A DNA stretch of 64,000 nucleotides, taken from positions 1 to 64,000 of the forward strand of contig FMBT01000426.1 of NCBI GenBank assembly GCA_900095095.1. The letters are read 5' to 3'. Every line of letters starts with the position of its first letter. Position 1 is the stretch's first letter. The stretch comes from Fragilariopsis cylindrus CCMP1102. Lineage: Eukaryota; Bacillariophyta; Bacillariophyceae; Bacillariales; Bacillariaceae. The notes beneath the pieces are model-generated. The model was not told the origin of the DNA. It saw only the letters and a program-made list of their open reading frames with translations, and did not search any database. The position numbers and the translations under genes are program-made. Of this stretch, positions 1 to 64,000 are shown one piece after another.

Positions 1-2
1 CC

Positions 3-485
3 TTTAACGATCATGACGTACCAAAAACCAACCCCAAACTACACAATGCCGATGCCGATGCCGATGAATCATCGTCGTTGTTTCTCACCGTTGCCGATGC
101 CACTCCTACTTCTTCATTAGGTCAAGAACGGGTGGCAACAAAGAAGAACGGTGTTCTTATGGTAGCGGTTGTCGCTACTTGTTTTCTTCTTGGCACCATT
201 TATTCCACTAACCCGACATCAGTACGCAACAATGACAAGAATGACAGCGCAAGCGCAATTGCAGAGTTTTGCGGCCAAGTTCCTGTGGCAAATGCTGGCG
301 CTTGCTCGATCTTTATTGACACCCCTAACTTTGGTAACACGCCGGCTGATTGTATTGTAGCTTGTATTACATCGTTAAATGAGATCGTTAATAATACGCC
401 GGAACAATGTGCTGCTGATTGTATTAATTTGTTTGGTATCTCTTTGAAAAATAGAGCTTTTTGTAATACTGCTTGTTTGAATTAG
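3..485 (+). CDS. Cys-rich single-pass membrane protein, 5' partial
   Basis: This frame is open from the left edge to a TAG stop and has no ATG, so the window holds only the 3' part of the gene. Visible parts are a polar Asp/Ala and Ser stretch, one hydrophobic segment (NGVLMVAVVATCFLLGTIYS) that should be a signal anchor, a short Asn/Asp/Ser linker, and a lumenal or extracellular tail with three C-x3-C pairs (DCIVAC, QCAADC, FCNTAC) spaced by about 20 residues. Evenly spaced paired cysteines suggest a small disulphide-bonded helical domain. I do not recognise the family. The true start lies upstream of the window. Confidence 0.6.
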   Translation, partial: FNDHDVPKTNPKLHNADADADESSSLFLTVADATPTSSLGQERVATKKNGVLMVAVVATCFLLGTIYSTNPTSVRNNDKNDSASAIAEFCGQVPVANAGACSIFIDTPNFGNTPADCIVACITSLNEIVNNTPEQCAADCINLFGISLKNRAFCNTACLN

Positions 486-819
486 ATGATGTAACCTTGA
501 TCGTTTCAAAAGCAGCGGGGGTGTTGGGTTTGACCTACATTACGCGCACAGCAGTAAGGTGCGCTGATAGATAAGTTAGATATTGCTCAAATCGAAAGTA
601 AAAAAAATGAATAAAATTTAATGTAAAAAAAAGAACTAAAGAATTATGTTTCTCCTCTTCTAGACAAGATAAAAAAAATACCCAATTACCATACTGTAGT
701 TAGCAGTACTAGTTTTTTGAACATTCAGTCCCCGTCATCTCCGTCCGTGCCGTACAAATTTGATTCAAATATAAAAATGTTCTGTCTGATTCGATGATCT
801 CATTGTACCACTCGTCAGA
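486..819. other. AT-rich intergenic spacer
   Basis: AT-rich spacer with A-runs. I see no gene or RNA here. A TATA-like run (aaatataaaaatg) lies near 768-780. Confidence 0.5.
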
Positions 820-1233
820 TTGCGTCACCGGGAGAATTATTCTCCTTCGTCCATCTTAGAATCACATATACGAAGCATCCGTGACAGACAACGCAGTTTG
901 TATCAGCAAACTTTTGATATGTTGCAAGATCTGATGGACATTAACGGCAACGCCCACGAATCGATGGTCGCATCCGTCCGAGAACACATCGCCGATACGT
1001 ACTTAAGTTGTATACCGGGAAATAATATAAGAATGTTTCGAAAGAATTTCATTTTGATTCTTGCCTGTCTGCATTCCCCCACGCTTTTCTCGGATATGCT
1101 TGTTGTTGAACAGAAAAAAAGGTTGGGTAGAGGTGATTCTATATTTGCTGGCTTCCTTTCCTTTCTCCATGTTATGCATGTTATGCATTGTCTCATTGAT
1201 ATTGGTAAAGAAAGGATTTGCAATGTTGTATAA
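820..1233 (+). CDS. Possible exon or small hypothetical protein
   Basis: An open frame follows a stop at 787 and has no ATG near its 5' end, only a TTG at 820. If it is real it is either an internal exon or starts at an inner Met. The first 70 residues look like a charged, helical protein sequence (SHIRSIRDRQRSLYQQTFD, then VREHIADTYL). The last third turns hydrophobic and repetitive (VMHVMH) and may be untranslated. No known domain is recognised. Confidence 0.25.
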   Translation: MRHRENYSPSSILESHIRSIRDRQRSLYQQTFDMLQDLMDINGNAHESMVASVREHIADTYLSCIPGNNIRMFRKNFILILACLHSPTLFSDMLVVEQKKRLGRGDSIFAGFLSFLHVMHVMHCLIDIGKERICNVV

Positions 1234-1303
1234 ATCGTGTGTGGAAGCAGAGCAAGAAGTGTTCTGTCACGTGATATTTCAAAAAGAATTTTCGGCAGTT
1301 CAT

Positions 1304-1373
1304 TCATTTGTTCATGTATTAATGTATTGAGAAGAAAGAAGTCTTCTCAATACAGTCATACATGAACAAATGA
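1304..1373. repeat. Long hairpin, 32-bp arms with 6-nt loop
   Basis: Arms at 1304-1335 and 1342-1373 are near-perfect inverted copies (tcatttgttcatgtat at one end, ttgagaaga next to the loop), with about three mismatches and the loop aagaag. It lies 70 bp past the weak frame 820-1233. It could be a small foldback element, the end of a transcript, or a hairpin RNA precursor. The sequence alone cannot decide. Confidence 0.6.
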
Positions 1374-3322
1374 GCAGTATTTGCTGTTATTCGTTCATCT
1401 CGTACTCGTCGTCCATTCGATGAAAAAGGAATAGAGAAGAAGAAAAAAAAGAGCCACGAAAAAAGATTTTTCAAAAAGAACATAACAAACAAACGGTTTC
1501 CTGTGTATTTGTGTGTGTGCATGCATGCATGCATGCATGCATGTATGATGTATGCTTTCGTCGTTATTCTTTCTTCTTTGTGTGGTGTGGTATGACTGGG
1601 TTTTATCTCGTCGTCTTACTTATGTGTTTGTGGAAAATTCAATTTTCAACACACAACAGCAAACAACTACACCAGTCTATCTTATACCAAGATTTTAACA
1701 TATCGTATATGATGACATAATACACACACACAGTACCGTCAACACAAGTATAATATCAGATATAATGTAGTATACATTTATATATAATAGAATAGTATGA
1801 TTACAATCTCTGTTTTGTTTGCACCCAACAAAACCATATTACTGGTTAGTCGTCCGGCTTTGTGTTGTCGGTTAGCGTTACACCTCAAAGCTGTAATCTA
1901 GCGGATCGAGACCCTATGCGTGCAAGTTTGATTTGCTGCTACTTTAGTGTAATTTGTATTGTTTTATACTGTAATTTTTACTGTTTTTTGTTTGGATTTT
2001 TTTTGTTTAAAACAACAGGTCGACCTTCCTGCCTTTACACCACATAACGATGGTCTAGTCTGAATGTAAGTAGATGAATAAGAGTCATACTCACTTCGAA
2101 GTATTCATGCATGCGGATGGGGACTACCTTATTTTAGTATATTCCATCCTTGTATGCCTAGTGGTGGTATTATCTATGTATAAAATAAATGGCAGCACAA
2201 CAACGAACAAATCTTACATTGTACAATTTTTTTCTGTCGGAGTCGCTACCTACTACTGTATGTATATAGTACCTGATTACTATGACAGGTGATCAGGGAC
2301 TACCTGCTCACCTTATCATAGTTAAGTACATCCTTACTCAACCTACCACTATATCTAAACATCTGTTTTTGTGCAGAAGTAGGCTCAGTAGGATACAAAA
2401 TACAAACACTAGGTGTGATTAGTAGTTCAATCGAAGGTATGAATCGAATGAAGGAATCGAATGAAGGAATCGATAGTTAATAATAGTTAATAGGACTTAA
2501 TTTTCATTAACGTTACTTACTTAAAGGAACGGCGGAGTAAGTGAGTAGAGTCAAGTTAGTCTCATATCCACCCTCACGCTATCCATCGAAGCCTGTTATG
2601 ATATCTAATGTCCTTCACCCTGATAAGTCAGCTACAGGAGTAGAGATTTCTTTGTTGTTCGAGGCATATGTACTATGCATACATTACAATACTGTAGTCC
2701 TTTCTTTCTAGCTACTAGTAGATACTCAACTCAACTCAACTCAACTCTCATCTCTCATCTGCCTCACCTCAAGTGAGATGATGTATCTACAGTAGTCTCA
2801 TATTTCATATTAGCCCTTTTTTATTAGATACTACTGTGAAACGAACATCCCCTTTGCTTGGAGGTGTCTAAGCCTATTACTAGTTTGTACGTAAAATGAA
2901 ATAAAGAAGAATGTTATGTAAGGCTATTATATTATATTATATTATATTCCTATATTATATTTATTTGATATACAGTATATTTAATTTTCTCTGCTCTTGA
3001 TAGCTCTGTAAATGCATGTACAGAGCTATCAATCGATCTATCACAATATTGATTGACACGACACGACACGACACGACACGACACCAGTTTATTTGGTTGG
3101 TTCATGCATTCAACTTGACTTAACTCAACTCGACTCGACTCGACTTCCGTTCGGTCTTTTCGTCCGTCCCTTCGTCGTCGTCATAATTATAAGGTCATAC
3201 TGTATTATACTACTCTCTCCCTCTCCCTCTAATTCAATAATGAGGTGGTTTTCTTGTTCTGATTACTTTTGTTCGGTTTTCTGTTTGTTGGCTGTATAGT
3301 AATGTAATTTCAAAAAGAATAT
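1374..3322. other. Repeat-rich intergenic spacer
   Basis: No convincing gene. It holds a TGCA tract (about 1518-1542), pentanucleotide tracts (actca near 2727-2747, attat near 2926-2949, cgaca near 3055-3083, ctcga near 3118-3145) and a 14-bp hairpin at about 2998-3033 whose arms read ttgatagctctgta. Short frames across it are low complexity. Confidence 0.6.
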
Positions 3323-4132
3323 TTACACAAATTGTACGTCTGCTGCAGACACTCCTGCTGATACTGTTGTTTCGGAAGGTGCTTTGTATACAGCCGCAGC
3401 TGTGGCAGTTTGTTGTTGTTCGTCATTATTATTATTATCTATAACAAAAATTGCAGGATATTTTGTATTATTTGTATGTGATTGTGATTGTAATTCCACC
3501 ATATGAATTGAATCGTCTCCATCTTCACCTTGTGAATGGTTGTTATAGTTATAGTTCGCCATCAATGAATCAGAAGAACGTATTTGATGTAATTTACGTT
3601 TCAAGAATTTTGATGCCACAAGTAATACACCAACTGCTAACATAATTGTTAATAATGGTACTTTAAATGCCATGACATTCATATTGTTATTATTATTACT
3701 TATTGTAGCTCCAGAAGAAGAACTACTACTACTAGAACTACTACTAAATTTTCGTTCATTACGGAATGAACCAGAATCAATCACTTGTCCACGTAACGTA
3801 TCAATTTCTCTTTTTAATAAAAATATTTTATCGGAATCAGTAAAATCTTTTGTTTTGGTATTGGCATGTAACTCTTGATGACGATCATCCGCAGCATTTT
3901 TTTTTTGTACATTAAATTTTCCATTCACCGACGACGAAGACGACGATGAACTACTAGTACTCATGATACTATTATTATTATTATCTGAATTGGCAAATTT
4001 ATCTTTAATTCGTTGATGTGTTTCTGGATCTATATTGGATTGTCTTTCAATATATTTAAGAAATGGTTTATAATCGTTATGACGGAATCGTGAAGTTTTA
4101 CTATTACTACGAGGTGTGGTTGTTCGAACCAT
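3323..4132 (-). CDS. Hypothetical single-pass membrane protein, 269 aa
   Basis: A single uninterrupted frame starts at an ATG at 4132 (MVRTTTPRSN). The N-terminal half is basic and polar with Ser and Asn runs (Ser9 near residue 60, Ser12 near 130) and a short charged stretch (SDKIFLLKREIDTLRGQ) that could form a helix. One hydrophobic segment (VPLLTIMLAVGVLLVASKFL, about residues 158-177) is followed at once by KRK, which fits a membrane anchor with the basic side in the cytosol. The C-terminal 90 residues are Asn/Gln-rich. No conserved domain is recognised. The homopolymers match other host genes in the window. No intron is needed. Confidence 0.6.
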   Translation of the reverse strand: MVRTTTPRSNSKTSRFRHNDYKPFLKYIERQSNIDPETHQRIKDKFANSDNNNNSIMSTSSSSSSSSSVNGKFNVQKKNAADDRHQELHANTKTKDFTDSDKIFLLKREIDTLRGQVIDSGSFRNERKFSSSSSSSSSSSGATISNNNNNMNVMAFKVPLLTIMLAVGVLLVASKFLKRKLHQIRSSDSLMANYNYNNHSQGEDGDDSIHMVELQSQSHTNNTKYPAIFVIDNNNNDEQQQTATAAAVYKAPSETTVSAGVSAADVQFV

Positions 4133-4332
4133 TTACTTGTATTTATACTTGTACTTGTACTTGTACTTTATTTAAAAGTTGTGTGTCGGGTAGCTATGGA
4201 GCTCTTTGATGGAGTATAGGGATGATGAGATGTGTGTCGTGTTTCTTACCAGAGTATAGGATGGTTACTGTACTTGTACTCGTTGTCAAAGTTAAGTTGA
4301 ATAGTCAATGTGTTACTTCATCATTCGAATAG

Positions 4333-5260
4333 AAAAAGTTTGCTTACCCGTAACTGCACAACAATCATTAGAATTAGTATTGCTTTGATACTGTAGTGGG
4401 TGGTGATTAAAAGCTTTGGCATTGGCGATACAAGAGCATCGGCGTGTCAGGCGCGGTTTCATTCGGGGGATTGATTCTTACACTAGTACCACTTTGGTGC
4501 GTTCCATCCCTCAAACAAACATCCTTCTTTTGAATTTTCGCGCCGGGGGATCTACGTCACACGTATCGAAAGCATGGAATCTGGTCATTAATATAAAAAC
4601 TAAATAATTCCCAAAATTTTACTAGTATTTGTTAGAGTAGTATATAATAACAACTTTAGCATCAAATATATACACCTAAAAAGTCATTGTTTTAGGAAAC
4701 AAAAAGTATGAAGTTTACAATTGACCTATTGGATAGAGAATTCTTACATTCCTCATTCTCGTAACCCTACTGGTAGAGAGAAAAAGTTTGCTTATCGGTA
4801 AGGAGTTACTGCACAACAATCATTGCAGTGGGTGGTGATTACAAGCTTTGGCATTGGCGATACAAAGCGTCGGCGGGGTGTCAGGCGCGGTTTTATTCGG
4901 GGGATTCTTAGCTCAGTACTGTACTTTGGTGCGTTCCATCCCTCAAACAGACATCATTCTGTTGGAATTTTCGCGCCAGGGGACCTGTCGAAAGCATTGA
5001 ATCTAGTAATTAATATAAAAACTAGATTATCCCCAAAATTTTACTAGTATTTGCTAGTGTAGTATATAATAACAATTTTAGCATAAAGTATGTACACCTA
5101 TAAAGTCACTTTTTTGGAAAAAAAAACTGTAAAGTTTACAATTGATATATTGGATGGAGAACTGTTATATTCCTTAGTCTCCTAAGCCTACTAGTATCTC
5201 ACAATGTAGGCTCACACACAGAGCACACATTTTAGGGATTTTTATATGTATGTGTATACA
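4333..5260. repeat. Tandem ~450-bp duplication carrying a transposon tip
   Basis: Units start near 4333 and 4781. Each begins with aaaaagtttgctta, then tgcacaacaatcatt, gtgggtggtgatta, agctttggcattggcgatac and ggtgcgttccatccctcaaa, and ends with the PiggyBac-like terminal sequence (tttactagtatttg ... cctattggatagaga). The host flank and the element tip are therefore duplicated together. Only the second tip connects to the full element. The two units differ by scattered substitutions and small indels, so the duplication is not very recent. Confidence 0.75.
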
Positions 5261-5289
5261 CAACAAAAAATATCATTTGAAAGGGTTGC

Positions 5290-6480
5290 AGGTGACAGCA
5301 CTTTCTGAGTCGAGTCCATAAGTATTCTTATAGTATACTAGAACATTGTGGATGCCTCCTACCACTTTTTTGTTCTTGTGGTTGTGGAATAAATTACAAT
5401 CCACTGTTGGGGAAGGCACACAAACAACACGATTTTTGACCAGAAATCAACAACACTATATTATATTTGAAAAGGTTGCAGAGGACAACACCAGATGGAT
5501 TGGGTGTACTAGTATTCTTAAAGTATACTAGAACATTGTAGTTGCCTCCTACCACTTTTTTGTTCCTATGGTTGTGGAATAAATTACAATCCACTGTTGG
5601 GGAAGGCACACAAACAACACGATTTTTGACCAGAAATCAGCACACTATATTATATTTGAAAAGGTTGCAGAGGACAACACCAGATGGATTGGGTGTACTA
5701 GTATTCTTAAAGTATACTAGAACATTGTAGTTGCCTCCTACCACTTTTTTGTTCCTATGGTTGTGGAATAAATTACAATCCACTGTTGGGGAAGGCACAC
5801 AAACAACACGATTTTTGACCAGAAATCAGCAACAATATATCTTATTTGAAAAGGTTGCAGAGGACAACACCAGATGGGTTGGGTGCACTAGCATCCGTAT
5901 AGAATATTAGAACATTGTTGTTGCCTCCTACCACTTTTTTGTTTGTGTGGTTGTGGATTAAATACAATCTACTGTTGTGGAAGGCACACAAACAACAAGA
6001 TTTTTGACCAGAAATCAACAACACTACATTGTATTTGAAATTGTTGCAGAGGACAACACCTTCTAGGTTGGGTGTTCTATCATCCTCATAGTGTATTAGA
6101 AGATTTCAGTTGCCTTCTCCTACTTTTTTATTCCTGTGGTTGTTGAATAAATTACATTCCACTTCATGGCAGGCACACAAACAACAAGATTTATGACCAG
6201 AAATCAATAACAATATATCTCATTTGAAAGTGTTTCAGAGGACAACACCTTGTGAGTTGGGTGCACTAGCATCCATATGGTATACTAGAAGATTGTAGTT
6301 GCCTCTTACCACTTTTTTGTTTCTGTGGTTGTGGAATAAATTACAATCCACTGTTGTGGAAGCATACAAACAACAAGAGATTTTCAATCAAAATGAACAA
6401 CAATATAACTCATTTGAAAGGGTTGCAGAGGACAACACCTTCTGAGTCGGGTACACTAGCATCCATTATACCTATACCTA
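5290..6480. repeat. Subterminal tandem array, ~6 copies of 189-190 bp
   Basis: The motif ga(a)acattgta-gttgcctcc recurs at 5341, 5531, 5720, 5910, 6099 and 6288, a period of 189-190 bp. Each unit also has ccactttttt-gtt, gtggttgtggaat, tacaatccactgttg, aaggcacacaaacaac and ttgcagaggacaacacc. The first two or three units are nearly identical and later ones diverge, so new copies seem to arise at the outer side. The array lies inside the PiggyBac-like element. A second array of the same unit is at about 42940-43945. Confidence 0.9.
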
Positions 6481-7135
6481 CAAGGTCCTCATAACGCTTA
6501 GGATTCTATGGAGGTTATGAAGTTGTAGGGCAGCATTAACAGGATTCAGGTTATGGCTCTCAGCTGAGAGCCACTTTTTGGGGTCTATTTTTTGTAGGGG
6601 CATATTTCCCTCAAAAAATGGACTTATACCCCCCTATTGAGACACAGTACATCTCCGTTCAAAGGCACGTGCTTTCTTATTAAGTTGAAATAACTCCCGG
6701 TCACTATGTATGGGAGGTTACTACTCCGGCAGCTGCAGTCCTAAATAAAATTCGGAAGAGCATGTGTTCAAATATAGAGAGTCGGAAAACGTGCCGGGCA
6801 ACCCTCTTTTTGGTTCAATATTATTATGTGACTCACACCCAAGATTCAAAATTTGAAAAATGAACCAAGTTTTAAACAAAAGAAGGAGTCAACGCATCAA
6901 AAATATGAGTCAAATGGTCAGTCTTGTAAACTTTTGGGAAAATAACTAGTAAAATTTACTAACAAATCCTCTTTTTCAACTAAATATTTCAAATTTTCAT
7001 ACTAACTAACTACTAGTAAAAATATTTTAGTCACTAGCTGTTTTCGTAACTTTACCACGCATTTTCCATGGAATCAAAATATTACAAATCCACACCCAAA
7101 ACAACCAACGTTTTTAACACTACAATGGCAATAAA
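6481..7135. other. Transposase 5' flank inside the element
   Basis: Non-coding leader of the transposase. It holds the inner inverted-repeat segment (to about 6552), an 18-bp perfect palindrome ggctctcagctgagagcc at 6554-6571, and AT-rich sequence up to the ATG. No other gene is seen. Confidence 0.55.
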
Positions 7136-9595
7136 ATGCCTCCTAAAAGACGCCCAATCAGTGTCGAATGGGCCAAATCATTAGTAGGACTGTCTATGAA
7201 GGTCCCTGATTACTGGTGGGATGGTTGCAAAGGCTATAGGCTACATGATGGTGTTATTGATTCGTATTGTGAAATCAGTCAACGCTGGAATTTATTATTA
7301 GATACTAAAGAAGATGATGCTCTCTACCTCATGGCTTATGATGCTATCTATAAGTATGCAGACTTCAATTCCTCCACCTACAATGAATTCCAACTAACCC
7401 AACACCCTATTCGAGATGGTGATGATGAAATACAAACAGAAACAAAAAAATATTTTAGAACAGAAGCTGATGAATGGGATGAGGTTGTTATTGAAGATGG
7501 TGGTACTGATACTGGTGGTCGTCCGATTGAACCACTTGCATGGGAAGGAGGTGAAGAGTTCACTGTTAAGATAACTGATGAAGAGGTGGAGATGTTAAGG
7601 GACATTGATGGAGAGATCAGGTTTGAGAAGGTCTTCCAATGGTGCCTTCCCAGATTTGGAGATGACGATGATCAAACTCTATTTGAATTTCAAGCTGCTA
7701 GGATGAGAAATTATATGAGGAAGCGAGTTCTTGAAAGTGGCTTCAAGCCAAGGTATTACAAAGGCGACAAAGTGATAACTGGAGACCATGTGGCTCGTTT
7801 CTATGGTGCTTGTCTATGCAGAATGATCCATGGAGGAAGATCCATTGAACAAATATTTTCAACAAGAGAAATAATGGACGCAGTTCCATCGATTAGAGAA
7901 TCAATGACCAAAGCTTGTCTAGAGGATCTTACTACATGCTTGCACTACAGTGACGATTGGGATCCAGAGTGTGGTAGCGATTGGGACGATATATATGATG
8001 ATCCAAAAGTACATGCATCACCAGGCACTGCAAAGCATCGATTGAAACATGGTCTATTGGAAGATGGATATAATAAGGTATGTACTGTATATGTTGTTGT
8101 TGTTGTTGTTTCGAATCGATTACTAACCTACCTTCCTTCTTCTTCTTCTTCTTCTTTCAAGAGGTGGCAAGCTATTGTCAACTTTGGCAAGTGGATCACC
8201 ACTGATGAGAGTCGAGTTGGGGGCTGGTATCATAGTTGCATGACAATTGGACCTGAACCAAAACCAATTCGAACTGGAGCTACTATTCATACTGTCTGTA
8301 TCACTACAGGTCCTCTCAGTACATTCAAGTTGTTTGCTAGAGTCTATGGTGGTCAATTCGATGAAGATATTCCAGAGATCAATGATTATGGAAAATACAA
8401 GATGATCTCTCTCTACGACGTTATGCTATCTCCATTCAAGCATAAGGGTCATTGTGTTGTCATGGATTCTGCTTACATGAGTGATGCCATGTGTCAAGTT
8501 GGAAGAGAAGAATGGAAAATCAACATGGTTGGTACTTGTCAAACCAATCGAACTGGTGCTGGTAGTCTTGGTAAGGCAACTGTGGCTGCAAGAGGGATCA
8601 AGGTTGGTACACATCAATCAGTTATGTATCAACACAAGGACAAGCCCATTACCTATGCTATTTGGGCTGATAACAACTATGTCAAGACGCTTTCTAACTT
8701 TCATGGTCCTAATCTTCTAAGAGGAGGAATTCAGAGAAAGCTGAGGGATCCAGTAACATTCAGAAGGAACAAGGACTTCACTGATGTCGATTGCCCTGAG
8801 CAACAGTGGGTGTACTGTCAAACGTATCATTTGATTGATAAAGGGAATGGTGCTGAAGCCAAGTATGATCTCTCTACTGAATCGCATCTGCATGGATGGT
8901 CCCCCAAGTTAGCAGCTAGATTTTTCAATATGAATCTTAACAATGCCTACAACATCTACAAGTCCCTCTACAACAAGTATCATCCTGACAGGACCCCAAT
9001 GCTAATGAGATCATGTATCAACGATTTGACTCATTCACTACTGCAGCAAGGATCCGAAATTCGAACAAGAGGCTTTGGAGATGCACCAAGTGCTACAAAG
9101 GATATTACTACTACCTCATCTTCTTTGGATGGACGAAAACTTCGATCTGATGCAGTTAGACAACGTTTTACCTCCCCTACAGTACACACTGGAACTCCTC
9201 AAACACCAGTGTCTGTTCTTGGTGCTAGAGCTCTTCGGTATCGTAAAGCTGCTTCTAAACTACAAAAGGAACGCCAGCCTGGAAGGAATCATATATCGGT
9301 TCCAGTGGTGGTAAAGGGAAATAATGCTTCATCTTATTGCAAGTACCACAAGTGTCCTGGTAAGAATACTGGAGCAAAGAGAAAACGAGCCTACAAGTCA
9401 AAGTATGCATGTGAAGAGTGTGGTTTGGAGAAGGGAATCGATTTTTTCCTTTGTAATTCAACCAAGGATGTGGATGGAAAGTTGGTAGTAGTTGATTGTC
9501 ACACAGCATATCATGTGGAAAAGAAATTATATGAGACAACAGCAACAGGTAGTGTTAGTGTTAGTACTGTTGCTTCTGAGCTAACAATTGAATAG
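7136..9595 (+). CDS. PiggyBac-like transposase (DDE_Tnp_1_7 type)
   Basis: The frame starts at ATG 7136 and runs 819 codons. An 84-nt insert (8078-8161, starts gtatgt, ends tttcaag, pyrimidine-rich) is almost certainly an in-frame intron: it encodes the run VVVVVV and poly-Ser, and removing it joins GYNK to RWQ, leaving 791 aa. The PiggyBac catalytic core is seen as TTDESRVGG (first Asp about 357), VVMDSAYMS (second Asp about 444) and WADNNYVKTLSNFHG (third Asp about 512, unspliced numbering). After these comes GWSPKLAARFFNMNLNNAY, matching the family's conserved helix. The C-terminus has a Cys/His cluster (CKYHKC ... CEEC ... C ... CHTAYH), as in PiggyBac zinc-binding tails. No stop or frameshift interrupts it, so it may be active. 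It sits between inverted ends and is not a host gene. Confidence 0.85.
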   Translation: MPPKRRPISVEWAKSLVGLSMKVPDYWWDGCKGYRLHDGVIDSYCEISQRWNLLLDTKEDDALYLMAYDAIYKYADFNSSTYNEFQLTQHPIRDGDDEIQTETKKYFRTEADEWDEVVIEDGGTDTGGRPIEPLAWEGGEEFTVKITDEEVEMLRDIDGEIRFEKVFQWCLPRFGDDDDQTLFEFQAARMRNYMRKRVLESGFKPRYYKGDKVITGDHVARFYGACLCRMIHGGRSIEQIFSTREIMDAVPSIRESMTKACLEDLTTCLHYSDDWDPECGSDWDDIYDDPKVHASPGTAKHRLKHGLLEDGYNKVCTVYVVVVVVSNRLLTYLPSSSSSSFKRWQAIVNFGKWITTDESRVGGWYHSCMTIGPEPKPIRTGATIHTVCITTGPLSTFKLFARVYGGQFDEDIPEINDYGKYKMISLYDVMLSPFKHKGHCVVMDSAYMSDAMCQVGREEWKINMVGTCQTNRTGAGSLGKATVAARGIKVGTHQSVMYQHKDKPITYAIWADNNYVKTLSNFHGPNLLRGGIQRKLRDPVTFRRNKDFTDVDCPEQQWVYCQTYHLIDKGNGAEAKYDLSTESHLHGWSPKLAARFFNMNLNNAYNIYKSLYNKYHPDRTPMLMRSCINDLTHSLLQQGSEIRTRGFGDAPSATKDITTTSSSLDGRKLRSDAVRQRFTSPTVHTGTPQTPVSVLGARALRYRKAASKLQKERQPGRNHISVPVVVKGNNASSYCKYHKCPGKNTGAKRKRAYKSKYACEECGLEKGIDFFLCNSTKDVDGKLVVVDCHTAYHVEKKLYETTATGSVSVSTVASELTIE

Positions 9596-10290
9596 ATACT
9601 TAACCCGGTAATATATCACCTCTGTTTAATGGAGATCATGTACGTTATCTTCTTTTCTACTGTAGTTGAGTGAAAGACCACATACTATTAGCATGTGTGT
9701 TGATACTCGTATATTTCCCATTATCAATCTTGATTCGAACGAAAATCACTGCTATTTAGCGCGTGTTAATTTAGCGCGCTTTATGGTTTATGTACTCAAA
9801 TCCGTTGTCTAACTTCAGCGTAATAAAATCTTCCACAAAATCCATTGGATTTGGCTAGAATGATATTATTAATAACTGAGGTGTCTAGTTCAAGTCCATC
9901 TAGCGCCATCTAACAGGCTGAATAATTTTGTATTTATCTAGCAATCAACCAGTGAAAATTGGCTATATTTTCTAAGTTAAATTATTTTTTTTGGAAAAAT
10001 AACACGTGAATTAACTAGTAAAAAAAATTAGAAATCGGCAAAAAAATCCTTATAACCTGAATCCTGTTAACCACTTAATGCGCCGTTTAGGCCCCAAAAC
10101 AGGGTTTTCCACTTTTGTGCGCACCTGAGCTGGACCATCAACATAAAGCACCAGAAGTAAGTTCCCTTTGGAATATATAGTGCACCCCATCCATATATTT
10201 TGGGATGATTCACCTTTTTGAGTGTCCACAAAACACTGCAAATGGACCATTTTGGGGGGTTATTTGATGTGTGCTGTGTGTGAGCCTACA
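9596..10290. other. Transposase 3' flank inside the element
   Basis: Non-coding. It includes a segment with ttagcgcg motifs (about 9757-9780) and the inner right inverted-repeat block (10048-10290), which is similar to 42640-42850 in the opposite orientation. No gene is seen. Confidence 0.55.
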
Positions 10291-10483
10291 TTGTGCAACA
10301 CCGGTAGGCTTAGGAGACTAAGGAATATAAGAATTCTCTATCCAATAGGTCAATTGTAAACTTCATTGCTTAATTTTTCAAAAATATATCTTTTTAGGTG
10401 TATATACTTGATGCTAAAGTTGTTGTTATATACTAGACTAACAAATACTGGTAAAAGTTGGGCATGATTTAGTTTTATATTGA

Positions 10484-11474
10484 GTTGCGATAGAACAAAA
10501 ACAATGACCTAAATATTAGCGCGAAAAGTGACGTCGTGCACACGATGCGTGATTCGATTGGTTGAATTCAGATGTTCGGTTCACAAATATAAATATTGCA
10601 AAGGTGGCTGTTGTTGGTAAAATATATTTTCCCTTTTATTTTTGGGACGAAAACAATGCTCACTCACTGTCTCCTTCCTCTCCTTCGTACTACTCCTGCC
10701 TCTTGCCATTGGCAACTACAGTATACCGGAGCATAACGCCGACAGCTTGGTATCTACAAGAAAAATTACAATTTACAACTTACAAATAACAACAGCAACG
10801 AGAGAACAATACAGTTAGAGCAGCTAGCCAACCCCTGAATAAACAAACAAACAAACAAACAAACAAACAAATACTATAAAAAGACAAAGATGTCATTCAA
10901 TACTTTTTATGATAAGTAGCGTATGAGCGAGATGATTTAGCCACTGTACTGGATAGTATGTAGTAGCTACTCTGCAGTAGCTAGCCTTTAGTTTGCACAT
11001 TCATCTCTCAACATCAGTGAAATAATATGATACCGTATTGATACCAGTAGGAATGAACTCCTCTACTCGACTCTACTCTACTCTACCCTACTAGCATGCA
11101 AAAGGACCATTTTATTTCCTTTCTGTTCTTCTTTTGTTCTTCTTTTGTTCTTGTTTTGTTTCATTGATTTAGTCATTCTTTCCTTCTAGTGAGAACTCAA
11201 ATAATACTAAAGTAGGTAACGTGTAGACTTTGCTTTTTTTAACATGTCAACTGAATACAAAAACAGCTGATTGATTCGATTCATTCGATTCATTTACATA
11301 GGTAAGAAAAATCTTTAGCTACAAGTAGAAATATTCTCATGGATCTAAGTACATCAACGGAAGAAAATGGGTTCTATTTAAAGCAATAAGTATAGTATAG
11401 TACTTATAAATTTATATATGATTCATTGTTCTCCCTCGCCCTTTATATTGTCTTATAAGGTATTATGGTGGCAG
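10484..11474. other. Intergenic spacer
   Basis: No gene is supported. It holds an AAAC tract (about 10843-10870), a ctcta pentanucleotide tract (about 11066-11090) and a ttcttttgtt repeat (about 11125-11160). Confidence 0.5.
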
Positions 11475-14352
11475 TTATGGATTATTACCAGACCAAAACC
11501 AATTATCTGGCAGACATGATGGTGAATTTCTATCCTTATCATTATCATTATCATTATTCACATTCATACAAGTTGCAGTTCGTTTTCGTTTTGTACTACC
11601 ATCAAGTGATTCAAATAAAAATGTTTCACTATTATTTGTACTTCTCATTGGTGTATTTCTATTGTTTGAGTTTGAGTTTGAATTTGATTTTTCATTATTA
11701 GCTGTGGTGGTAGTTATTGTTGCAGTTGTTGTTGTTGTTGTTGTTTGACGATTAACTTTCTGTGATTTGGATGTAGAATATTTAAATGAATGTACACTAT
11801 ATACAAATTTTGTGTATATTTGTCTATCATCATTTAATTGTGTCCACCATCCGCTACTACCCCCACCAGTACCAGTATGATTTGTGGTCCATACTAATAC
11901 ACGTCCATTCCTTTGTTGAATTATCTTTATCAAATTTAATGCAATTATTCTTGTTGAACTTGATGATGGTTGTGCATTTGCATTTGCATTTGTATTTGTA
12001 TTTGCATTCACATCCGAAGACAAGGACGACGACGAAAAAGGTGATGACTGATAACGATCTCGATCATTGAATGGTATTATCATTGATGTTTCTTCTTGTT
12101 GCAGTTGCTGCTCATGTTGCGTTTGCGTTTGCGTTTGCAGTTGCTCATATTGGGATTGGATCATACTACGAAAATGTGAATTACCTGGATGATTTGCCAT
12201 AGTACAACCTCTTTTAAAAATAACATCATTAATTCGTGGACATTCTACAATTGAAAAACTACTACCATCACCATCACCACGATGAATATAAGGAGTATCA
12301 ATTTCTGCTTCTGCTTCTGCTTCAATTAGATGTCTAATACGTACCCATTGTTTTAGATAGTGTGTTTTAATTGTACCACTCAACGTAATTGGTATATCAG
12401 AACTTGGTATACCATATCCATTTAATTCATACTGTAATTCAACTGGGTTGCCTGACAAATTTTATGATTAACACAATGAGAGTGAGAGTTAAGTGAATGT
12501 TTTGTGTGTGTGAGAGAGAGAGAGTTAGATAGAGAACTGTAGTCGGACGGTAACCGTTATTCCGCACGGTACACGAATGTACAATTGCAAGTGCTTACCT
12601 GAATGGATACGTAATTTAGATCTATTCCTTTTATGTATAGCCATAGCAATAATTGATCCTAATAACTTATATGCTGATGAGTTAGGTGTACAAATATGGT
12701 ATCCAATAAATCGAATAGATACAGTTTTATGAAAACTCTTATTTGATGTTCCTAGTAATATATGTTTAACTAAATCACGTTGTTTAGTATTTTTGGACAA
12801 TGAAGATGTTACTGAGTTATTAGTACAGTCTGAATTATTTGCGCCAACCCATATTATAGCAACAAGACCTTTTCTTTGTACTTCAATATCATTCTTTCCA
12901 GCAACATAGATAGTGTATAACAATACTTTGTCCTGTGTAGTAGGGGATGGGGGGGGGGGGGAGGATTGCGGACGAGGGGTGAAATAATGCAATAATGCTG
13001 GTAAGAAGAAGAAACTATGGACTGCGTATGCGACTATAATATGACACACCATACAATAAATCGGTAATAGTAGAAATCATGGTCTTTAAACATAATTCAA
13101 AACTTACTCGAAATCGTATTATTGCTTGCGCTACCTCATTCATTTTTTGGTCTTGTGTTTGTTGTGTTTGTTGACTAGTAACACCATTTTGATTTTGTTC
13201 TTCTTCTTTTGTTAGCAGAGGAATTTCACCTAAAAATATTGATATTATACGTCGGCCACTACGATCAAGGTATGGTAATAATTGTATCATTCTACAGTTA
13301 TTACATTACATCGATATGTATAAAGTGATCAACGCGGACGGGGAGGAAGGAGCGACGAGAATGATCGAGTGGAAGAGAGGAGAGAGAGAGAGAGAGAGAG
13401 AGAAACAAAGCAAAAGAACGAAACGATGAGATGAGGCCAAATTTTGGTTGGTATAAAATGCAAATAATCTTAATCGACTATACGAGAACAAACGCCGTCG
13501 AAGCGTAGACACCCCACACCCAACTCCACTCTAACCCACAGTTATAAAAAGGGATATCAATATGTATGCCAATAATACGGTAATCTCCACTCCACTCCAC
13601 TCCACTCCACTCCACTCTACTTACCCACTCGATTTCATTCGACGCAATTCATTTTTATTAAAGTCCGTTATTTTAATTTCTCTTTCTAATGCATATTCAC
13701 CAAATGAATGTAATACAGCATCTAACCAATTTACCATACGTATTGCTGCCTTCGAGATATTGAATAATTCACATCGTAAAAAACGTAAACGAAATTCTTT
13801 GGAATTTATATAACAACACTCTTTATTATGACCACCCTTTATTTCTGCTGTATTATTATTACCCTCTTGCTCTTCTTGATTATTATTATTAAAGGTTGAG
13901 TTGTTGTTGACAAGACTATTAAGCTGTTGACTTCTAATGTAGGCACGTTTTATATTGTCTGGTAAAGAATTCAATTCTTGATGGAGCTGTCGTAGTGACT
14001 CATTCACAAATTCTGGATGGCATGTTGTTTCATCTATTGCTAAACATTTTACACCATGGATCTCTTCTTGATTATCGGTACGTTGTTGAAAACTTAAATT
14101 TAATAATTCAGTTGATAATAATTCTTCAATGGATGATGAGCCTGCTGAATAATGATTTCTAGTTACTTTTTCATGTGGATCACGATAACTAAAATTCATG
14201 TATGCTTCGTCGTCGTCTCTAATGTTATTGTTATTGTTATTGTTATTGTCGCTGCCACTGCCACTGCCACTGCCACTACGGCCATTACTGCCGCGATCCT
14301 TACTGGTAATCTCACCCTCTTGCTGAGTGCAGTTGTTACTGGTCGATGCCAT
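11475..14352 (-). CDS. CRAL-TRIO-like + DUF6824 protein, 4 exons, 740 aa
   Basis: Exons on the minus strand: 14352-13625, 13291-13108, 12932-12599 and 12451-11475. All introns are GT-AG (donors gtaagt, gtaagt, gtaagc) and the frame closes exactly (2223 nt). Residues ~1-100 are disordered (Gly-Ser, Asn8). Residues ~105-440 look like the diatom Sec14/CRAL-TRIO-like family: an N-terminal helical part (EFRLRFLRCELFNISKAAIR), then LPYLDRSGRRIISIF, and a C-terminal GYGIPSSDIPITLSG. Residues ~484-640 match DUF6824: INDVIFKRGCTMANHPGN then FRSMI, ~70 inserted residues, IIALNLIKIIQQRNGRVL, GWWTQLNDD and a final helix. The tail is Thr/Asn-rich. CRAL-TRIO folds bind lipids in a pocket. DUF6824 has no established function. 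The combined role is inferred. The DUF6824 GRG-type motif reads KRG here. Confidence 0.75.
12949..12962 (-). other. C-run acting as polypyrimidine tract
   Basis: A homopolymer G-run on the + strand (a C-run in the transcript) sits about 20 nt before the acceptor of the third exon of the CRAL-TRIO/DUF6824 gene. It seems to form the polypyrimidine tract of that intron. Its length is probably variable between strains. Confidence 0.45.
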
Positions 14353-15357
14353 TATGCATTTTTTAATATATTACTTTCTAAACTACTATTCACAATTCAT
14401 TGACTTCAAAACTACAGTAAATGATGTTATGCTTTTAGCTATTATTGATGCGGCGCTACAATAATAGTATCCGTACAGAAAATCCTTCTCCTTTAATTCA
14501 ATAAGCGGATGAAAATTCTCTCGGTATCCGATCTTGCAAAAATGTGCTGTTATGCTATCAATGGGTTTCCTTCTTGTTCAATTGAATGGCGGATAAAAAT
14601 TCGCTCGGTTTCTTGTACGTATGCAATACGGCATCCTCACTCGATCTGTAAAAATACTTGTAGTGCAGCAATTGTAAATTAATTAATTGTGTATTGGAAC
14701 GCAAAGCAATGATATTTAAAAAAAAAACTTGTTATGCATTTTTAATTATCTATCTACAGTATCTATCTATTGAACTGGTAAAAACAGCAATTTTGTAAAT
14801 ACGTAATGATGTATTCGCGTGAACATTGTAGTAAAGTCGCGGGGATAGTACGCTGTACTAGAACAACAAATAAATACTGATACTTAGTCGACAACAGCAT
14901 AATCATAATATTTTAATTCTCCCTTGACTCCCTCGTTTTTATTTGAACGCATTCAGTTTAACACAACTTCAACGTCACTTGCACGGTCTTCAGGACATTG
15001 GGTTTTCCTTGGAGGCAGCAGCATTTGATCGACTGCCGCAAATTCACTAACTGATGGGGGAGTGCCAATATTACTACTGTAGGACGTAACGGTCTTGTCT
15101 GATCCACTGGGTGATATCATCACCCTAAGAATTATCCTTAAAATTCATCGTGGTCATCATCATCATCGTGTTCGTCATCATCATCGTGTAGTATTCACTG
15201 ATACCACAAAGCATTAAGGTGCTTCATTCATCTGAAAAGAAAAGATGACTGAGTTTATACTTGTAGTACTAGTAAACCTATTATAATTATACAGTAATAC
15301 ATACTTGTTTTCCAGGTTAACTTAGCATTAGCTTATCTTAACCTTACTTTTTAATAC
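14353..15357. other. Intergenic spacer between two minus-strand genes
   Basis: It separates the GT61-like gene's 3' end from the CRAL-TRIO/DUF6824 gene's start. Two related ~75-bp segments occur near 14490-14560 and 14565-14640 (aattcaataagcggatgaaa against aattgaatggcggataaaa), a diverged tandem duplication. A tcatcatcg repeat lies near 15150-15185. No gene is seen. Confidence 0.5.
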
Positions 15358-18300
15358 TTAGTTATTATAATGTAGTTTTCGTAGTTTATACACTCTAGAT
15401 AATTCCTCCAGTATAAGATTTTCATTTGGTTGCTCATCAATAGTATTAAGACGAGAATCAGCTGGTATCCAATTAACATGCAAGTACCCTAAATTATTGA
15501 AAAAATCCCAGTCCAATCTTGCTGTATTTTTATTTTTCGATAAAGTATTATTGAGTCCAAAGAAGGAAAGTAACAGAAACAAAAAGAAATGAATTTAGAG
15601 TCTTTTACTCGTACGTGCGCACACACACACACACACAAACACAAACCATAAGTGACATATGAACACATACACACACAAACAGAAATAACGTAACATAACG
15701 TACCCGGTAAACCTGTATGGCGATTGCCTGTTTATTAATTTTTCAATGGTATTATCGAGTTTAAAGAAGGAGAGAAACAAAACAGAGCAAAAGAAATGGA
15801 GTAAGAGTCTTTTACTCGTACGCACACACAAGAAAGAGAAGAAGAAAAAATATAGACACACACGGAACGAGCAAATAAATGTACGGTACGTACTTTCTGC
15901 ACCACCTTTTTCACGATAATATATAATAACAGAGCTACCCTTTGGTAAGAATGATGCAGTAATCGCTCCCCCACCACAGTACGTTATAAACACTTTTTAG
16001 TAGTGGTTTGTTGGAATGGATTTTCGTAACATCATGTTATGAGTGAGTCGTCGATACAATAATACAAGCAGAATATATAGAAAAAAACAGAAAAGGCAAG
16101 GAGGAAGTGAATGCAAGCAATGAGATAATAAGAAGGCAAGACAAACAAATTTCAATAAGATACAGAGCGATTCATTCATTTCGATTGCGATTGATTCATT
16201 TGACATCGTAGTATTACATCTCTAACGTCACGTACCCGCAGTCTTGGATGCTAATATAATTTGTTCTTCTAATGATAATTGAGATAATTTATGTGTTTCC
16301 ACGACTATATTCATTTCACTTTCAGATGGTAGACCATAAAATTTTCTTGTGTCGTCCAAATTAATTGTGTTTCTTAGATGTTCTGCTTCACGCTTAAATC
16401 CTATACCACGTGTTTCCGATGAGTAAGCTGAAAATATGACCAACAGTGGTTCATTTGGTAGTAAATCTGTTATTTTATTTGGTATTATTTGTTGTACTTC
16501 TTTATTATTCTTATTCTTGTTGGTATTATGAAATAAATTATCTATCATATAGTTACGAAAATTATATAATTGTGGTGATCGACCGGAATTTTGACTTACT
16601 TTATAATCTTTCCGTTCCCATCCATGTCCAACTTTACCATCCCCATGATCACTAATACCCCCAAATCCAGCTAAACCATTTTTAGAACATATTAATACCT
16701 TTTGACGTTTATGTTTTGGTCGATGTTGTTTTTCTTGATCTTGTTTATTAAATAGTTGTAATTCAATTGCTTTATTAGTTGTGATTGGTACTTTGGTTTG
16801 ATTCGGTATATTTGACATTGACGCTGCCTCATCAAAGTACTTCTGCTTCGATCGTTTCGTACCCATTAATATAGCGAATTTTTGTAACATTTTATGACAT
16901 GCTTTGGCACGTGTATCTAACCAATCACATCCCGCCCATAATCCACGTTCACCTGGTAGTATATAACGTATTGGTAGTAAGTCTACCATTTCATTACCAG
17001 TACTACTATTATCATCATTATCATCATCAATATCTGAATGTAAAAAGCCGTACATTTCAAGCAATGTATACATTGGTAAAAAATCGTCTGGTTACGTTGA
17101 TAGAGTGAAGTAAAGTGAAGTATGTATGTATGTATGTATGTATGGGAGTAGAATGCACACAATGCATACACAATGAATTGAGTTGATTTGGAACCGTACG
17201 GGATAGTAGAGTAGTAGCAAAACACAAATAATTTGTTATCAAATCAAATCAAATCAAATCAAAAGAAATTACGTTTACGAAACAAGAATGGAATGCAATG
17301 AATCGAAGAAGAAGAGAAGTAACAAAATGCAAACCAAGCCAGAAGAAAATGAATAGGAGAAGAAGAAGAAGAAGAAAAATGCGGCAAGTGAGTGAGTAAG
17401 ATCTGTTGAGCAAGTAATAAAAAGGACACGTACGAATGTACGTACGTACGTACGCCGCAAAGAAGAAGAAGATGATGACAGACAAAGATCAATAAAATGA
17501 AGGACGACAAAACAACACAAACCAAAACAAGTAGTAGTAGTAGTAGTAGTAGTTATAGTTACGTACCCCAAACAAGATGACCAGGATTGGAGGCGGATAA
17601 GGAATGAAATGGTATCATAATCACCGAGGATGGTAATGTATAGACATCATAGTTTTTATTTTTTGGTTTTTGTTGTAATTCAATGTCAATTTCAATGTCC
17701 TCTTGTAGTGATTTATAACGTATCGTTGGAAACCATTTTAATCGTTGACCATCAATTTCACCCCATTTGCCATTCATACTACCAATAGCCACCCCGTACG
17801 ACGTATCACCATATTTACTTTTGACATTTTTATCATTAGTCGTCCAATACTGATCGACTATTGCTTGTCCTGCACCATCAACAATGATCGTAGTATTTCG
17901 ATAGATAGTCGAGGTGTCATCAAAATACGATGGTTGTTTGTACAAATGTTGTTTTGGAAAAAAATAAATTTTTCTACTATTTTCTATTTGTTTTTCAATT
18001 AATTTTTGGATCAATGGTGATGAGTTTGTTGAGGCTGTTGTTTCTGTTTCTGTATTATTGACTGGTGATGTACTTGTACTCTTTGTACCTGCAGTTGTAT
18101 TTGCAGTTGTACTAGTTGTATTATGTATAGATGGATCTAAATAGATCACATATTCTTCCGTAAATGTATCATAACATAATAATTGGAATTTACACGATCG
18201 ATGCATCCATGTTTGTTCTACATAGACTTTCGACCGTCGATGTTGGATTGGTGATTCCCATGTTTCGCCAACACAATGAAATTGAGAGTATAAGTCATCA

Positions 18301-18854
18301 TTATCATCATGATTTTCAAATTTGTTCTTTTTATTATTCTTATTTTTGTGTTCCTTGTCCTTTTTATTTTTGGTTCGTGGTGGGAATTTATAGATTGGAT
18401 AACCATTAAATATCCCATCAGGTTCCGGCAATATTTTTCGTTTTTGTTTTTGCTGCTCTTCTTGTTGACTAGTGCTACTTTCACTTTCACTACTACTACT
18501 TGTAGTAGTAGTACTGCTACTCTTTCTATTCTTATTCTTATTACTCTTTCCAGTACCGCCAATACCACCAATACCGCCAATCCCTTGAAGAATTAATTCT
18601 TGTTCAAAGTGAGTATCATCAGCACTAGTCCTAGTACTACTACCGCCGTAGTTAGTGTTAGTATTCGTACTGTGCTTGTAGGCTGCATCATGATACTTTT
18701 TAATTAGTATACATTGTGCAAGTCCAAATAGGAACCATGAAATTATTTTTAGTAAGGATGAAAACGATGATAATGATGATAATGATAATGATGATTTGTT
18801 ATTGTTACTACTACTTCTTTTATTATCGTGACTACTACGTATTCGTCGTCCCAT
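15358..18854 (-). CDS. GT61-family glycosyltransferase, 5 exons, 808 aa
   Basis: Exons: 18854-17567, 17087-16236, 15992-15894, 15727-15704 (24 nt) and 15521-15358. All four introns begin GTACGT, end in AG and are phase 1, and the frame closes (2427 nt). The start is the ATG at 18854: the longer frame upstream has no ATG before a stop. After a basic N-terminus, residues ~34-54 (LLKIISWFLFGLAQCILIKKY) form a type II signal anchor, as expected for a Golgi enzyme, followed by a low-complexity stem. The catalytic part has HCVGETW, HRSCKFQLLCYD, NPGHLVWDDFLPMYTLLEMYG (across the exon 1/2 junction), ILPGERGLWAGCDWLD, FSAYSSETRGIGF, YCGGGAITASFLPKGSSVIIYY and ARLDWDFFNNLGYLHVNWIP. These fit the GT61 (DUF563) family, which acts on N-glycans or O-linked sugars in plants and animals. 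The sugar and acceptor cannot be read from the sequence. Confidence 0.85.
15522..15893 (-). repeat. Two homologous introns flanking a microexon
   Basis: Introns 3 (15728-15893) and 4 (15522-15703) of the GT61-like gene share a long block. On the + strand both read attat-gagt, aaagaagga, aacaaaa-agaaat and agagtcttttactcgtacg, then a CA-rich tract, and end in gtac at the donor. The other two introns of this gene start with the same GTACGT but do not share the body. Confidence 0.8.
15704..15727 (-). other. 24-nt microexon of the GT61-like gene
   Basis: It encodes SNRHTGLPG across the joins (first and last codons split) and links GGAE to ARLDWDFF. GT61 relatives have a Gly-Leu-Pro-Ala-Arg-Leu-Asp-Trp-type sequence here, so the microexon is needed for a normal protein. 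It lies between two introns that share sequence (15728-15893 and 15522-15703). Confidence 0.75.
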
Positions 18855-20522
18855 TTTATTTTGATGACCTACTTTCGTCGTCGTCGATTTGATTTCTGTT
18901 GTTTGAAGTTCTGTTCCGGTCAATTGAATGTCGGACAGTACAGTACAGTACAGTACAGGAGAGCTACTCTATTATGTGTACTAGTACGGTAGCTTAAGTA
19001 GATCGAGATGTATACTATATTGAGGTGAGGAGTTGCGCTGTTGTTTTTTCAATGTTGTCCGTGGCTCTTCTCGATCTGGATATTGTTATTTGGGTTGTTG
19101 TTGGGTTTTTCCTTTTTCTCTGTATGTTACACACAAAAAAAATGGGAACGTCTTTAGTTTATCGCCTGCCTCAAATTAAGGGGGTTACGGTATTCCAGAT
19201 TATATTTTTCGATAATAAAACAATTACAAATTCAAACGAAATAAAACGTAACAAGGTTAAAGACGACATGGCGTAATACCTAACCACGAAAGAATGCATG
19301 TGTCAATTTTTTCAGTTTGAATTTTTCCTTACAGTACATAGGTCCTACATACTAGTTCATACATACATACGGTTGCACAATACAGTACATGAATAAACAT
19401 ACATAAGTACATGTCTTGTAGGAAGGTATGAGCCGATTATGTCAAGTTACGTTGCGTCGTTGTACATACAAACAAAGAATAATAACAGCAAAACCGTGTT
19501 AACAAATACAGTGTTTTAAAAATTATCTTCAATTCGGAATAATATCTATACCAACACTTTCGTTTAAAAATTTCAAAAATTCGAAGTAGGAACGACAACA
19601 ACGAAAATTTTCTCTTTTAAGCACCTCCCCTGGAACACCCGCCTCGTCAGATCTTCTTTATTAATCGACGGATTTTAAAAATGAGAAGCTCTACAGATAG
19701 CTAAGGTCGTATACTCAAATATGTACTTACACATATAGGAGGGAACTTCGGGGTAAACGGGAATTTTGTCAAGCGAAACTGGAATTTTGCGTTTTACCAA
19801 AACACAAATTTGCGCGAGGAATTCACGTTTAATTCAAAATGATTCGCACGCAAATTTGCGTTTTTGAAAAACGCAATTCCCGTTTGGCTTTACAAAACTC
19901 CCGTTTCCCCCGAAGTTCCCTCCTAAAGAAGATCCGTGAATAGATAATTCTAAATATTGTTTACAAGTTGAGAGGAGGCGGGATAGAAAAATCAACATAC
20001 GTTACAAGAATAGAAATAATAAATAAACTATTCGTCAAATGACTTGAAAAACAAGTCGATGGCATCAATGTATGTATCCATTATCTATTTCCATACTTAG
20101 TATTACTATTTGTATCTTTGTATGAGTGGATCAATCAATTTTTAGTCATTATTTGTTAGAAAAAAATTAATTTTGTAGTGCATCTTCGCACCTATCTGTC
20201 GGACGAGATACTAAAATGAAATATTATAATGTCTCACAAAATAAGCACTACAATCACAATACAGTAAATGCAAATGAATAGAATCAAATAGAAAATAGAA
20301 CTAGTACATCGCGGCAATAGAAGCCGCTTTGCATTACAGTACTGGATAGATAGTGGGGCATGCCAAGTACAGTAGCTAGCAAAATCACTCACACTAGTAT
20401 TTGTACCTTGCTGCAAATCCATAACAAGATGGGTAGTGTTTATTGTTGATTGTTTATTAGTTATATTGTTGCCATAACCTGCTTCTTTCTTGACGACAGT
20501 CGCAGTACAAAACGTATGCCGT
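18855..20522. other. Intergenic spacer with one foldback element
   Basis: It lies upstream of the GT61-like gene and downstream of the peptidase gene. It holds an agtac pentanucleotide tract (about 18936-18957) and the hairpin element at 19736-19925. No coding sequence is supported. Confidence 0.55.
19736..19925. mobile_element. Foldback MITE with TA ends, ~190 bp
   Basis: The element is almost wholly palindromic. The left arm starts taggagggaacttcgggg, the right arm ends cccgaagttccctccta, and pairing continues through aaacgggaattttgt and aaacacaaatttgcg to a central spacer of about 30 bp. Both ends are TA, the target of the Tc1/mariner group, so I call it a mariner-like MITE. It has no coding capacity. 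Arm similarity is high, so it is fairly young. Confidence 0.7.
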
Positions 20523-23284
20523 CTAACGTACAAGATTTTCGAAGTAAGGGTACGGATCACCACATACGGTCCCATCAACAATACCTGGAACACCAGTTTC
20601 AAAGTAATCAACAATATGAGCCATGCATGGCCCGCCCGGTTTTAGTACGTGATCATTACTCTGAGAGGTTAACAAAGTTGTCATAGGGAAATTTGCACGC
20701 ATTTTTTGGGTCCACTCATATTGAGTATCACTGTCATAAAGCTGTCCCGAAACAATGCCACTGATTAATGGACTACCACGGATAGGAAGAGGGATATTCT
20801 TAGGCCAATAGTAATTCGACATCAACATTCCGATAAATATTAGAACATTCCTGCCTTGTCGATCCTGAAATTCCAAGACTTTCCGAATGAACATGTCGTC
20901 GTTATATGATGTTTGGCCTGAGTTTGTTTGAATTAATGCAAAAAGATAATAAAATAAAACGAACAGAGTCATAAGAAAGAGATATAATCAAATGCTGAAC
21001 ATTATTTTTGAATTTCATTGACATAACTCACCACCAGCATAATCCATGCCCTCTACAATCAAATTAGGTACACCTTTATATGTATCATATTGTTCCACAG
21101 GAACAGCATAACAATATGGAACGCCCGGAGGTGTAGGCTGTACCCCAACAATGTATGTTAGTCCGTCGTAGTCGTCACAGCTGATGAGTCCAACGCCTCT
21201 TTTTTGAGGATCATCATCCAACACACACATCCCAAGAGCGCAGAGGTCGTCAAGGACACCGTCTACATCATTCTCCAAAGCTTTTTCACAAAGATCACCA
21301 ATCGTTGTAGGATCATTTCCAGCACCAAATGAGTTGAAAAAAAGGTCAATTAAATCAGGTAAATAAGGTTGCGTTCCAGTCTTGTCAGCAATGACTTCTC
21401 TTGTAAATGTAAGGCATTGTCGAAGATCTTCAATAGGACATAACGCTGGATCTTTAAATTGTGCAGCCCTAGTGAAATAGTAAACGAAGTAGGATAAATG
21501 AAGAGATGTATTGTAAGAGTCTTGACACAATATATTACAAGAAGCTTTGTTCGAACAATTGACTTCTATACCTACCGACAAGTATAGATCATGTAATCAA
21601 TCCGAATATTCTTTCCAGCAGCCTTCCCTGTTGCCAAAGACAACAACTGGCTTTCTGGATCCCTGTGAGAAATACAAGTTATTAGTATATGAGAGAAAAA
21701 ACAAAAGTTTCATATACAATCTGATCTCTTTTCATAATAAATACGTACATGTTGGAATCAATAACAAACTTATCCACGAACGATGGGAATACTGTGGCAA
21801 ATGTACCCATGACATTGGTTCCATAGGATACACCATAAAGAGATAATTTGTCTGCCTCAATATGGGTCATGAACTGGAACAAATCTTCTGCCAATTGAAG
21901 AGTACCCGAATATTCCAGAAAATGAAGAGTAATGGTTGTACCATCATCCTTTTTGGTTCCCTTCATGAAGAAACCACATTCCTCACACGACCAACATTCT
22001 TGGACAACCTCCTTTTGTGCGTCCAAAATATCTTGGATACCATCCTTGGTATATTCTAATTCGTTGATTGGGAGCGAATAGTTGGCGTATTCGCATTCAG
22101 GATGCGCAAATGACGGATACGAACGTCTTTTATTTAGATAAAAAAAAGAGGGGGAAATAAGGATGGATATCAAGTGAGAAAATGGGTGTACCAAAACTAA
22201 TCGAACAAATTGAGAAAATAATTGTTTCCAAATACGTACCCGACTCCTCTTTGATCGAGACTAATAACATTGTAATTGTCAACATTGTCTTGTCCAATAA
22301 ATTCGGGATTTCCCCTACTATCGAGACAAGACGAAAGTGAACCAGGACCTATATAAGAGAATATGTATTTTGGAAAAATACGCACACGTTAAAACTCATC
22401 ATGGAAAAGGACACAAACGATCAACAAAACCAATTTTGATAAGCAAGAACGGAAAGATTAGTATCTTACCACCACAATGAACGACCAAATTTCCTTTTGG
22501 TGCCGGCTGATTCGTAGCAAACTGAACACACATGTATACCTCTGTTTATAAAGATAGGGCGTCACAAAGAAGAAAGTTAAAAGATTCGATTCGATTCGAT
22601 TGGATTGGATTCGATGTGAGTCGAAACAGAACAAATTGGAAATGTATGCATTGTCATCCATTAGATCTAATATTCTCTTTGTTAGACAGACTTACTAATT
22701 CTAGGATAGATGATACTATCATCTGATCCTAATTTTGCGTTCAAAAATCCACAGGTAGTTTTACCCGCTTCGATGTTGTTTGGATTGATCCACTCAAAGT
22801 CTTCGGGATCAATCTACGAACAGCAATGGCGAGCATCGGTGGTTAGTTGGTTTGTTGAATAGTTGAATGGATGATTATATGGTGGAAGTGAGTGAGCGGA
22901 GGGAGGGAATAAAGAAAAAAAGGAAATGAGGTCAATTGTTAGCGAAGATATGTGAAAAACCATAATATTCGATAATTCGCATGTCTTTTTTGTGTGATGA
23001 GTAGTGATCCTTACGTTCTTGAAAACATCAAGAGATGCCGCTGGGGTGAATAACTCATCATTCGTAGGTGGATCCGTTGCCATTTCTAACTGTGCTAGAT
23101 TTTGTTGTAAATTCGCCAGTTTTGCATCATGATTTTCATCTGTATCACCACTGTCTACCCTTTTATCAGGTTCGTCAGTGAGTAATTCTCTAGAGCTGGA
23201 TAGTTTTCCGTCCACAAAACTAACGAGAAGAAGCGGTAGAACAAATGATACCGAAAATAACAAAGAATGAGAACGAAGTAGCAT
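20523..23284 (-). CDS. Secreted alpha/beta-hydrolase, TAP/S33 peptidase-like, 8 exons, 621 aa
   Basis: Exons: 23284-23015, 22813-22696, 22541-22470, 22348-22240, 22126-21749, 21662-21576, 21468-21032 and 20917-20523. All introns are GT-AG and the frame closes (1866 nt). The ATG at 23284 opens a signal peptide (LLRSHSLLFSVSFVLPLLLVSFVDG). After a charged linker come CGFLNAK, VYMCVQFATNQPAPKGNLVVHCGGPGS (strand plus oxyanion loop), NVISLDQRGVG and KLSLYGVSYGTNVMGT, the nucleophile elbow with Ser at about 290. The C-terminus has LLTSQSNDHVLKPGGPCMAHI, which matches the TAP-like C-terminal domain with a probable catalytic Asp at about 579. The catalytic His is not obvious. Relatives are secreted tripeptidyl or prolyl aminopeptidases. 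The substrate is unknown, and extracellular or vacuolar peptide hydrolysis is inferred. Paired cysteines (ECWSCEEC) suggest a secreted enzyme. Confidence 0.85.
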
Positions 23285-24500
23285 GTTTACGGTTGTTGTT
23301 ATTTTTGTTTGATACAAATTAATAATTTCTAAAAAATGGATGCTATCGTTAACTCAAAAGGATCGTCGACAGCAATGAATTTTTTTATGGTACAATTACA
23401 AGTAAGTGTTTATTCGTTTGGTGTTTTCTGTTCGATTTATTATTATATTATATATATTTTTTTGGCGGATAGAAGTTAAGTTTTTTTGGACCAACGTTGG
23501 GATTGATTCTCGAGGAAGCCGGATTATCTCTATACCAGGCAGTATCTAAAATATGTTTTTTATGTCCGTTCGCCCTAATAATCGATCAAGCGCGAAACTG
23601 GCAGCGCGAAACTGGTAGCGCTAAATAGGAAAGAGAAGATTTGAAAAAGAAGATACAGTATGACGAAAAGCAAAAACGTCGTACTAGTAGTGCCGTGGCT
23701 CATAGCAGGATTTCATTCATTTTACTCTACTTTATTTTTACGTCTGAAAACAGAAAAAATAATTCAGCCCACCCGGCATGGAATTCTATTCAATGAATCG
23801 ATCGATCCACAACTGGACCCATGCCAGTCCTAGAGGTCGAACCAATCGGCTCTAATATTGAATATACAGTATGTCTGAAATCGAGGGTCGAAATAAAGAT
23901 GAACGAGAACTCATTTGACATCATGGTGTCAAAATTCTGATTGTTCTTTGCTTTTGCTTTTGCTTTTTTCTTTCTCTTGACTTGACTTGGTAAATCGAAT
24001 GATCAATCGAATGAAGATTCAATCGAATCAATCGGTGAAGCAATTGTTTCAATAATGGCTGTGAATTATTTTGAATTTGAATATTCAAAGGCTTTGTTCC
24101 ATCAGCCAGTAACAAGCATTGTATTTGCATTGTATTTACTGTAGTCTTCTCGGTTAGTATATGAAGTAGAGTATGCACTTCTTTCTTTCATCATTTATTC
24201 ATATATCCTTCTTCATAAGAGACAAGAATATAAACACAGACAATAATCAAAAACAACAAAAATGCATGGATTACGAATAATTTATGTATTTAGCAAATAC
24301 GATGGTTGATGATGCCGTCAACAGCCACAACAACATCAATAATAATAATAATGACAGAAGCAGTAGGAGACTACGACAAAGACGAATAAATTGTCGACTT
24401 AAATTCATATGAAGATGTTTCGTTTGATGATGATTATGGTTATCATGGTCTTCGTATATAACATTAATAAATAAAGGATTAATTTTAGTTTGTGTTATCA
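23285..24500. other. Intergenic spacer
   Basis: AT-rich spacer upstream of the peptidase gene. It has A/T runs (23450-23490) and a short direct repeat gcgcgaaactgg (23590-23620). No gene is seen. Confidence 0.45.
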
Positions 24501-24811
24501 TTCTGATTCTCTTATTCAGATAATGTAGATTGGGATTTAATTTTGTAGATAATGATTTGGAAGACCATATGGTATTGACGATGGACTACGTTGATATTGA
24601 AATAGGAAGAAGAGATATTGATAATGATAATGATAATGACAACGACAACGACAGTAACGACGATAGTAACAACGACAGTAACGAAAGAAGAAATGGAGGT
24701 AATAAAAATGGAAACAAAGACGAAAACGAAACTCAACCAGTAATAGAAGAAGAAAATCAGCAGTACCATACCAGTACCAGTCGCTTATTATGAGGATAAA
24801 GAGGAATCCCA

Positions 24812-25042
24812 TCAGGAGTAAAAATGTTTTACGTAATTCAACCATACATTACCCGACTGTATCATTCGTCCAAGTAAGTATCCAGCAATGTATACGGTGC
24901 TGGAAGAGAAGAGTGAACCAGAATTTGTTTGGATTCGATTCACATAACATTCGGTTCCGTTGTGGTTGAGTACATAATATTTATTGTGCAGATAATATAA
25001 TAGAAGATTTGTAATTAAACAACGATTTTGGTCAGTACACAA
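24812..25042 (-). CDS. Possible exon of an unknown protein
   Basis: This minus-strand frame contains a protein-like stretch (HNKYYVLNHNGTECYVNRIQ and VYIAGYLLGRMIQSG) followed by a splice-donor-like gtaatg at the end of the conserved part (about 24851). It may be one exon of a gene that also includes 25325-25962, or a remnant of it. No family is recognised. Confidence 0.25.
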   Translation of the reverse strand: MCTDQNRCLITNLLLYYLHNKYYVLNHNGTECYVNRIQTNSGSLFSSSTVYIAGYLLGRMIQSGNVWLNYVKHFYS

Positions 25043-25324
25043 TGATCTATCATTAATTTTTTACTGGTCAAGCTTTGGGTTAGAGGTTAGATAGATAGTA
25101 AACTACTGTTACTTGCTTTTAGCAAAGCTGTGCTCTGTTTTTTTTTTTTTCTTCTCCTGTCCCAGACTCAAAAGAGTCATTTTTCTTCCAAACAAAGTAT
25201 GTATGGAATATTATAATACAATCTAATCATAGGTACGGTAGGGTGCTCACATATTATTATAAATAGAAACTGGGTAGAAAAGTAAGTGTACTGAAAGTTT
25301 TTGTGTCAGCTACTACCTTTTTTA

Positions 25325-25962
25325 TCATGACCCTCTACTACAATAGAATGTGTTCCAACATATAGAAGGTGCATCTGTTGCATTAAATGTTGGCTCAGTT
25401 GTAGGTGATGCTGTACTACCACCAGGTATAGTTGATTTTGGACTAGCCGTTGGGAATGTACCACCTGATAGTGGTGATGCTGTTGGATCTTTTGGTGCTG
25501 GACTAATAGCACTGGCCGCAGGCTCTCTTTCTTCTAAAAGTTCTGATGGTTGTAGTGCTACCACCGCTGCATGAGGATGATAACAATACTTGATGGATAT
25601 AGGCACAGCTCTTCATCAACATCTAATCCATTCGTATTGAATCGGATACCATCAATATGACAACTATTGAAGATGTCATTCTCTCCCGCCAGTAACATTG
25701 ATAAGATATTAAAGATCATTGGACAGTGGCGGTGGTGCAGAAGTGTCTGCGACAATAATGTCCTTCAAAAAGAATTAAGTACTGGCCTTGTAATAGTACG
25801 TGCATTAATAGTAGAAACAGTATCCTCCCAATAAGAACCTGGAAAGTCAGAGTAAGCACTCAGATCACTGATATCCCAGTAGTCAAATGAGATATCATTG
25901 ATATCAGTGCAGACTCTGGTCTTGATGTACTTCTTCTCAAATGATGAAGAAGATTTCTTCAT
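25325..25962 (-). pseudogene. Decayed secreted-type protein gene with Pro-Thr-rich segment
   Basis: Three protein-like pieces lie head to tail in different frames on the minus strand: 25962-25765 (SFEKKYIKTRVCTD, SDFPGSYWEDTVST), 25755-25558 (CHIDGIRFNTNGLDVDEELC) and 25606-25325 (PTASPLSGGTFPTASPKST, TDAPSICWNTFYCSRG). The Pro-Thr-Ala-Ser spacer is typical of secreted or cell-wall proteins of diatoms. Frame changes and a stop between pieces, with no good splice sites seen, suggest a host gene that has decayed. Unrecognised introns remain possible. Confidence 0.35.
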
Positions 25963-26799
25963 GTTGTTGTTCTTATTGATGCAGATCTGCTTCTTTGAGT
26001 TACGAGTAAAACTGATAATTATTATTAATTACATCTTTTTCTCCAACGCAACCTCACTGTTTCCGACGATGACGACGGTGACGAAAGCTTCAATATACGA
26101 CGACAAGACACGCATCACAGCACAGCACAAAGCAACAGCAACAGCAACAGCAATATCACTTACATTTGTTAAGAGAATCTATGTGAGGTAAGATTTGTAT
26201 TGTTGATTATGATTGTGGTTTTGAGTAACACTTAGTCTTTTCCCTTGTTTCCTTGGACGAGTTGTAAACTGTGGGAATGGAGTTGCAGTAGTAAAATTTA
26301 TTTTACCTCACTAATACTCTGGAATGAATACACACACTATTAATTGGCAGCCTCCGCTGCGAAGGTACAATAATTTGGCATTCGCCAAACTTTTATTTAC
26401 ATGCTTAAACACTCTACAGTCTATCTATTTAAAATACAACATTCCTTCGACTAACATTTTCTTCTTCTTCTATTTTTATTCTAGTGCTGTAACAATGGTT
26501 TTCGGTTTTACGAACGGTTCGTTGACTTTCGTATTCCATCGCGCAGCGCTTTGATAAGAAAATTCCTTGTTAAACATCGTATCTTCATTTTTTAATTTAC
26601 AAACTTGCATAGCGGCAAGATCACTCAAACGCGCGAGCCTCTAAAAGACAACCGCGACGTAAAAAACCTAAAAGTTGCCCGTGCGTTCTTTCATACGCCT
26701 TGAACAAATTACATACACGTACGCCGAAAACCCAAACAAACAGACAAAGTCACAATAACAGACAAACAACAAAGACACAGCAAGTAATAAATACCAAAC
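25963..26799. other. Intergenic spacer
   Basis: Spacer between a decayed minus-strand gene and a plus-strand gene. It has short acaacagc repeats near 26135-26155. Nothing else is supported. Confidence 0.45.
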
Positions 26800-27507
26800 A
26801 TGAGCAAATTCCACACCTGTCACGCCGCAATCAACAATTTGAGAAAATATTGCGAAATTCATTCAAAAGCAACACCACGAGAAAAACTGCTAGCCTTCCA
26901 TCATGCTGTTTACGACGAGAAGTTTGAAACATCAGTAAATGGAAAGAGGTTTAGTTACGAAGAAGAACGAGCAAATATACGTAAAAGGAGTGACGATTTT
27001 CCGGTAATGCAATGTTCTAACTTTGAAGCAGAAATTTTAGACCTTATAACGTTCCACTATACATATGATTTCCACGAAGACGGACTGCCAAAAGACACCT
27101 ATAAAATACACGCAATGGCCACCGTCAATCCGAATAATGGAAAGATAATTTCAATGAAATATATGACAGGACAAGCAGTAGTTGAAATCTACCAATTCAA
27201 CGAAAGGTTTCATCATGACATTATTGAAGACGAGAATCATGGTATACCTACAAGAAACTTATCTTCATCCACAAAAACATCATCGATAACTAGTCATCGT
27301 AGAACAAATGACAGAAAAATAAGTAGAACAAATAATAAGCAAGAAAATCAAATTCATAAATTATCATCCTCATCAGCGCCTCCAGCACTCAACGACAAAA
27401 GTAGAACCACAATCATCTCACGTATTCGTAGTAGAAGAATCAAACTCATTTCTCATATTTCTGAGCTCCTTTCAATGAACTCTGTTGGGTCTACATCAAG
27501 TCAATAA
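26800..27507 (+). CDS. Hypothetical protein, NTF2/SnoaL-like N-terminal part, 235 aa
   Basis: A single-exon frame from ATG 26800 (context aaacatgagc) to TAA 27505-27507. Residues ~1-145 look like a folded domain: a helix (EKLLAFHHAVYDEKFE), a central segment (EAEILDLITFHYTYDF) and strands (YKIHAMATVNPNNGKIISM), an order that resembles NTF2/SnoaL-like folds. This is a shape match only. Residues 150-235 are a Ser/Thr/Arg/Lys-rich tail, probably disordered and perhaps nucleic-acid binding or nuclear. C-rich runs follow at about 27525-27550. No neighbour suggests a pathway. Confidence 0.55.
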   Translation: MSKFHTCHAAINNLRKYCEIHSKATPREKLLAFHHAVYDEKFETSVNGKRFSYEEERANIRKRSDDFPVMQCSNFEAEILDLITFHYTYDFHEDGLPKDTYKIHAMATVNPNNGKIISMKYMTGQAVVEIYQFNERFHHDIIEDENHGIPTRNLSSSTKTSSITSHRRTNDRKISRTNNKQENQIHKLSSSSAPPALNDKSRTTIISRIRSRRIKLISHISELLSMNSVGSTSSQ

Positions 27508-27808
27508 CGCAATAAAGACTTCTTCCGAGCCCCCCCCCCTCCCCCCCCCCAAAAAAAATAAGTCAAATCTTCCGAGGCTTAATAAGCAGGAGGCGAACTT
27601 AGGACATTCCCGACAGTTCCGTTTCTCGTCATGAATTGCTTCTTATTAAGTGAGTACTGGTTCACAACATGCCATGTAGATTACTGTAAAATAAATATCT
27701 TTTATATAACTCAATACAAAATTTCTTATCATCCTCATAACGTTCTTAGATTGATTGCTCCATCCAAAAACGACGCATACAATACTTTTAGTATGAAAGG
27801 TTTTCATT

Positions 27809-28362
27809 ATGAAATATAGTAAACATTTGGTTCCACTGTATATCAAACAGCATCGAAATGGTCGTGATGCTGCATCAAAATTATTACCAGCACTAGAAAA
27901 AGTTGCATCATCTAAAAATTATGTAGAAGTTCGTGCATCCTTATTTTCAAATGAATTGGAATTATTGTACGGCTTCAACATGGAAGATGTACCATCGATT
28001 ATGTTCAGTATTGCACAAGCTAAAGCACGTGCATGTAAGAATGGAAAGATATTACAAAATCCTGGTGTATTAGATATGATTACTCCATACGTCATACCAT
28101 GGATGTCAGGTTATATACAGAAGAGATGACAGTTATGGGCGTAGCAAAAGTTATACTGCCAGGAGTTGATGGTACTAATTACTTTGTTGTTAATGCTGCA
28201 CCGAAAGCAAAAGTTGATTCAGAAATTGCTGAAGAATGTAAATCAGCCTGCGCTTTGATTCAAGATGGTAACATTTTGCATCTACCATGGATTGACTTAT
28301 GTACTAATAAGCTTGTAGAAAGATATCTGACTTTCTTGTCTGGTAGTCTCATTTCTATCTAA
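27809..28362 (+). CDS. Unknown protein in two overlapping frames
   Basis: Two protein-like frames abut. 27809-28129 has RNGRDAASKLLPALEKVASS and ELELLYGFNMEDVPSIMFSI. 28099-28362 has VMGVAKVILPGVDGTNYFVV and EIAEECKSACALIQDGNILH. The second is shifted by one base against the first and the change falls near 28100-28130 (ITPYVIPWM against MDVRLYTEE). I found no GT-AG intron of usable length, so this is a host gene broken by an indel, a sequence error, or a gene with an unusual join. The true start may lie in an exon upstream. I do not recognise the family. Confidence 0.4.
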
Positions 28363-28780
28363 AGCATGCATACGGTATACGTATATTTTAATACGCGTAC
28401 AGTACAGAGAAGAAGAAAAGAATATACTTGCAAAGGTTGCATCTATATCTTGCTAAGGAAGAGGCTTTCGATGCATTTTGATAGGTTAATCTATGCAGCA
28501 GTAGAGTATAGACAATTATGAGACTATGTATGATTTTATATAGTACTTTAGCTAGTTGAAACGTAGTTCTAGCTAATATCACCAGGTATTATGTTGATGT
28601 AAATTATTCTTTACCGTTATTTTTCAAAGTAATATTATGCAAAATAAACAGTATTAGAGTATGGACATTCATTATGATTCTATTTTGTGCAATGTGTAAT
28701 TAAGCAAAGCAAATAAAAATAAATCATCGTTGTGCAAGATCGAAAATGAGTATGAAATATTATCTCGTCACCGTTGCAAA
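28363..28780. other. Intergenic spacer (tail to tail)
   Basis: Lies between the 3' ends of a plus- and a minus-strand gene. AT-rich, with an aataaa-like signal. Nothing else is seen. Confidence 0.4.
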
Positions 28781-31099
28781 TTAGTAGTCATCTGATCCGT
28801 CATCTGATCCTTTCTCATGATAGTAGGGTCGTTTACAAGGCTCTCCCATTAGAAAATAATAGGGATTAAAAGTACTCGAATACATATCGACATAAATTTC
28901 TTCAACCGCCAGAATGATATCACCATCCGGAAACGGCTTCTTTTCTGATTCTTCGGTAGCGGCAACCTTTTGCTTCTTTTGCCTTTGTTGACCAACAGTA
29001 CCTTCATCGTTGTCTCCATGAGAACTTTGTACGCCGTCTATCCAAAGGTTACGATCTAGTCCAAGACCATTCGACTTAATAATATTTTCCGAGAACAAAA
29101 TTTCAAATGAATCCCGTGATAGCATAGCCTGTACACTTGCCGAAGCAACGTCACCCTCTATGTCTTTTTGTTTTGCTTCCAATAACTTCACGCTACTAGT
29201 TTGGGATTCCTTATTTCTTGTCCTTCTATCATCATAAAAAGATCGATACCCCACAGCAGCGTTGAAATTATTTGTTATTTTGTTGTTACTAAGGTAGACT
29301 TTATGGTCCACGGAAGGGTTCTTCTTCTCGTTCAACTGGTGAATTCTGCATAATTCCAATACACTCAATGGAGGCGACGGTTGTTCTGTGCTTGCTATTT
29401 TCGTATTCATTGCACAGGTATTCGAGAAAGAACAGTTTCGGATATCCAGAATCGATTTCGTAGTATACCAGTGCATGTATGGATCGTACAAGCACAAAAC
29501 CGAACTACCGCAACCACCCGTAAAACGACAACCATTTAATACAACAGTTTCAGCACACTCCACAAGAATACCGGAAACAACACCTCTATTTAGTTTTGTC
29601 TTTCCTTCTCCGCATCTACACTCTTTCGCATCGTTCATTTCCTGTAACTCCGTCCCCATATCAAGGATGCAGTTTTCCATAAACAGCTTCGCAGATTCAG
29701 ACTCGATCTCCACTAATGGGTCGTCATCTTGAGGAATATAATCGACGTACCCATATTTGAGTGTAAGATTAGCGAAACGAATACAACCATCCTGTTTGAT
29801 ACGAATACCGCCGCATACCATCACAATAGTATTCTCCGGGGATGATTCATCCAAAGAAATGATTTCCAGGCTCTTATCAATTTCAATTAAGTCATCACAA
29901 ATCCAAAAATCCTCATTTCTGATTTTTTTATCCCAATTTTCATTACGATCAATCATCGATCCACCAATGTATATCCGGTCACCAGATTCGGCCTTTTCTA
30001 TGGCATGGATGATAGTACCGTGGGAATACACAATACCATATGTTTCGTAATGGTACTTTGTTGGTGGTGACGGGGGTGCTATTTCAAAATCGTCCCAATT
30101 ATCACTACTGTCTTTTTCACCATACTTGGCAGTTCCTTGAGCATCTTGATCGGATGCGTTATCGTACACAACGTGTCCGATGCCTCCTTCTGCTTTGAAT
30201 TTTTCCGAAGGATAAAGGTCTGTTGTTGTTGTTGTTGTTGTTGTCATCGAATCATTACCGTGTTTCAGCTTTAAATTCTCCTCCTGTATTGCCTCCAACT
30301 GGTGGTGATAATTTTGTTCTTTGAGTATCGTTTGCCATTGTTTGTCCACATCTCGGAGTTTTTGTTGATAATAGTTTTCTTTCGATTTTAAATTAGATTG
30401 TTGTTGGGATAAATTTTGAAGCTCTTTCCCGTATTCTAATTTCTGTTTTACGATTATATCACGCGAAGAATCGGACGTTTGGAATCGTTGTGATTTCTGT
30501 TCTAATTCGTACAACTTATTTTGCTTCGAAAAGTTGTGAATCGTTTCATAATTCTTATATTCCAAACATTCTTCAATTCTTTTAAGGCAGTACTGTTGGA
30601 GTCCTTTCATATCTATACCCGTATCTGCAGCAACTTTCCAAAGTGCCAAGAAGGTCGACAACGTTACCGCATCATCATCATCATTGTCGCTGATGTTCTT
30701 ACTTTTCGCATGGTTAATAATATTCGGATGGAAACATAATCGTCCAAAGTACATCCAACTGATACACAATAACCATAGCTGCGGTTCGATAAATTCAGGC
30801 AGTAGTACCACGTTATTATTATTCTCTTTCAAGTTCTTCTGTTGAAACAACGAGTTACAGCCAGTCGATTGTTCTGCAATAAGGGAATGGACGTTGAAGC
30901 AAGCATCTTTAGCGGCATCCTTATTGGAATTCTTGAAGAGGACACGGAGGATGCCGCCACCACCATTATCATCATCATCATTATCATTACGCTGTTCACA
31001 TTCTTTTCTACTATCATAAATACTCTGAAGAAGGCTTTCAACATGGTTCGTGTTACTGCCGGTACCATCCATTATTAATCTATGTTTCGTAAATACCAT
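28781..31099 (-). CDS. BTB-like / coiled-coil / right-handed beta-helix protein, 772 aa
   Basis: A single intron-free frame from ATG 31099; a second ATG ten codons in is possible. Residues ~48-185 resemble a BTB/POZ fold: VHSLIAEQS, VVLLPEFIEPQLWLLCISWMYFG, then LALWKVAADTGIDMKGLQQYCLKRI, with a short Asp run inserted. Residues ~195-285 are rich in Gln/Glu/Lys and fit a coiled coil. Residues ~350-700 have the repeats of a pectin-lyase-like beta-helix: GTIIHAIEKAESGDRIYIG, then short strands each with an inward motif (GGIRIKQDGCIRFANLTLKYG, LVECAETVVLNGCRF, ILDIRNCSFSN). BTB proteins often recruit substrates to cullin-3 ubiquitin ligases, and beta-helix repeats occur in adaptors such as FBXO11. 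A substrate-adaptor role is inferred. The C-terminus is acidic. Homopolymers mark loops between domains. Confidence 0.6.
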   Translation of the reverse strand: MVFTKHRLIMDGTGSNTNHVESLLQSIYDSRKECEQRNDNDDDDNGGGGILRVLFKNSNKDAAKDACFNVHSLIAEQSTGCNSLFQQKNLKENNNNVVLLPEFIEPQLWLLCISWMYFGRLCFHPNIINHAKSKNISDNDDDDAVTLSTFLALWKVAADTGIDMKGLQQYCLKRIEECLEYKNYETIHNFSKQNKLYELEQKSQRFQTSDSSRDIIVKQKLEYGKELQNLSQQQSNLKSKENYYQQKLRDVDKQWQTILKEQNYHHQLEAIQEENLKLKHGNDSMTTTTTTTTDLYPSEKFKAEGGIGHVVYDNASDQDAQGTAKYGEKDSSDNWDDFEIAPPSPPTKYHYETYGIVYSHGTIIHAIEKAESGDRIYIGGSMIDRNENWDKKIRNEDFWICDDLIEIDKSLEIISLDESSPENTIVMVCGGIRIKQDGCIRFANLTLKYGYVDYIPQDDDPLVEIESESAKLFMENCILDMGTELQEMNDAKECRCGEGKTKLNRGVVSGILVECAETVVLNGCRFTGGCGSSVLCLYDPYMHWYTTKSILDIRNCSFSNTCAMNTKIASTEQPSPPLSVLELCRIHQLNEKKNPSVDHKVYLSNNKITNNFNAAVGYRSFYDDRRTRNKESQTSSVKLLEAKQKDIEGDVASASVQAMLSRDSFEILFSENIIKSNGLGLDRNLWIDGVQSSHGDNDEGTVGQQRQKKQKVAATEESEKKPFPDGDIILAVEEIYVDMYSSTFNPYYFLMGEPCKRPYYHEKGSDDGSDDY

Positions 31100-32293
31100 T
31101 ATTAGTTTCCAATAAGCAAGGAGGAATACGTATTAAACGTTTTATTTTGTGTGTGTGTGTGAGTTTTATGGTGATTTGAGATTAGCTTGTAGTTGTTCTC
31201 TCACTAAAAGAAACCAAACGGGTAATGCAAAATATAGAATTATAAATGACTAAATACATGATGCGTTTCCCATCTCATAAAGAATGATTTTTTTAGAAGA
31301 TTCAAATAACAATGAATAATTACATATACTTGGAGTAGCACCTCCATTCATTATCATCGTCGCAACATCCGCAAAGTGATACCGCACACTTGGAAATTAA
31401 TGTACCCTAACGCATCTACCAAAGTTTATCACGAAAATTTTGTCGAAGAACTCAGTTTAAAAAAAACCGAAAACATCACTGCATAATTCGCGAGAGTCTT
31501 GTTCGTTTAGTGATGTTTTCTGATTTTTTTAAAATTGAGTTCTTCGAAAAAAAAATCGTAATAAACTAAGTAGTAATTCAAAATAAAATCAGTCCCACAA
31601 GTACGTGAATAAATAGCGCGTTAAAACCTGTTAATGCTCATGCGCAAGGAATATTGCGCACATTTTGAGCTTTAGTGAAAATATAGTGCTTTAAAATACC
31701 ATTTTTCTTATTAAAACTCAATTATTCTAAAAAACATTCTTTCACACCGGAAGCTTTGAAAATGGAATCTCCGTCCGTTGAGCTTCACATTGATATACAG
31801 TATGTGAATTAGCCTGAATCACACGGGATCGAATTAGGGTACATTAATTTCACGGTATGCGGATGTGATGTTTAAAGTTTTTAAAAAGAATGAGGCGCGC
31901 TTAGCGCGCCAGTATTTGAGATCATATCTTAAAACTAGCAGAGTTGTTTCATCATTTCGGGATCTTACTTGTTCATTCATGTATCCCTCAATCAATTCGA
32001 AAATCAATCGTCAACAACAATCAACAACAACAGCAACAACTAACACGGGAAAAAGCAAAAGAACAAAATCTTACAATGGATGAACAACAGCACGATGAAA
32101 ATTATGACGAGTAAGCCTCGCAATCAAAAATGATCCGCCGCCGCCACAAGAACGTTTCATCGATCATGACGATGAGGAGGAAAATCAAGATCAGGAGATG
32201 CTGGAGGAGGAGGAAGAAGAAGAAGGGGATGAAGAATACGAAGGAGATACAAATGATGATGATGATGATGATGATGTTTGGAGGAAAGTGCGT

Positions 32294-32336
<43 letters not shown>

Positions 32337-32877
32337 TATTACAATAGCATTCTTTATTGCTTCTATTGAAATAGGTTTGACCTATAGTTTAACGTTTTGT
32401 TTTTGATAGAGTACCTAGGTCCAGTCACCCACAACCGCAATTATACATGAGATTTAACCATGGAAAAAAAAACTACGATGATACCACAAAGAAACAAGAA
32501 TTATCAATACAGAAATTGTTTATAGTAGCCTGCCTAGCTAGGTGACTTTATTTCTTTAATTGTGTGGTTTGGGCTATCTCTTCCATATAAATAGAGATTG
32601 GATAAGCATGTCACCGTGAGAAATGAGTATCATTCATTCATGAGTGTAATAGAGTTATTTCATCTTTCAAAGTCTACCGATAATGGTGGAGTACTTTTTT
32701 CAGATAAAAAGGAAGTTTTACGTCTATTATTCTCCTTCCATAAATCTGAGTTAAATCAAACAAATATCCATTGCGTATATTTTTGTAGCGTCGTCGTTAT
32801 ATATGATGTTTCCATTACTAGTTAATATATTCAAAACGACGTTTGATGCATGCATCAATAACTGACGATCCACAAAA
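31100..32877. other. Intergenic spacer with inverted repeats
   Basis: It holds a TG tract (31150-31162), the nested inverted repeats at 31364-31872, an acidic low-complexity stretch (32170-32275) and a TA microsatellite (32296-32330). Short frames here are not convincing. Confidence 0.5.
31364..31872. mobile_element. Candidate MITE with nested hairpin
   Basis: The outer ends are inverted copies (aaattaatgtaccctaa at about 31393-31410 and its inverse at about 31837-31853, with aacatccgc-like sequence outside). Within the left half is a separate hairpin, 31423-31567, with ~58-bp arms (agttta-cacga, tcgaagaactca, gaaaacatcact). There is no coding capacity. It could be one element nested in another. 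The exact ends and target duplication are not clear. Confidence 0.5.
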
Positions 32878-34592
32878 TTATTGTTGATACTTGTATTGCT
32901 GTGCAGCAGCAGCAGCAGCAGTAGTAGTATTATGATCGTCTTCGTCTTCAGTATCATTAGGAATGATTGTATCGATTACAGATGGTAGTAATCGTACAAT
33001 AGGAGGGTTATTGAAAACCTGTTCCGCTTTCCCTTGATCCGTCAAAAGTCTCATACCCATCTCAATAATAGAATCACCACTACAATAACAATTCTTGTTA
33101 ATATTATAAGGCTTGTTGTTGCTAGAGTTCGATGTAGTAGTAATCGATGCTACAAGAACATCCAACGGTACCTCGTGAATATCCTTCTTGTAGTTCTGTG
33201 TTTTTATTTTATTTTATTTTTTTTAAAAGCAAAAGGTGCAAAATGAGTAAGAATAAGAGGAAAAATAAAAGGGTAAGAAATTATGTAAAATCAAATCATT
33301 CATAAAACTGTTGTAAACCATCGCGCAATGCATTTATTCATTCATTCATTGAATACATATCTTGTAATGCGATTGGACGGGGACACACATGATTATATCT
33401 TAAAAAGAAAACTCACCGTAATCAACATCGCAAGTAATTTATCGGCAGTATCATTCGCAATCTCATCATCATCACTACTATCACGTTGTTGTTTTACTAC
33501 TGTATCATTGTTGAGAGGAGGAGGCATCATATTATTGTTTGCAATAGCCTCCTTACATCGTTTATATTTCTTGGATGGTGACTTGTTGTGGTATGTTTCT
33601 TGAACATCATCATAGTGATCGTGGGAAGATTTTTCTACTCCCATCATCGTCGTCATCGTCCTCTTATTACTATTATTATTGTTGTTGTTGTTGTTGCGAT
33701 TGCTGATGCTGTAAGATGACATTGTACGTTGTTTGGTGGCAGTATTATCATTATTCTTAGCAGCCGCCGCCTGACAAGGAAGACGACGACGAGAATTGTA
33801 ATGAACAGGAAGAAAAAGAGTAGCACCATATTCCTGATTGATACCATTATCGGTAGTCTTCTTCTTTGGACTGGAAAGATAGGACCCTACGGATTTGTCA
33901 TCATCAGCAACAACAACAGTATTGTCATTATTATTGTCATCAGTGCCGATGTTTATATTACTCTCTTCGTCGTAATCATCATCGTAACCTTTCATAAATA
34001 TCTTCTTCTTAAGATTACGTGTAGTCTCATCAATCTTCATAATATCACGTAGTGGTGACGACGATGATGATGATGATGATGACGATGACGACAACGTAGG
34101 ACAACATTGATTAAGATTGCCATTACTGCCATCATTACTACATTTATCATAAACGGCAGCAGCAGCAGTAGCAGCAACATGAGAAGAAGAGATGGTCGTT
34201 GGTGGTGTTGTTGGTGGTGTTGTTGTTGTTGTTGTTGTTGAGGTGGGTGGTAGTAAAATGACAACAGAATTACGACGTGACATTTTTCTTCTTCTACTAA
34301 TTCCGCTAATATCAGCATTAATTTTTTGATCAGTATCAGTATCGGTATCGGCGGTAGCAGTAGTAGTAATTGTGGTATCGAATCGAGTAGTAGAGGACGG
34401 TGATGACGATGATGCAACTTTGATATCGTTCCTATCTACTACTAGTAGAGGAAGGATTTTTTCTTCTTTCATATCGTGGTCGTGGTCGATTTCGCTCTTG
34501 TTGATGTTGTTTCTTTCGTGTTGTTGTTGTTGTCGCTGTTGCTGTTGATGATTATTATTTTGTTGTGGTGAAAGATGATGATAGGATGACAT
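32878..34592 (-). CDS. Low-complexity hypothetical protein, 2 exons, 497 aa
   Basis: Exons 34592-33417 and 33195-32878 join in phase 0 (donor gtgagt, acceptor cacag) as DKLLAMLIT + NYKKDIHEV, and the frame closes. The protein is dominated by Gln, Ser, Thr, Asn, Asp and Ala runs. Ordered parts are few: ISRRRKMSRRNSVVILLPP, SPLRDIMKIDETTRNLKKKIF, SVGSYLSSPKKKT, SPSKKYKRCKEAI, and a C-terminal segment across the splice (ADKLLAMLITNYKKDIHEVP, then IIEMGMRLLTDQGKAEQVFN). Basic clusters could be nuclear localisation signals. I do not recognise a domain. Trinucleotide runs make length variation between alleles likely. Confidence 0.6.
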
Positions 34593-35663
34593 AGTATTAT
34601 AGTAGTATTTTTGTTACTATTCTTGTCTTGTCCTTTGTTTTGTTTTGTTTGTTAATTTTATGGGAGTAGAGTATACTGCTGAAATAGATAGATGAAAATC
34701 TTTTCGTAAAAGATAGAATGAACATAAAACAGTTCATCGTGTGTAAAAAAAAGTAAACAAACTTAAAAATTCGAGACGTCCGGCACAATGGGGAGATGTT
34801 GTTGATGTTTGTTGTTTGTTGTTTGTTGATGATGATGATACTGTTGTTTGTTACTGCATGCATTACTGTGTATGTTAGAATCAAATGAATTTTACGAAAT
34901 AAATCATCAGATCCCGTATGAAAGGTAAGTTAGCGATAGATATACAGTAGACCGTGTGTATACCAGTTACAGCTAGTCGGGAGTCGTTAGTGTTATTTAT
35001 TAGCATTGTTGTTGCTGTTTCTTTTGTTTTTGTTTTTGTTTGGGTTTTGATGCAGTACAGTTACAGTAGACACACGGGAAAGAAAATTTTGTCATTGTTG
35101 TTGTGCGTGGACCGACCGGACCGACCGGAACTATCCATAATCCCGTGTGTAAACGAATGAACGAAACGAAACGAACGAATGAACGTGTGATTCATTCGAT
35201 TTTTTTTCACTTTTATTATTATATTATTATTCATTTTTGAAGGAGGCAGAGCAGAGCAGCCTTATTTTCCCTTGTACAGTACACGATCGCCGTGTGTAGT
35301 CCTACCTATGATTATCCGTACCTCTATCTCTCATTTTCTCTCCACCGTGCGTGACCCACCAAATTTCGTTCACTAACTAAGCTAAACCTCTTCTTCATGC
35401 CATTTCTATTCTGTTCTGTTCTACATTATGTACTGTTACTTTACTCTGCTTAGATGTGGGCAGTACAGTAGGTGGTGGTGGTGGTGGTGGTGGTGGTGCA
35501 GGCAGAGCAGAGCAGAGCAGCCTTATTTTCCCTTGTACAGGTACACGATAGCCGTGGCAGTGTGTAGTCCTATACCAATGCTTATCCGTACCTCTATCTC
35601 TCAATTCTCTCTCTCCACCGTGTATGACCCATCCTCTCCAACTTTCGTTTCGCCTATTGAATT
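34593..35663. other. Intergenic spacer with a segmental duplication
   Basis: Two related segments occur: 35248-35400 and 35503-35650 both read gcagagcagccttattttcc, ttgtacag, tccgtacctctatctctca and ctccaccgtg. A GGT tract (35471-35497) and the pentanucleotide gagca border the second copy. No gene is seen. Confidence 0.55.
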
Positions 35664-36233
35664 TCATTGATAATTCGTAACGAATGAATCATATTTTTCT
35701 ATACAATATTCGATAGGTGTTTCTAAAACTTTTTCTATATCATAGATTGTATTAATTAATTTACCAAGTAAATTTGAATAAAAATGACGAAATGTTTTAT
35801 ATGAAAATGCCCATTTTAAAAAATTATCTAATATATGATTTGTACGATATTTCATAAATGTTAATATATTATTTGTGCTAACTATACGACTATTCATAAA
35901 TACTTGATAGGCAACTTTTATACCACATGTTGCTGCTATTGCACCAATTGTTGTACCACAAAATTTATTTATTACTTGTTCTTGTCCATCAATTATTGAG
36001 GAGCTAGAAATAACACACGTTCCTGTCGGGTCGTCGTTGCAGGTCGAATTATTAGTAGCATGTGCAAGAATAAGATCTAATGTATGTGGTGCATATACTG
36101 GTGATGATGGACCACCAGATGGTTGACCAAATATTTTAATTGTTGTGGAATATAATATCCATATTATAAATAATGCATATTCTGGTTCACTATCTAGGAA
36201 GAAAAAATCACATATACAAAATGTTAAAAACAT
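35664..36233 (-). CDS. Hypothetical membrane protein or terminal exon, 189 aa
   Basis: The frame runs from ATG 36233 to the stop at 35664. Hydrophobic segments are near residues 2-14, 19-37 (YALFIIWILYSTTIKIF) and 92-111 (GAIAATCGIKVAYQVF). The C-terminal third is aromatic and basic (FSYKTFRHFYSNLLGKLINT). An alternative reading starts after a tttttcttcctag acceptor near residue 13, making this the last exon of a longer gene, but no upstream exon is visible before 37705. No family is recognised. Its AT-rich codon use matches the monooxygenase exon next to it. Confidence 0.5.
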   Translation of the reverse strand: MFLTFCICDFFFLDSEPEYALFIIWILYSTTIKIFGQPSGGPSSPVYAPHTLDLILAHATNNSTCNDDPTGTCVISSSSIIDGQEQVINKFCGTTIGAIAATCGIKVAYQVFMNSRIVSTNNILTFMKYRTNHILDNFLKWAFSYKTFRHFYSNLLGKLINTIYDIEKVLETPIEYCIEKYDSFVTNYQ

Positions 36234-37704
36234 ATGATTATTCTTGTCTATACAGTAGGTGGTGGTGGCTAGGCTGGGGTGTTGATTGTTGTTGTAGTTG
36301 TCTCTGCCTTCTCCCTCGTTGCAATAATGTTGTCATACAGTATGCTCCCTTCCTTTCTTTCGTGTCATGTTATGTGATTTTGTTTGTGCTTTTTAATTTT
36401 TAATCATGCATCGAATCGAGACTCGAGATTCAACTTGAATAAACTCAAATTCAATCAATCATAGCTTCGGTTCGGATCTCGCTGCCTTAAGCAATAATCC
36501 TCTGCTTCTTGTACCAGTACGACAAATTGTGTCCCGCGGGAAATGCAACATATGTATCCTATATATGTACTGTCCTATGTATGTATCTATGTATGTATGT
36601 TTCACTGACCTGTACTAGTACAGTACTGTACTGTGGTCAGGCTAGGTCACTGACCGCAGCATACATACATACATACTTCGAAGTACATACATACATACAT
36701 ACATACATAGGATACATAGGATACATACATGGGATACAAAATAACTTTACTGTCTGTACGTACTCTGTTGCAAACTTAAAACTTTTGTCGGACTCAAATA
36801 ACTCTTCCTGCATATAATGAATGAATGAATATAATAGAGGTGATTGATTCGATTGATTCGATTGATTCACACCGACTCAACTCAAGTCAACTCAACTCTA
36901 CTCAACTCTACTCGAATCAACCCTATTCGAATCAACTCTACTCAACTCAACTCTACTAGACTCAATCGCATTGATTGATTGATTGATTGATTGATTGCCC
37001 CACACAGTCAAGACTATCACTATTATATAGAGTAGAGGTGTGAGGAGTAATAAGAAAGACACGAAAGACGAAAGACGAGAACGAGAACGACTGATTCAGA
37101 CTACTAGACTAGACTAGACTAGACTAGACTAGTACAGTATCGGAGCTGAGCTGAGCTGAGCTGAATGCCACTTCTTCTATCTAGCTAGCAATTATCTACT
37201 TTATCTATAGCTAGCTAGCTAGCTAGCTAGTTACATGCGTTGACAGTACGTAGCAACAGAAGGTATGTGTGTATTATAGTTGTTGTTGTATTACATTATT
37301 TTTAGCAGAGTAAAAGAGTTGAGTCAGTCATCTCGTAAGTTTTTTTTTTTTCGTAGCTTTTATTTCATTTTATTTTATAGTTATATTAAATGCAGTACAG
37401 TATGTATGCAGTAGCTAGTTCATACCAAAATGCAATGCAATGCAATGCAATGCAATGCGTGAGCTTTTTCTCTCCATTCCTCGATACAGTATATATATAC
37501 TTATAGTCATATCGCATGGCATGGCATGGCATGGCATGGCATGTTGAGTTGAGTTGAGTTGAATCGAATTGAATTCGTGTCGTCGAGCTCAAGTCGTCGA
37601 GTCGTGCTGTTCTCAAAACGCAACGCAACGCAACGCAACGACGTGTTCGGTTCGTTTGTTCATTCAATAGGTAGTAAAATTGCATATTATTTTATATCAT
37701 CTTA
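36234..37704. other. Spacer crowded with short tandem repeats
   Basis: No gene. Tracts include catac (about 36660-36712), actca variants (36876-36960), gatt (36971-36998), actag (37100-37132), gagct (37146-37164), tagc (37208-37230), atgca (37432-37460), catgg (37515-37545), gagtt (37545-37560) and aacgc (37618-37640). Most have a period of five. Confidence 0.75.
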
Positions 37705-40700
37705 TTACAGCTCCGTTTGTTGTTGTTCGCAATGCAAGCATGATGATGATGATGATCCATCGTCGTCGTCATCGTCACTATCGCCATTGACATTGACATT
37801 GACATTGCCATTGACATCATCGCTAGTAGTATCTTCTCCACCATTAGGGATGAGAATGTTTTGATTATCATCATCGCTGGTAGTATCAACGTCAATATCG
37901 CCAACTATATCATCAATATCTAACCATAACTTGGAGAATTTTCTTGGTTTTATACCAGTATACATACTTTCAAATGACTTTTCATAATACATATCACGAA
38001 ATGTTAAATTTGTATTCAGTGGTATATCCTCACGGGATCGCCCTGAATCTCTAGTAAAATTTAAAAATTTCATCCCACGATCACTAAATGTCCATTTTGA
38101 TCCTTTATGAAAATCATGAAATACATCATCATCATCATCATCATCATCATTATCATTATTATTGTAACCATATCTGTCAGTATACACCGGACGACGACTG
38201 TCCTTATCATAGTAGTAGTCCGTGGCCATGTCCGTGTCCGTGTCCGTATTGTTATTGTTGACACTGCCATCATTGATTTTCATTATCATACTACCAGCAG
38301 GATGACCAGCTATATATGCCTTTAAGAACAATTTAAATACAGGATAACCATGATCGTATACACACATAGCTTCATCATTTGCAAATATATCATTAACAAA
38401 ATATAATTTATCATATGCATTTCTAAAAATTTCATCTTGAATATAACGAGTTGTTCGTGAATGTCTAATATAATGAAACATTTCACGACTATTTTCAATA
38501 AACATTTCATCTTTTGTCATTTTTGTATTTGTGTTTGTGTCAGTGTCAGTGTTTGTATTTGTAGTGTCTTCATCAATATCACCAATCATAACCTTTAATA
38601 TAAATGCTGATGATATATCTAATCCCAACAATGGCGTGTCTGATTCAACACGATGTTTATAAAAGTTTGGATTATGTATTAAATGATTATTGTATAAACC
38701 TAAGTATTGATGATGCCATAAGCCAATTGATGGATCAGCACGCAGTACAGGTGTATGATCGTGTTCTACATCATCATCTTTATTATTATTAGTAAAAGAA
38801 TATCCACCACATCTATTATGATTTGTTTCTGATGGCAATTCTACATTACCAAATTTAGTGGTATCATATATGTTCGGCCAATAATTTGGATTGTCACGTC
38901 CCTGTTCTGATGATGATGATGATGATGGCTGTACTAAATCTGGATTCAAGTAGTAATTGTAGGGTGCTTCCTTTTCATAATTATATATATTAAGTTTCGA
39001 TGACAGTATATCCTCATCTGTCACGTATCCTGTACAAAATATAACAGCATCAATATTTTCTAATATATTATCAGCATAATTGATATAAATAGTTTGATTA
39101 TTGTAATAATCTAAAAGTTCTTTGGGCGTACCAGATGGTATATCCATACGTCCCATTAGCAAATTATTATTACTGCCATCACCACTATCAATAACAGATT
39201 TAATTTCTGTACGATAAAATATTGTTAATTTATTCATTGGCCAACTACTGGTGACTGTGACTGGATAACCACTATCACTACGTGTTGTCACATATATATG
39301 TTGTGCCCCACGTTTAATAAATGACAAAGCTAAATCTTCTGCACTATAGGCACTACCAATAAATAGAAATCGTTTATTTCTAATGTCGGATCCTAATTGA
39401 TTAATTTGTGATGAATGTAATATAGGACCATTAAATTTAATTTGATGGTCAGTTGCATTGTCATTGTCATTGTCTTCATCTTCCTTTTCTTCTTGAGGTT
39501 GAGGTGGTTGTAAAATTTGTTTTACTGTTTCTGGTATATTTGGTGATGCTTCATTACCATTCGCTAAGATAACTTTATCAAATATGTGATGTGTTATATC
39601 ATCAGGATTATATTCTACATCACCATTGTCTATTGTATGTTATTTTGTTTCGTATTTTGTTTTGTTTGTTATACGTGTGTGATATCATATCATAGATAGT
39701 GTACGTAAAACCGGTGGACAAAAAAAGAACAGGACAGAAGTAGAAGTAGAAAGAGAGGTAGATAAAAATCGGTCAGTAAATACAAATTATATGGGGTATG
39801 AGGTATGCATGCGGCACAACGACAACAGCAACAATCAAAATATATGACAGGGAAGAGGAAAACCATTTCATTTCCAATAGGTAGGTAGGTAGGTAGGCAG
39901 GCAGGTGGGATGGATGGATGGATGGATGACATGACATAATGGCATGGCATGATAAACAGTTTGATGCATTGTATTGCATTCGTTATTTGGGGGGGGGGGG
40001 GGGGGAGGGGTTATTCTTTTGTTGTATTGTACTTCAAGTAGTTTGCCGTGTGAATGAATCTCACAACACACGATGACTGACTGACTGACTGACTGACTGA
40101 CTGACTGGCATGACATGACATGACATGACATGACATGACATGCGATCGGAACACGAACTGGATGTTTGATTGTCTGCTTGATACACGATTTGAATTAGTT
40201 TCCGTCGGTTATATGATCGCCAGTAACACAGAATTCGATTCAACACAATTCCTATACGATTCGAATCCTATTCGATTCAATTCGATTCCTATTCGATTCA
40301 ATTCGAATTCGAATCCGATTCGATTCGAATCCGATTCTGATCCGTTCTGGCTTTGTCCTGTGTTTCGTGTTGCTGTTTATTTATACATGCATGCTATCAT
40401 GAATGCTTGTTTCAAATAGAATAGAATAGAATAGAATTGAATTGACTGACAATACCGATTGCTTTTACTTTTGTCATCATTTCGATTTTTGGTATTGATT
40501 ATTTTGTTGGTTTCAACAGCAGCAGTCCCCTTTACCCTTCCTTCATTCCTGCCTTCCTTTCCTGTCTGATATGATGTTTCCTTTCCGTTTTGTCAACAAT
40601 ACTGTCATACATACTATCGATCGTATCACTCTTCTATTCCTTTAGAATAATAATAATAATAACTTACCTAGTATAATTGTTGGTGGAGTCCCTGTTGGAA

Positions 40701-41391
40701 TAGTGCTTACTTCGAATTTCGATGTCTTCTTCTTGTCATTGTCAATTGATTCATTCTCCTCCTCCTCGCCTTCATCTTCATCAATCGATTCATCAATAGA
40801 TTCATTATATTCATCAATGTAGGTCACTTGTGTATTGAATTGTATATTCCCTTTCCCTAAATGATACTTCATGGAGTCTTGGGTCGCACCCACTATATAG
40901 TCTAAGACTTGACTGCGTACAATATACGAGGGTATGGTATTAGAAGTACCATTATAATGATCGTGAAACGTATAATCTTCAAATTCAAATATTTCTTTCG
41001 GTGCATTAATCCACATCCCATCATACATCCCTTCTTCGCCTTCTGTTTCTGGAGAGTCTTCACCTTCTTCTTCTTCTGACTTCTGTGGCTTTGCTAATTT
41101 GGATTGCCATAAACCACCACAACGTGATTCTTTTTCAAAGACAGTCACTTGTGGCAATGCATGTAATTTATTTCTTGTTGTTGTTGTCTTAGTTGTTGTC
41201 GTTGAGTCTTTCGAATCCAAATCCAATTTCGAGATCAAGTCCTTTACTAATTGATTCCGTTCTTTTTCCAGTTGTCGTAAAAAAAACATACCAGCTGGAC
41301 CACATCCTATTATAGCCACCGTTGGACCTGTAGGACTACTGGCAGTGGCGCCGCCAAGAAGAGCATTTGATGTTAAAGAAGGTACCTCCAT
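37705..41391 (-). CDS. Flavin-containing monooxygenase, 2 exons, 882 aa
   Basis: Exons 41391-40668 and 39629-37705 (donor gtaagt, acceptor caatag, phase 1) close to 2649 nt. The ATG at 41391 is chosen because the frame upstream has only a TTG. Motifs in order: FAD-binding Rossmann IIGCGPAG (Gly29, 31, 34), VFEKESRCGGLW, the FMO/Baeyer-Villiger fingerprint F-N-G-P-I-L-H (about 305-311), the NADPH-binding GSAYSAED (332-339) and FCTGY (438-442). The order is that of FMO-like enzymes, which add one oxygen atom to N, S or carbonyl groups using NADPH. At 882 aa it is much longer than the usual 450-550. The excess comes from Glu/Asp/Asn/Ser-rich insertions and a long C-terminal part (residues ~450-850) with ordered blocks such as DEIFRNAYDKLYFVNDIF. 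The substrate cannot be told. Confidence 0.88.
39630..40667 (-). other. 1038-nt repeat-rich intron of the monooxygenase gene
   Basis: Bounded by gtaagt and caatag. It contains ggta and atgg tracts (39880-39930), a long G-run on the + strand (about 39990-40006), a gact tract (40075-40106), a gacat pentanucleotide tract (40108-40141), attcg variants (40228-40335) and aatag (40418-40440). It is by far the longest intron in the window. Confidence 0.75.
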
Positions 41392-41963
41392 TATATTATA
41401 TGTATATATTACACTTGCTTTCGGGTCGTCAGTCGGGTGGTATTGCCAAGCCAAAGCAATGAAGTAGGTTTGGGGTTAGGGTCCAGTTGCTTTACTCTAT
41501 TTTACTTTACTGAGGAGCTGGAGAGCTGAGTGTACGGTAGTACCTACAAATATCACTACTGTAGTACAGAGTTGTACGGTAGATGTAAAGTTAATTGTCG
41601 TCGTCGTCTTGTTGGCTGGATCTTCTCGCCTCACACGAACGTCACAGTCGAGTCGGCGGAAATCAAACAAGCAACAAGTATAACGAAGAAGAAAATGCGT
41701 GGCGGGGAGGAGATAGTGTATTGCTTAGTGTGTTTGATTGCTGCCGTTGATAAATGATATTCGCATTTTTTTTGGTAGCGTAAATAAACTTTTCAAAAAT
41801 TCAATTCTATCTAATAATTGTTGATCGTGCGTGCGTTTTGTCATCGAAAAGGGCCATATTATTGTTATTCCGATCATTCTCTAACAAAACTGATGAAGAC
41901 GGAGTAAGGTTTGGGACGCGTACGTAATTTTTAAAACGATCAAAATTTACGGCATGCTTCACC
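41392..41963. other. Monooxygenase upstream spacer
   Basis: Contains a short frame at 41530-41757 without protein-like composition. It is presumably the promoter region of the monooxygenase gene. No defined element is recognised. Confidence 0.4.
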
Positions 41964-42354
41964 TACTTCCTCCAGTCAACGCTTAATGACCGCGCGCTAT
42001 CGCTTGAAAATTTAGCGTCTAATTAACACGATATCACTCAAAAAACTAAATAAGGCCCAAAAAATAACTAGCAAATACTAGTAAAACTATACATCATTCA
42101 ACTGTGTGCAACTCTATCAATAAACAATTTCTTTCAAAATTTGAAGGTTCCATCTAAACTATTATTCTACACAGATTTCATATATCAACATCCATAAGGT
42201 TCTACCCTAGCTGAAATAGGCAACCTGATAGACTAAATTAGCATGTGTGAAATGCACGTTAAAAAAATCAAGATTGACTGTTGAACGTCTTAATAATACA
42301 CGCTAAATTTTTAAACGATAGCGCGCGGTCATTAAGCGTTGACTGGAGGAAGTA
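41964..42354. mobile_element. MITE, ~390 bp with ~55-bp inverted ends
   Basis: The left arm begins tacttcctccagtcaacg and continues cttaatgaccgcgcgctatcg to a tttagcgt block. The right arm is its inverse, ending ctggaggaagta at 42354. Arm identity is high over about 40 bp. The centre is AT-rich and non-coding. The element lies about 75 bp before a PiggyBac-family terminus. A clean target duplication is not visible. Confidence 0.7.
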
Positions 42355-42427
42355 CTTACGTAATAGTTCCTTTCATCTGGGAGGCAGGGATTGGCGTTTT
42401 GTAACTAACGCCGATAACAAGTATTGC

Positions 42428-43945
42428 CAATATAAAGAACTAAATCATGCCCAAATTTTAATAGTATTTGTTAGTCTACTATATAATAACAACTTTAGCA
42501 TCAAGTATATACACCTAAAAAGTCATATTTTTGGAAATATAAACCATGAAGTTTCTGATCGTCCTATTGGTTGGAGAATTGTTGTATTTCTTAGTCTGGT
42601 AAGCCTACTGGTATCTCAGAATGTAGGCTCACACACACAGCACACATCAAATAACCCCCCAAAAATGGCCCATTTGCAGTGTTTTGTGGACATACAGTAC
42701 ACTCAAACAGGTAAATCATCTCAAAATATGTGGATGGGGTGCATCATATATACCAAAGAGAACTAACTCTTGGTGCTTGGTGTTGATGATCCAGCTTAGG
42801 TGCGCGCAAAAGTGGAAAAACCCTGTTTTGGGGCCTAAATGGCCTATTTTTTGGTTAATGCGGCCCTACAACTTCATAACCTCCATAGAAACCTAAGCAT
42901 TAAGTGGACCTTGTAGGTATAGATATGATGGATACTAGTGCACCCAACTCAGAAGGTGTTGTCCTTTGCAACCCTTTCAAATGAGATATATTGTTGTTCA
43001 TTTTGATCAAAAATCATTTTGTTTGTGTGCCTTCCACACCAGCTAAATGAATTGCATTCCACAACCACAGAAAAAGAAATAGAAAAGTTGTGGGAGGCAA
43101 ACACAATGTTCTAGTACTCTGTGTGGGTGTTAGTGAACCTGACCCATCTATGGTGTTGTCCTCTGTTACCCTTTCAAATGAGATATTTTGTATTCATTTT
43201 TGATCAAAAATCTTGTTATTTTTGCAGGTGCAACAACAGTGAAATGAATATCATTCATCAACCACAAGCACAAAAAAGTGGTAGGAGGCAACTAAAATGT
43301 TCTAGTATACTGTGTGGATGTGAGTGCACATAACCCATTTGGTGTTGTCCTCAGCAACCCTTTCAAATGAGATACTTTGTGTTCATTTCTGATCAAAAAT
43401 CATATTGATTGTTTGTGTGCCTTCCACAATAGCAAACCGGATTTCATTCTGCAACAATAGGAACAGAAAAGTTGTTTTGGTTAATGCGGCCCTACAACTT
43501 CATAACCTCCATAGAAACCTAAGCATTATGTGGACCTTGTAGGTATGGATATAATGGATGCTAGTACACCCAACCCATCCGGTGTTGTCCTCTGCAACCC
43601 TTCCAAATAAGATATTTTGTTGTTCATTTTGATCAAAAATCTGATTGTTTGTGTGCCTTCCACAACAGCGAAATAAATATCATTTCTCAACCACAGGAAT
43701 AGAAAAGTTGCAAGAGGCAAACACAATGTTCTAGTACACTATTTGGATGTTAGTGCACCTAACCCATCTGGTGTTGTCCTCTGCAACCCTTTCAAATGAG
43801 ATTTTTTGTGGTTTATGTTGATCCAAAATCTTGTTATTTGTGTGCCTACCACAGTAGCAAACCGGATTTCATTTTGCAAACATAGCTCATTTTGATCAAA
43901 AATCTTGTTATTCGTGTGCCTTCCACAACATGACATGGTCTACTA
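42428..43945. mobile_element. Partial PiggyBac-family copy: one terminus plus array
   Basis: 42428-42640 matches the ends of the element at 5014-10479 (aactaaatcatgccc, agtatttgttagtct, tagcatcaagtatatacacc, cctactggtatct). 42640-42850 matches the sequence just inside its right end (ccatttgcagtgttttgtgg, cctgttttggggcct). Then follows the same satellite unit in the opposite orientation, with about five units at a period of ~192 bp (ggtgttgtcct near 42955, 43149, 43340, 43577, 43769). The segment tttttggttaatgcggcc ... cataacctcc occurs twice (about 42848 and 43471), so part of the array was duplicated as a block. No second terminus and no transposase are present: this is a non-autonomous or truncated copy. 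Confidence 0.75.
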
Positions 43946-45880
43946 CAAGTAAGGTAAACAAAAAAAAATATAATTGCCTACAAATATGTAGAAAGATAGC
44001 AGTTAGTTTGTGAAGGTGACTGGGGATTACCTTGCATCACTCAGTGCGCACAGGCCGTTGTAACTTTGCCATCTTTGATTATTTTTATCTTATCTTGGGA
44101 GGGGGCCTTTTATTTGTTTGCTTGGGGATAGAAGGAAGTTATGATTAGGAGGAGGGTTGTTACGCTTAGCTTCATGGTGGTCATTGTATGTGCAACTGAC
44201 TGTGTACTTTTAACATATGATGCGGCATATGAGGAGTGTTGAATCCCAATCAATATAATATTATTGCGCCACCACCACTCTTGTTTCTGTTTTGTCTTGT
44301 TGAGCTGATAGGAGGAATAGATGAAACATACACATGTCCTCATTAGTCATGCAACATCCTGTTAAATATTTACTACCTACCTCTCTATACAATCTTTGTT
44401 GCACGCAAATTGTTACAGGAAGTACACAACAACAAATTCTCACACAGCACCAGTTCTTGTTCTTTCAGATTGATTGGTTGATACTGATGCTGCTATATTG
44501 ACGTGCAGGAATACATACCCCTTGCAAGTGTAGCAACTCATCATATGTGTGTGTGAGGGGGTCCCAGTTTATCACACCAACTGCTGATGTGACTATTCAA
44601 TTCCATTCTATCCCAGCCTACCATCTTATACATGATACATCATTATGTGTTAGTTATCAAAAACATGAATCCATATTGAGTAAACTGTACACACAGTAGA
44701 GGTTATATCATAAGGTAGGTTATTTAGACATCTACACTCGACTACAATGGAGAGAGAGATCTGAGTTCTATTATAAACTGTGTTATCTTTAGATTATGAG
44801 GACCTCTATTTCTATTGTTAGGCTGCCTCCATTCAATGATTATTCCATTGAATGGTTGAGCCTGTGGAGTGTGCAGTGCACTGTCATGACTAGGTGAGTG
44901 CGGCTTTGGGTAAGTGGCACGCTAGCAACTCAACATAGACATTTTGTGCACATACCTTCAATTTATACAAGCTGTACACTAAAAGCATCAACCACAATAC
45001 CTTCAATTTATACAAACTGTACACTAAAAGCACCAACCACATATCCTCTTATAGTACACACATCAATTATTCCTCCAACTAACTTGTTGCTGTTGTTGTT
45101 GTTGTTTCCTTGTGGTGTATTGTTTCAAGGCGTGTAAATATACCATCCACCACTTACCTACTACCACCGGTGATCTGTTGATGCAGTTTCATAAAGTTTT
45201 TCATGAGTTGGTGCTAACAGTCTAAGACTCTGCTACATACCACCTACTGCATTATTGGTTTTTACTTACTCTATTATTGCTGAATTTCTGGACATAATAT
45301 ATTGCTAACAGGCTAGGGCTTGTTGTTGTTTCATGCCATGTACATTCCATTTGCTCTGTTGCTATGGGCACCCCATGCCATGTACTCTGCTACTTACCAT
45401 CCCTGTTTCTGTTTCCACCACTTACCTACTACCAGTGATCTATTGATGCAGTTTCATAAAATTTTCCATGAGTTGGTGCTAACAGTCTAATAAGGCTCTG
45501 CTACATACCACCTACTACATTGTTGTTTTTCCTTACTCTATTGCTAAATTTCTGGACACTCTGCTGTTCACCTTCTTGTTTCTAATTAAGCTTACTTGCT
45601 GTGGTCAACCTTGAAGTTGCTGTTTGCTGTTTAATGCTTTGTTGTTTAAAACAGCCATATTAGTCTAGGGCTGTGTTGCTCACCTTCTTATATTTCTTTT
45701 AGTCAATTTCCTGTTTAACCTTCCTGTCTAGCTGATTTTATATACCTTGTTATTGTTATTGTTATTGTTTCCCATCATCTATTGCTAATAGTTCAGGGCT
45801 ATATTGTTTACTTACCATGGTGATATTCTTTCATTCAACTTGCTGTTGCACAAACTTATTACCTACCCCACACATCATAG
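43946..45880. other. Gene-free region with local duplications
   Basis: No coding sequence is supported. Two local duplications are seen: ccttcaatttatacaa-ctgtacactaaaagca twice in tandem at about 44956-45044, and a ~100-bp segment at about 45148-45250 repeated at about 45417-45520 (ccacttacctactacca, gatgcagtttcataaa, gagttggtgctaacagtcta). Sequence style (short T-rich, cca-rich motifs) suggests old transposon debris. Confidence 0.5.
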
Positions 45881-46449
45881 CTGGCGTGTTCCGCGCGGAT
45901 GTGATCTGTTTTTCGCTAGTGTGTGACAATCTGCGGACAGACGCCTGCTACACGGGATTGGTTAACACGCGCTATGCAGTGAAGTACCATCAATCGGGGG
46001 GATTTTTAACTGTATGGTAGCTCCTCAAACCTTCTCCAGTACCTATCCATAGGCATTCTACACATTCCAAATTATCGACAGGTCTAGGTAGTGTAGGCAA
46101 TGACCTGGTACTCATCCAAGGAGAATTTCCCCCATATGGTGTATGGTATCAAAGTTAAAAATTATTATTTATCGCGCACCTATGCAGTAATAAGTGGAAA
46201 ATTCCTTTGTATCAACATGAAAATGGGAATGTATTGAATCGAACCTCCATGGATATCAATCTATTTAACAAAAGCTTATGAGACGAAATACAGATGCTTG
46301 TTCTCTTAACAATGACGAAAAATTTGGGTTTAATTGGATCCATTTTTAAGTACTTGAGCTCTCTCTTAGTAAAAGACACACATGAACGGATTTTCCGAAA
46401 AAACACGTCCTACATACCCGTTGATAATGGGTCCTCTCTTAATGTACCA
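45881..46449 (+). repeat. Repeat copy A (uninterrupted)
   Basis: Starts gctggcgtgttccgcgc and holds acaatctgcggacagacg, gaatcgaacctccatgg, gcttatgagacgaaata, cttagtaaaagacacacatg and cgttgataatgggtcctctc. It matches copy B in the same orientation and copies C and D in part in the inverted orientation. It keeps an undisturbed version of the site where the Copia element entered copy B (ctcttaacaatgacgaaaa). Confidence 0.75.
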
Positions 46450-46875
46450 GGCGTGTTCCGGCTCAATGCTGCGCGAATATGGCTAATAAAGGACAATCTG
46501 CGGACAGACGATTTTCTACAACGCGAGGAATGCAGTGAAGTACTATCAATTGGGCGAATTTTTAGCTTCTACAGAAGATCTTCTTTCCTATAACTGACCA
46601 ATCATAATCCATGCATTGAATCAAGACGCATCGACAGGTGTAGTGGTGTCAGCAAAGCGACGGTACTTATTTAAGGAGAATTCCGCCCATATGGTGTACT
46701 TGTGATATTATTATTTTCCATCGCGGGATTAAGATACCACGCACCTACGCAGTGAAAGTAGGAAAATTCCTTATTAACAACACGACAATGGGAATGTACT
46801 GAATCGAACCTCCATGGATATAGATCTATCTAACAAAAGCTTATGAGACGAAATACAGATGTATGTACTCTTAAC
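46450..46875 (+). repeat. Repeat copy B, left half
   Basis: Begins ggcgtgttccggctcaatg and parallels copy A block by block up to gtactcttaac, where the Copia retrotransposon interrupts it. The remainder resumes at 53403. The last five bases, ttaac, are the target duplication. Confidence 0.75.
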
Positions 46876-47358
46876 TATTAAAATACTAAGTAGTCGCGCA
46901 ACCAGCGCGATTACTCGATCCAAGTCTAGTCCCAATTTCAGTCCCACAACCACCAAGTCTGGGCCTGATAAGTCTGGGCCTCATTCGGGGCACAAGCGCA
47001 ATATATATACTAACATATATGCCAAGTCTGGGCCTACATTAGCACAAGTACTTAGAGAACTAGGACTAGGGCGAATGAAGTGAATGACCCGAATGACCCG
47101 AATGACCGCATAGGCTATATATATATCAGACATTACGAATACCAGTACTACAGCCAAAATGACTGCATAGGCAATATATATACAATATGTCACGAACACC
47201 AGGATTACAGCGCCGTACACACTACAACAACTACATCACATCTTTCCTATCAAAGGGAGGAGATTGCAAATGGAATATGAAGCACTCATAATTTCTTATC
47301 ACAACCTTAATATCAAATAATAGAGAATCTAGTTATTACACGTATTAGCACTTTATCA
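46876..47358 (+). repeat. 5' LTR, 483 bp
   Basis: Starts tattaaaatactaagtag and ends gcactttatca. It contains a palindromic gtcgcgcaaccagcgcga-like start, two ccaagtctgggcct motifs and several tatatata runs that could serve as promoter. It appears identical to 52915-53397. Confidence 0.92.
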
Positions 47359-47506
47359 GTGATAAGAAATATAGTTAACCAGTTGATTTGATAGCGACGA
47401 CATTTCGCCCAACCAAATCAATCAAAGATAACTTATATACGATACGACGATCCGCTCCTAGCGAATCAATACAGTATCAAGTACAATATCCGTACTAACA
47501 TCCACC

Positions 47507-48943
47507 ATGACAGTCTCTACTATTGTTGAAATTAAAGCAGGATTCGTGCATAAGGCATCGGATTTCAAAGCAGATAAGCAATATCCATCAAAAACCGAAC
47601 TGCAAGAAACATTCCGAAAATTAGAAGAGAACGCTATGACGGTTCCATGTTTTGAAAACGAATGCGATGAGTTCGGGTTTGCTGTCATACTATGCAAAGA
47701 ATCGGAGTGGAAGACGTATCAAGCTGAGAAGTTAACTGAAATCAACAGACAAGCAGCACTGCTAGCAGGACGTCCCAATTACATCGAGGTAGTGACAACT
47801 GACGCAGCCATTCCCGCAGTCCCCACATTTGCCAATCCAGGAAGGTTCACTTTAGTGGATACATGGACAGATAAGGAACGTGGTGTAGCAAAACTCTTGC
47901 ATGAACAAAATGCCGAGGCCTTCTTGCTAGCTTCAAACATCGACAGAGCATTAGTCATGTTGATCAAGGAGATCTTCAACGAATCTATCTGGGCTGATTT
48001 AAATAAGGGAACCACAATCGGCAGTAGTTCCCTTCGCAATCGGCATACCATCCGCGTCATTCGCACTCACCTTGAGAACAAGTTTAACAAGCATCGACCG
48101 GTAGACATCCAATCCATCATGGATAAGTTCACCTTGGAGGTCGATACAGCAGAACCATTGGAGAAATACTTCGAACGCCAACAGCAATGCCAGCACCTAC
48201 TAAACGACACTAGCGAACCAATCCGCGATGCCAGCATGAAAAGGACAACCATTGGACATTTCTTCAAGATTCCTCATCTCGTACGCTGGGTACGTGAATA
48301 CGAAAGCGACGTGGACCCTGCCGGCACTGGCTCTTGGGAAGATCTACGATCGTACTTTATCGAGAAGCAAATGGATCATATGGATGACCAAGCAACTCTC
48401 TCTCAGGCCGGAATAGCTAATATCGCAGAAGTGGATGAGGAACTTGAAGGAATCAAGTATGATATCGCAAACATGGCTGAAAAAAATCGGGAACTAGAAG
48501 AAGCACTAGTGGCAGTGGCAACTTTTATGAAAACAGCTACGCCAGCACCAGCACAGGCACCCGCGCCTCCACCTGAACAAACACTCGAGCAGCAATTTGC
48601 TGCGTTTGTCGCATCGAAATCCCAACAACCACCAACACCCGAATTGACTGCCATTGAAAAAGCGGTAGCAAAAGCACTTGGGAACCTTGGTGGCCGTGGT
48701 GGTGGCGGCGGTGGTGGCGGTGGTGGCGGCGGCACTAGGAAGAAACGCGAACCAAGCAAGCGTTGCACTTTCTACTGCGATTCACACGGATGCAACTTTA
48801 CCCATGATAGCGCCAAGTGTGAGACAAAGAAGACAGGTCACAGTGATACCGCAACCTATTCCAATCCTAACCTCGGCAGTACCCGCAACAAGGACATCTA
48901 CACTGGCCCCGGCTGCCTTCCATGCAATATCCAACAAGACTGA
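47507..48943 (+). CDS. Copia gag-like protein
   Basis: A 478-codon frame with a capsid-like helical region, a coiled segment, a Pro/Ala-rich linker, a Gly run and a C-terminal basic Cys/His stretch (CTFYCDSHGCNFTHDSAKC) of the kind seen in diatom Copia gag proteins. It is part of the retrotransposon and is followed closely by pol. Confidence 0.8.
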   Translation: MTVSTIVEIKAGFVHKASDFKADKQYPSKTELQETFRKLEENAMTVPCFENECDEFGFAVILCKESEWKTYQAEKLTEINRQAALLAGRPNYIEVVTTDAAIPAVPTFANPGRFTLVDTWTDKERGVAKLLHEQNAEAFLLASNIDRALVMLIKEIFNESIWADLNKGTTIGSSSLRNRHTIRVIRTHLENKFNKHRPVDIQSIMDKFTLEVDTAEPLEKYFERQQQCQHLLNDTSEPIRDASMKRTTIGHFFKIPHLVRWVREYESDVDPAGTGSWEDLRSYFIEKQMDHMDDQATLSQAGIANIAEVDEELEGIKYDIANMAEKNRELEEALVAVATFMKTATPAPAQAPAPPPEQTLEQQFAAFVASKSQQPPTPELTAIEKAVAKALGNLGGRGGGGGGGGGGGGTRKKREPSKRCTFYCDSHGCNFTHDSAKCETKKTGHSDTATYSNPNLGSTRNKDIYTGPGCLPCNIQQD

Positions 48944-48967
48944 AATGGTTGGAGGAACGTTGATAAA

Positions 48968-51900
48968 ATGTCTTCACTAAATAAAAATAAAGTAACTTTT
49001 AAAACAAATTTATGTGACTACAAATCTCCTTCCTCGTGCAACACCATCATTAACAGCAATCGCGTCCTACAGCGCATCAAGTCCAGAACAGCACCGTCCA
49101 ACACTACTCCGAACCAATTTGCACTCCTAGCAACCGACGACGACGACAGCACCAACATCTGTGTCGATTCAGGAGCAACGACCACAATTGTACCATTGAA
49201 CTTCCCCCTTGACCAAGAGACAGCTACAGCAAATGGCATTCGTGTCCGATCTTGCACTGGAGGAATAATGGTAGGAAAATCAAAAGGCAATCTCAATCTT
49301 AATCTACCAGTGCGGGCCCGTCAAGCAAACAAGATGAAAGTGAATACCCCACTACTGTCCGTCGGGCAGGCGGCCGATGAGGGTTGTGTTACCGTATTTA
49401 CGAAAGAAAAAGTCATCATCTGTGATGAAAACAACATCGAAATCAAATTAACATCGCCTCCACTAGTAATGGGTACAAGAGGTCGAAGTGGATTATGGCA
49501 TGTCTCCCAGAACACCAAGCACAAGAATCCAATTCTGCATTCTGCGAATTCTGCATATACACAAGACACCACTCAGGATTTAGCAATGTATCTCCATGCA
49601 TGCGCAGGCTATCCCGTGGTTGAAACATGGTGCCAAGCTATCGCCCAAGGCAACTACCGATCATGGCCACATCTGTCAGCAGCAACGGGACCTAAGTTTA
49701 TACGAAAACACCTACCAAAAAGTATTGCAACAACAATGGGGCATATGAAGGCTATCCGATCTGGAACTCGATCTACCAGAAGCAAACCCTCAACACCGCC
49801 ACCTGTTGTGGAAACCGTTACTGACGGCGATGACAACAACCCTGACCTGGAGCCTCCACGTCCGCATCTAGAAACTGCACAGAACCACCAGGTAGCTTGT
49901 GGTGTTGTCGAAGTACACCAGTCTGAGGTCAAGGGCCTTGTTAGCTCTGATCTCCCCGGTCGATTCCCATTTACGTCCAACAAAGGTAACAATTATATTT
50001 TTGTAATGTATGATTTCGATACGAACTCCATCATAGGGAAACCAATCAAATCTAGAGAGGCGGAACAGCTGGTAATTGGCTATCAGCAGTGTTTTGATGA
50101 ACTACGGGAAGGCAATATCACTCCAATATTACACCGACTTGACAACGAGGTTAACACCCTGCTATTTGCGGCAATCACAGCGAACAAATGTAAATACCAA
50201 ATTGCAACGGCTCATGACCATCGCCAGCTCCTAGCTGAAAGAGCCATCCAAACTTACAAATATCACCTCATTTCGGTATTGAATGGGACCGACAAAGATT
50301 TTCCCGCCTACTTATGGTGCAGCTTGCTGGAGCAAGTTAACATCCAGATTAATCTTCTTCGGAAATCCCGCATCCACCCCAAGCGATCAGCGTATGCAGA
50401 GTTGCACGGTCATTTCGATTTCAATACCACCCCCCTTGGAATCCTTGGCACTCAAGCTGTTATCTTTGAGGCAGTTAGCCAGCGGCCGTCATCATTCGCT
50501 GATCACGGAAAAGAAGGCTGGTATATTGGACCATGTATGCACAAGTACCGGAATTACAAGGTGTACGTGAATGCAACGCGAGCAGAGCGTGAAAGTAACC
50601 GTGTCGATTTTTTCCCTACTAAATGCAGAATCCCGTTATCAACAGATGCAACCAGGCTCACGGCAGCACTAACAAATCTGAATCTCGAATTGACCCCTCA
50701 ACCAGCAACACCGTCGTCCAACATGACCAACCATGGTACACCTCTCTTCAAAGCAGTTCAAGCACTACGAAGCCTAATCAAGCCAGCAATCACTTCAGCG
50801 GTGGACACTCTTGCATCCATTCTCTCACCATCTACCGAACCCGCCGTTCCACCTATCACTGGGTTGACTAAATCGAAAACTACTCGAACAGCGGCTGGCC
50901 GACCTCCAAGGGTGTCAGAGGTACGAGGGAGATACGACGTAGGAACATCATTGACCAAACACTGGGATGGAATACCATACACCGGAAAAATTACCAGTAA
51001 CAGTGGCCGGTACTACAAAGTGAAGTATGATGACGAAGACGAAGAAGAGCTCAGTCACCGGGAAGTTACCAAGCATATCCAGCAAGCAAATTGTGTCACA
51101 TACACAGATGGATGGACCAATGCTTACAAAGGTTTAATCCAAGAAGAAGACTACCGCTTTCACCAAGCTTTCAACGCCGTACGGGACTTCGAGGATAAAG
51201 CATTTTCCATCACTCACCCAACGACTGGTAAATCTCTTGAATATCGTGATTTACGTAAAGACCCTCAATTTCAACCAGCGTGGGACTTGTCCGGAGCAAA
51301 TGAATTTGGTAGACTAGCGCAGGGTATTGGCAAAAATCCAGATGGTTCGCAACGCGTTAAAGGCACCAACACCATCCATTTTATCCACCGAAGTAAAATA
51401 CCACCAGGCAGAATTGCAACGTATGCACGTTTTGTTTGCACGTTCAGACCAGAGAAAGCGGAGCAGAACCGTACTCGTCTCACTGTTGGTGGTAACCTCA
51501 TCACTGACTATACAGGCGAGACCAGTACCGACACCGCAGGGCTGGAATTAATCAAATTACATTGGCTGTCAGTATTATCAACTAAAAACGCAAAATACAT
51601 GACTATGGACATTGGCAATTTTTACCTCAACACTCCATTGGATAGGTTTGAATACATGCGCATCAACATCTCTGATGTACCGCAGGAGGTGATTAATGAA
51701 TATAAATTATATGAAAACAACTTGGTCACCAATGGGTGTGTATTTGTCGAAATCCGACGGGCCTTATTTGGGTTAAAACAATCAGGTGCTCTTGCCAACA
51801 AACAGCTCTCCAAAGTATTAGGCAAAGAGGGGTACTACCATTCAAAGCACACGTCAGGGCTATGGCTGCACAAAACAAGAGACATCTCCTTCACATTGGT

Positions 51901-53122
51901 CGTCGATGACTTTGGTGTAAAGTACACCAACAAGGACGACGTCCTCCACTTAAAATCCATTATCGAAAGGGCTTATCCAACCACAGTAGACTGGACAGGG
52001 AACAGATTTATTGGCGTCAACCTCGATTGGAATTATAAAGCGCGAACATTGAAAGCCTCTATGCCTGGATATGTAAAAAAGGCACTTCTACAATTTCAAC
52101 ATGAAGACACTAAGAAACAGTATGGCCCCTCCCATTATGTTGCACCAACGTATGGAGCCAAGCAGCAAATGACACGGATTGACACGTCACAGCCAATGAC
52201 TCCGCAGGAAATCAAACGACTACAACAAGTATGTGGTAAATTCTTGTATTATGCTCGGACGATCGACGACACAATGATGCACTCGCTTAATGTGTTAGCC
52301 ACACGAGTATCGAATGGAACACTCAAAACCAAAGGTGACATGCAGCACTTCCTACAATACTGCAAAACTAACCCCAATGCAGTCAAGCTGTACCGAGCTT
52401 GTGACATGATCCTCTCTATCCACAGTGATGCAGCGTACCTTGTCGAACCAGAGGCCAGGAGCCGAGCAGGTGGTTTCTTCTACTTAGGTAACACTGATGG
52501 AAAATTAATTAATGGTTCGATCTTAATCATCGCGAAAGTAATCAAAAATGTGGTATCATCAGCTTCTGAGGCCGAAATAGCAGCCCTTTTTATCAACGCA
52601 CGAGCAGCACTCCCACTGAGAATCGCGTTGGAAGAATTGGGCCACATGCAACCTGCAACAAAGTTAATAACGGATAATAGCACAGCGGATGGTATCCTAA
52701 ATGGCACCATCAAACAAAATCGAAGCAAAGGCATTGACATGCGCTACTATTGGCTACGAGACCGAGTGGAACAGGGTCAATTCTCCGTCCAATGGGAACC
52801 AGGAAAATTCAATCTTGCAGATTATTTTACAAAGCACCACCCGCCCACCCATCACCGTGCTCTACGCCCAGTGTATTTATTTGATCCAAATTGCATACTA
52901 GACTTGCAAGGGTGTATTAAAATACTAAGTAGTCGCGCAACCAGCGCGATTACTCGATCCAAGTCTAGTCCCAATTTCAGTCCCACAACCACCAAGTCTG
53001 GGCCTGATAAGTCTGGGCCTCATTCGGGGCACAAGCGCAATATATATACTAACATATATGCCAAGTCTGGGCCTACATTAGCACAAGTACTTAGAGAACT
53101 AGGACTAGGGCGAATGAAGTGA
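48968..53122 (+). CDS. Copia pol polyprotein
   Basis: A frame with aspartic protease (VDSGATTTIV), integrase core, reverse transcriptase (MTMDIGNFYLNTPL, RALFGLKQSG, VVDDFGV) and RNase H (SIHSDAAYLV, ITDNSTADGIL, DYFTKHHP) in Copia order. The open frame runs on into the 3' LTR. It belongs to the same element as the gag frame just before it. Confidence 0.9.
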   Translation: MSSLNKNKVTFKTNLCDYKSPSSCNTIINSNRVLQRIKSRTAPSNTTPNQFALLATDDDDSTNICVDSGATTTIVPLNFPLDQETATANGIRVRSCTGGIMVGKSKGNLNLNLPVRARQANKMKVNTPLLSVGQAADEGCVTVFTKEKVIICDENNIEIKLTSPPLVMGTRGRSGLWHVSQNTKHKNPILHSANSAYTQDTTQDLAMYLHACAGYPVVETWCQAIAQGNYRSWPHLSAATGPKFIRKHLPKSIATTMGHMKAIRSGTRSTRSKPSTPPPVVETVTDGDDNNPDLEPPRPHLETAQNHQVACGVVEVHQSEVKGLVSSDLPGRFPFTSNKGNNYIFVMYDFDTNSIIGKPIKSREAEQLVIGYQQCFDELREGNITPILHRLDNEVNTLLFAAITANKCKYQIATAHDHRQLLAERAIQTYKYHLISVLNGTDKDFPAYLWCSLLEQVNIQINLLRKSRIHPKRSAYAELHGHFDFNTTPLGILGTQAVIFEAVSQRPSSFADHGKEGWYIGPCMHKYRNYKVYVNATRAERESNRVDFFPTKCRIPLSTDATRLTAALTNLNLELTPQPATPSSNMTNHGTPLFKAVQALRSLIKPAITSAVDTLASILSPSTEPAVPPITGLTKSKTTRTAAGRPPRVSEVRGRYDVGTSLTKHWDGIPYTGKITSNSGRYYKVKYDDEDEEELSHREVTKHIQQANCVTYTDGWTNAYKGLIQEEDYRFHQAFNAVRDFEDKAFSITHPTTGKSLEYRDLRKDPQFQPAWDLSGANEFGRLAQGIGKNPDGSQRVKGTNTIHFIHRSKIPPGRIATYARFVCTFRPEKAEQNRTRLTVGGNLITDYTGETSTDTAGLELIKLHWLSVLSTKNAKYMTMDIGNFYLNTPLDRFEYMRINISDVPQEVINEYKLYENNLVTNGCVFVEIRRALFGLKQSGALANKQLSKVLGKEGYYHSKHTSGLWLHKTRDISFTLVVDDFGVKYTNKDDVLHLKSIIERAYPTTVDWTGNRFIGVNLDWNYKARTLKASMPGYVKKALLQFQHEDTKKQYGPSHYVAPTYGAKQQMTRIDTSQPMTPQEIKRLQQVCGKFLYYARTIDDTMMHSLNVLATRVSNGTLKTKGDMQHFLQYCKTNPNAVKLYRACDMILSIHSDAAYLVEPEARSRAGGFFYLGNTDGKLINGSILIIAKVIKNVVSSASEAEIAALFINARAALPLRIALEELGHMQPATKLITDNSTADGILNGTIKQNRSKGIDMRYYWLRDRVEQGQFSVQWEPGKFNLADYFTKHHPPTHHRALRPVYLFDPNCILDLQGCIKILSSRATSAITRSKSSPNFSPTTTKSGPDKSGPHSGHKRNIYTNIYAKSGPTLAQVLRELGLGRMK

Positions 53123-53397
53123 ATGACCCGAATGACCCGAATGACCGCATAGGCTATATATATATCAGACATTACGAATACCAGTACTACAGCCAAAATG
53201 ACTGCATAGGCAATATATATACAATATGTCACGAACACCAGGATTACAGCGCCGTACACACTACAACAACTACATCACATCTTTCCTATCAAAGGGAGGA
53301 GATTGCAAATGGAATATGAAGCACTCATAATTTCTTATCACAACCTTAATATCAAATAATAGAGAATCTAGTTATTACACGTATTAGCACTTTATCA
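52915..53397 (+). repeat. 3' LTR, 483 bp
   Basis: The same sequence as 46876-47358. It is preceded by the purine-rich caagggtg, a possible polypurine tract, and followed by the target repeat ttaac. Confidence 0.92.
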
Positions 53398-53402
53398 TTA
53401 AC

Positions 53403-53540
53403 AAGGACAAAAAAATTCGGTTTGATTAAGTGGAATTTTAACTACTTAAACTCCCTCTTAGTAAAAGACACACATGATCGGATTTCCCGAAAAAACACGT
53501 CCTACATACCCGTTGATAATGGGTCCTCTCTTAATATACG
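53403..53540 (+). repeat. Repeat copy B, right part
   Basis: Continues copy B after the Copia insertion (aaggacaaaaaaattcgg ... cttagtaaaagacacacatg ... ataatgggtcctctctta), parallel to 46305-46440 in copy A. Confidence 0.75.
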
Positions 53541-54420
53541 AATAGGAATAAAAATTATCGCATTAACTAATATAACACTAATAGAGACATCTGTACCAGC
53601 ACTTTATCTATTAGACCATTATTAAATTTTGAATCTTCCTCTCTTATGCACCTCTTCCTGGCGATTCGAAATTTGCCTTCCAGTCATATATGACCCTATA
53701 GAATTTTCCCCAGATATCCAAATTCAACCCAAACTTTTTGCCTCTATTAAGAGTATAGATATCTATATTTCGTCTCATAAGCTTTTGTTATATAGAGCAA
53801 TATCCATGGAGGTTCGATTCAATACATTCCCATTTTCATGTTGATGTGATATAATTTTCCATTTCAATACTTAATAATTTAAAGAATTTTCCTGTCGCGA
53901 GGTATCGCGCATTAAAAATTTTTAGTCGCGAGTGTCCCTCAAAATGCAGCGTTGAGCCGGAACGCGCCACCAATAAGAATTAAAATTATCGCATTAACTA
54001 ATATAACACTAATAGAGACATCTGTATTAGCACTTTATCTATTAGTCCATTATTTGATTTTTAATTCTCCTCTCTTATGCACCTCTTCCTGGCAATTCGA
54101 AATTCGCCTTCCACCCATATATTTTACCATAGAATTTTCTCCAGATGACCAAATTCAACCCAAACTTTTTGTCCTTATTAAGAGTACAGACACATGTATT
54201 TCGTCTTATAAGCGTATATTAAATAGAGCGATATCCACGGAGGTTCGATTCAATACATTCCCATTTTCATGTTGATATAAAGGAATTTTCCATTTCAATT
54301 CTTAATAATTTAAGTAATTTTCAAAATAATTTTCCTTGTCGCGTGGTATCGCGCATTATAAAAAATTTAGTCGCGAGTGTCCCACAAAATATCACCTTGA
54401 GCTGGAACGCGCCAGCTTCA
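53541..54420 (-). repeat. Repeat copies C and D, inverted
   Basis: Two tandem units of about 435 bp (53541 to about 53973 and about 53974-54420). Both read aaaattatcgcattaacta, ctcctctcttatgcacctct, cgtctcataagc-like sequence, ggaggttcgattcaatacat and end in gagc-ggaacgcgcca. The ends and the aatcgaacctcc block are inverse copies of A and B, so the whole set forms an A-B / C'-D' inverted arrangement. Middle parts differ from A and B. Confidence 0.7.
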
Positions 54421-56030
54421 ACTGTGGGAATTTACTTTAGTATGGATTTATCTTAAGATTTGTGTTTGATAACATCCTGTGGCACCCAATAATGATGTGT
54501 ATATAAGAAGTGTAACTGGGAGAGTAAGTGAGTAGAGAGCAGCATGCTGGGAGAACCAGCACCTGTATCATATTCAACTGCAGCAACATCACCACCTACT
54601 GTGGCGACAGTAGCACTACACAACAACAACCAACAACAACAACAACAACAACAGAGGGCATCAAGTTGCAGTTCAGTATTCTCAGAAGAAGGAGAGGCTT
54701 CAAGTTGTTACAAAGAAGATGGTTGCAATGCAGTACAAATACCATCATATTCCATAAACTGTTGGTAATTACTACATTTGCTCCTGATTTTAAAAGTAGA
54801 CATCATTCTGTTTTCTTTTCTGTTTTTATTTTTGTACCATGATAAACTGATGACAAAACCAAGAACCTCCTTGTGGCTACTACTCTTTTTGATCAATTCC
54901 AGTTATCTAGTCTGTGTGTGTGTCCCTCATCCTCAGGTGTTCAGTGGTGCTTTTTCAACTGATCATCTGCCTCATTTGTGCTCATTTACCATGTAATGAT
55001 ACCAAGATGCATTGTCTTTGCTGTCTTCTTGCAGGAAAGAGCCACCATAGTGGTTATAGTTATATACAGTCTCACATCTACTCTTAAAATTGCAGTGTAT
55101 GGAATGGTAGTATTACTACTGCATTGTGTAAGTCTTCTTGTAGGAAAGGGCCACAGTGTGTTATGGTCATCATGCTGTGGATGGTGTGGGTAGATGTATC
55201 AATACATTACATGATGGTGTAGCAGCATCAACCATTTTTTGATACAGCTAACTTTCTTACCAGGTGGTTGCTATAGAAAACGAGTTATTCATTATTTTAT
55301 TGTCCTCATCCATCCACGAAACTGAAGTAATGGAGATGATACATACTGTAGTTAGTATGCGCACAGTTCAAACAGAAATTCTTACTCCTTATATAAATGC
55401 TAGTTGTTTGCATTTTCAGTGGGCAGTCTGGATTCAAAAGGAGTATTCTCATTCATACCCACATGTCATACATACTACATACATCAATATTCATACAGAG
55501 TAGAGAGAGAAAGATATAAAGATAGAGACTAAGATTTTGTGTTGAATCTTCTTTTGACGGGATGAGATTTGCTGAGAACCCGGAAAAGAGCTTCGCCACA
55601 TGGCTACGTCATCAAAACAATTCAAATCGTGATTTGAATTTTGTTCGAATGATAAGCGGATTTTAGATTTAGTCACTTCAAGCGACTACCGTAACTCGTG
55701 TTCCCAAGAGGACAAGCGACTACAATTGACCAACCTACTTGAAGTACTGTTGTTGCAGCATATTACACGCGTACAACTTGTGCATCGCAAACTTTTACCG
55801 CGCGACGTTGAAGACGATTGATTTTCTCTCACTCGTTGAACTCAATTGATCACAAATGATCGACTTTACGGTATCTTTTTATTGTTTTAAATTGCTTATT
55901 TTACTTTCACATTCCGCTAGAAAATACGGGAAAAGAAGAAGAACAACATTCATTCTGTGGAAGGCATTCGTTGCACTCACAATTTTTTTATTTCAAATAA
56001 TAAAATACAGTACACAAACAAACAACAATC
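54421..56030. other. Spacer with a TATA-led short frame
   Basis: A TATA box (tatataag, about 54499) precedes an ATG at 54544 opening a 74-codon Gln/Ser-rich frame (MLGEPAPVSYSTAATSPPT). It is not convincing as a gene but may be part of a transcript. The motif cttcttg-aggaaagggccac occurs twice (about 55025 and 55133). The last ~250 bp lead into the FCP gene. Confidence 0.35.
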
Positions 56031-56663
56031 ATGAAATCTGTTATCGTCGCTTCCCTTATCGCCTCCGCTGCTGCTTTCGCACCAGTTGCCCAAAAGGCAT
56101 CCTCCACTTCTTTGGCTGCATTCGAAGATGAACTTGGTGTTCAGCCACCACTTGGTTTCTTTGATCCATTAGGACTTCTTAATGGAGATGATGATCAAGA
56201 GTACTTCAACCGTCTCCGGTACACTGAAATCAAGCACGGACGTATCTGTCAATTGGCCTTCCTTGGTCAAGTTGTCACCCGTGCTGGAATCCATCTTCCT
56301 GGTAACATTGATTACTCCGGTGATTCTTTTGATTCCTTCCCAAATGGATTAGCCGCCATCCGTGGTGGAGATGCCATTCCATTCGCTGGAGTTGGACAAA
56401 TCATCTGCTTCATCGGATTCCTGGAAGTTGCCTTCATGAAGGACGTACCAGGAACTGGAAATGAATTCGTTGGAGATTTCCGTAACGGATACATTGATTA
56501 CGGATGGGATGATTTTGATGAAGAAACCAAGCTTCAAAAGCGTGCCATTGAATTGAACAATGGACGTGCTGCCATGCTTGGTATTCTTGGACTTATGGTC
56601 CATGAACAAATCGCCAAGATCGGTTACGTTGCCGACCTTCCTTTGATTGGTACACTCAAATAA
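56031..56663 (+). CDS. Fucoxanthin-chlorophyll a/c binding protein (Lhcf type), 210 aa
   Basis: A single-exon gene, ATG 56031 (acaatcatgaaatc) to TAA 56663. It is a nuclear-encoded light-harvesting antenna protein of the thylakoid membrane, binding fucoxanthin and chlorophylls a and c. The N-terminus is a bipartite plastid signal: an ER signal peptide ending at the AFAP motif (about residues 15-18), then a Ser/Thr-rich transit part. The mature protein has the Lhcf sequence QPPLGFFDPLGLL, helix 1 with E66-x2-H69-x-R71 (EIKHGR), helix 2 (QIICFIGFLEVAFMKD) and helix 3 with E174-x2-N177-x-R179 (ELNNGR), the paired Glu-Arg ligands of chlorophyll in LHC proteins. Length fits the family. Codons are more C-ended and uniform than in neighbouring genes, as expected for high expression. 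The gene is convergent with 58350-59495. Confidence 0.97.
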   Translation: MKSVIVASLIASAAAFAPVAQKASSTSLAAFEDELGVQPPLGFFDPLGLLNGDDDQEYFNRLRYTEIKHGRICQLAFLGQVVTRAGIHLPGNIDYSGDSFDSFPNGLAAIRGGDAIPFAGVGQIICFIGFLEVAFMKDVPGTGNEFVGDFRNGYIDYGWDDFDEETKLQKRAIELNNGRAAMLGILGLMVHEQIAKIGYVADLPLIGTLK

Positions 56664-58349
56664 AGCAATTTGATTTATTTGATTGAGATATGAATACATA
56701 CCACCCGTACGTTTTTAATGTCGACGACAAACATACGGCGACGAACTGCCTTTCATATTCATCATCATCATCTTCTCCTGTCTCGGTCGAGTTGAGTACA
56801 TGATTTTACATTTACATTTACATTTAATATATCATTATAAACTTTTATTCCCGAAACACAACACACAAATACATTATCGTACTTTAGGATGTTTCTCCTT
56901 CTGTAAACAGTCTTAAACGGCAATGATGTATATTAGATTAGACAAAATATCTCGCTGCGTGTACTGTGTTCCTTCATTATTTATTTGCCTGCCGTCGTGC
57001 TCCTTGATCTTGATTTCGACTACCAACGTACAAAACCACGTGATGTCAAAGAGGCCTCAAAATATGGCCTATTAGTATTATGGTAGGCCGTTTTTTTTAG
57101 AGGAGCACACAGTGGCAAAACCAAACTCACGACATGATACACAGTATCTAAATCAAAGCACGTACACAGTACAGTACGTACTTTGTTCGTTTCGTTTCGC
57201 GAAAACAGAATAAATCCCATTAGCAAAAAACGATTTTTTTAGTCTATCTTTCTACAGAAAACACAAAAGCACCGAGTACATAACTACTACAATATACACA
57301 GTTCACTGACGAATATAGTAACATAGTACTTCACTTCAACAAGTACAGTACTAACTGATCTGATGGTTGCTTCATTCATTCCGATATCGTGCGTATATGT
57401 CGTACAGGAAGGTTCCAGCCCCTTTGTGCTAGGGTAAAAGTATGGCTACGAATCGAATCCAACGTTTTTCGAAAGGTTAAGACTACATATTGAATCGTAT
57501 AGTTATGTTGTCTACAATGATACTGATCGAGCTGTTTTGTTGTTCTATTTCCATCAAGTTTCCGTTTTCATATTGAACTAAATAAATAATTGGGGATTAA
57601 GAACAAGAATGCGAAGCGAAGGTTGATTTTGTGATAGAAGTAGCTCACAATAAGACGAAGCGAAGCGAAGGTTGATCTTGTGATAGGAGTAAGTAGCTCA
57701 CAAGAATACGAAGCGAAGGGAAGGTTTTGATCTTGTGATACGATGAACTGGGTTTCTATCCGTGATACAGTGGAATAGGAATAGCTTACAAGGGATAGCT
57801 TATTGGAGTGTACCATTCGACATAACAAATAAGGCAATCACAGTTCACATCCTTTTTCTTAGTCATTATTTAGTTACTGCGCGTTTGAAAATTCTTAAAT
57901 TTAAGCCGCTGGAATACGCTAGGCAGTATTATTGATTGCTTCGTCGCGTCAAATGCGAGTTCTCTCAATCATCACTAAGGTCTCTCATAGATTAATTCAC
58001 GATGATAGAAATAATTGCAAAAATACTACGTCTAGAAATATATGCTAGCTAGCTAGTAGCTACCTGTTACATAGTCGTTTTTTAAAAGCTAGATTAAACT
58101 TCTTGTCTACAACTAGCTAGAACCCAAAGGTTGATTAATAATAATCTTCTCCGAATGATCCCTGTAAGGCTGTGAAAAATTACGAAAGAGAGAGAAACGG
58201 AAGGGATCATATTTTAGTTTCAATTTGATTTTATAGTTCAGTTTATTCAAATATATATTATGATATATTCTCATATCTCTATAATATCATACAATCCATG
58301 TCGATAGCATTATTTTCTCTCTTCTGTTTATTCGCTGATTCGCTTGTTT
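56664..58349. other. Intergenic spacer between convergent genes
   Basis: It holds a tttaca repeat (56800-56825), and three tandem copies of a ~60-bp unit at about 57600-57740 (gcgaagcgaaggttgat-ttgtgatag ... agctcac). No gene is seen. Confidence 0.5.
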
Positions 58350-59495
58350 CTAAAGCAGCGCAACAACACTAACAGCACCAAGAATAGCACTAAGCATGGT
58401 ACCCATCGATGCTCCTGAAGCGGTTTGGTAAGCACCTGGACCATCATCTTCGGCTTTGATTTCAACGGAAAGGTCAAATTCAGATGTGACGGCAGCCTCC
58501 TCCTCTGCTTGTTGAAGAGAACGGAGACCCCCAGCAGCAAGACGTCTAGCCCCGAATTGCACTGATGCAACACCATACCCTCTAACTTGTCCTGCTGTAG
58601 CATAGAAAGCAGCGAACAAGATAGAACTTAACTGACAATAATCACCTGCGGCGCATACAGTTGGATCGTATATAGTTAATAAATTATCTGCAGCGATACC
58701 AGATTCAACGGCTGCTTGAGTGATAAGTTCTCTTGTCCATTCAAATGAATCAACAGAACGCATCTTGATACCATCAGCAATACCAGCTGCATCAGGTTTG
58801 ATACATACAGTAATGAATGAACCCTGACTGAGTGCAGCGGTAGCATCAGCAACTGCTGCATCACTTCCTGGTACACACATATAACCCTCTACTGTGTAGG
58901 TTTGTGTAGCAATATTGGCAGGTAAATATTTTGGTTGAACATTAATATCATCAATAGTGAATCCACTAGAAAGATCAACCGTCAAGGTAACAACCGATTC
59001 CAAAAAGTTTACTTCAAGTGGTGAATCACCCAGTGTTTTCAGTCCAAGTCGTACACAATAGACAATAGTAGCACCAATTATTCCATCTATATCAGTTTCG
59101 GTGTAAATAGCAGCATTACCTGCGATAGAGTTGTCATCAATACCAATCGGAACTCGTACAGTCTTTGCATCAATATCAAATGATGCTGGATTGGTTTCAC
59201 TACCAGCAGCAACATCGATAAGATCACTTGTGATAATACCGGTGGCAACAACATTCCCACCTTCCCCACTGCATCCTGAAGAATCATAAACTTCATAGTA
59301 TGCCTGACCAGCATCAACAAAGTTACTAACAGAATAGTCAAATGTGAAGTCCATTCCAACATTTGTAAATACAGGATCAGCGATACTCCACTTCTCGGCG
59401 AGACTAGCAAGGTCACGGTCCTTTTCCTGTGCCATAGTGTTTTTACTGACGGCAGCACTGACAACAAAGAGGAGGGTTGAGGTAAAGAATTTCAT
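58350..59495 (-). CDS. Secreted, GPI-anchor-like surface protein, 381 aa
   Basis: A single frame from ATG 59495. Residues 1-22 are a signal peptide (KFFTSTLLFVVSAAVSKNTMA). The middle is strand-rich, acidic and Val/Ile/Thr-rich with a few cysteines (DSSGCSGEGG, VYCVRLG, YMCVPGS, ITVCIKPD, TVCAAGDYCQ) that could pair. The C-terminus is small-residue then hydrophobic with no charged tail (GASMGTMLSAILGAVSVVALL), the pattern of a GPI-anchor signal. A cell-surface or wall-associated role is therefore inferred. Similar signal-peptide/beta-rich proteins are common in diatoms, but I cannot assign a named family. No intron is needed, and codon use is more even than in the low-complexity genes. Confidence 0.75.
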   Translation of the reverse strand: MKFFTSTLLFVVSAAVSKNTMAQEKDRDLASLAEKWSIADPVFTNVGMDFTFDYSVSNFVDAGQAYYEVYDSSGCSGEGGNVVATGIITSDLIDVAAGSETNPASFDIDAKTVRVPIGIDDNSIAGNAAIYTETDIDGIIGATIVYCVRLGLKTLGDSPLEVNFLESVVTLTVDLSSGFTIDDINVQPKYLPANIATQTYTVEGYMCVPGSDAAVADATAALSQGSFITVCIKPDAAGIADGIKMRSVDSFEWTRELITQAAVESGIAADNLLTIYDPTVCAAGDYCQLSSILFAAFYATAGQVRGYGVASVQFGARRLAAGGLRSLQQAEEEAAVTSEFDLSVEIKAEDDGPGAYQTASGASMGTMLSAILGAVSVVALL

Positions 59496-60737
59496 ATTAT
59501 GATTTGATTAGTAGTAGCATTGCAGCAGTAGTAGTAGTAGTAGTTTTAGGCTAACATCTTTGATATAGAAACATAGTATTTTAGTATCTCGTGTTTGTGT
59601 GCGTTTGTATTTGCTTTTTGAAGTTTTACTCTTTTGAATTGTGAGAAGAAGGATCGTAAACTTTCAACGCAACCAACTTTTGAAGTTTTACTATTTTGAA
59701 TTGTGAGAAAAAGGATGGTAAACTTTCAACGCAACCAACAAGAATGAGGTATGGCATATTAATTCTATCAACTATTCTATTCGTAGTAATATCAATCATC
59801 AATCGGTCCAATCGATCCAATGGGGATCGGGTCATAGTACGAATAAATTTTCCTAAATGCGTTGGGCGAAGAATAACCCAAAGGTGAAGCGTCAAAATTT
59901 CACAGTAAAATAGTTCAATTTCACACATAAGAAAACTTCAATTTCACAAAACATTGCTTTGCGCGCACCAAAATCTAGAATTGGGGGTTCGCTTCAAGTC
60001 CAGCAATATAAATCATAGCAGTACTAGTTACAATTAATGCAAAATATTAAGATCGTCTTGGAACTTATGTACAAACATCGCTCATAATATTGATAATTAA
60101 TTGAGCATCGCCTTTTATGCATCAATAGAGAGATGCCCTCCGATTTGACTATCAAGTGAACAAGAAAATGTTTCGCCGCGTCATCCACTTATTCTGACTT
60201 CTATCTTTCATAGCCTCTATGAAAAGAGGAATACAACAGTATTGCCTAATGAAATTTGAGGAAATGGCCATATTAGGGGGGGGGGGGGGGGCGGCGGCGG
60301 CCTGAGAACCGTTCTCTTTTTCATTTTAATCTAACATAAGTATTACTTTCTACAGAACAAGTTCGCTTTTTTAATTAATCTAACATAAATGTCCATTATA
60401 TCACTTACCTTAAGTAAATGAACCGCTATACTATGACCCACCACCAAACACATTCTTGGCGGTATCCTAATCGTTGTCGGTATTTTAATCGTTATCTAGC
60501 GCGACTGCAGCTGGTTCCACGCAGTATTTAGATATTAGGCTTGTTCTAATAATTGAATACAGTAAGGTTCGATAGTACAATTAAACGGTGATACAGTATA
60601 GTGAGAATAGCTTTGATCACAAAATTGTAATTTACTTCGAATTCTCATAATAAACAAGTAGTATTCAGTTTGACATAGCTACTGCATCAATTCTCAGAAT
60701 ATAATATTATTAATAACACTAATAAAACACAATAATA
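59496..60737. other. Intergenic spacer
   Basis: A ~65-bp direct repeat occurs at 59616-59680 and 59682-59745 (ttttgaagttttact, ttttgaattgtgag, ggtaaactttcaacgcaacc). A G-run followed by cggcgg lies at about 60277-60300. No gene is seen. Confidence 0.5.
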
Positions 60738-61475
60738 ATGAATTCAAATAGAACTAAAAACGAAAGATGGGAGTCAACTACAGACTTGAGCTTAGACAAT
60801 GGATATCCATTACACACTTTAAGAAGACCATTTCGAAGACCATCCTTCGACTTCGATCGTTGCCTCTTGAGTAGCAGTACGAGTAGCATTTCACTTGATT
60901 CTTGTTCCAGTACGAGTAGCATTTCACTTGATTCTTGTTCCAACTTTGACAGAAGTAACAGCTTTGACAGGAATAGCAGCTTTGACAAAAGTAGCATCGT
61001 ACAACCGTCACCGTCATTAACAATAAGGACGAGTAGGAATAACTTGTTACGATGCAGCACGAATAAGATGGTGGATAGTATAGGTAGTACTAATAGTTTC
61101 TACAATTTCAGTGGTAGTAAATCATCTCTAACAGCATCATCGCCATTACCGAACAAAAACAAAAACAAGAATAATGGCAGCGGCAGCGACAGCGGCAATA
61201 ACACCACGAGGAAATTTACATCTCCTGCACACCTGAGCATAAGTAGCGTAATCAGTCCGATTACCAATGCAAATCATCACCAAAATCAACGTCGATGGTT
61301 AGCAACAGTAGAAAATGAATATGAAGATGAAGATGAATTTGCGAATGATAAACCGAGCCGATGGTCAGCAACAGCAGCAAATGAAGACTATGCAAGTGAT
61401 AAACCGATCTGTATGATAAGACGAGTCTCAAGTACGTATTCGCTTTCTAGGAGCTACAATGTTGGCGTAGATTAA
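60738..61475 (+). CDS. Hypothetical Ser/Asn-rich disordered protein, 245 aa
   Basis: A single frame from ATG 60738 to TAA 61475. It contains internal repeats: SSSTSSISLDSCS followed by a second SSTSSISLDSCS, then three F-D-(R/K)-(S/N)-(N/S)-S units, and a C-terminal pair (RRWLATVENEYEDEDEFAND, SRWSATAANEDYASD). The Arg-x-x-Ser-type spacing (RRPFRRPSFD, RRVSSTYSLSRS) gives many possible phosphorylation sites. No domain is recognised. The repeats are also present at DNA level (cgagtagcatttcacttgat twice), so they arose by slippage. Confidence 0.5.
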   Translation: MNSNRTKNERWESTTDLSLDNGYPLHTLRRPFRRPSFDFDRCLLSSSTSSISLDSCSSTSSISLDSCSNFDRSNSFDRNSSFDKSSIVQPSPSLTIRTSRNNLLRCSTNKMVDSIGSTNSFYNFSGSKSSLTASSPLPNKNKNKNNGSGSDSGNNTTRKFTSPAHLSISSVISPITNANHHQNQRRWLATVENEYEDEDEFANDKPSRWSATAANEDYASDKPICMIRRVSSTYSLSRSYNVGVD

Positions 61476-64000
61476 GTAATGACCAACAATGGAGAGAGAC
61501 AAGTTTTATTCTCCATCTCAAACACAGTACTAAACAGGCCCGTCCGTATCTATTCTGGAAAATGCATGTTCATGTTCAAAATTAAACTTTGTCCATAGCA
61601 ACAACAATAAGGAAGAAGAAACGAATGAACGAATGAATACCCGAAGATTTTGAAACAAGAAACAAAGAACCAAATCTGAGAGTATAACTTACACAAATTA
61701 TACATACCATCTACATATACTACTTTAAAGTAACACACGCACACGCACACACACACACACACACATACACATGCATACACATACACAATAGTAACAACTA
61801 TCATATGTTTACTATAATTTTACACACATATCTTTTATTCTATTCTATATAAAAACACTGTAGTATCTATCTATCTATCTATATATATATGTAACGAATA
61901 TGTAGCTGGACTGAACTGAACTGAACTGAACTGAACTGAGCTCCATTGAAAGAATCGTTCAGTAACATCATCTTTTGATCTTGACTGGAAGAAAGAACGA
62001 CTACGTGATGGCATCATTGCTGTTCCTGCTGTTCCTGCTGCTCATCATTGCAGTTCCTGCTGCTCATCATTGCAGTTCCTGCTGTTCCTGTTCCTGTTCC
62101 TGCTGCTCTTGCTGCTACAGTGGATTGATGAAATTGAAATTAGGCATTACATATAGTAACAATACATAATAATACTGTGTGTCTTGGTATTGGATCGAGA
62201 TTAGTCGTGACGAACCTTCCTCGGCGATACAGTATCACATCACAAATCCACTATCGTTATAATATAATAACAATATATAGTAGTAGTGTCTATCTTCGTA
62301 ATGGATTGAGATTAGTCGTGACGCACCTTCCTCAGCGATACAGTATCACATCACTTATATATCAGTAAATAAGCACCACGATCGGAAATCAAATCGGGAT
62401 GTTCTTTTATATTATTTTTCATACTGCTTCAAAAGTAGTACTGCAAATACTAATGAAGTCCTCAGCGATACAGTGTATCACATCACAAATACACCAGTAA
62501 ATAAGCACCACGATCGGAAATCGGGATGTTCTTTTATTATTTTCCATACTACTAGTACTTCGAAGTAGTACTGCAAATATATTTTTTTCATACTACTTCG
62601 AAGTAGTACCGCAAACAATGAGGTGAATGCATGTAGGCGCGAAAAGAACAAACAAACAATAATACCGCCCCCCAAACTGCTAATTGAAGGGGGCTGGTGT
62701 AGGGTGTAACGGCTGGCTGCCAGTGATATGATACACAGTAATTACCAAAAATATTTAGTAATGAAGATATTTTATAGAACCCATACTAGTACCAAAATAA
62801 AAATGAGGTCGATACTGTACGACATATTGTATACAATTCACGATCGGGAACAATGTTCTGCTTTACTACTGTACTACTGTACTGTATGCACAAAGTAATG
62901 AGGTTAGTGTGCACGTACTGTATGTAGAGTAGGCACGGAAAATAATAATAATATGGTACCCCCCTAAATAATTGAAGGGGTGGTTTCGCGGCAATTCCCC
63001 CTTTGACGTCTTGTTGGAAACGATAAATTAAAATTACAGTAGTATGAAAACATTTTTTATAACCTCCCCCCCCCGTTTGGCAGGATATGCGGATGTCGTT
63101 GGAATGATATATTCATATCAAAAATCATACGTGGATGTGTTGAAAAGATTTTATTAATCCCCCCGTTGGACAAAAAAATGAAGTCGTACGACGTCTTCGT
63201 ATATAACAATCTACCGCCTATTTAAATTTCCGATCAAGATTTTATAACACCCGTTGACCAAAAAAATGAAGTCGTACATAACAAAACTGTACGGTAATTA
63301 GACAATCCAAAAAAATTTAAGTCGTATTTACGTAGTATATAAAGTATATAACCAAAACCGTAATGTAACTTATATTCGATACAACATACATCGCGCCTTC
63401 TTAATAACCATACATTATCCGAGTAAGACCAATTTTATTTAGGGCGCGCGGGCGGCAACAAAATTTTCATTCTCCTCAAATCACTTCACAATATATAAAA
63501 ACGTGTTAACTCCCCATCTTTTTCATTGAACCAACATCTGTACATATTGTTGTGTGTATGCTAGGTACTTGTCCGCCTTTTTTCCCACCACACACACATC
63601 TCATTTTTGTCATCGCTTTTCTGAATACTGTTCACAACCAGCCATACTCTATTTTTGAACAACAAACAACAAACACCTACCTCTCGAACAACAACAAACT
63701 CATCACAGTACAGTATCCTACCCGCCCCACCCATCCACCCACCTGCCAGCCATACTATATTTTTGAATAACAACAACACCAACAACTCGTACAAAAACCT
63801 ACCGTACCTCTCGAACAACATCGAACTAATTACACTATCCCGCCCAATCCACCCACCCGCAAAACGAAACAAAACAAAAGTTCATCGCATACTACGGTAG
63901 TAGCATTAGATCGCATAGCATCAGACTACTACTACGATCTAATTAAATCAAATCAAATCAAATCAAATCAAATCAAATCAATCCAACTAGTCAAAATCGA
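61476..64000. other. Repeat-rich right-hand spacer
   Basis: No supported gene. Contents: CA tract (61734-61765), tatc/ta tract (61867-61893), ctgaa pentanucleotide tract (61910-61940), a gttcctgctgctcatcattg repeat (62028-62100), three copies of a ~110-130-bp unit (62190-62530; gattagtcgtgacg, cgatacagtatcacatcac), palindrome tactacttcgaagtagta (about 62590-62607), two copies of a gac-aaaaaaatgaagtcgtac unit (63170-63280), a TATA-like aatatataaaaa (63490), a 108-bp tandem duplication (63639-63860) and an atcaa tract (63945-63978). Confidence 0.6.

Follow-up and report, generated by a model that had tools for sequence, protein, structure and literature searches.

Introns 3 and 4 (i3 and i4) of a GT61-like gene of Fragilariopsis cylindrus, which flank a microexon of 24 nt, are homologous and appear to be two members of a small and old family of homologous spliceosomal introns that spread by copying, in the manner of introner-like or transposed introns; we assign this reading a probability of roughly 0.55. 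Related 3′ halves are present in sense orientation in unrelated predicted genes, the pair is found in both haplotypes, and the coding sequence of paralogues runs uninterrupted past both intron sites. From the sequences we infer that all five introns of the family are spliced and that introns were gained here rather than lost elsewhere. The analysed window comprises 64,000 nucleotides (C788:1-64000), and the genome searched was the assembly, which has 818 contigs and a total length of 67.9 Mb.

Results

The GT61-like gene lies on the minus strand and its model, inferred from frame and homology, contains five exons and four introns, all of the latter in phase 1. Exon 1 (17567..18854) has a putative start codon, the first ATG of a frame open from 18923, and is followed by intron 1 (17034..17566; GTACGT..TTCAG), exon 2 (16236..17033), intron 2 (15993..16235; GTACGT..AAAAG), exon 3 (15894..15992; VFITYCGGGAITASFLPKGSSVIIYYREKGGAE), i3 with 166 nt (15728..15893; GTACGTACC..AACAG), the microexon (15704..15727), i4 with 182 nt (15522..15703; GTACGTTATG..TACAG) and exon 5 including the stop codon (15358..15521; ARLDWDFFNNLGYLHVNWIP..). 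Together with flanking bases the microexon encodes SNRHTGLP in frame. Introns 1 and 2 do not belong to the family: neither is matched by R1, a profile model of the family's 3′ half, and the scores of intron 2 against family members are at background level. An earlier note on this DNA had placed i3, i4 and the microexon at exactly these coordinates. The sequence words which it quoted are present in both introns, and the GTACGT donor and phase 1 which it described for all four introns hold in the inferred model, with GTACGT also being the donor of all four introns on contig C124. Its designation of the gene as GT61-like agrees with a spliced piece of 344 aa passing the Pfam GT61 cut-off (28.2 vs 27 bits); this match covers the intron 2 junction, and the microexon is located outside of it.

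The microexon is probably a real exon, judging from the alignment of its eight codons with contiguous coding sequence of paralogues. The paralogue on C306 reads GVIDGRSSGKPARLDWD without a break where the spliced GT61-like protein reads GAESNRHTGLPARLDWD, the coding sequence of the paralogue on C324 is also unbroken across both intron sites, with a few extra residues, and C347 and C90 each provide a one-piece match across the sites of introns 3 and 4 at 34% identity. Introns 1 and 2 are absent from the C306 and C324 paralogues as well, with C324/C306 being contiguous at the intron 1 site, so that a wholesale loss of introns in these paralogues is as possible as a gain in the GT61-like gene.

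The homology of i3 and i4 is evident from a local alignment score of 128, as compared to a mean of 30 (sd 5.3, maximum 50) for 1000 dinucleotide shuffles of both introns, and from an E-value of 9.5e-16 in the DNA search of the genome. The shared stretch of about 94 nt extends from a core, CGTACGAGTAAAAGACTCT, to the acceptor. In i3 it occupies 15728..15822 on the minus strand, with the core being followed by a pyrimidine-rich tract, CCTTCTTTAAACTCGATAATAC and the acceptor, and in i4 it occupies 15522..15615 on the same strand. Within this 3′ half 74 of 93 aligned bases are identical, and the parts beyond a 28-nt search footprint score 65, a value reached by 0/500 shuffles. The 5′ halves, with a score of 30 that was reached by 144/500 shuffles, are not more similar than expected by chance, with the first 20 intron bases agreeing at 13 positions. 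On the acceptor side the final 20 intron bases are the same at 16 positions and, in an ungapped comparison, the final 40 at 22, as opposed to only 6 of the following 24 exon bases; the 24 exon bases preceding the donors likewise agree at 6/24. The two introns are thus homologous, and their demonstrable homology comprises the 3′ half only and ends sharply at the splice junction. The idea that they share most of their sequence, as proposed by the earlier note, is correct with regard to the homology itself, but applies to the 3′ half only.

The window has a collinear counterpart in contig C124 (82-97% identity in the main pieces), which was taken as the other haplotype. This contig contains both introns and a microexon that is identical at 24/24 positions. 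The assembly keeps two diverged haplotypes apart, both here and at the HSF and C559 loci described below, and the synonymous divergence between haplotypes amounts to 0.07 for the C559 gene, 0.14 for HSF, 0.11 for GT61 exons 2-5 and 0.21 for the whole GT61 gene. Exon 5 of C124 (window 15359-15521) exhibits 10 gap columns near the stop codon, which may shift the C-terminus of the GT61-like protein. Between i3 and i4, the 3′ halves show 14-20 differences in 93 positions, with the exact number varying with the choice of haplotypes, whereas the same halves at four sites differ between haplotypes at 14 of 378. As the difference between i3 and i4 exceeds the one between haplotypes, the intron pair predates the separation of the haplotypes. 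Two places in the window, 4590-6470 and 42430-43930, carry tandem repeats of about 190 nt in opposite orientation; these are also found on C124, as indicated by BLAST pieces displaced by about 189 nt. They are accompanied by a repeat of about 215 nt, which is seen again at window 10267-10481.

Further copies were searched for in the whole genome. With i3 and i4 as queries and E-values of up to 10, the DNA search, which scored two to three candidates, returned the two haplotypes and a TG repeat and did not return any of the HSF, SNF2-like and C559 introns; the TG repeat, located on C303, is not a family member. As this search skips common words and scored so few candidates, pattern searches were added. 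A 19-nt core pattern with up to three mismatches yielded 11 matches (19 for the reversed control), of which four were exact (i3 and i4 in two haplotypes), one contained a single mismatch (an intron of a heat-shock factor gene, HSF; C612:19134) and six contained three. From base composition, 0.0006 exact matches and 0.03 matches with one mismatch would be expected. A shorter core pattern gave five matches with up to one mismatch, all of them members, and two for the control, while a relaxed pattern with up to three mismatches gave 40 (control 24), including six exact ones that were again all members. A refined pattern resulted in 12 matches (control 11), which fell into seven with zero or one mismatch, none with two and five with three. 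All seven of the former were assigned to the family: the four GT61 introns of both haplotypes, HSF, the SNF2-like intron on C617 and a match on C640, the presumed allele of C617 that is known solely from a 27-nt match. The expectation from composition for this class is 0.0065. With up to three mismatches, the totals were barely above or below the reversed controls in two of three cases; the pattern signal is located in the class of zero to one mismatch.

Eight small stretches were examined after the relaxed pattern search, namely seven pattern matches and the C770 allele. The SNF2-like intron on C617, which had been left out of the building of R1, scored 33.5 bits with this model, and the other six pattern matches reached 15 bits at most or were not matched. 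C268, C650 and C568 (11-15 bits) as well as C166, C189 and C78 (no R1 match) were not counted as members. The best R1 score of a non-member within the 268 kb examined was 13 bits. A pattern of the 3′ block matched 71 times (reversed control 13), with some matches resembling coding repeats and one 23-mer occurring seven times. Besides the known members three of these matches were examined, on C91 (3.8 bits), at window 31705 (10.4 bits) and at C124:14080 (no R1 match listed), and none of them is a member. The remaining weak pattern matches, including C90:698765 and C754 at two mismatches, are outside the member count, and there may be more distant members among the remaining matches of the 3′ block. 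In viral contigs the core pattern gave no match, and a GT61 tail pattern gave 15, none of which was confirmed. Two other sequences were seen repeatedly: the 23-mer TTCTTCTTGAAAATCAATCATAC, perhaps part of a mobile element, in seven contigs (C80, C113, C351, C425, C489, C640 and C733), and GTACGACTAAAATGTTCGAAATCTTTTT, nearly unchanged in C166, C754 and C88, with the C166 stretch having no long open frame.

The earlier note had suggested a genome search, with introners being supported if numerous introns of this kind turned up at unrelated positions. Three further sites in three unrelated genes were found, hence some rather than many, with the resulting count of five members being a lower bound from which allele copies are excluded. 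The HSF member is a 141-nt inferred intron with an allele on C693 (94%), and the joined exons match PF00447 (HSF_DNA-bind) across the junction with 65.5 bits. HSF genes of plants have an intron at a conserved position, which would make the HSF intron an old one whose sequence was replaced, and would speak against its being at a new site. The C559 member is a 203-nt inferred intron in a gene without Pfam match and has an allele on C770. Genome-wide, the HSF intron as query found its allele and the C559 intron (E 3.1e-8), and the C559 intron found the C770 allele and HSF back (4.5e-8); additional matches of the C559 intron on C72 and C279 fall into its TG/CG-repeat part (query 27-82 and 28-69) and were rejected. 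The SNF2-like member, found by pattern, is a 127-nt inferred intron with the donor GTAAGT. Its label was read by eye, and Pfam and PDB searches with the gene fragment returned no such family. All five family sites are located in inferred introns and in sense orientation, and four of the five introns have the donor GTACGT.

Because patterns had picked these introns, the 28-nt search footprint was dropped before pairs were tested for kinship. Beyond it, the 3′ parts of seven of the ten pairs reached scores that were matched by only 0-6 of 500 shuffles: besides i3-i4 these are i3-SNF2, i4-SNF2 and HSF-C559 (0 each), i4-C559 (1), i4-HSF (4) and i3-HSF (6). The remaining three, i3-C559 (56/500), HSF-SNF2 (80/500) and C559-SNF2 (171/500), failed. 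None of the ten family pairs beat the shuffles with its 5′ halves. Single linkage by shuffles joins all five introns. A stricter control used the 3′-terminal 75 nt of 16 introns outside the family, for which the best of 80 comparisons was 35. These were GT61 introns 1 and 2 and 14 of 55 open-frame candidates, after removal of candidates that had a frame score below 300, exceeded 300 nt, belonged to the GT61 gene or lay at allele loci; the set is uncurated and some of its acceptors are surely wrong. Four of ten pairs exceed this control (i3-i4 65, HSF-C559 39, i3-SNF2 38 and i4-SNF2 36), and the links of the GT61 pair to HSF and C559 score 25-34. By the stricter control there are two groups, which are joined by the core and by these weaker scores, and genome-wide E-values link only i3-i4 and HSF-C559. 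Taken together, pattern and model suggest a family with few copies, comprising five introns or more that are distributed over four unrelated genes.

As for what the shared half may do, all nine copies (five sites with alleles) have their final AG upstream of the acceptor within the core, and most copies appear by eye to have a CTNAY-like branch site at the end of the core. The stretch from core to acceptor may therefore represent branch site, pyrimidine tract and acceptor, with splicing as its plausible role. A long AG-free stretch before the acceptor was discarded as a mark of the family, as other introns are alike in this respect. In-register repeats that could represent target-site duplications (TSDs) were inconsistent: i3 and i4 have none of 3 nt or more, HSF and the SNF2-like intron have 3 nt and C559 has 4 nt. 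The search for covarying structure revealed one stem of four pairs, of which none (0/4) changed on both sides, one was lost in C559/C770 and one in the SNF2-like intron. The folding z of the 3′ halves was 0.33 for i4 and -1.63 for i3, consensus folding was weak, and an intron-encoded structured RNA was rejected with Rfam scores far under threshold (22.4 vs 50 and 22 vs 41 bits). The lack of a consistent TSD and of a conserved fold gives no support to a DNA transposon or to a structured RNA, although decay could hide both.

In the first 80 nt, i4 (both haplotypes), C559, C770 and i3 of C124 contain 30-46 TG/GT steps, as compared to 4-25 in the 16 other introns; the values for the other members are 21 for i3 of the window, 19 for HSF and 16 for the SNF2-like intron. 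The TG-rich 5′ halves of three sites were kept out of the evidence, and the core itself does not appear repetitive by eye. A common 5′ half that has since decayed is possible.

Discussion

If the five introns are siblings, as we favour, an intron would have been copied to further places within coding sequence, in the way known of introners or transposed introns, either via an intron-containing RNA or as an element with its own acceptor. In the GT61-like gene two copies would have landed at a distance of 24 nt, with the microexon being the coding sequence that was left between them. The 5′ halves would once have been homologous as well and would have decayed by fast turnover of repeats. The earlier note had offered two origins, a double insertion of an introner and the duplication of a short intron segment. 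The occurrence of relatives in three unrelated genes speaks for a dispersed, introner-like family rather than for a single duplication on the spot. Full introner status goes too far, since the similarity stops short of the 5′ end.

An unlikely, though still serious, alternative is that the pair arose by a purely local event, in which the GT61 gene acquired a second copy of i3 or i4, either by re-insertion of the spliced intron into its own transcript or by a tandem duplication whose surplus exon copy was subsequently lost, with the likeness to the other three genes stemming from an older, separate event. Located only 24 nt apart, i3 and i4 are indeed more similar to one another, at 74/93 and 79/93, than either is to its best outside partners (53/72, 55/77 and 66/95). 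Yet the family exists outside of the GT61-like gene, and the tree, which places i3 and i4 apart from the rest, is unrooted and gives this split a bootstrap of 56 and a FastTree support of 0.22 (HSF and C559 are grouped with 65). Exon sequence is not visibly duplicated either, as the scores of the microexon against its two flanks were reached by 399 and by all 1000 of 1000 shuffles. In view of this dissimilarity and of the microexon's codons being uninterrupted in paralogues, there is no support for a tandem duplication that included exon sequence. A local re-insertion of i3 or i4 may have been the last step that made the pair.

Rather improbable, too, is that a conserved acceptor module, consisting of branch site, pyrimidine tract, acceptor and perhaps a regulatory motif, spread among existing introns by ectopic recombination or conversion, which would not involve any new intron. 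That the sharing is limited to the 3′ half fits with this idea, as does the finding that the 3′ halves vary less between haplotypes (14/378) than both the 5′ halves (26/309, p 0.013) and the synonymous positions in HSF, C559 and GT61 exons 2-5 (about 38/366 with GT61 exon 1 excluded, p 0.0005). However, GT61 introns 1 and 2, which are not part of the family, are equally similar between haplotypes (33/670, p 0.44 vs the 3′ halves), so that a special constraint on the 3′ halves is unproven, and two introns carrying such a module must still have arisen 24 nt apart. A doubtful variant would regard the acceptor half itself, about 70-110 nt with core, pyrimidine tract and 3′ splice site, as a mobile unit that replaced the 3′ ends of host introns while the host donors and 5′ halves stayed. 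If this were true, introns would have been spread by copying half an intron and not a whole one.

That the 24 nt are not an exon, but part of a single intron of 372 nt, or that the microexon is optional, appears very improbable: skipping would keep the frame owing to the 24 nt and the equal phases, but the eight codons align with the contiguous C306 coding sequence and are identical in both haplotypes. The least credible explanation is convergence of generic intron signals of this genome, as donors, pyrimidine tracts and long AG-free stretches (median 64.5 nt in the 16 other introns, 58-103 nt in the family) are common and the C559-SNF2 pair (44) scores within background, but whole-intron scores of the other nine of the ten family pairs are 54-128, against a best of 48 (mean 27) among 120 pairs of other introns and of 44 among 80 family-to-other pairs, and the core at zero to one mismatch occurs outside the members only on C268 (one mismatch with the loosest pattern, 11 bits with R1).

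Comparison with known systems of intron gain

The criteria described for introners by Gozashti et al. (2022; PMC9860276) include similarity near both boundaries, a rule meant to keep out sequences inserted within introns already present; for this reason the spread of an acceptor module stays in play here. Non-paralogous similarity with an E-value of 1e-5 or better is reached by HSF-C559 in both directions. At least four introns are asked for, and pattern and model give five introns in four genes, with genome-wide E-values for i3-i4 and HSF-C559 only. At the 3′ boundary, i3 and i4 are similar up to the acceptor, the SNF2-like intron can be aligned with gaps and the ends of HSF and C559 are poorly alignable, whereas at the 5′ boundary all ten pairs are on the level of shuffles. 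Low complexity, judged by eye as in that paper, is not apparent. As similarity is lacking at the 5′ boundary and the agreement with the other criteria is partial, the family is not classed as an introner. It resembles the introners described there in that similar introns occur in unrelated genes in sense orientation, and differs from them by falling short of the 5′ boundary, by its few copies, by a divergence of 15-38% over the 3′ half and by the absence of a clear TSD. The word diatom does not occur in the main text of that paper, and among the matches listed for diatom introners and intron gain no such family is reported in titles and abstract openings.

Fungal introner-like elements have been described with tens to hundreds of near-identical copies, stable folds and a fast decay to ordinary introns (PMC4457414, PMC3443670). 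Like these, the present family is in sense orientation, bound to introns and without consistent TSD, and it looks decayed. Tandem genomic duplication, a further route of intron gain (PMC3443670), would likewise place copies side by side, but no visibly duplicated exon sequence is present at the GT61 pair. Unlike the fungal elements, the family consists of five diverged members, as a lower bound, and has no stable fold; a similarly fast decay would fit with five diverged survivors.

Nearly identical pairs of introns within a single gene are reportedly found in Oikopleura. Such pairs were attributed to reverse splicing (PMC3879977), and the GT61 pair is like them in consisting of two similar introns in one gene, but unlike them i3 and i4 are 78-85% identical over one half and have relatives in other genes. 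Introner families have mostly been described from young, near-identical copies. Diverged siblings, two of which frame a microexon, would show what an aged introner burst looks like, and, if the favoured reading holds, the microexon would be a case of coding sequence trapped between two insertions.
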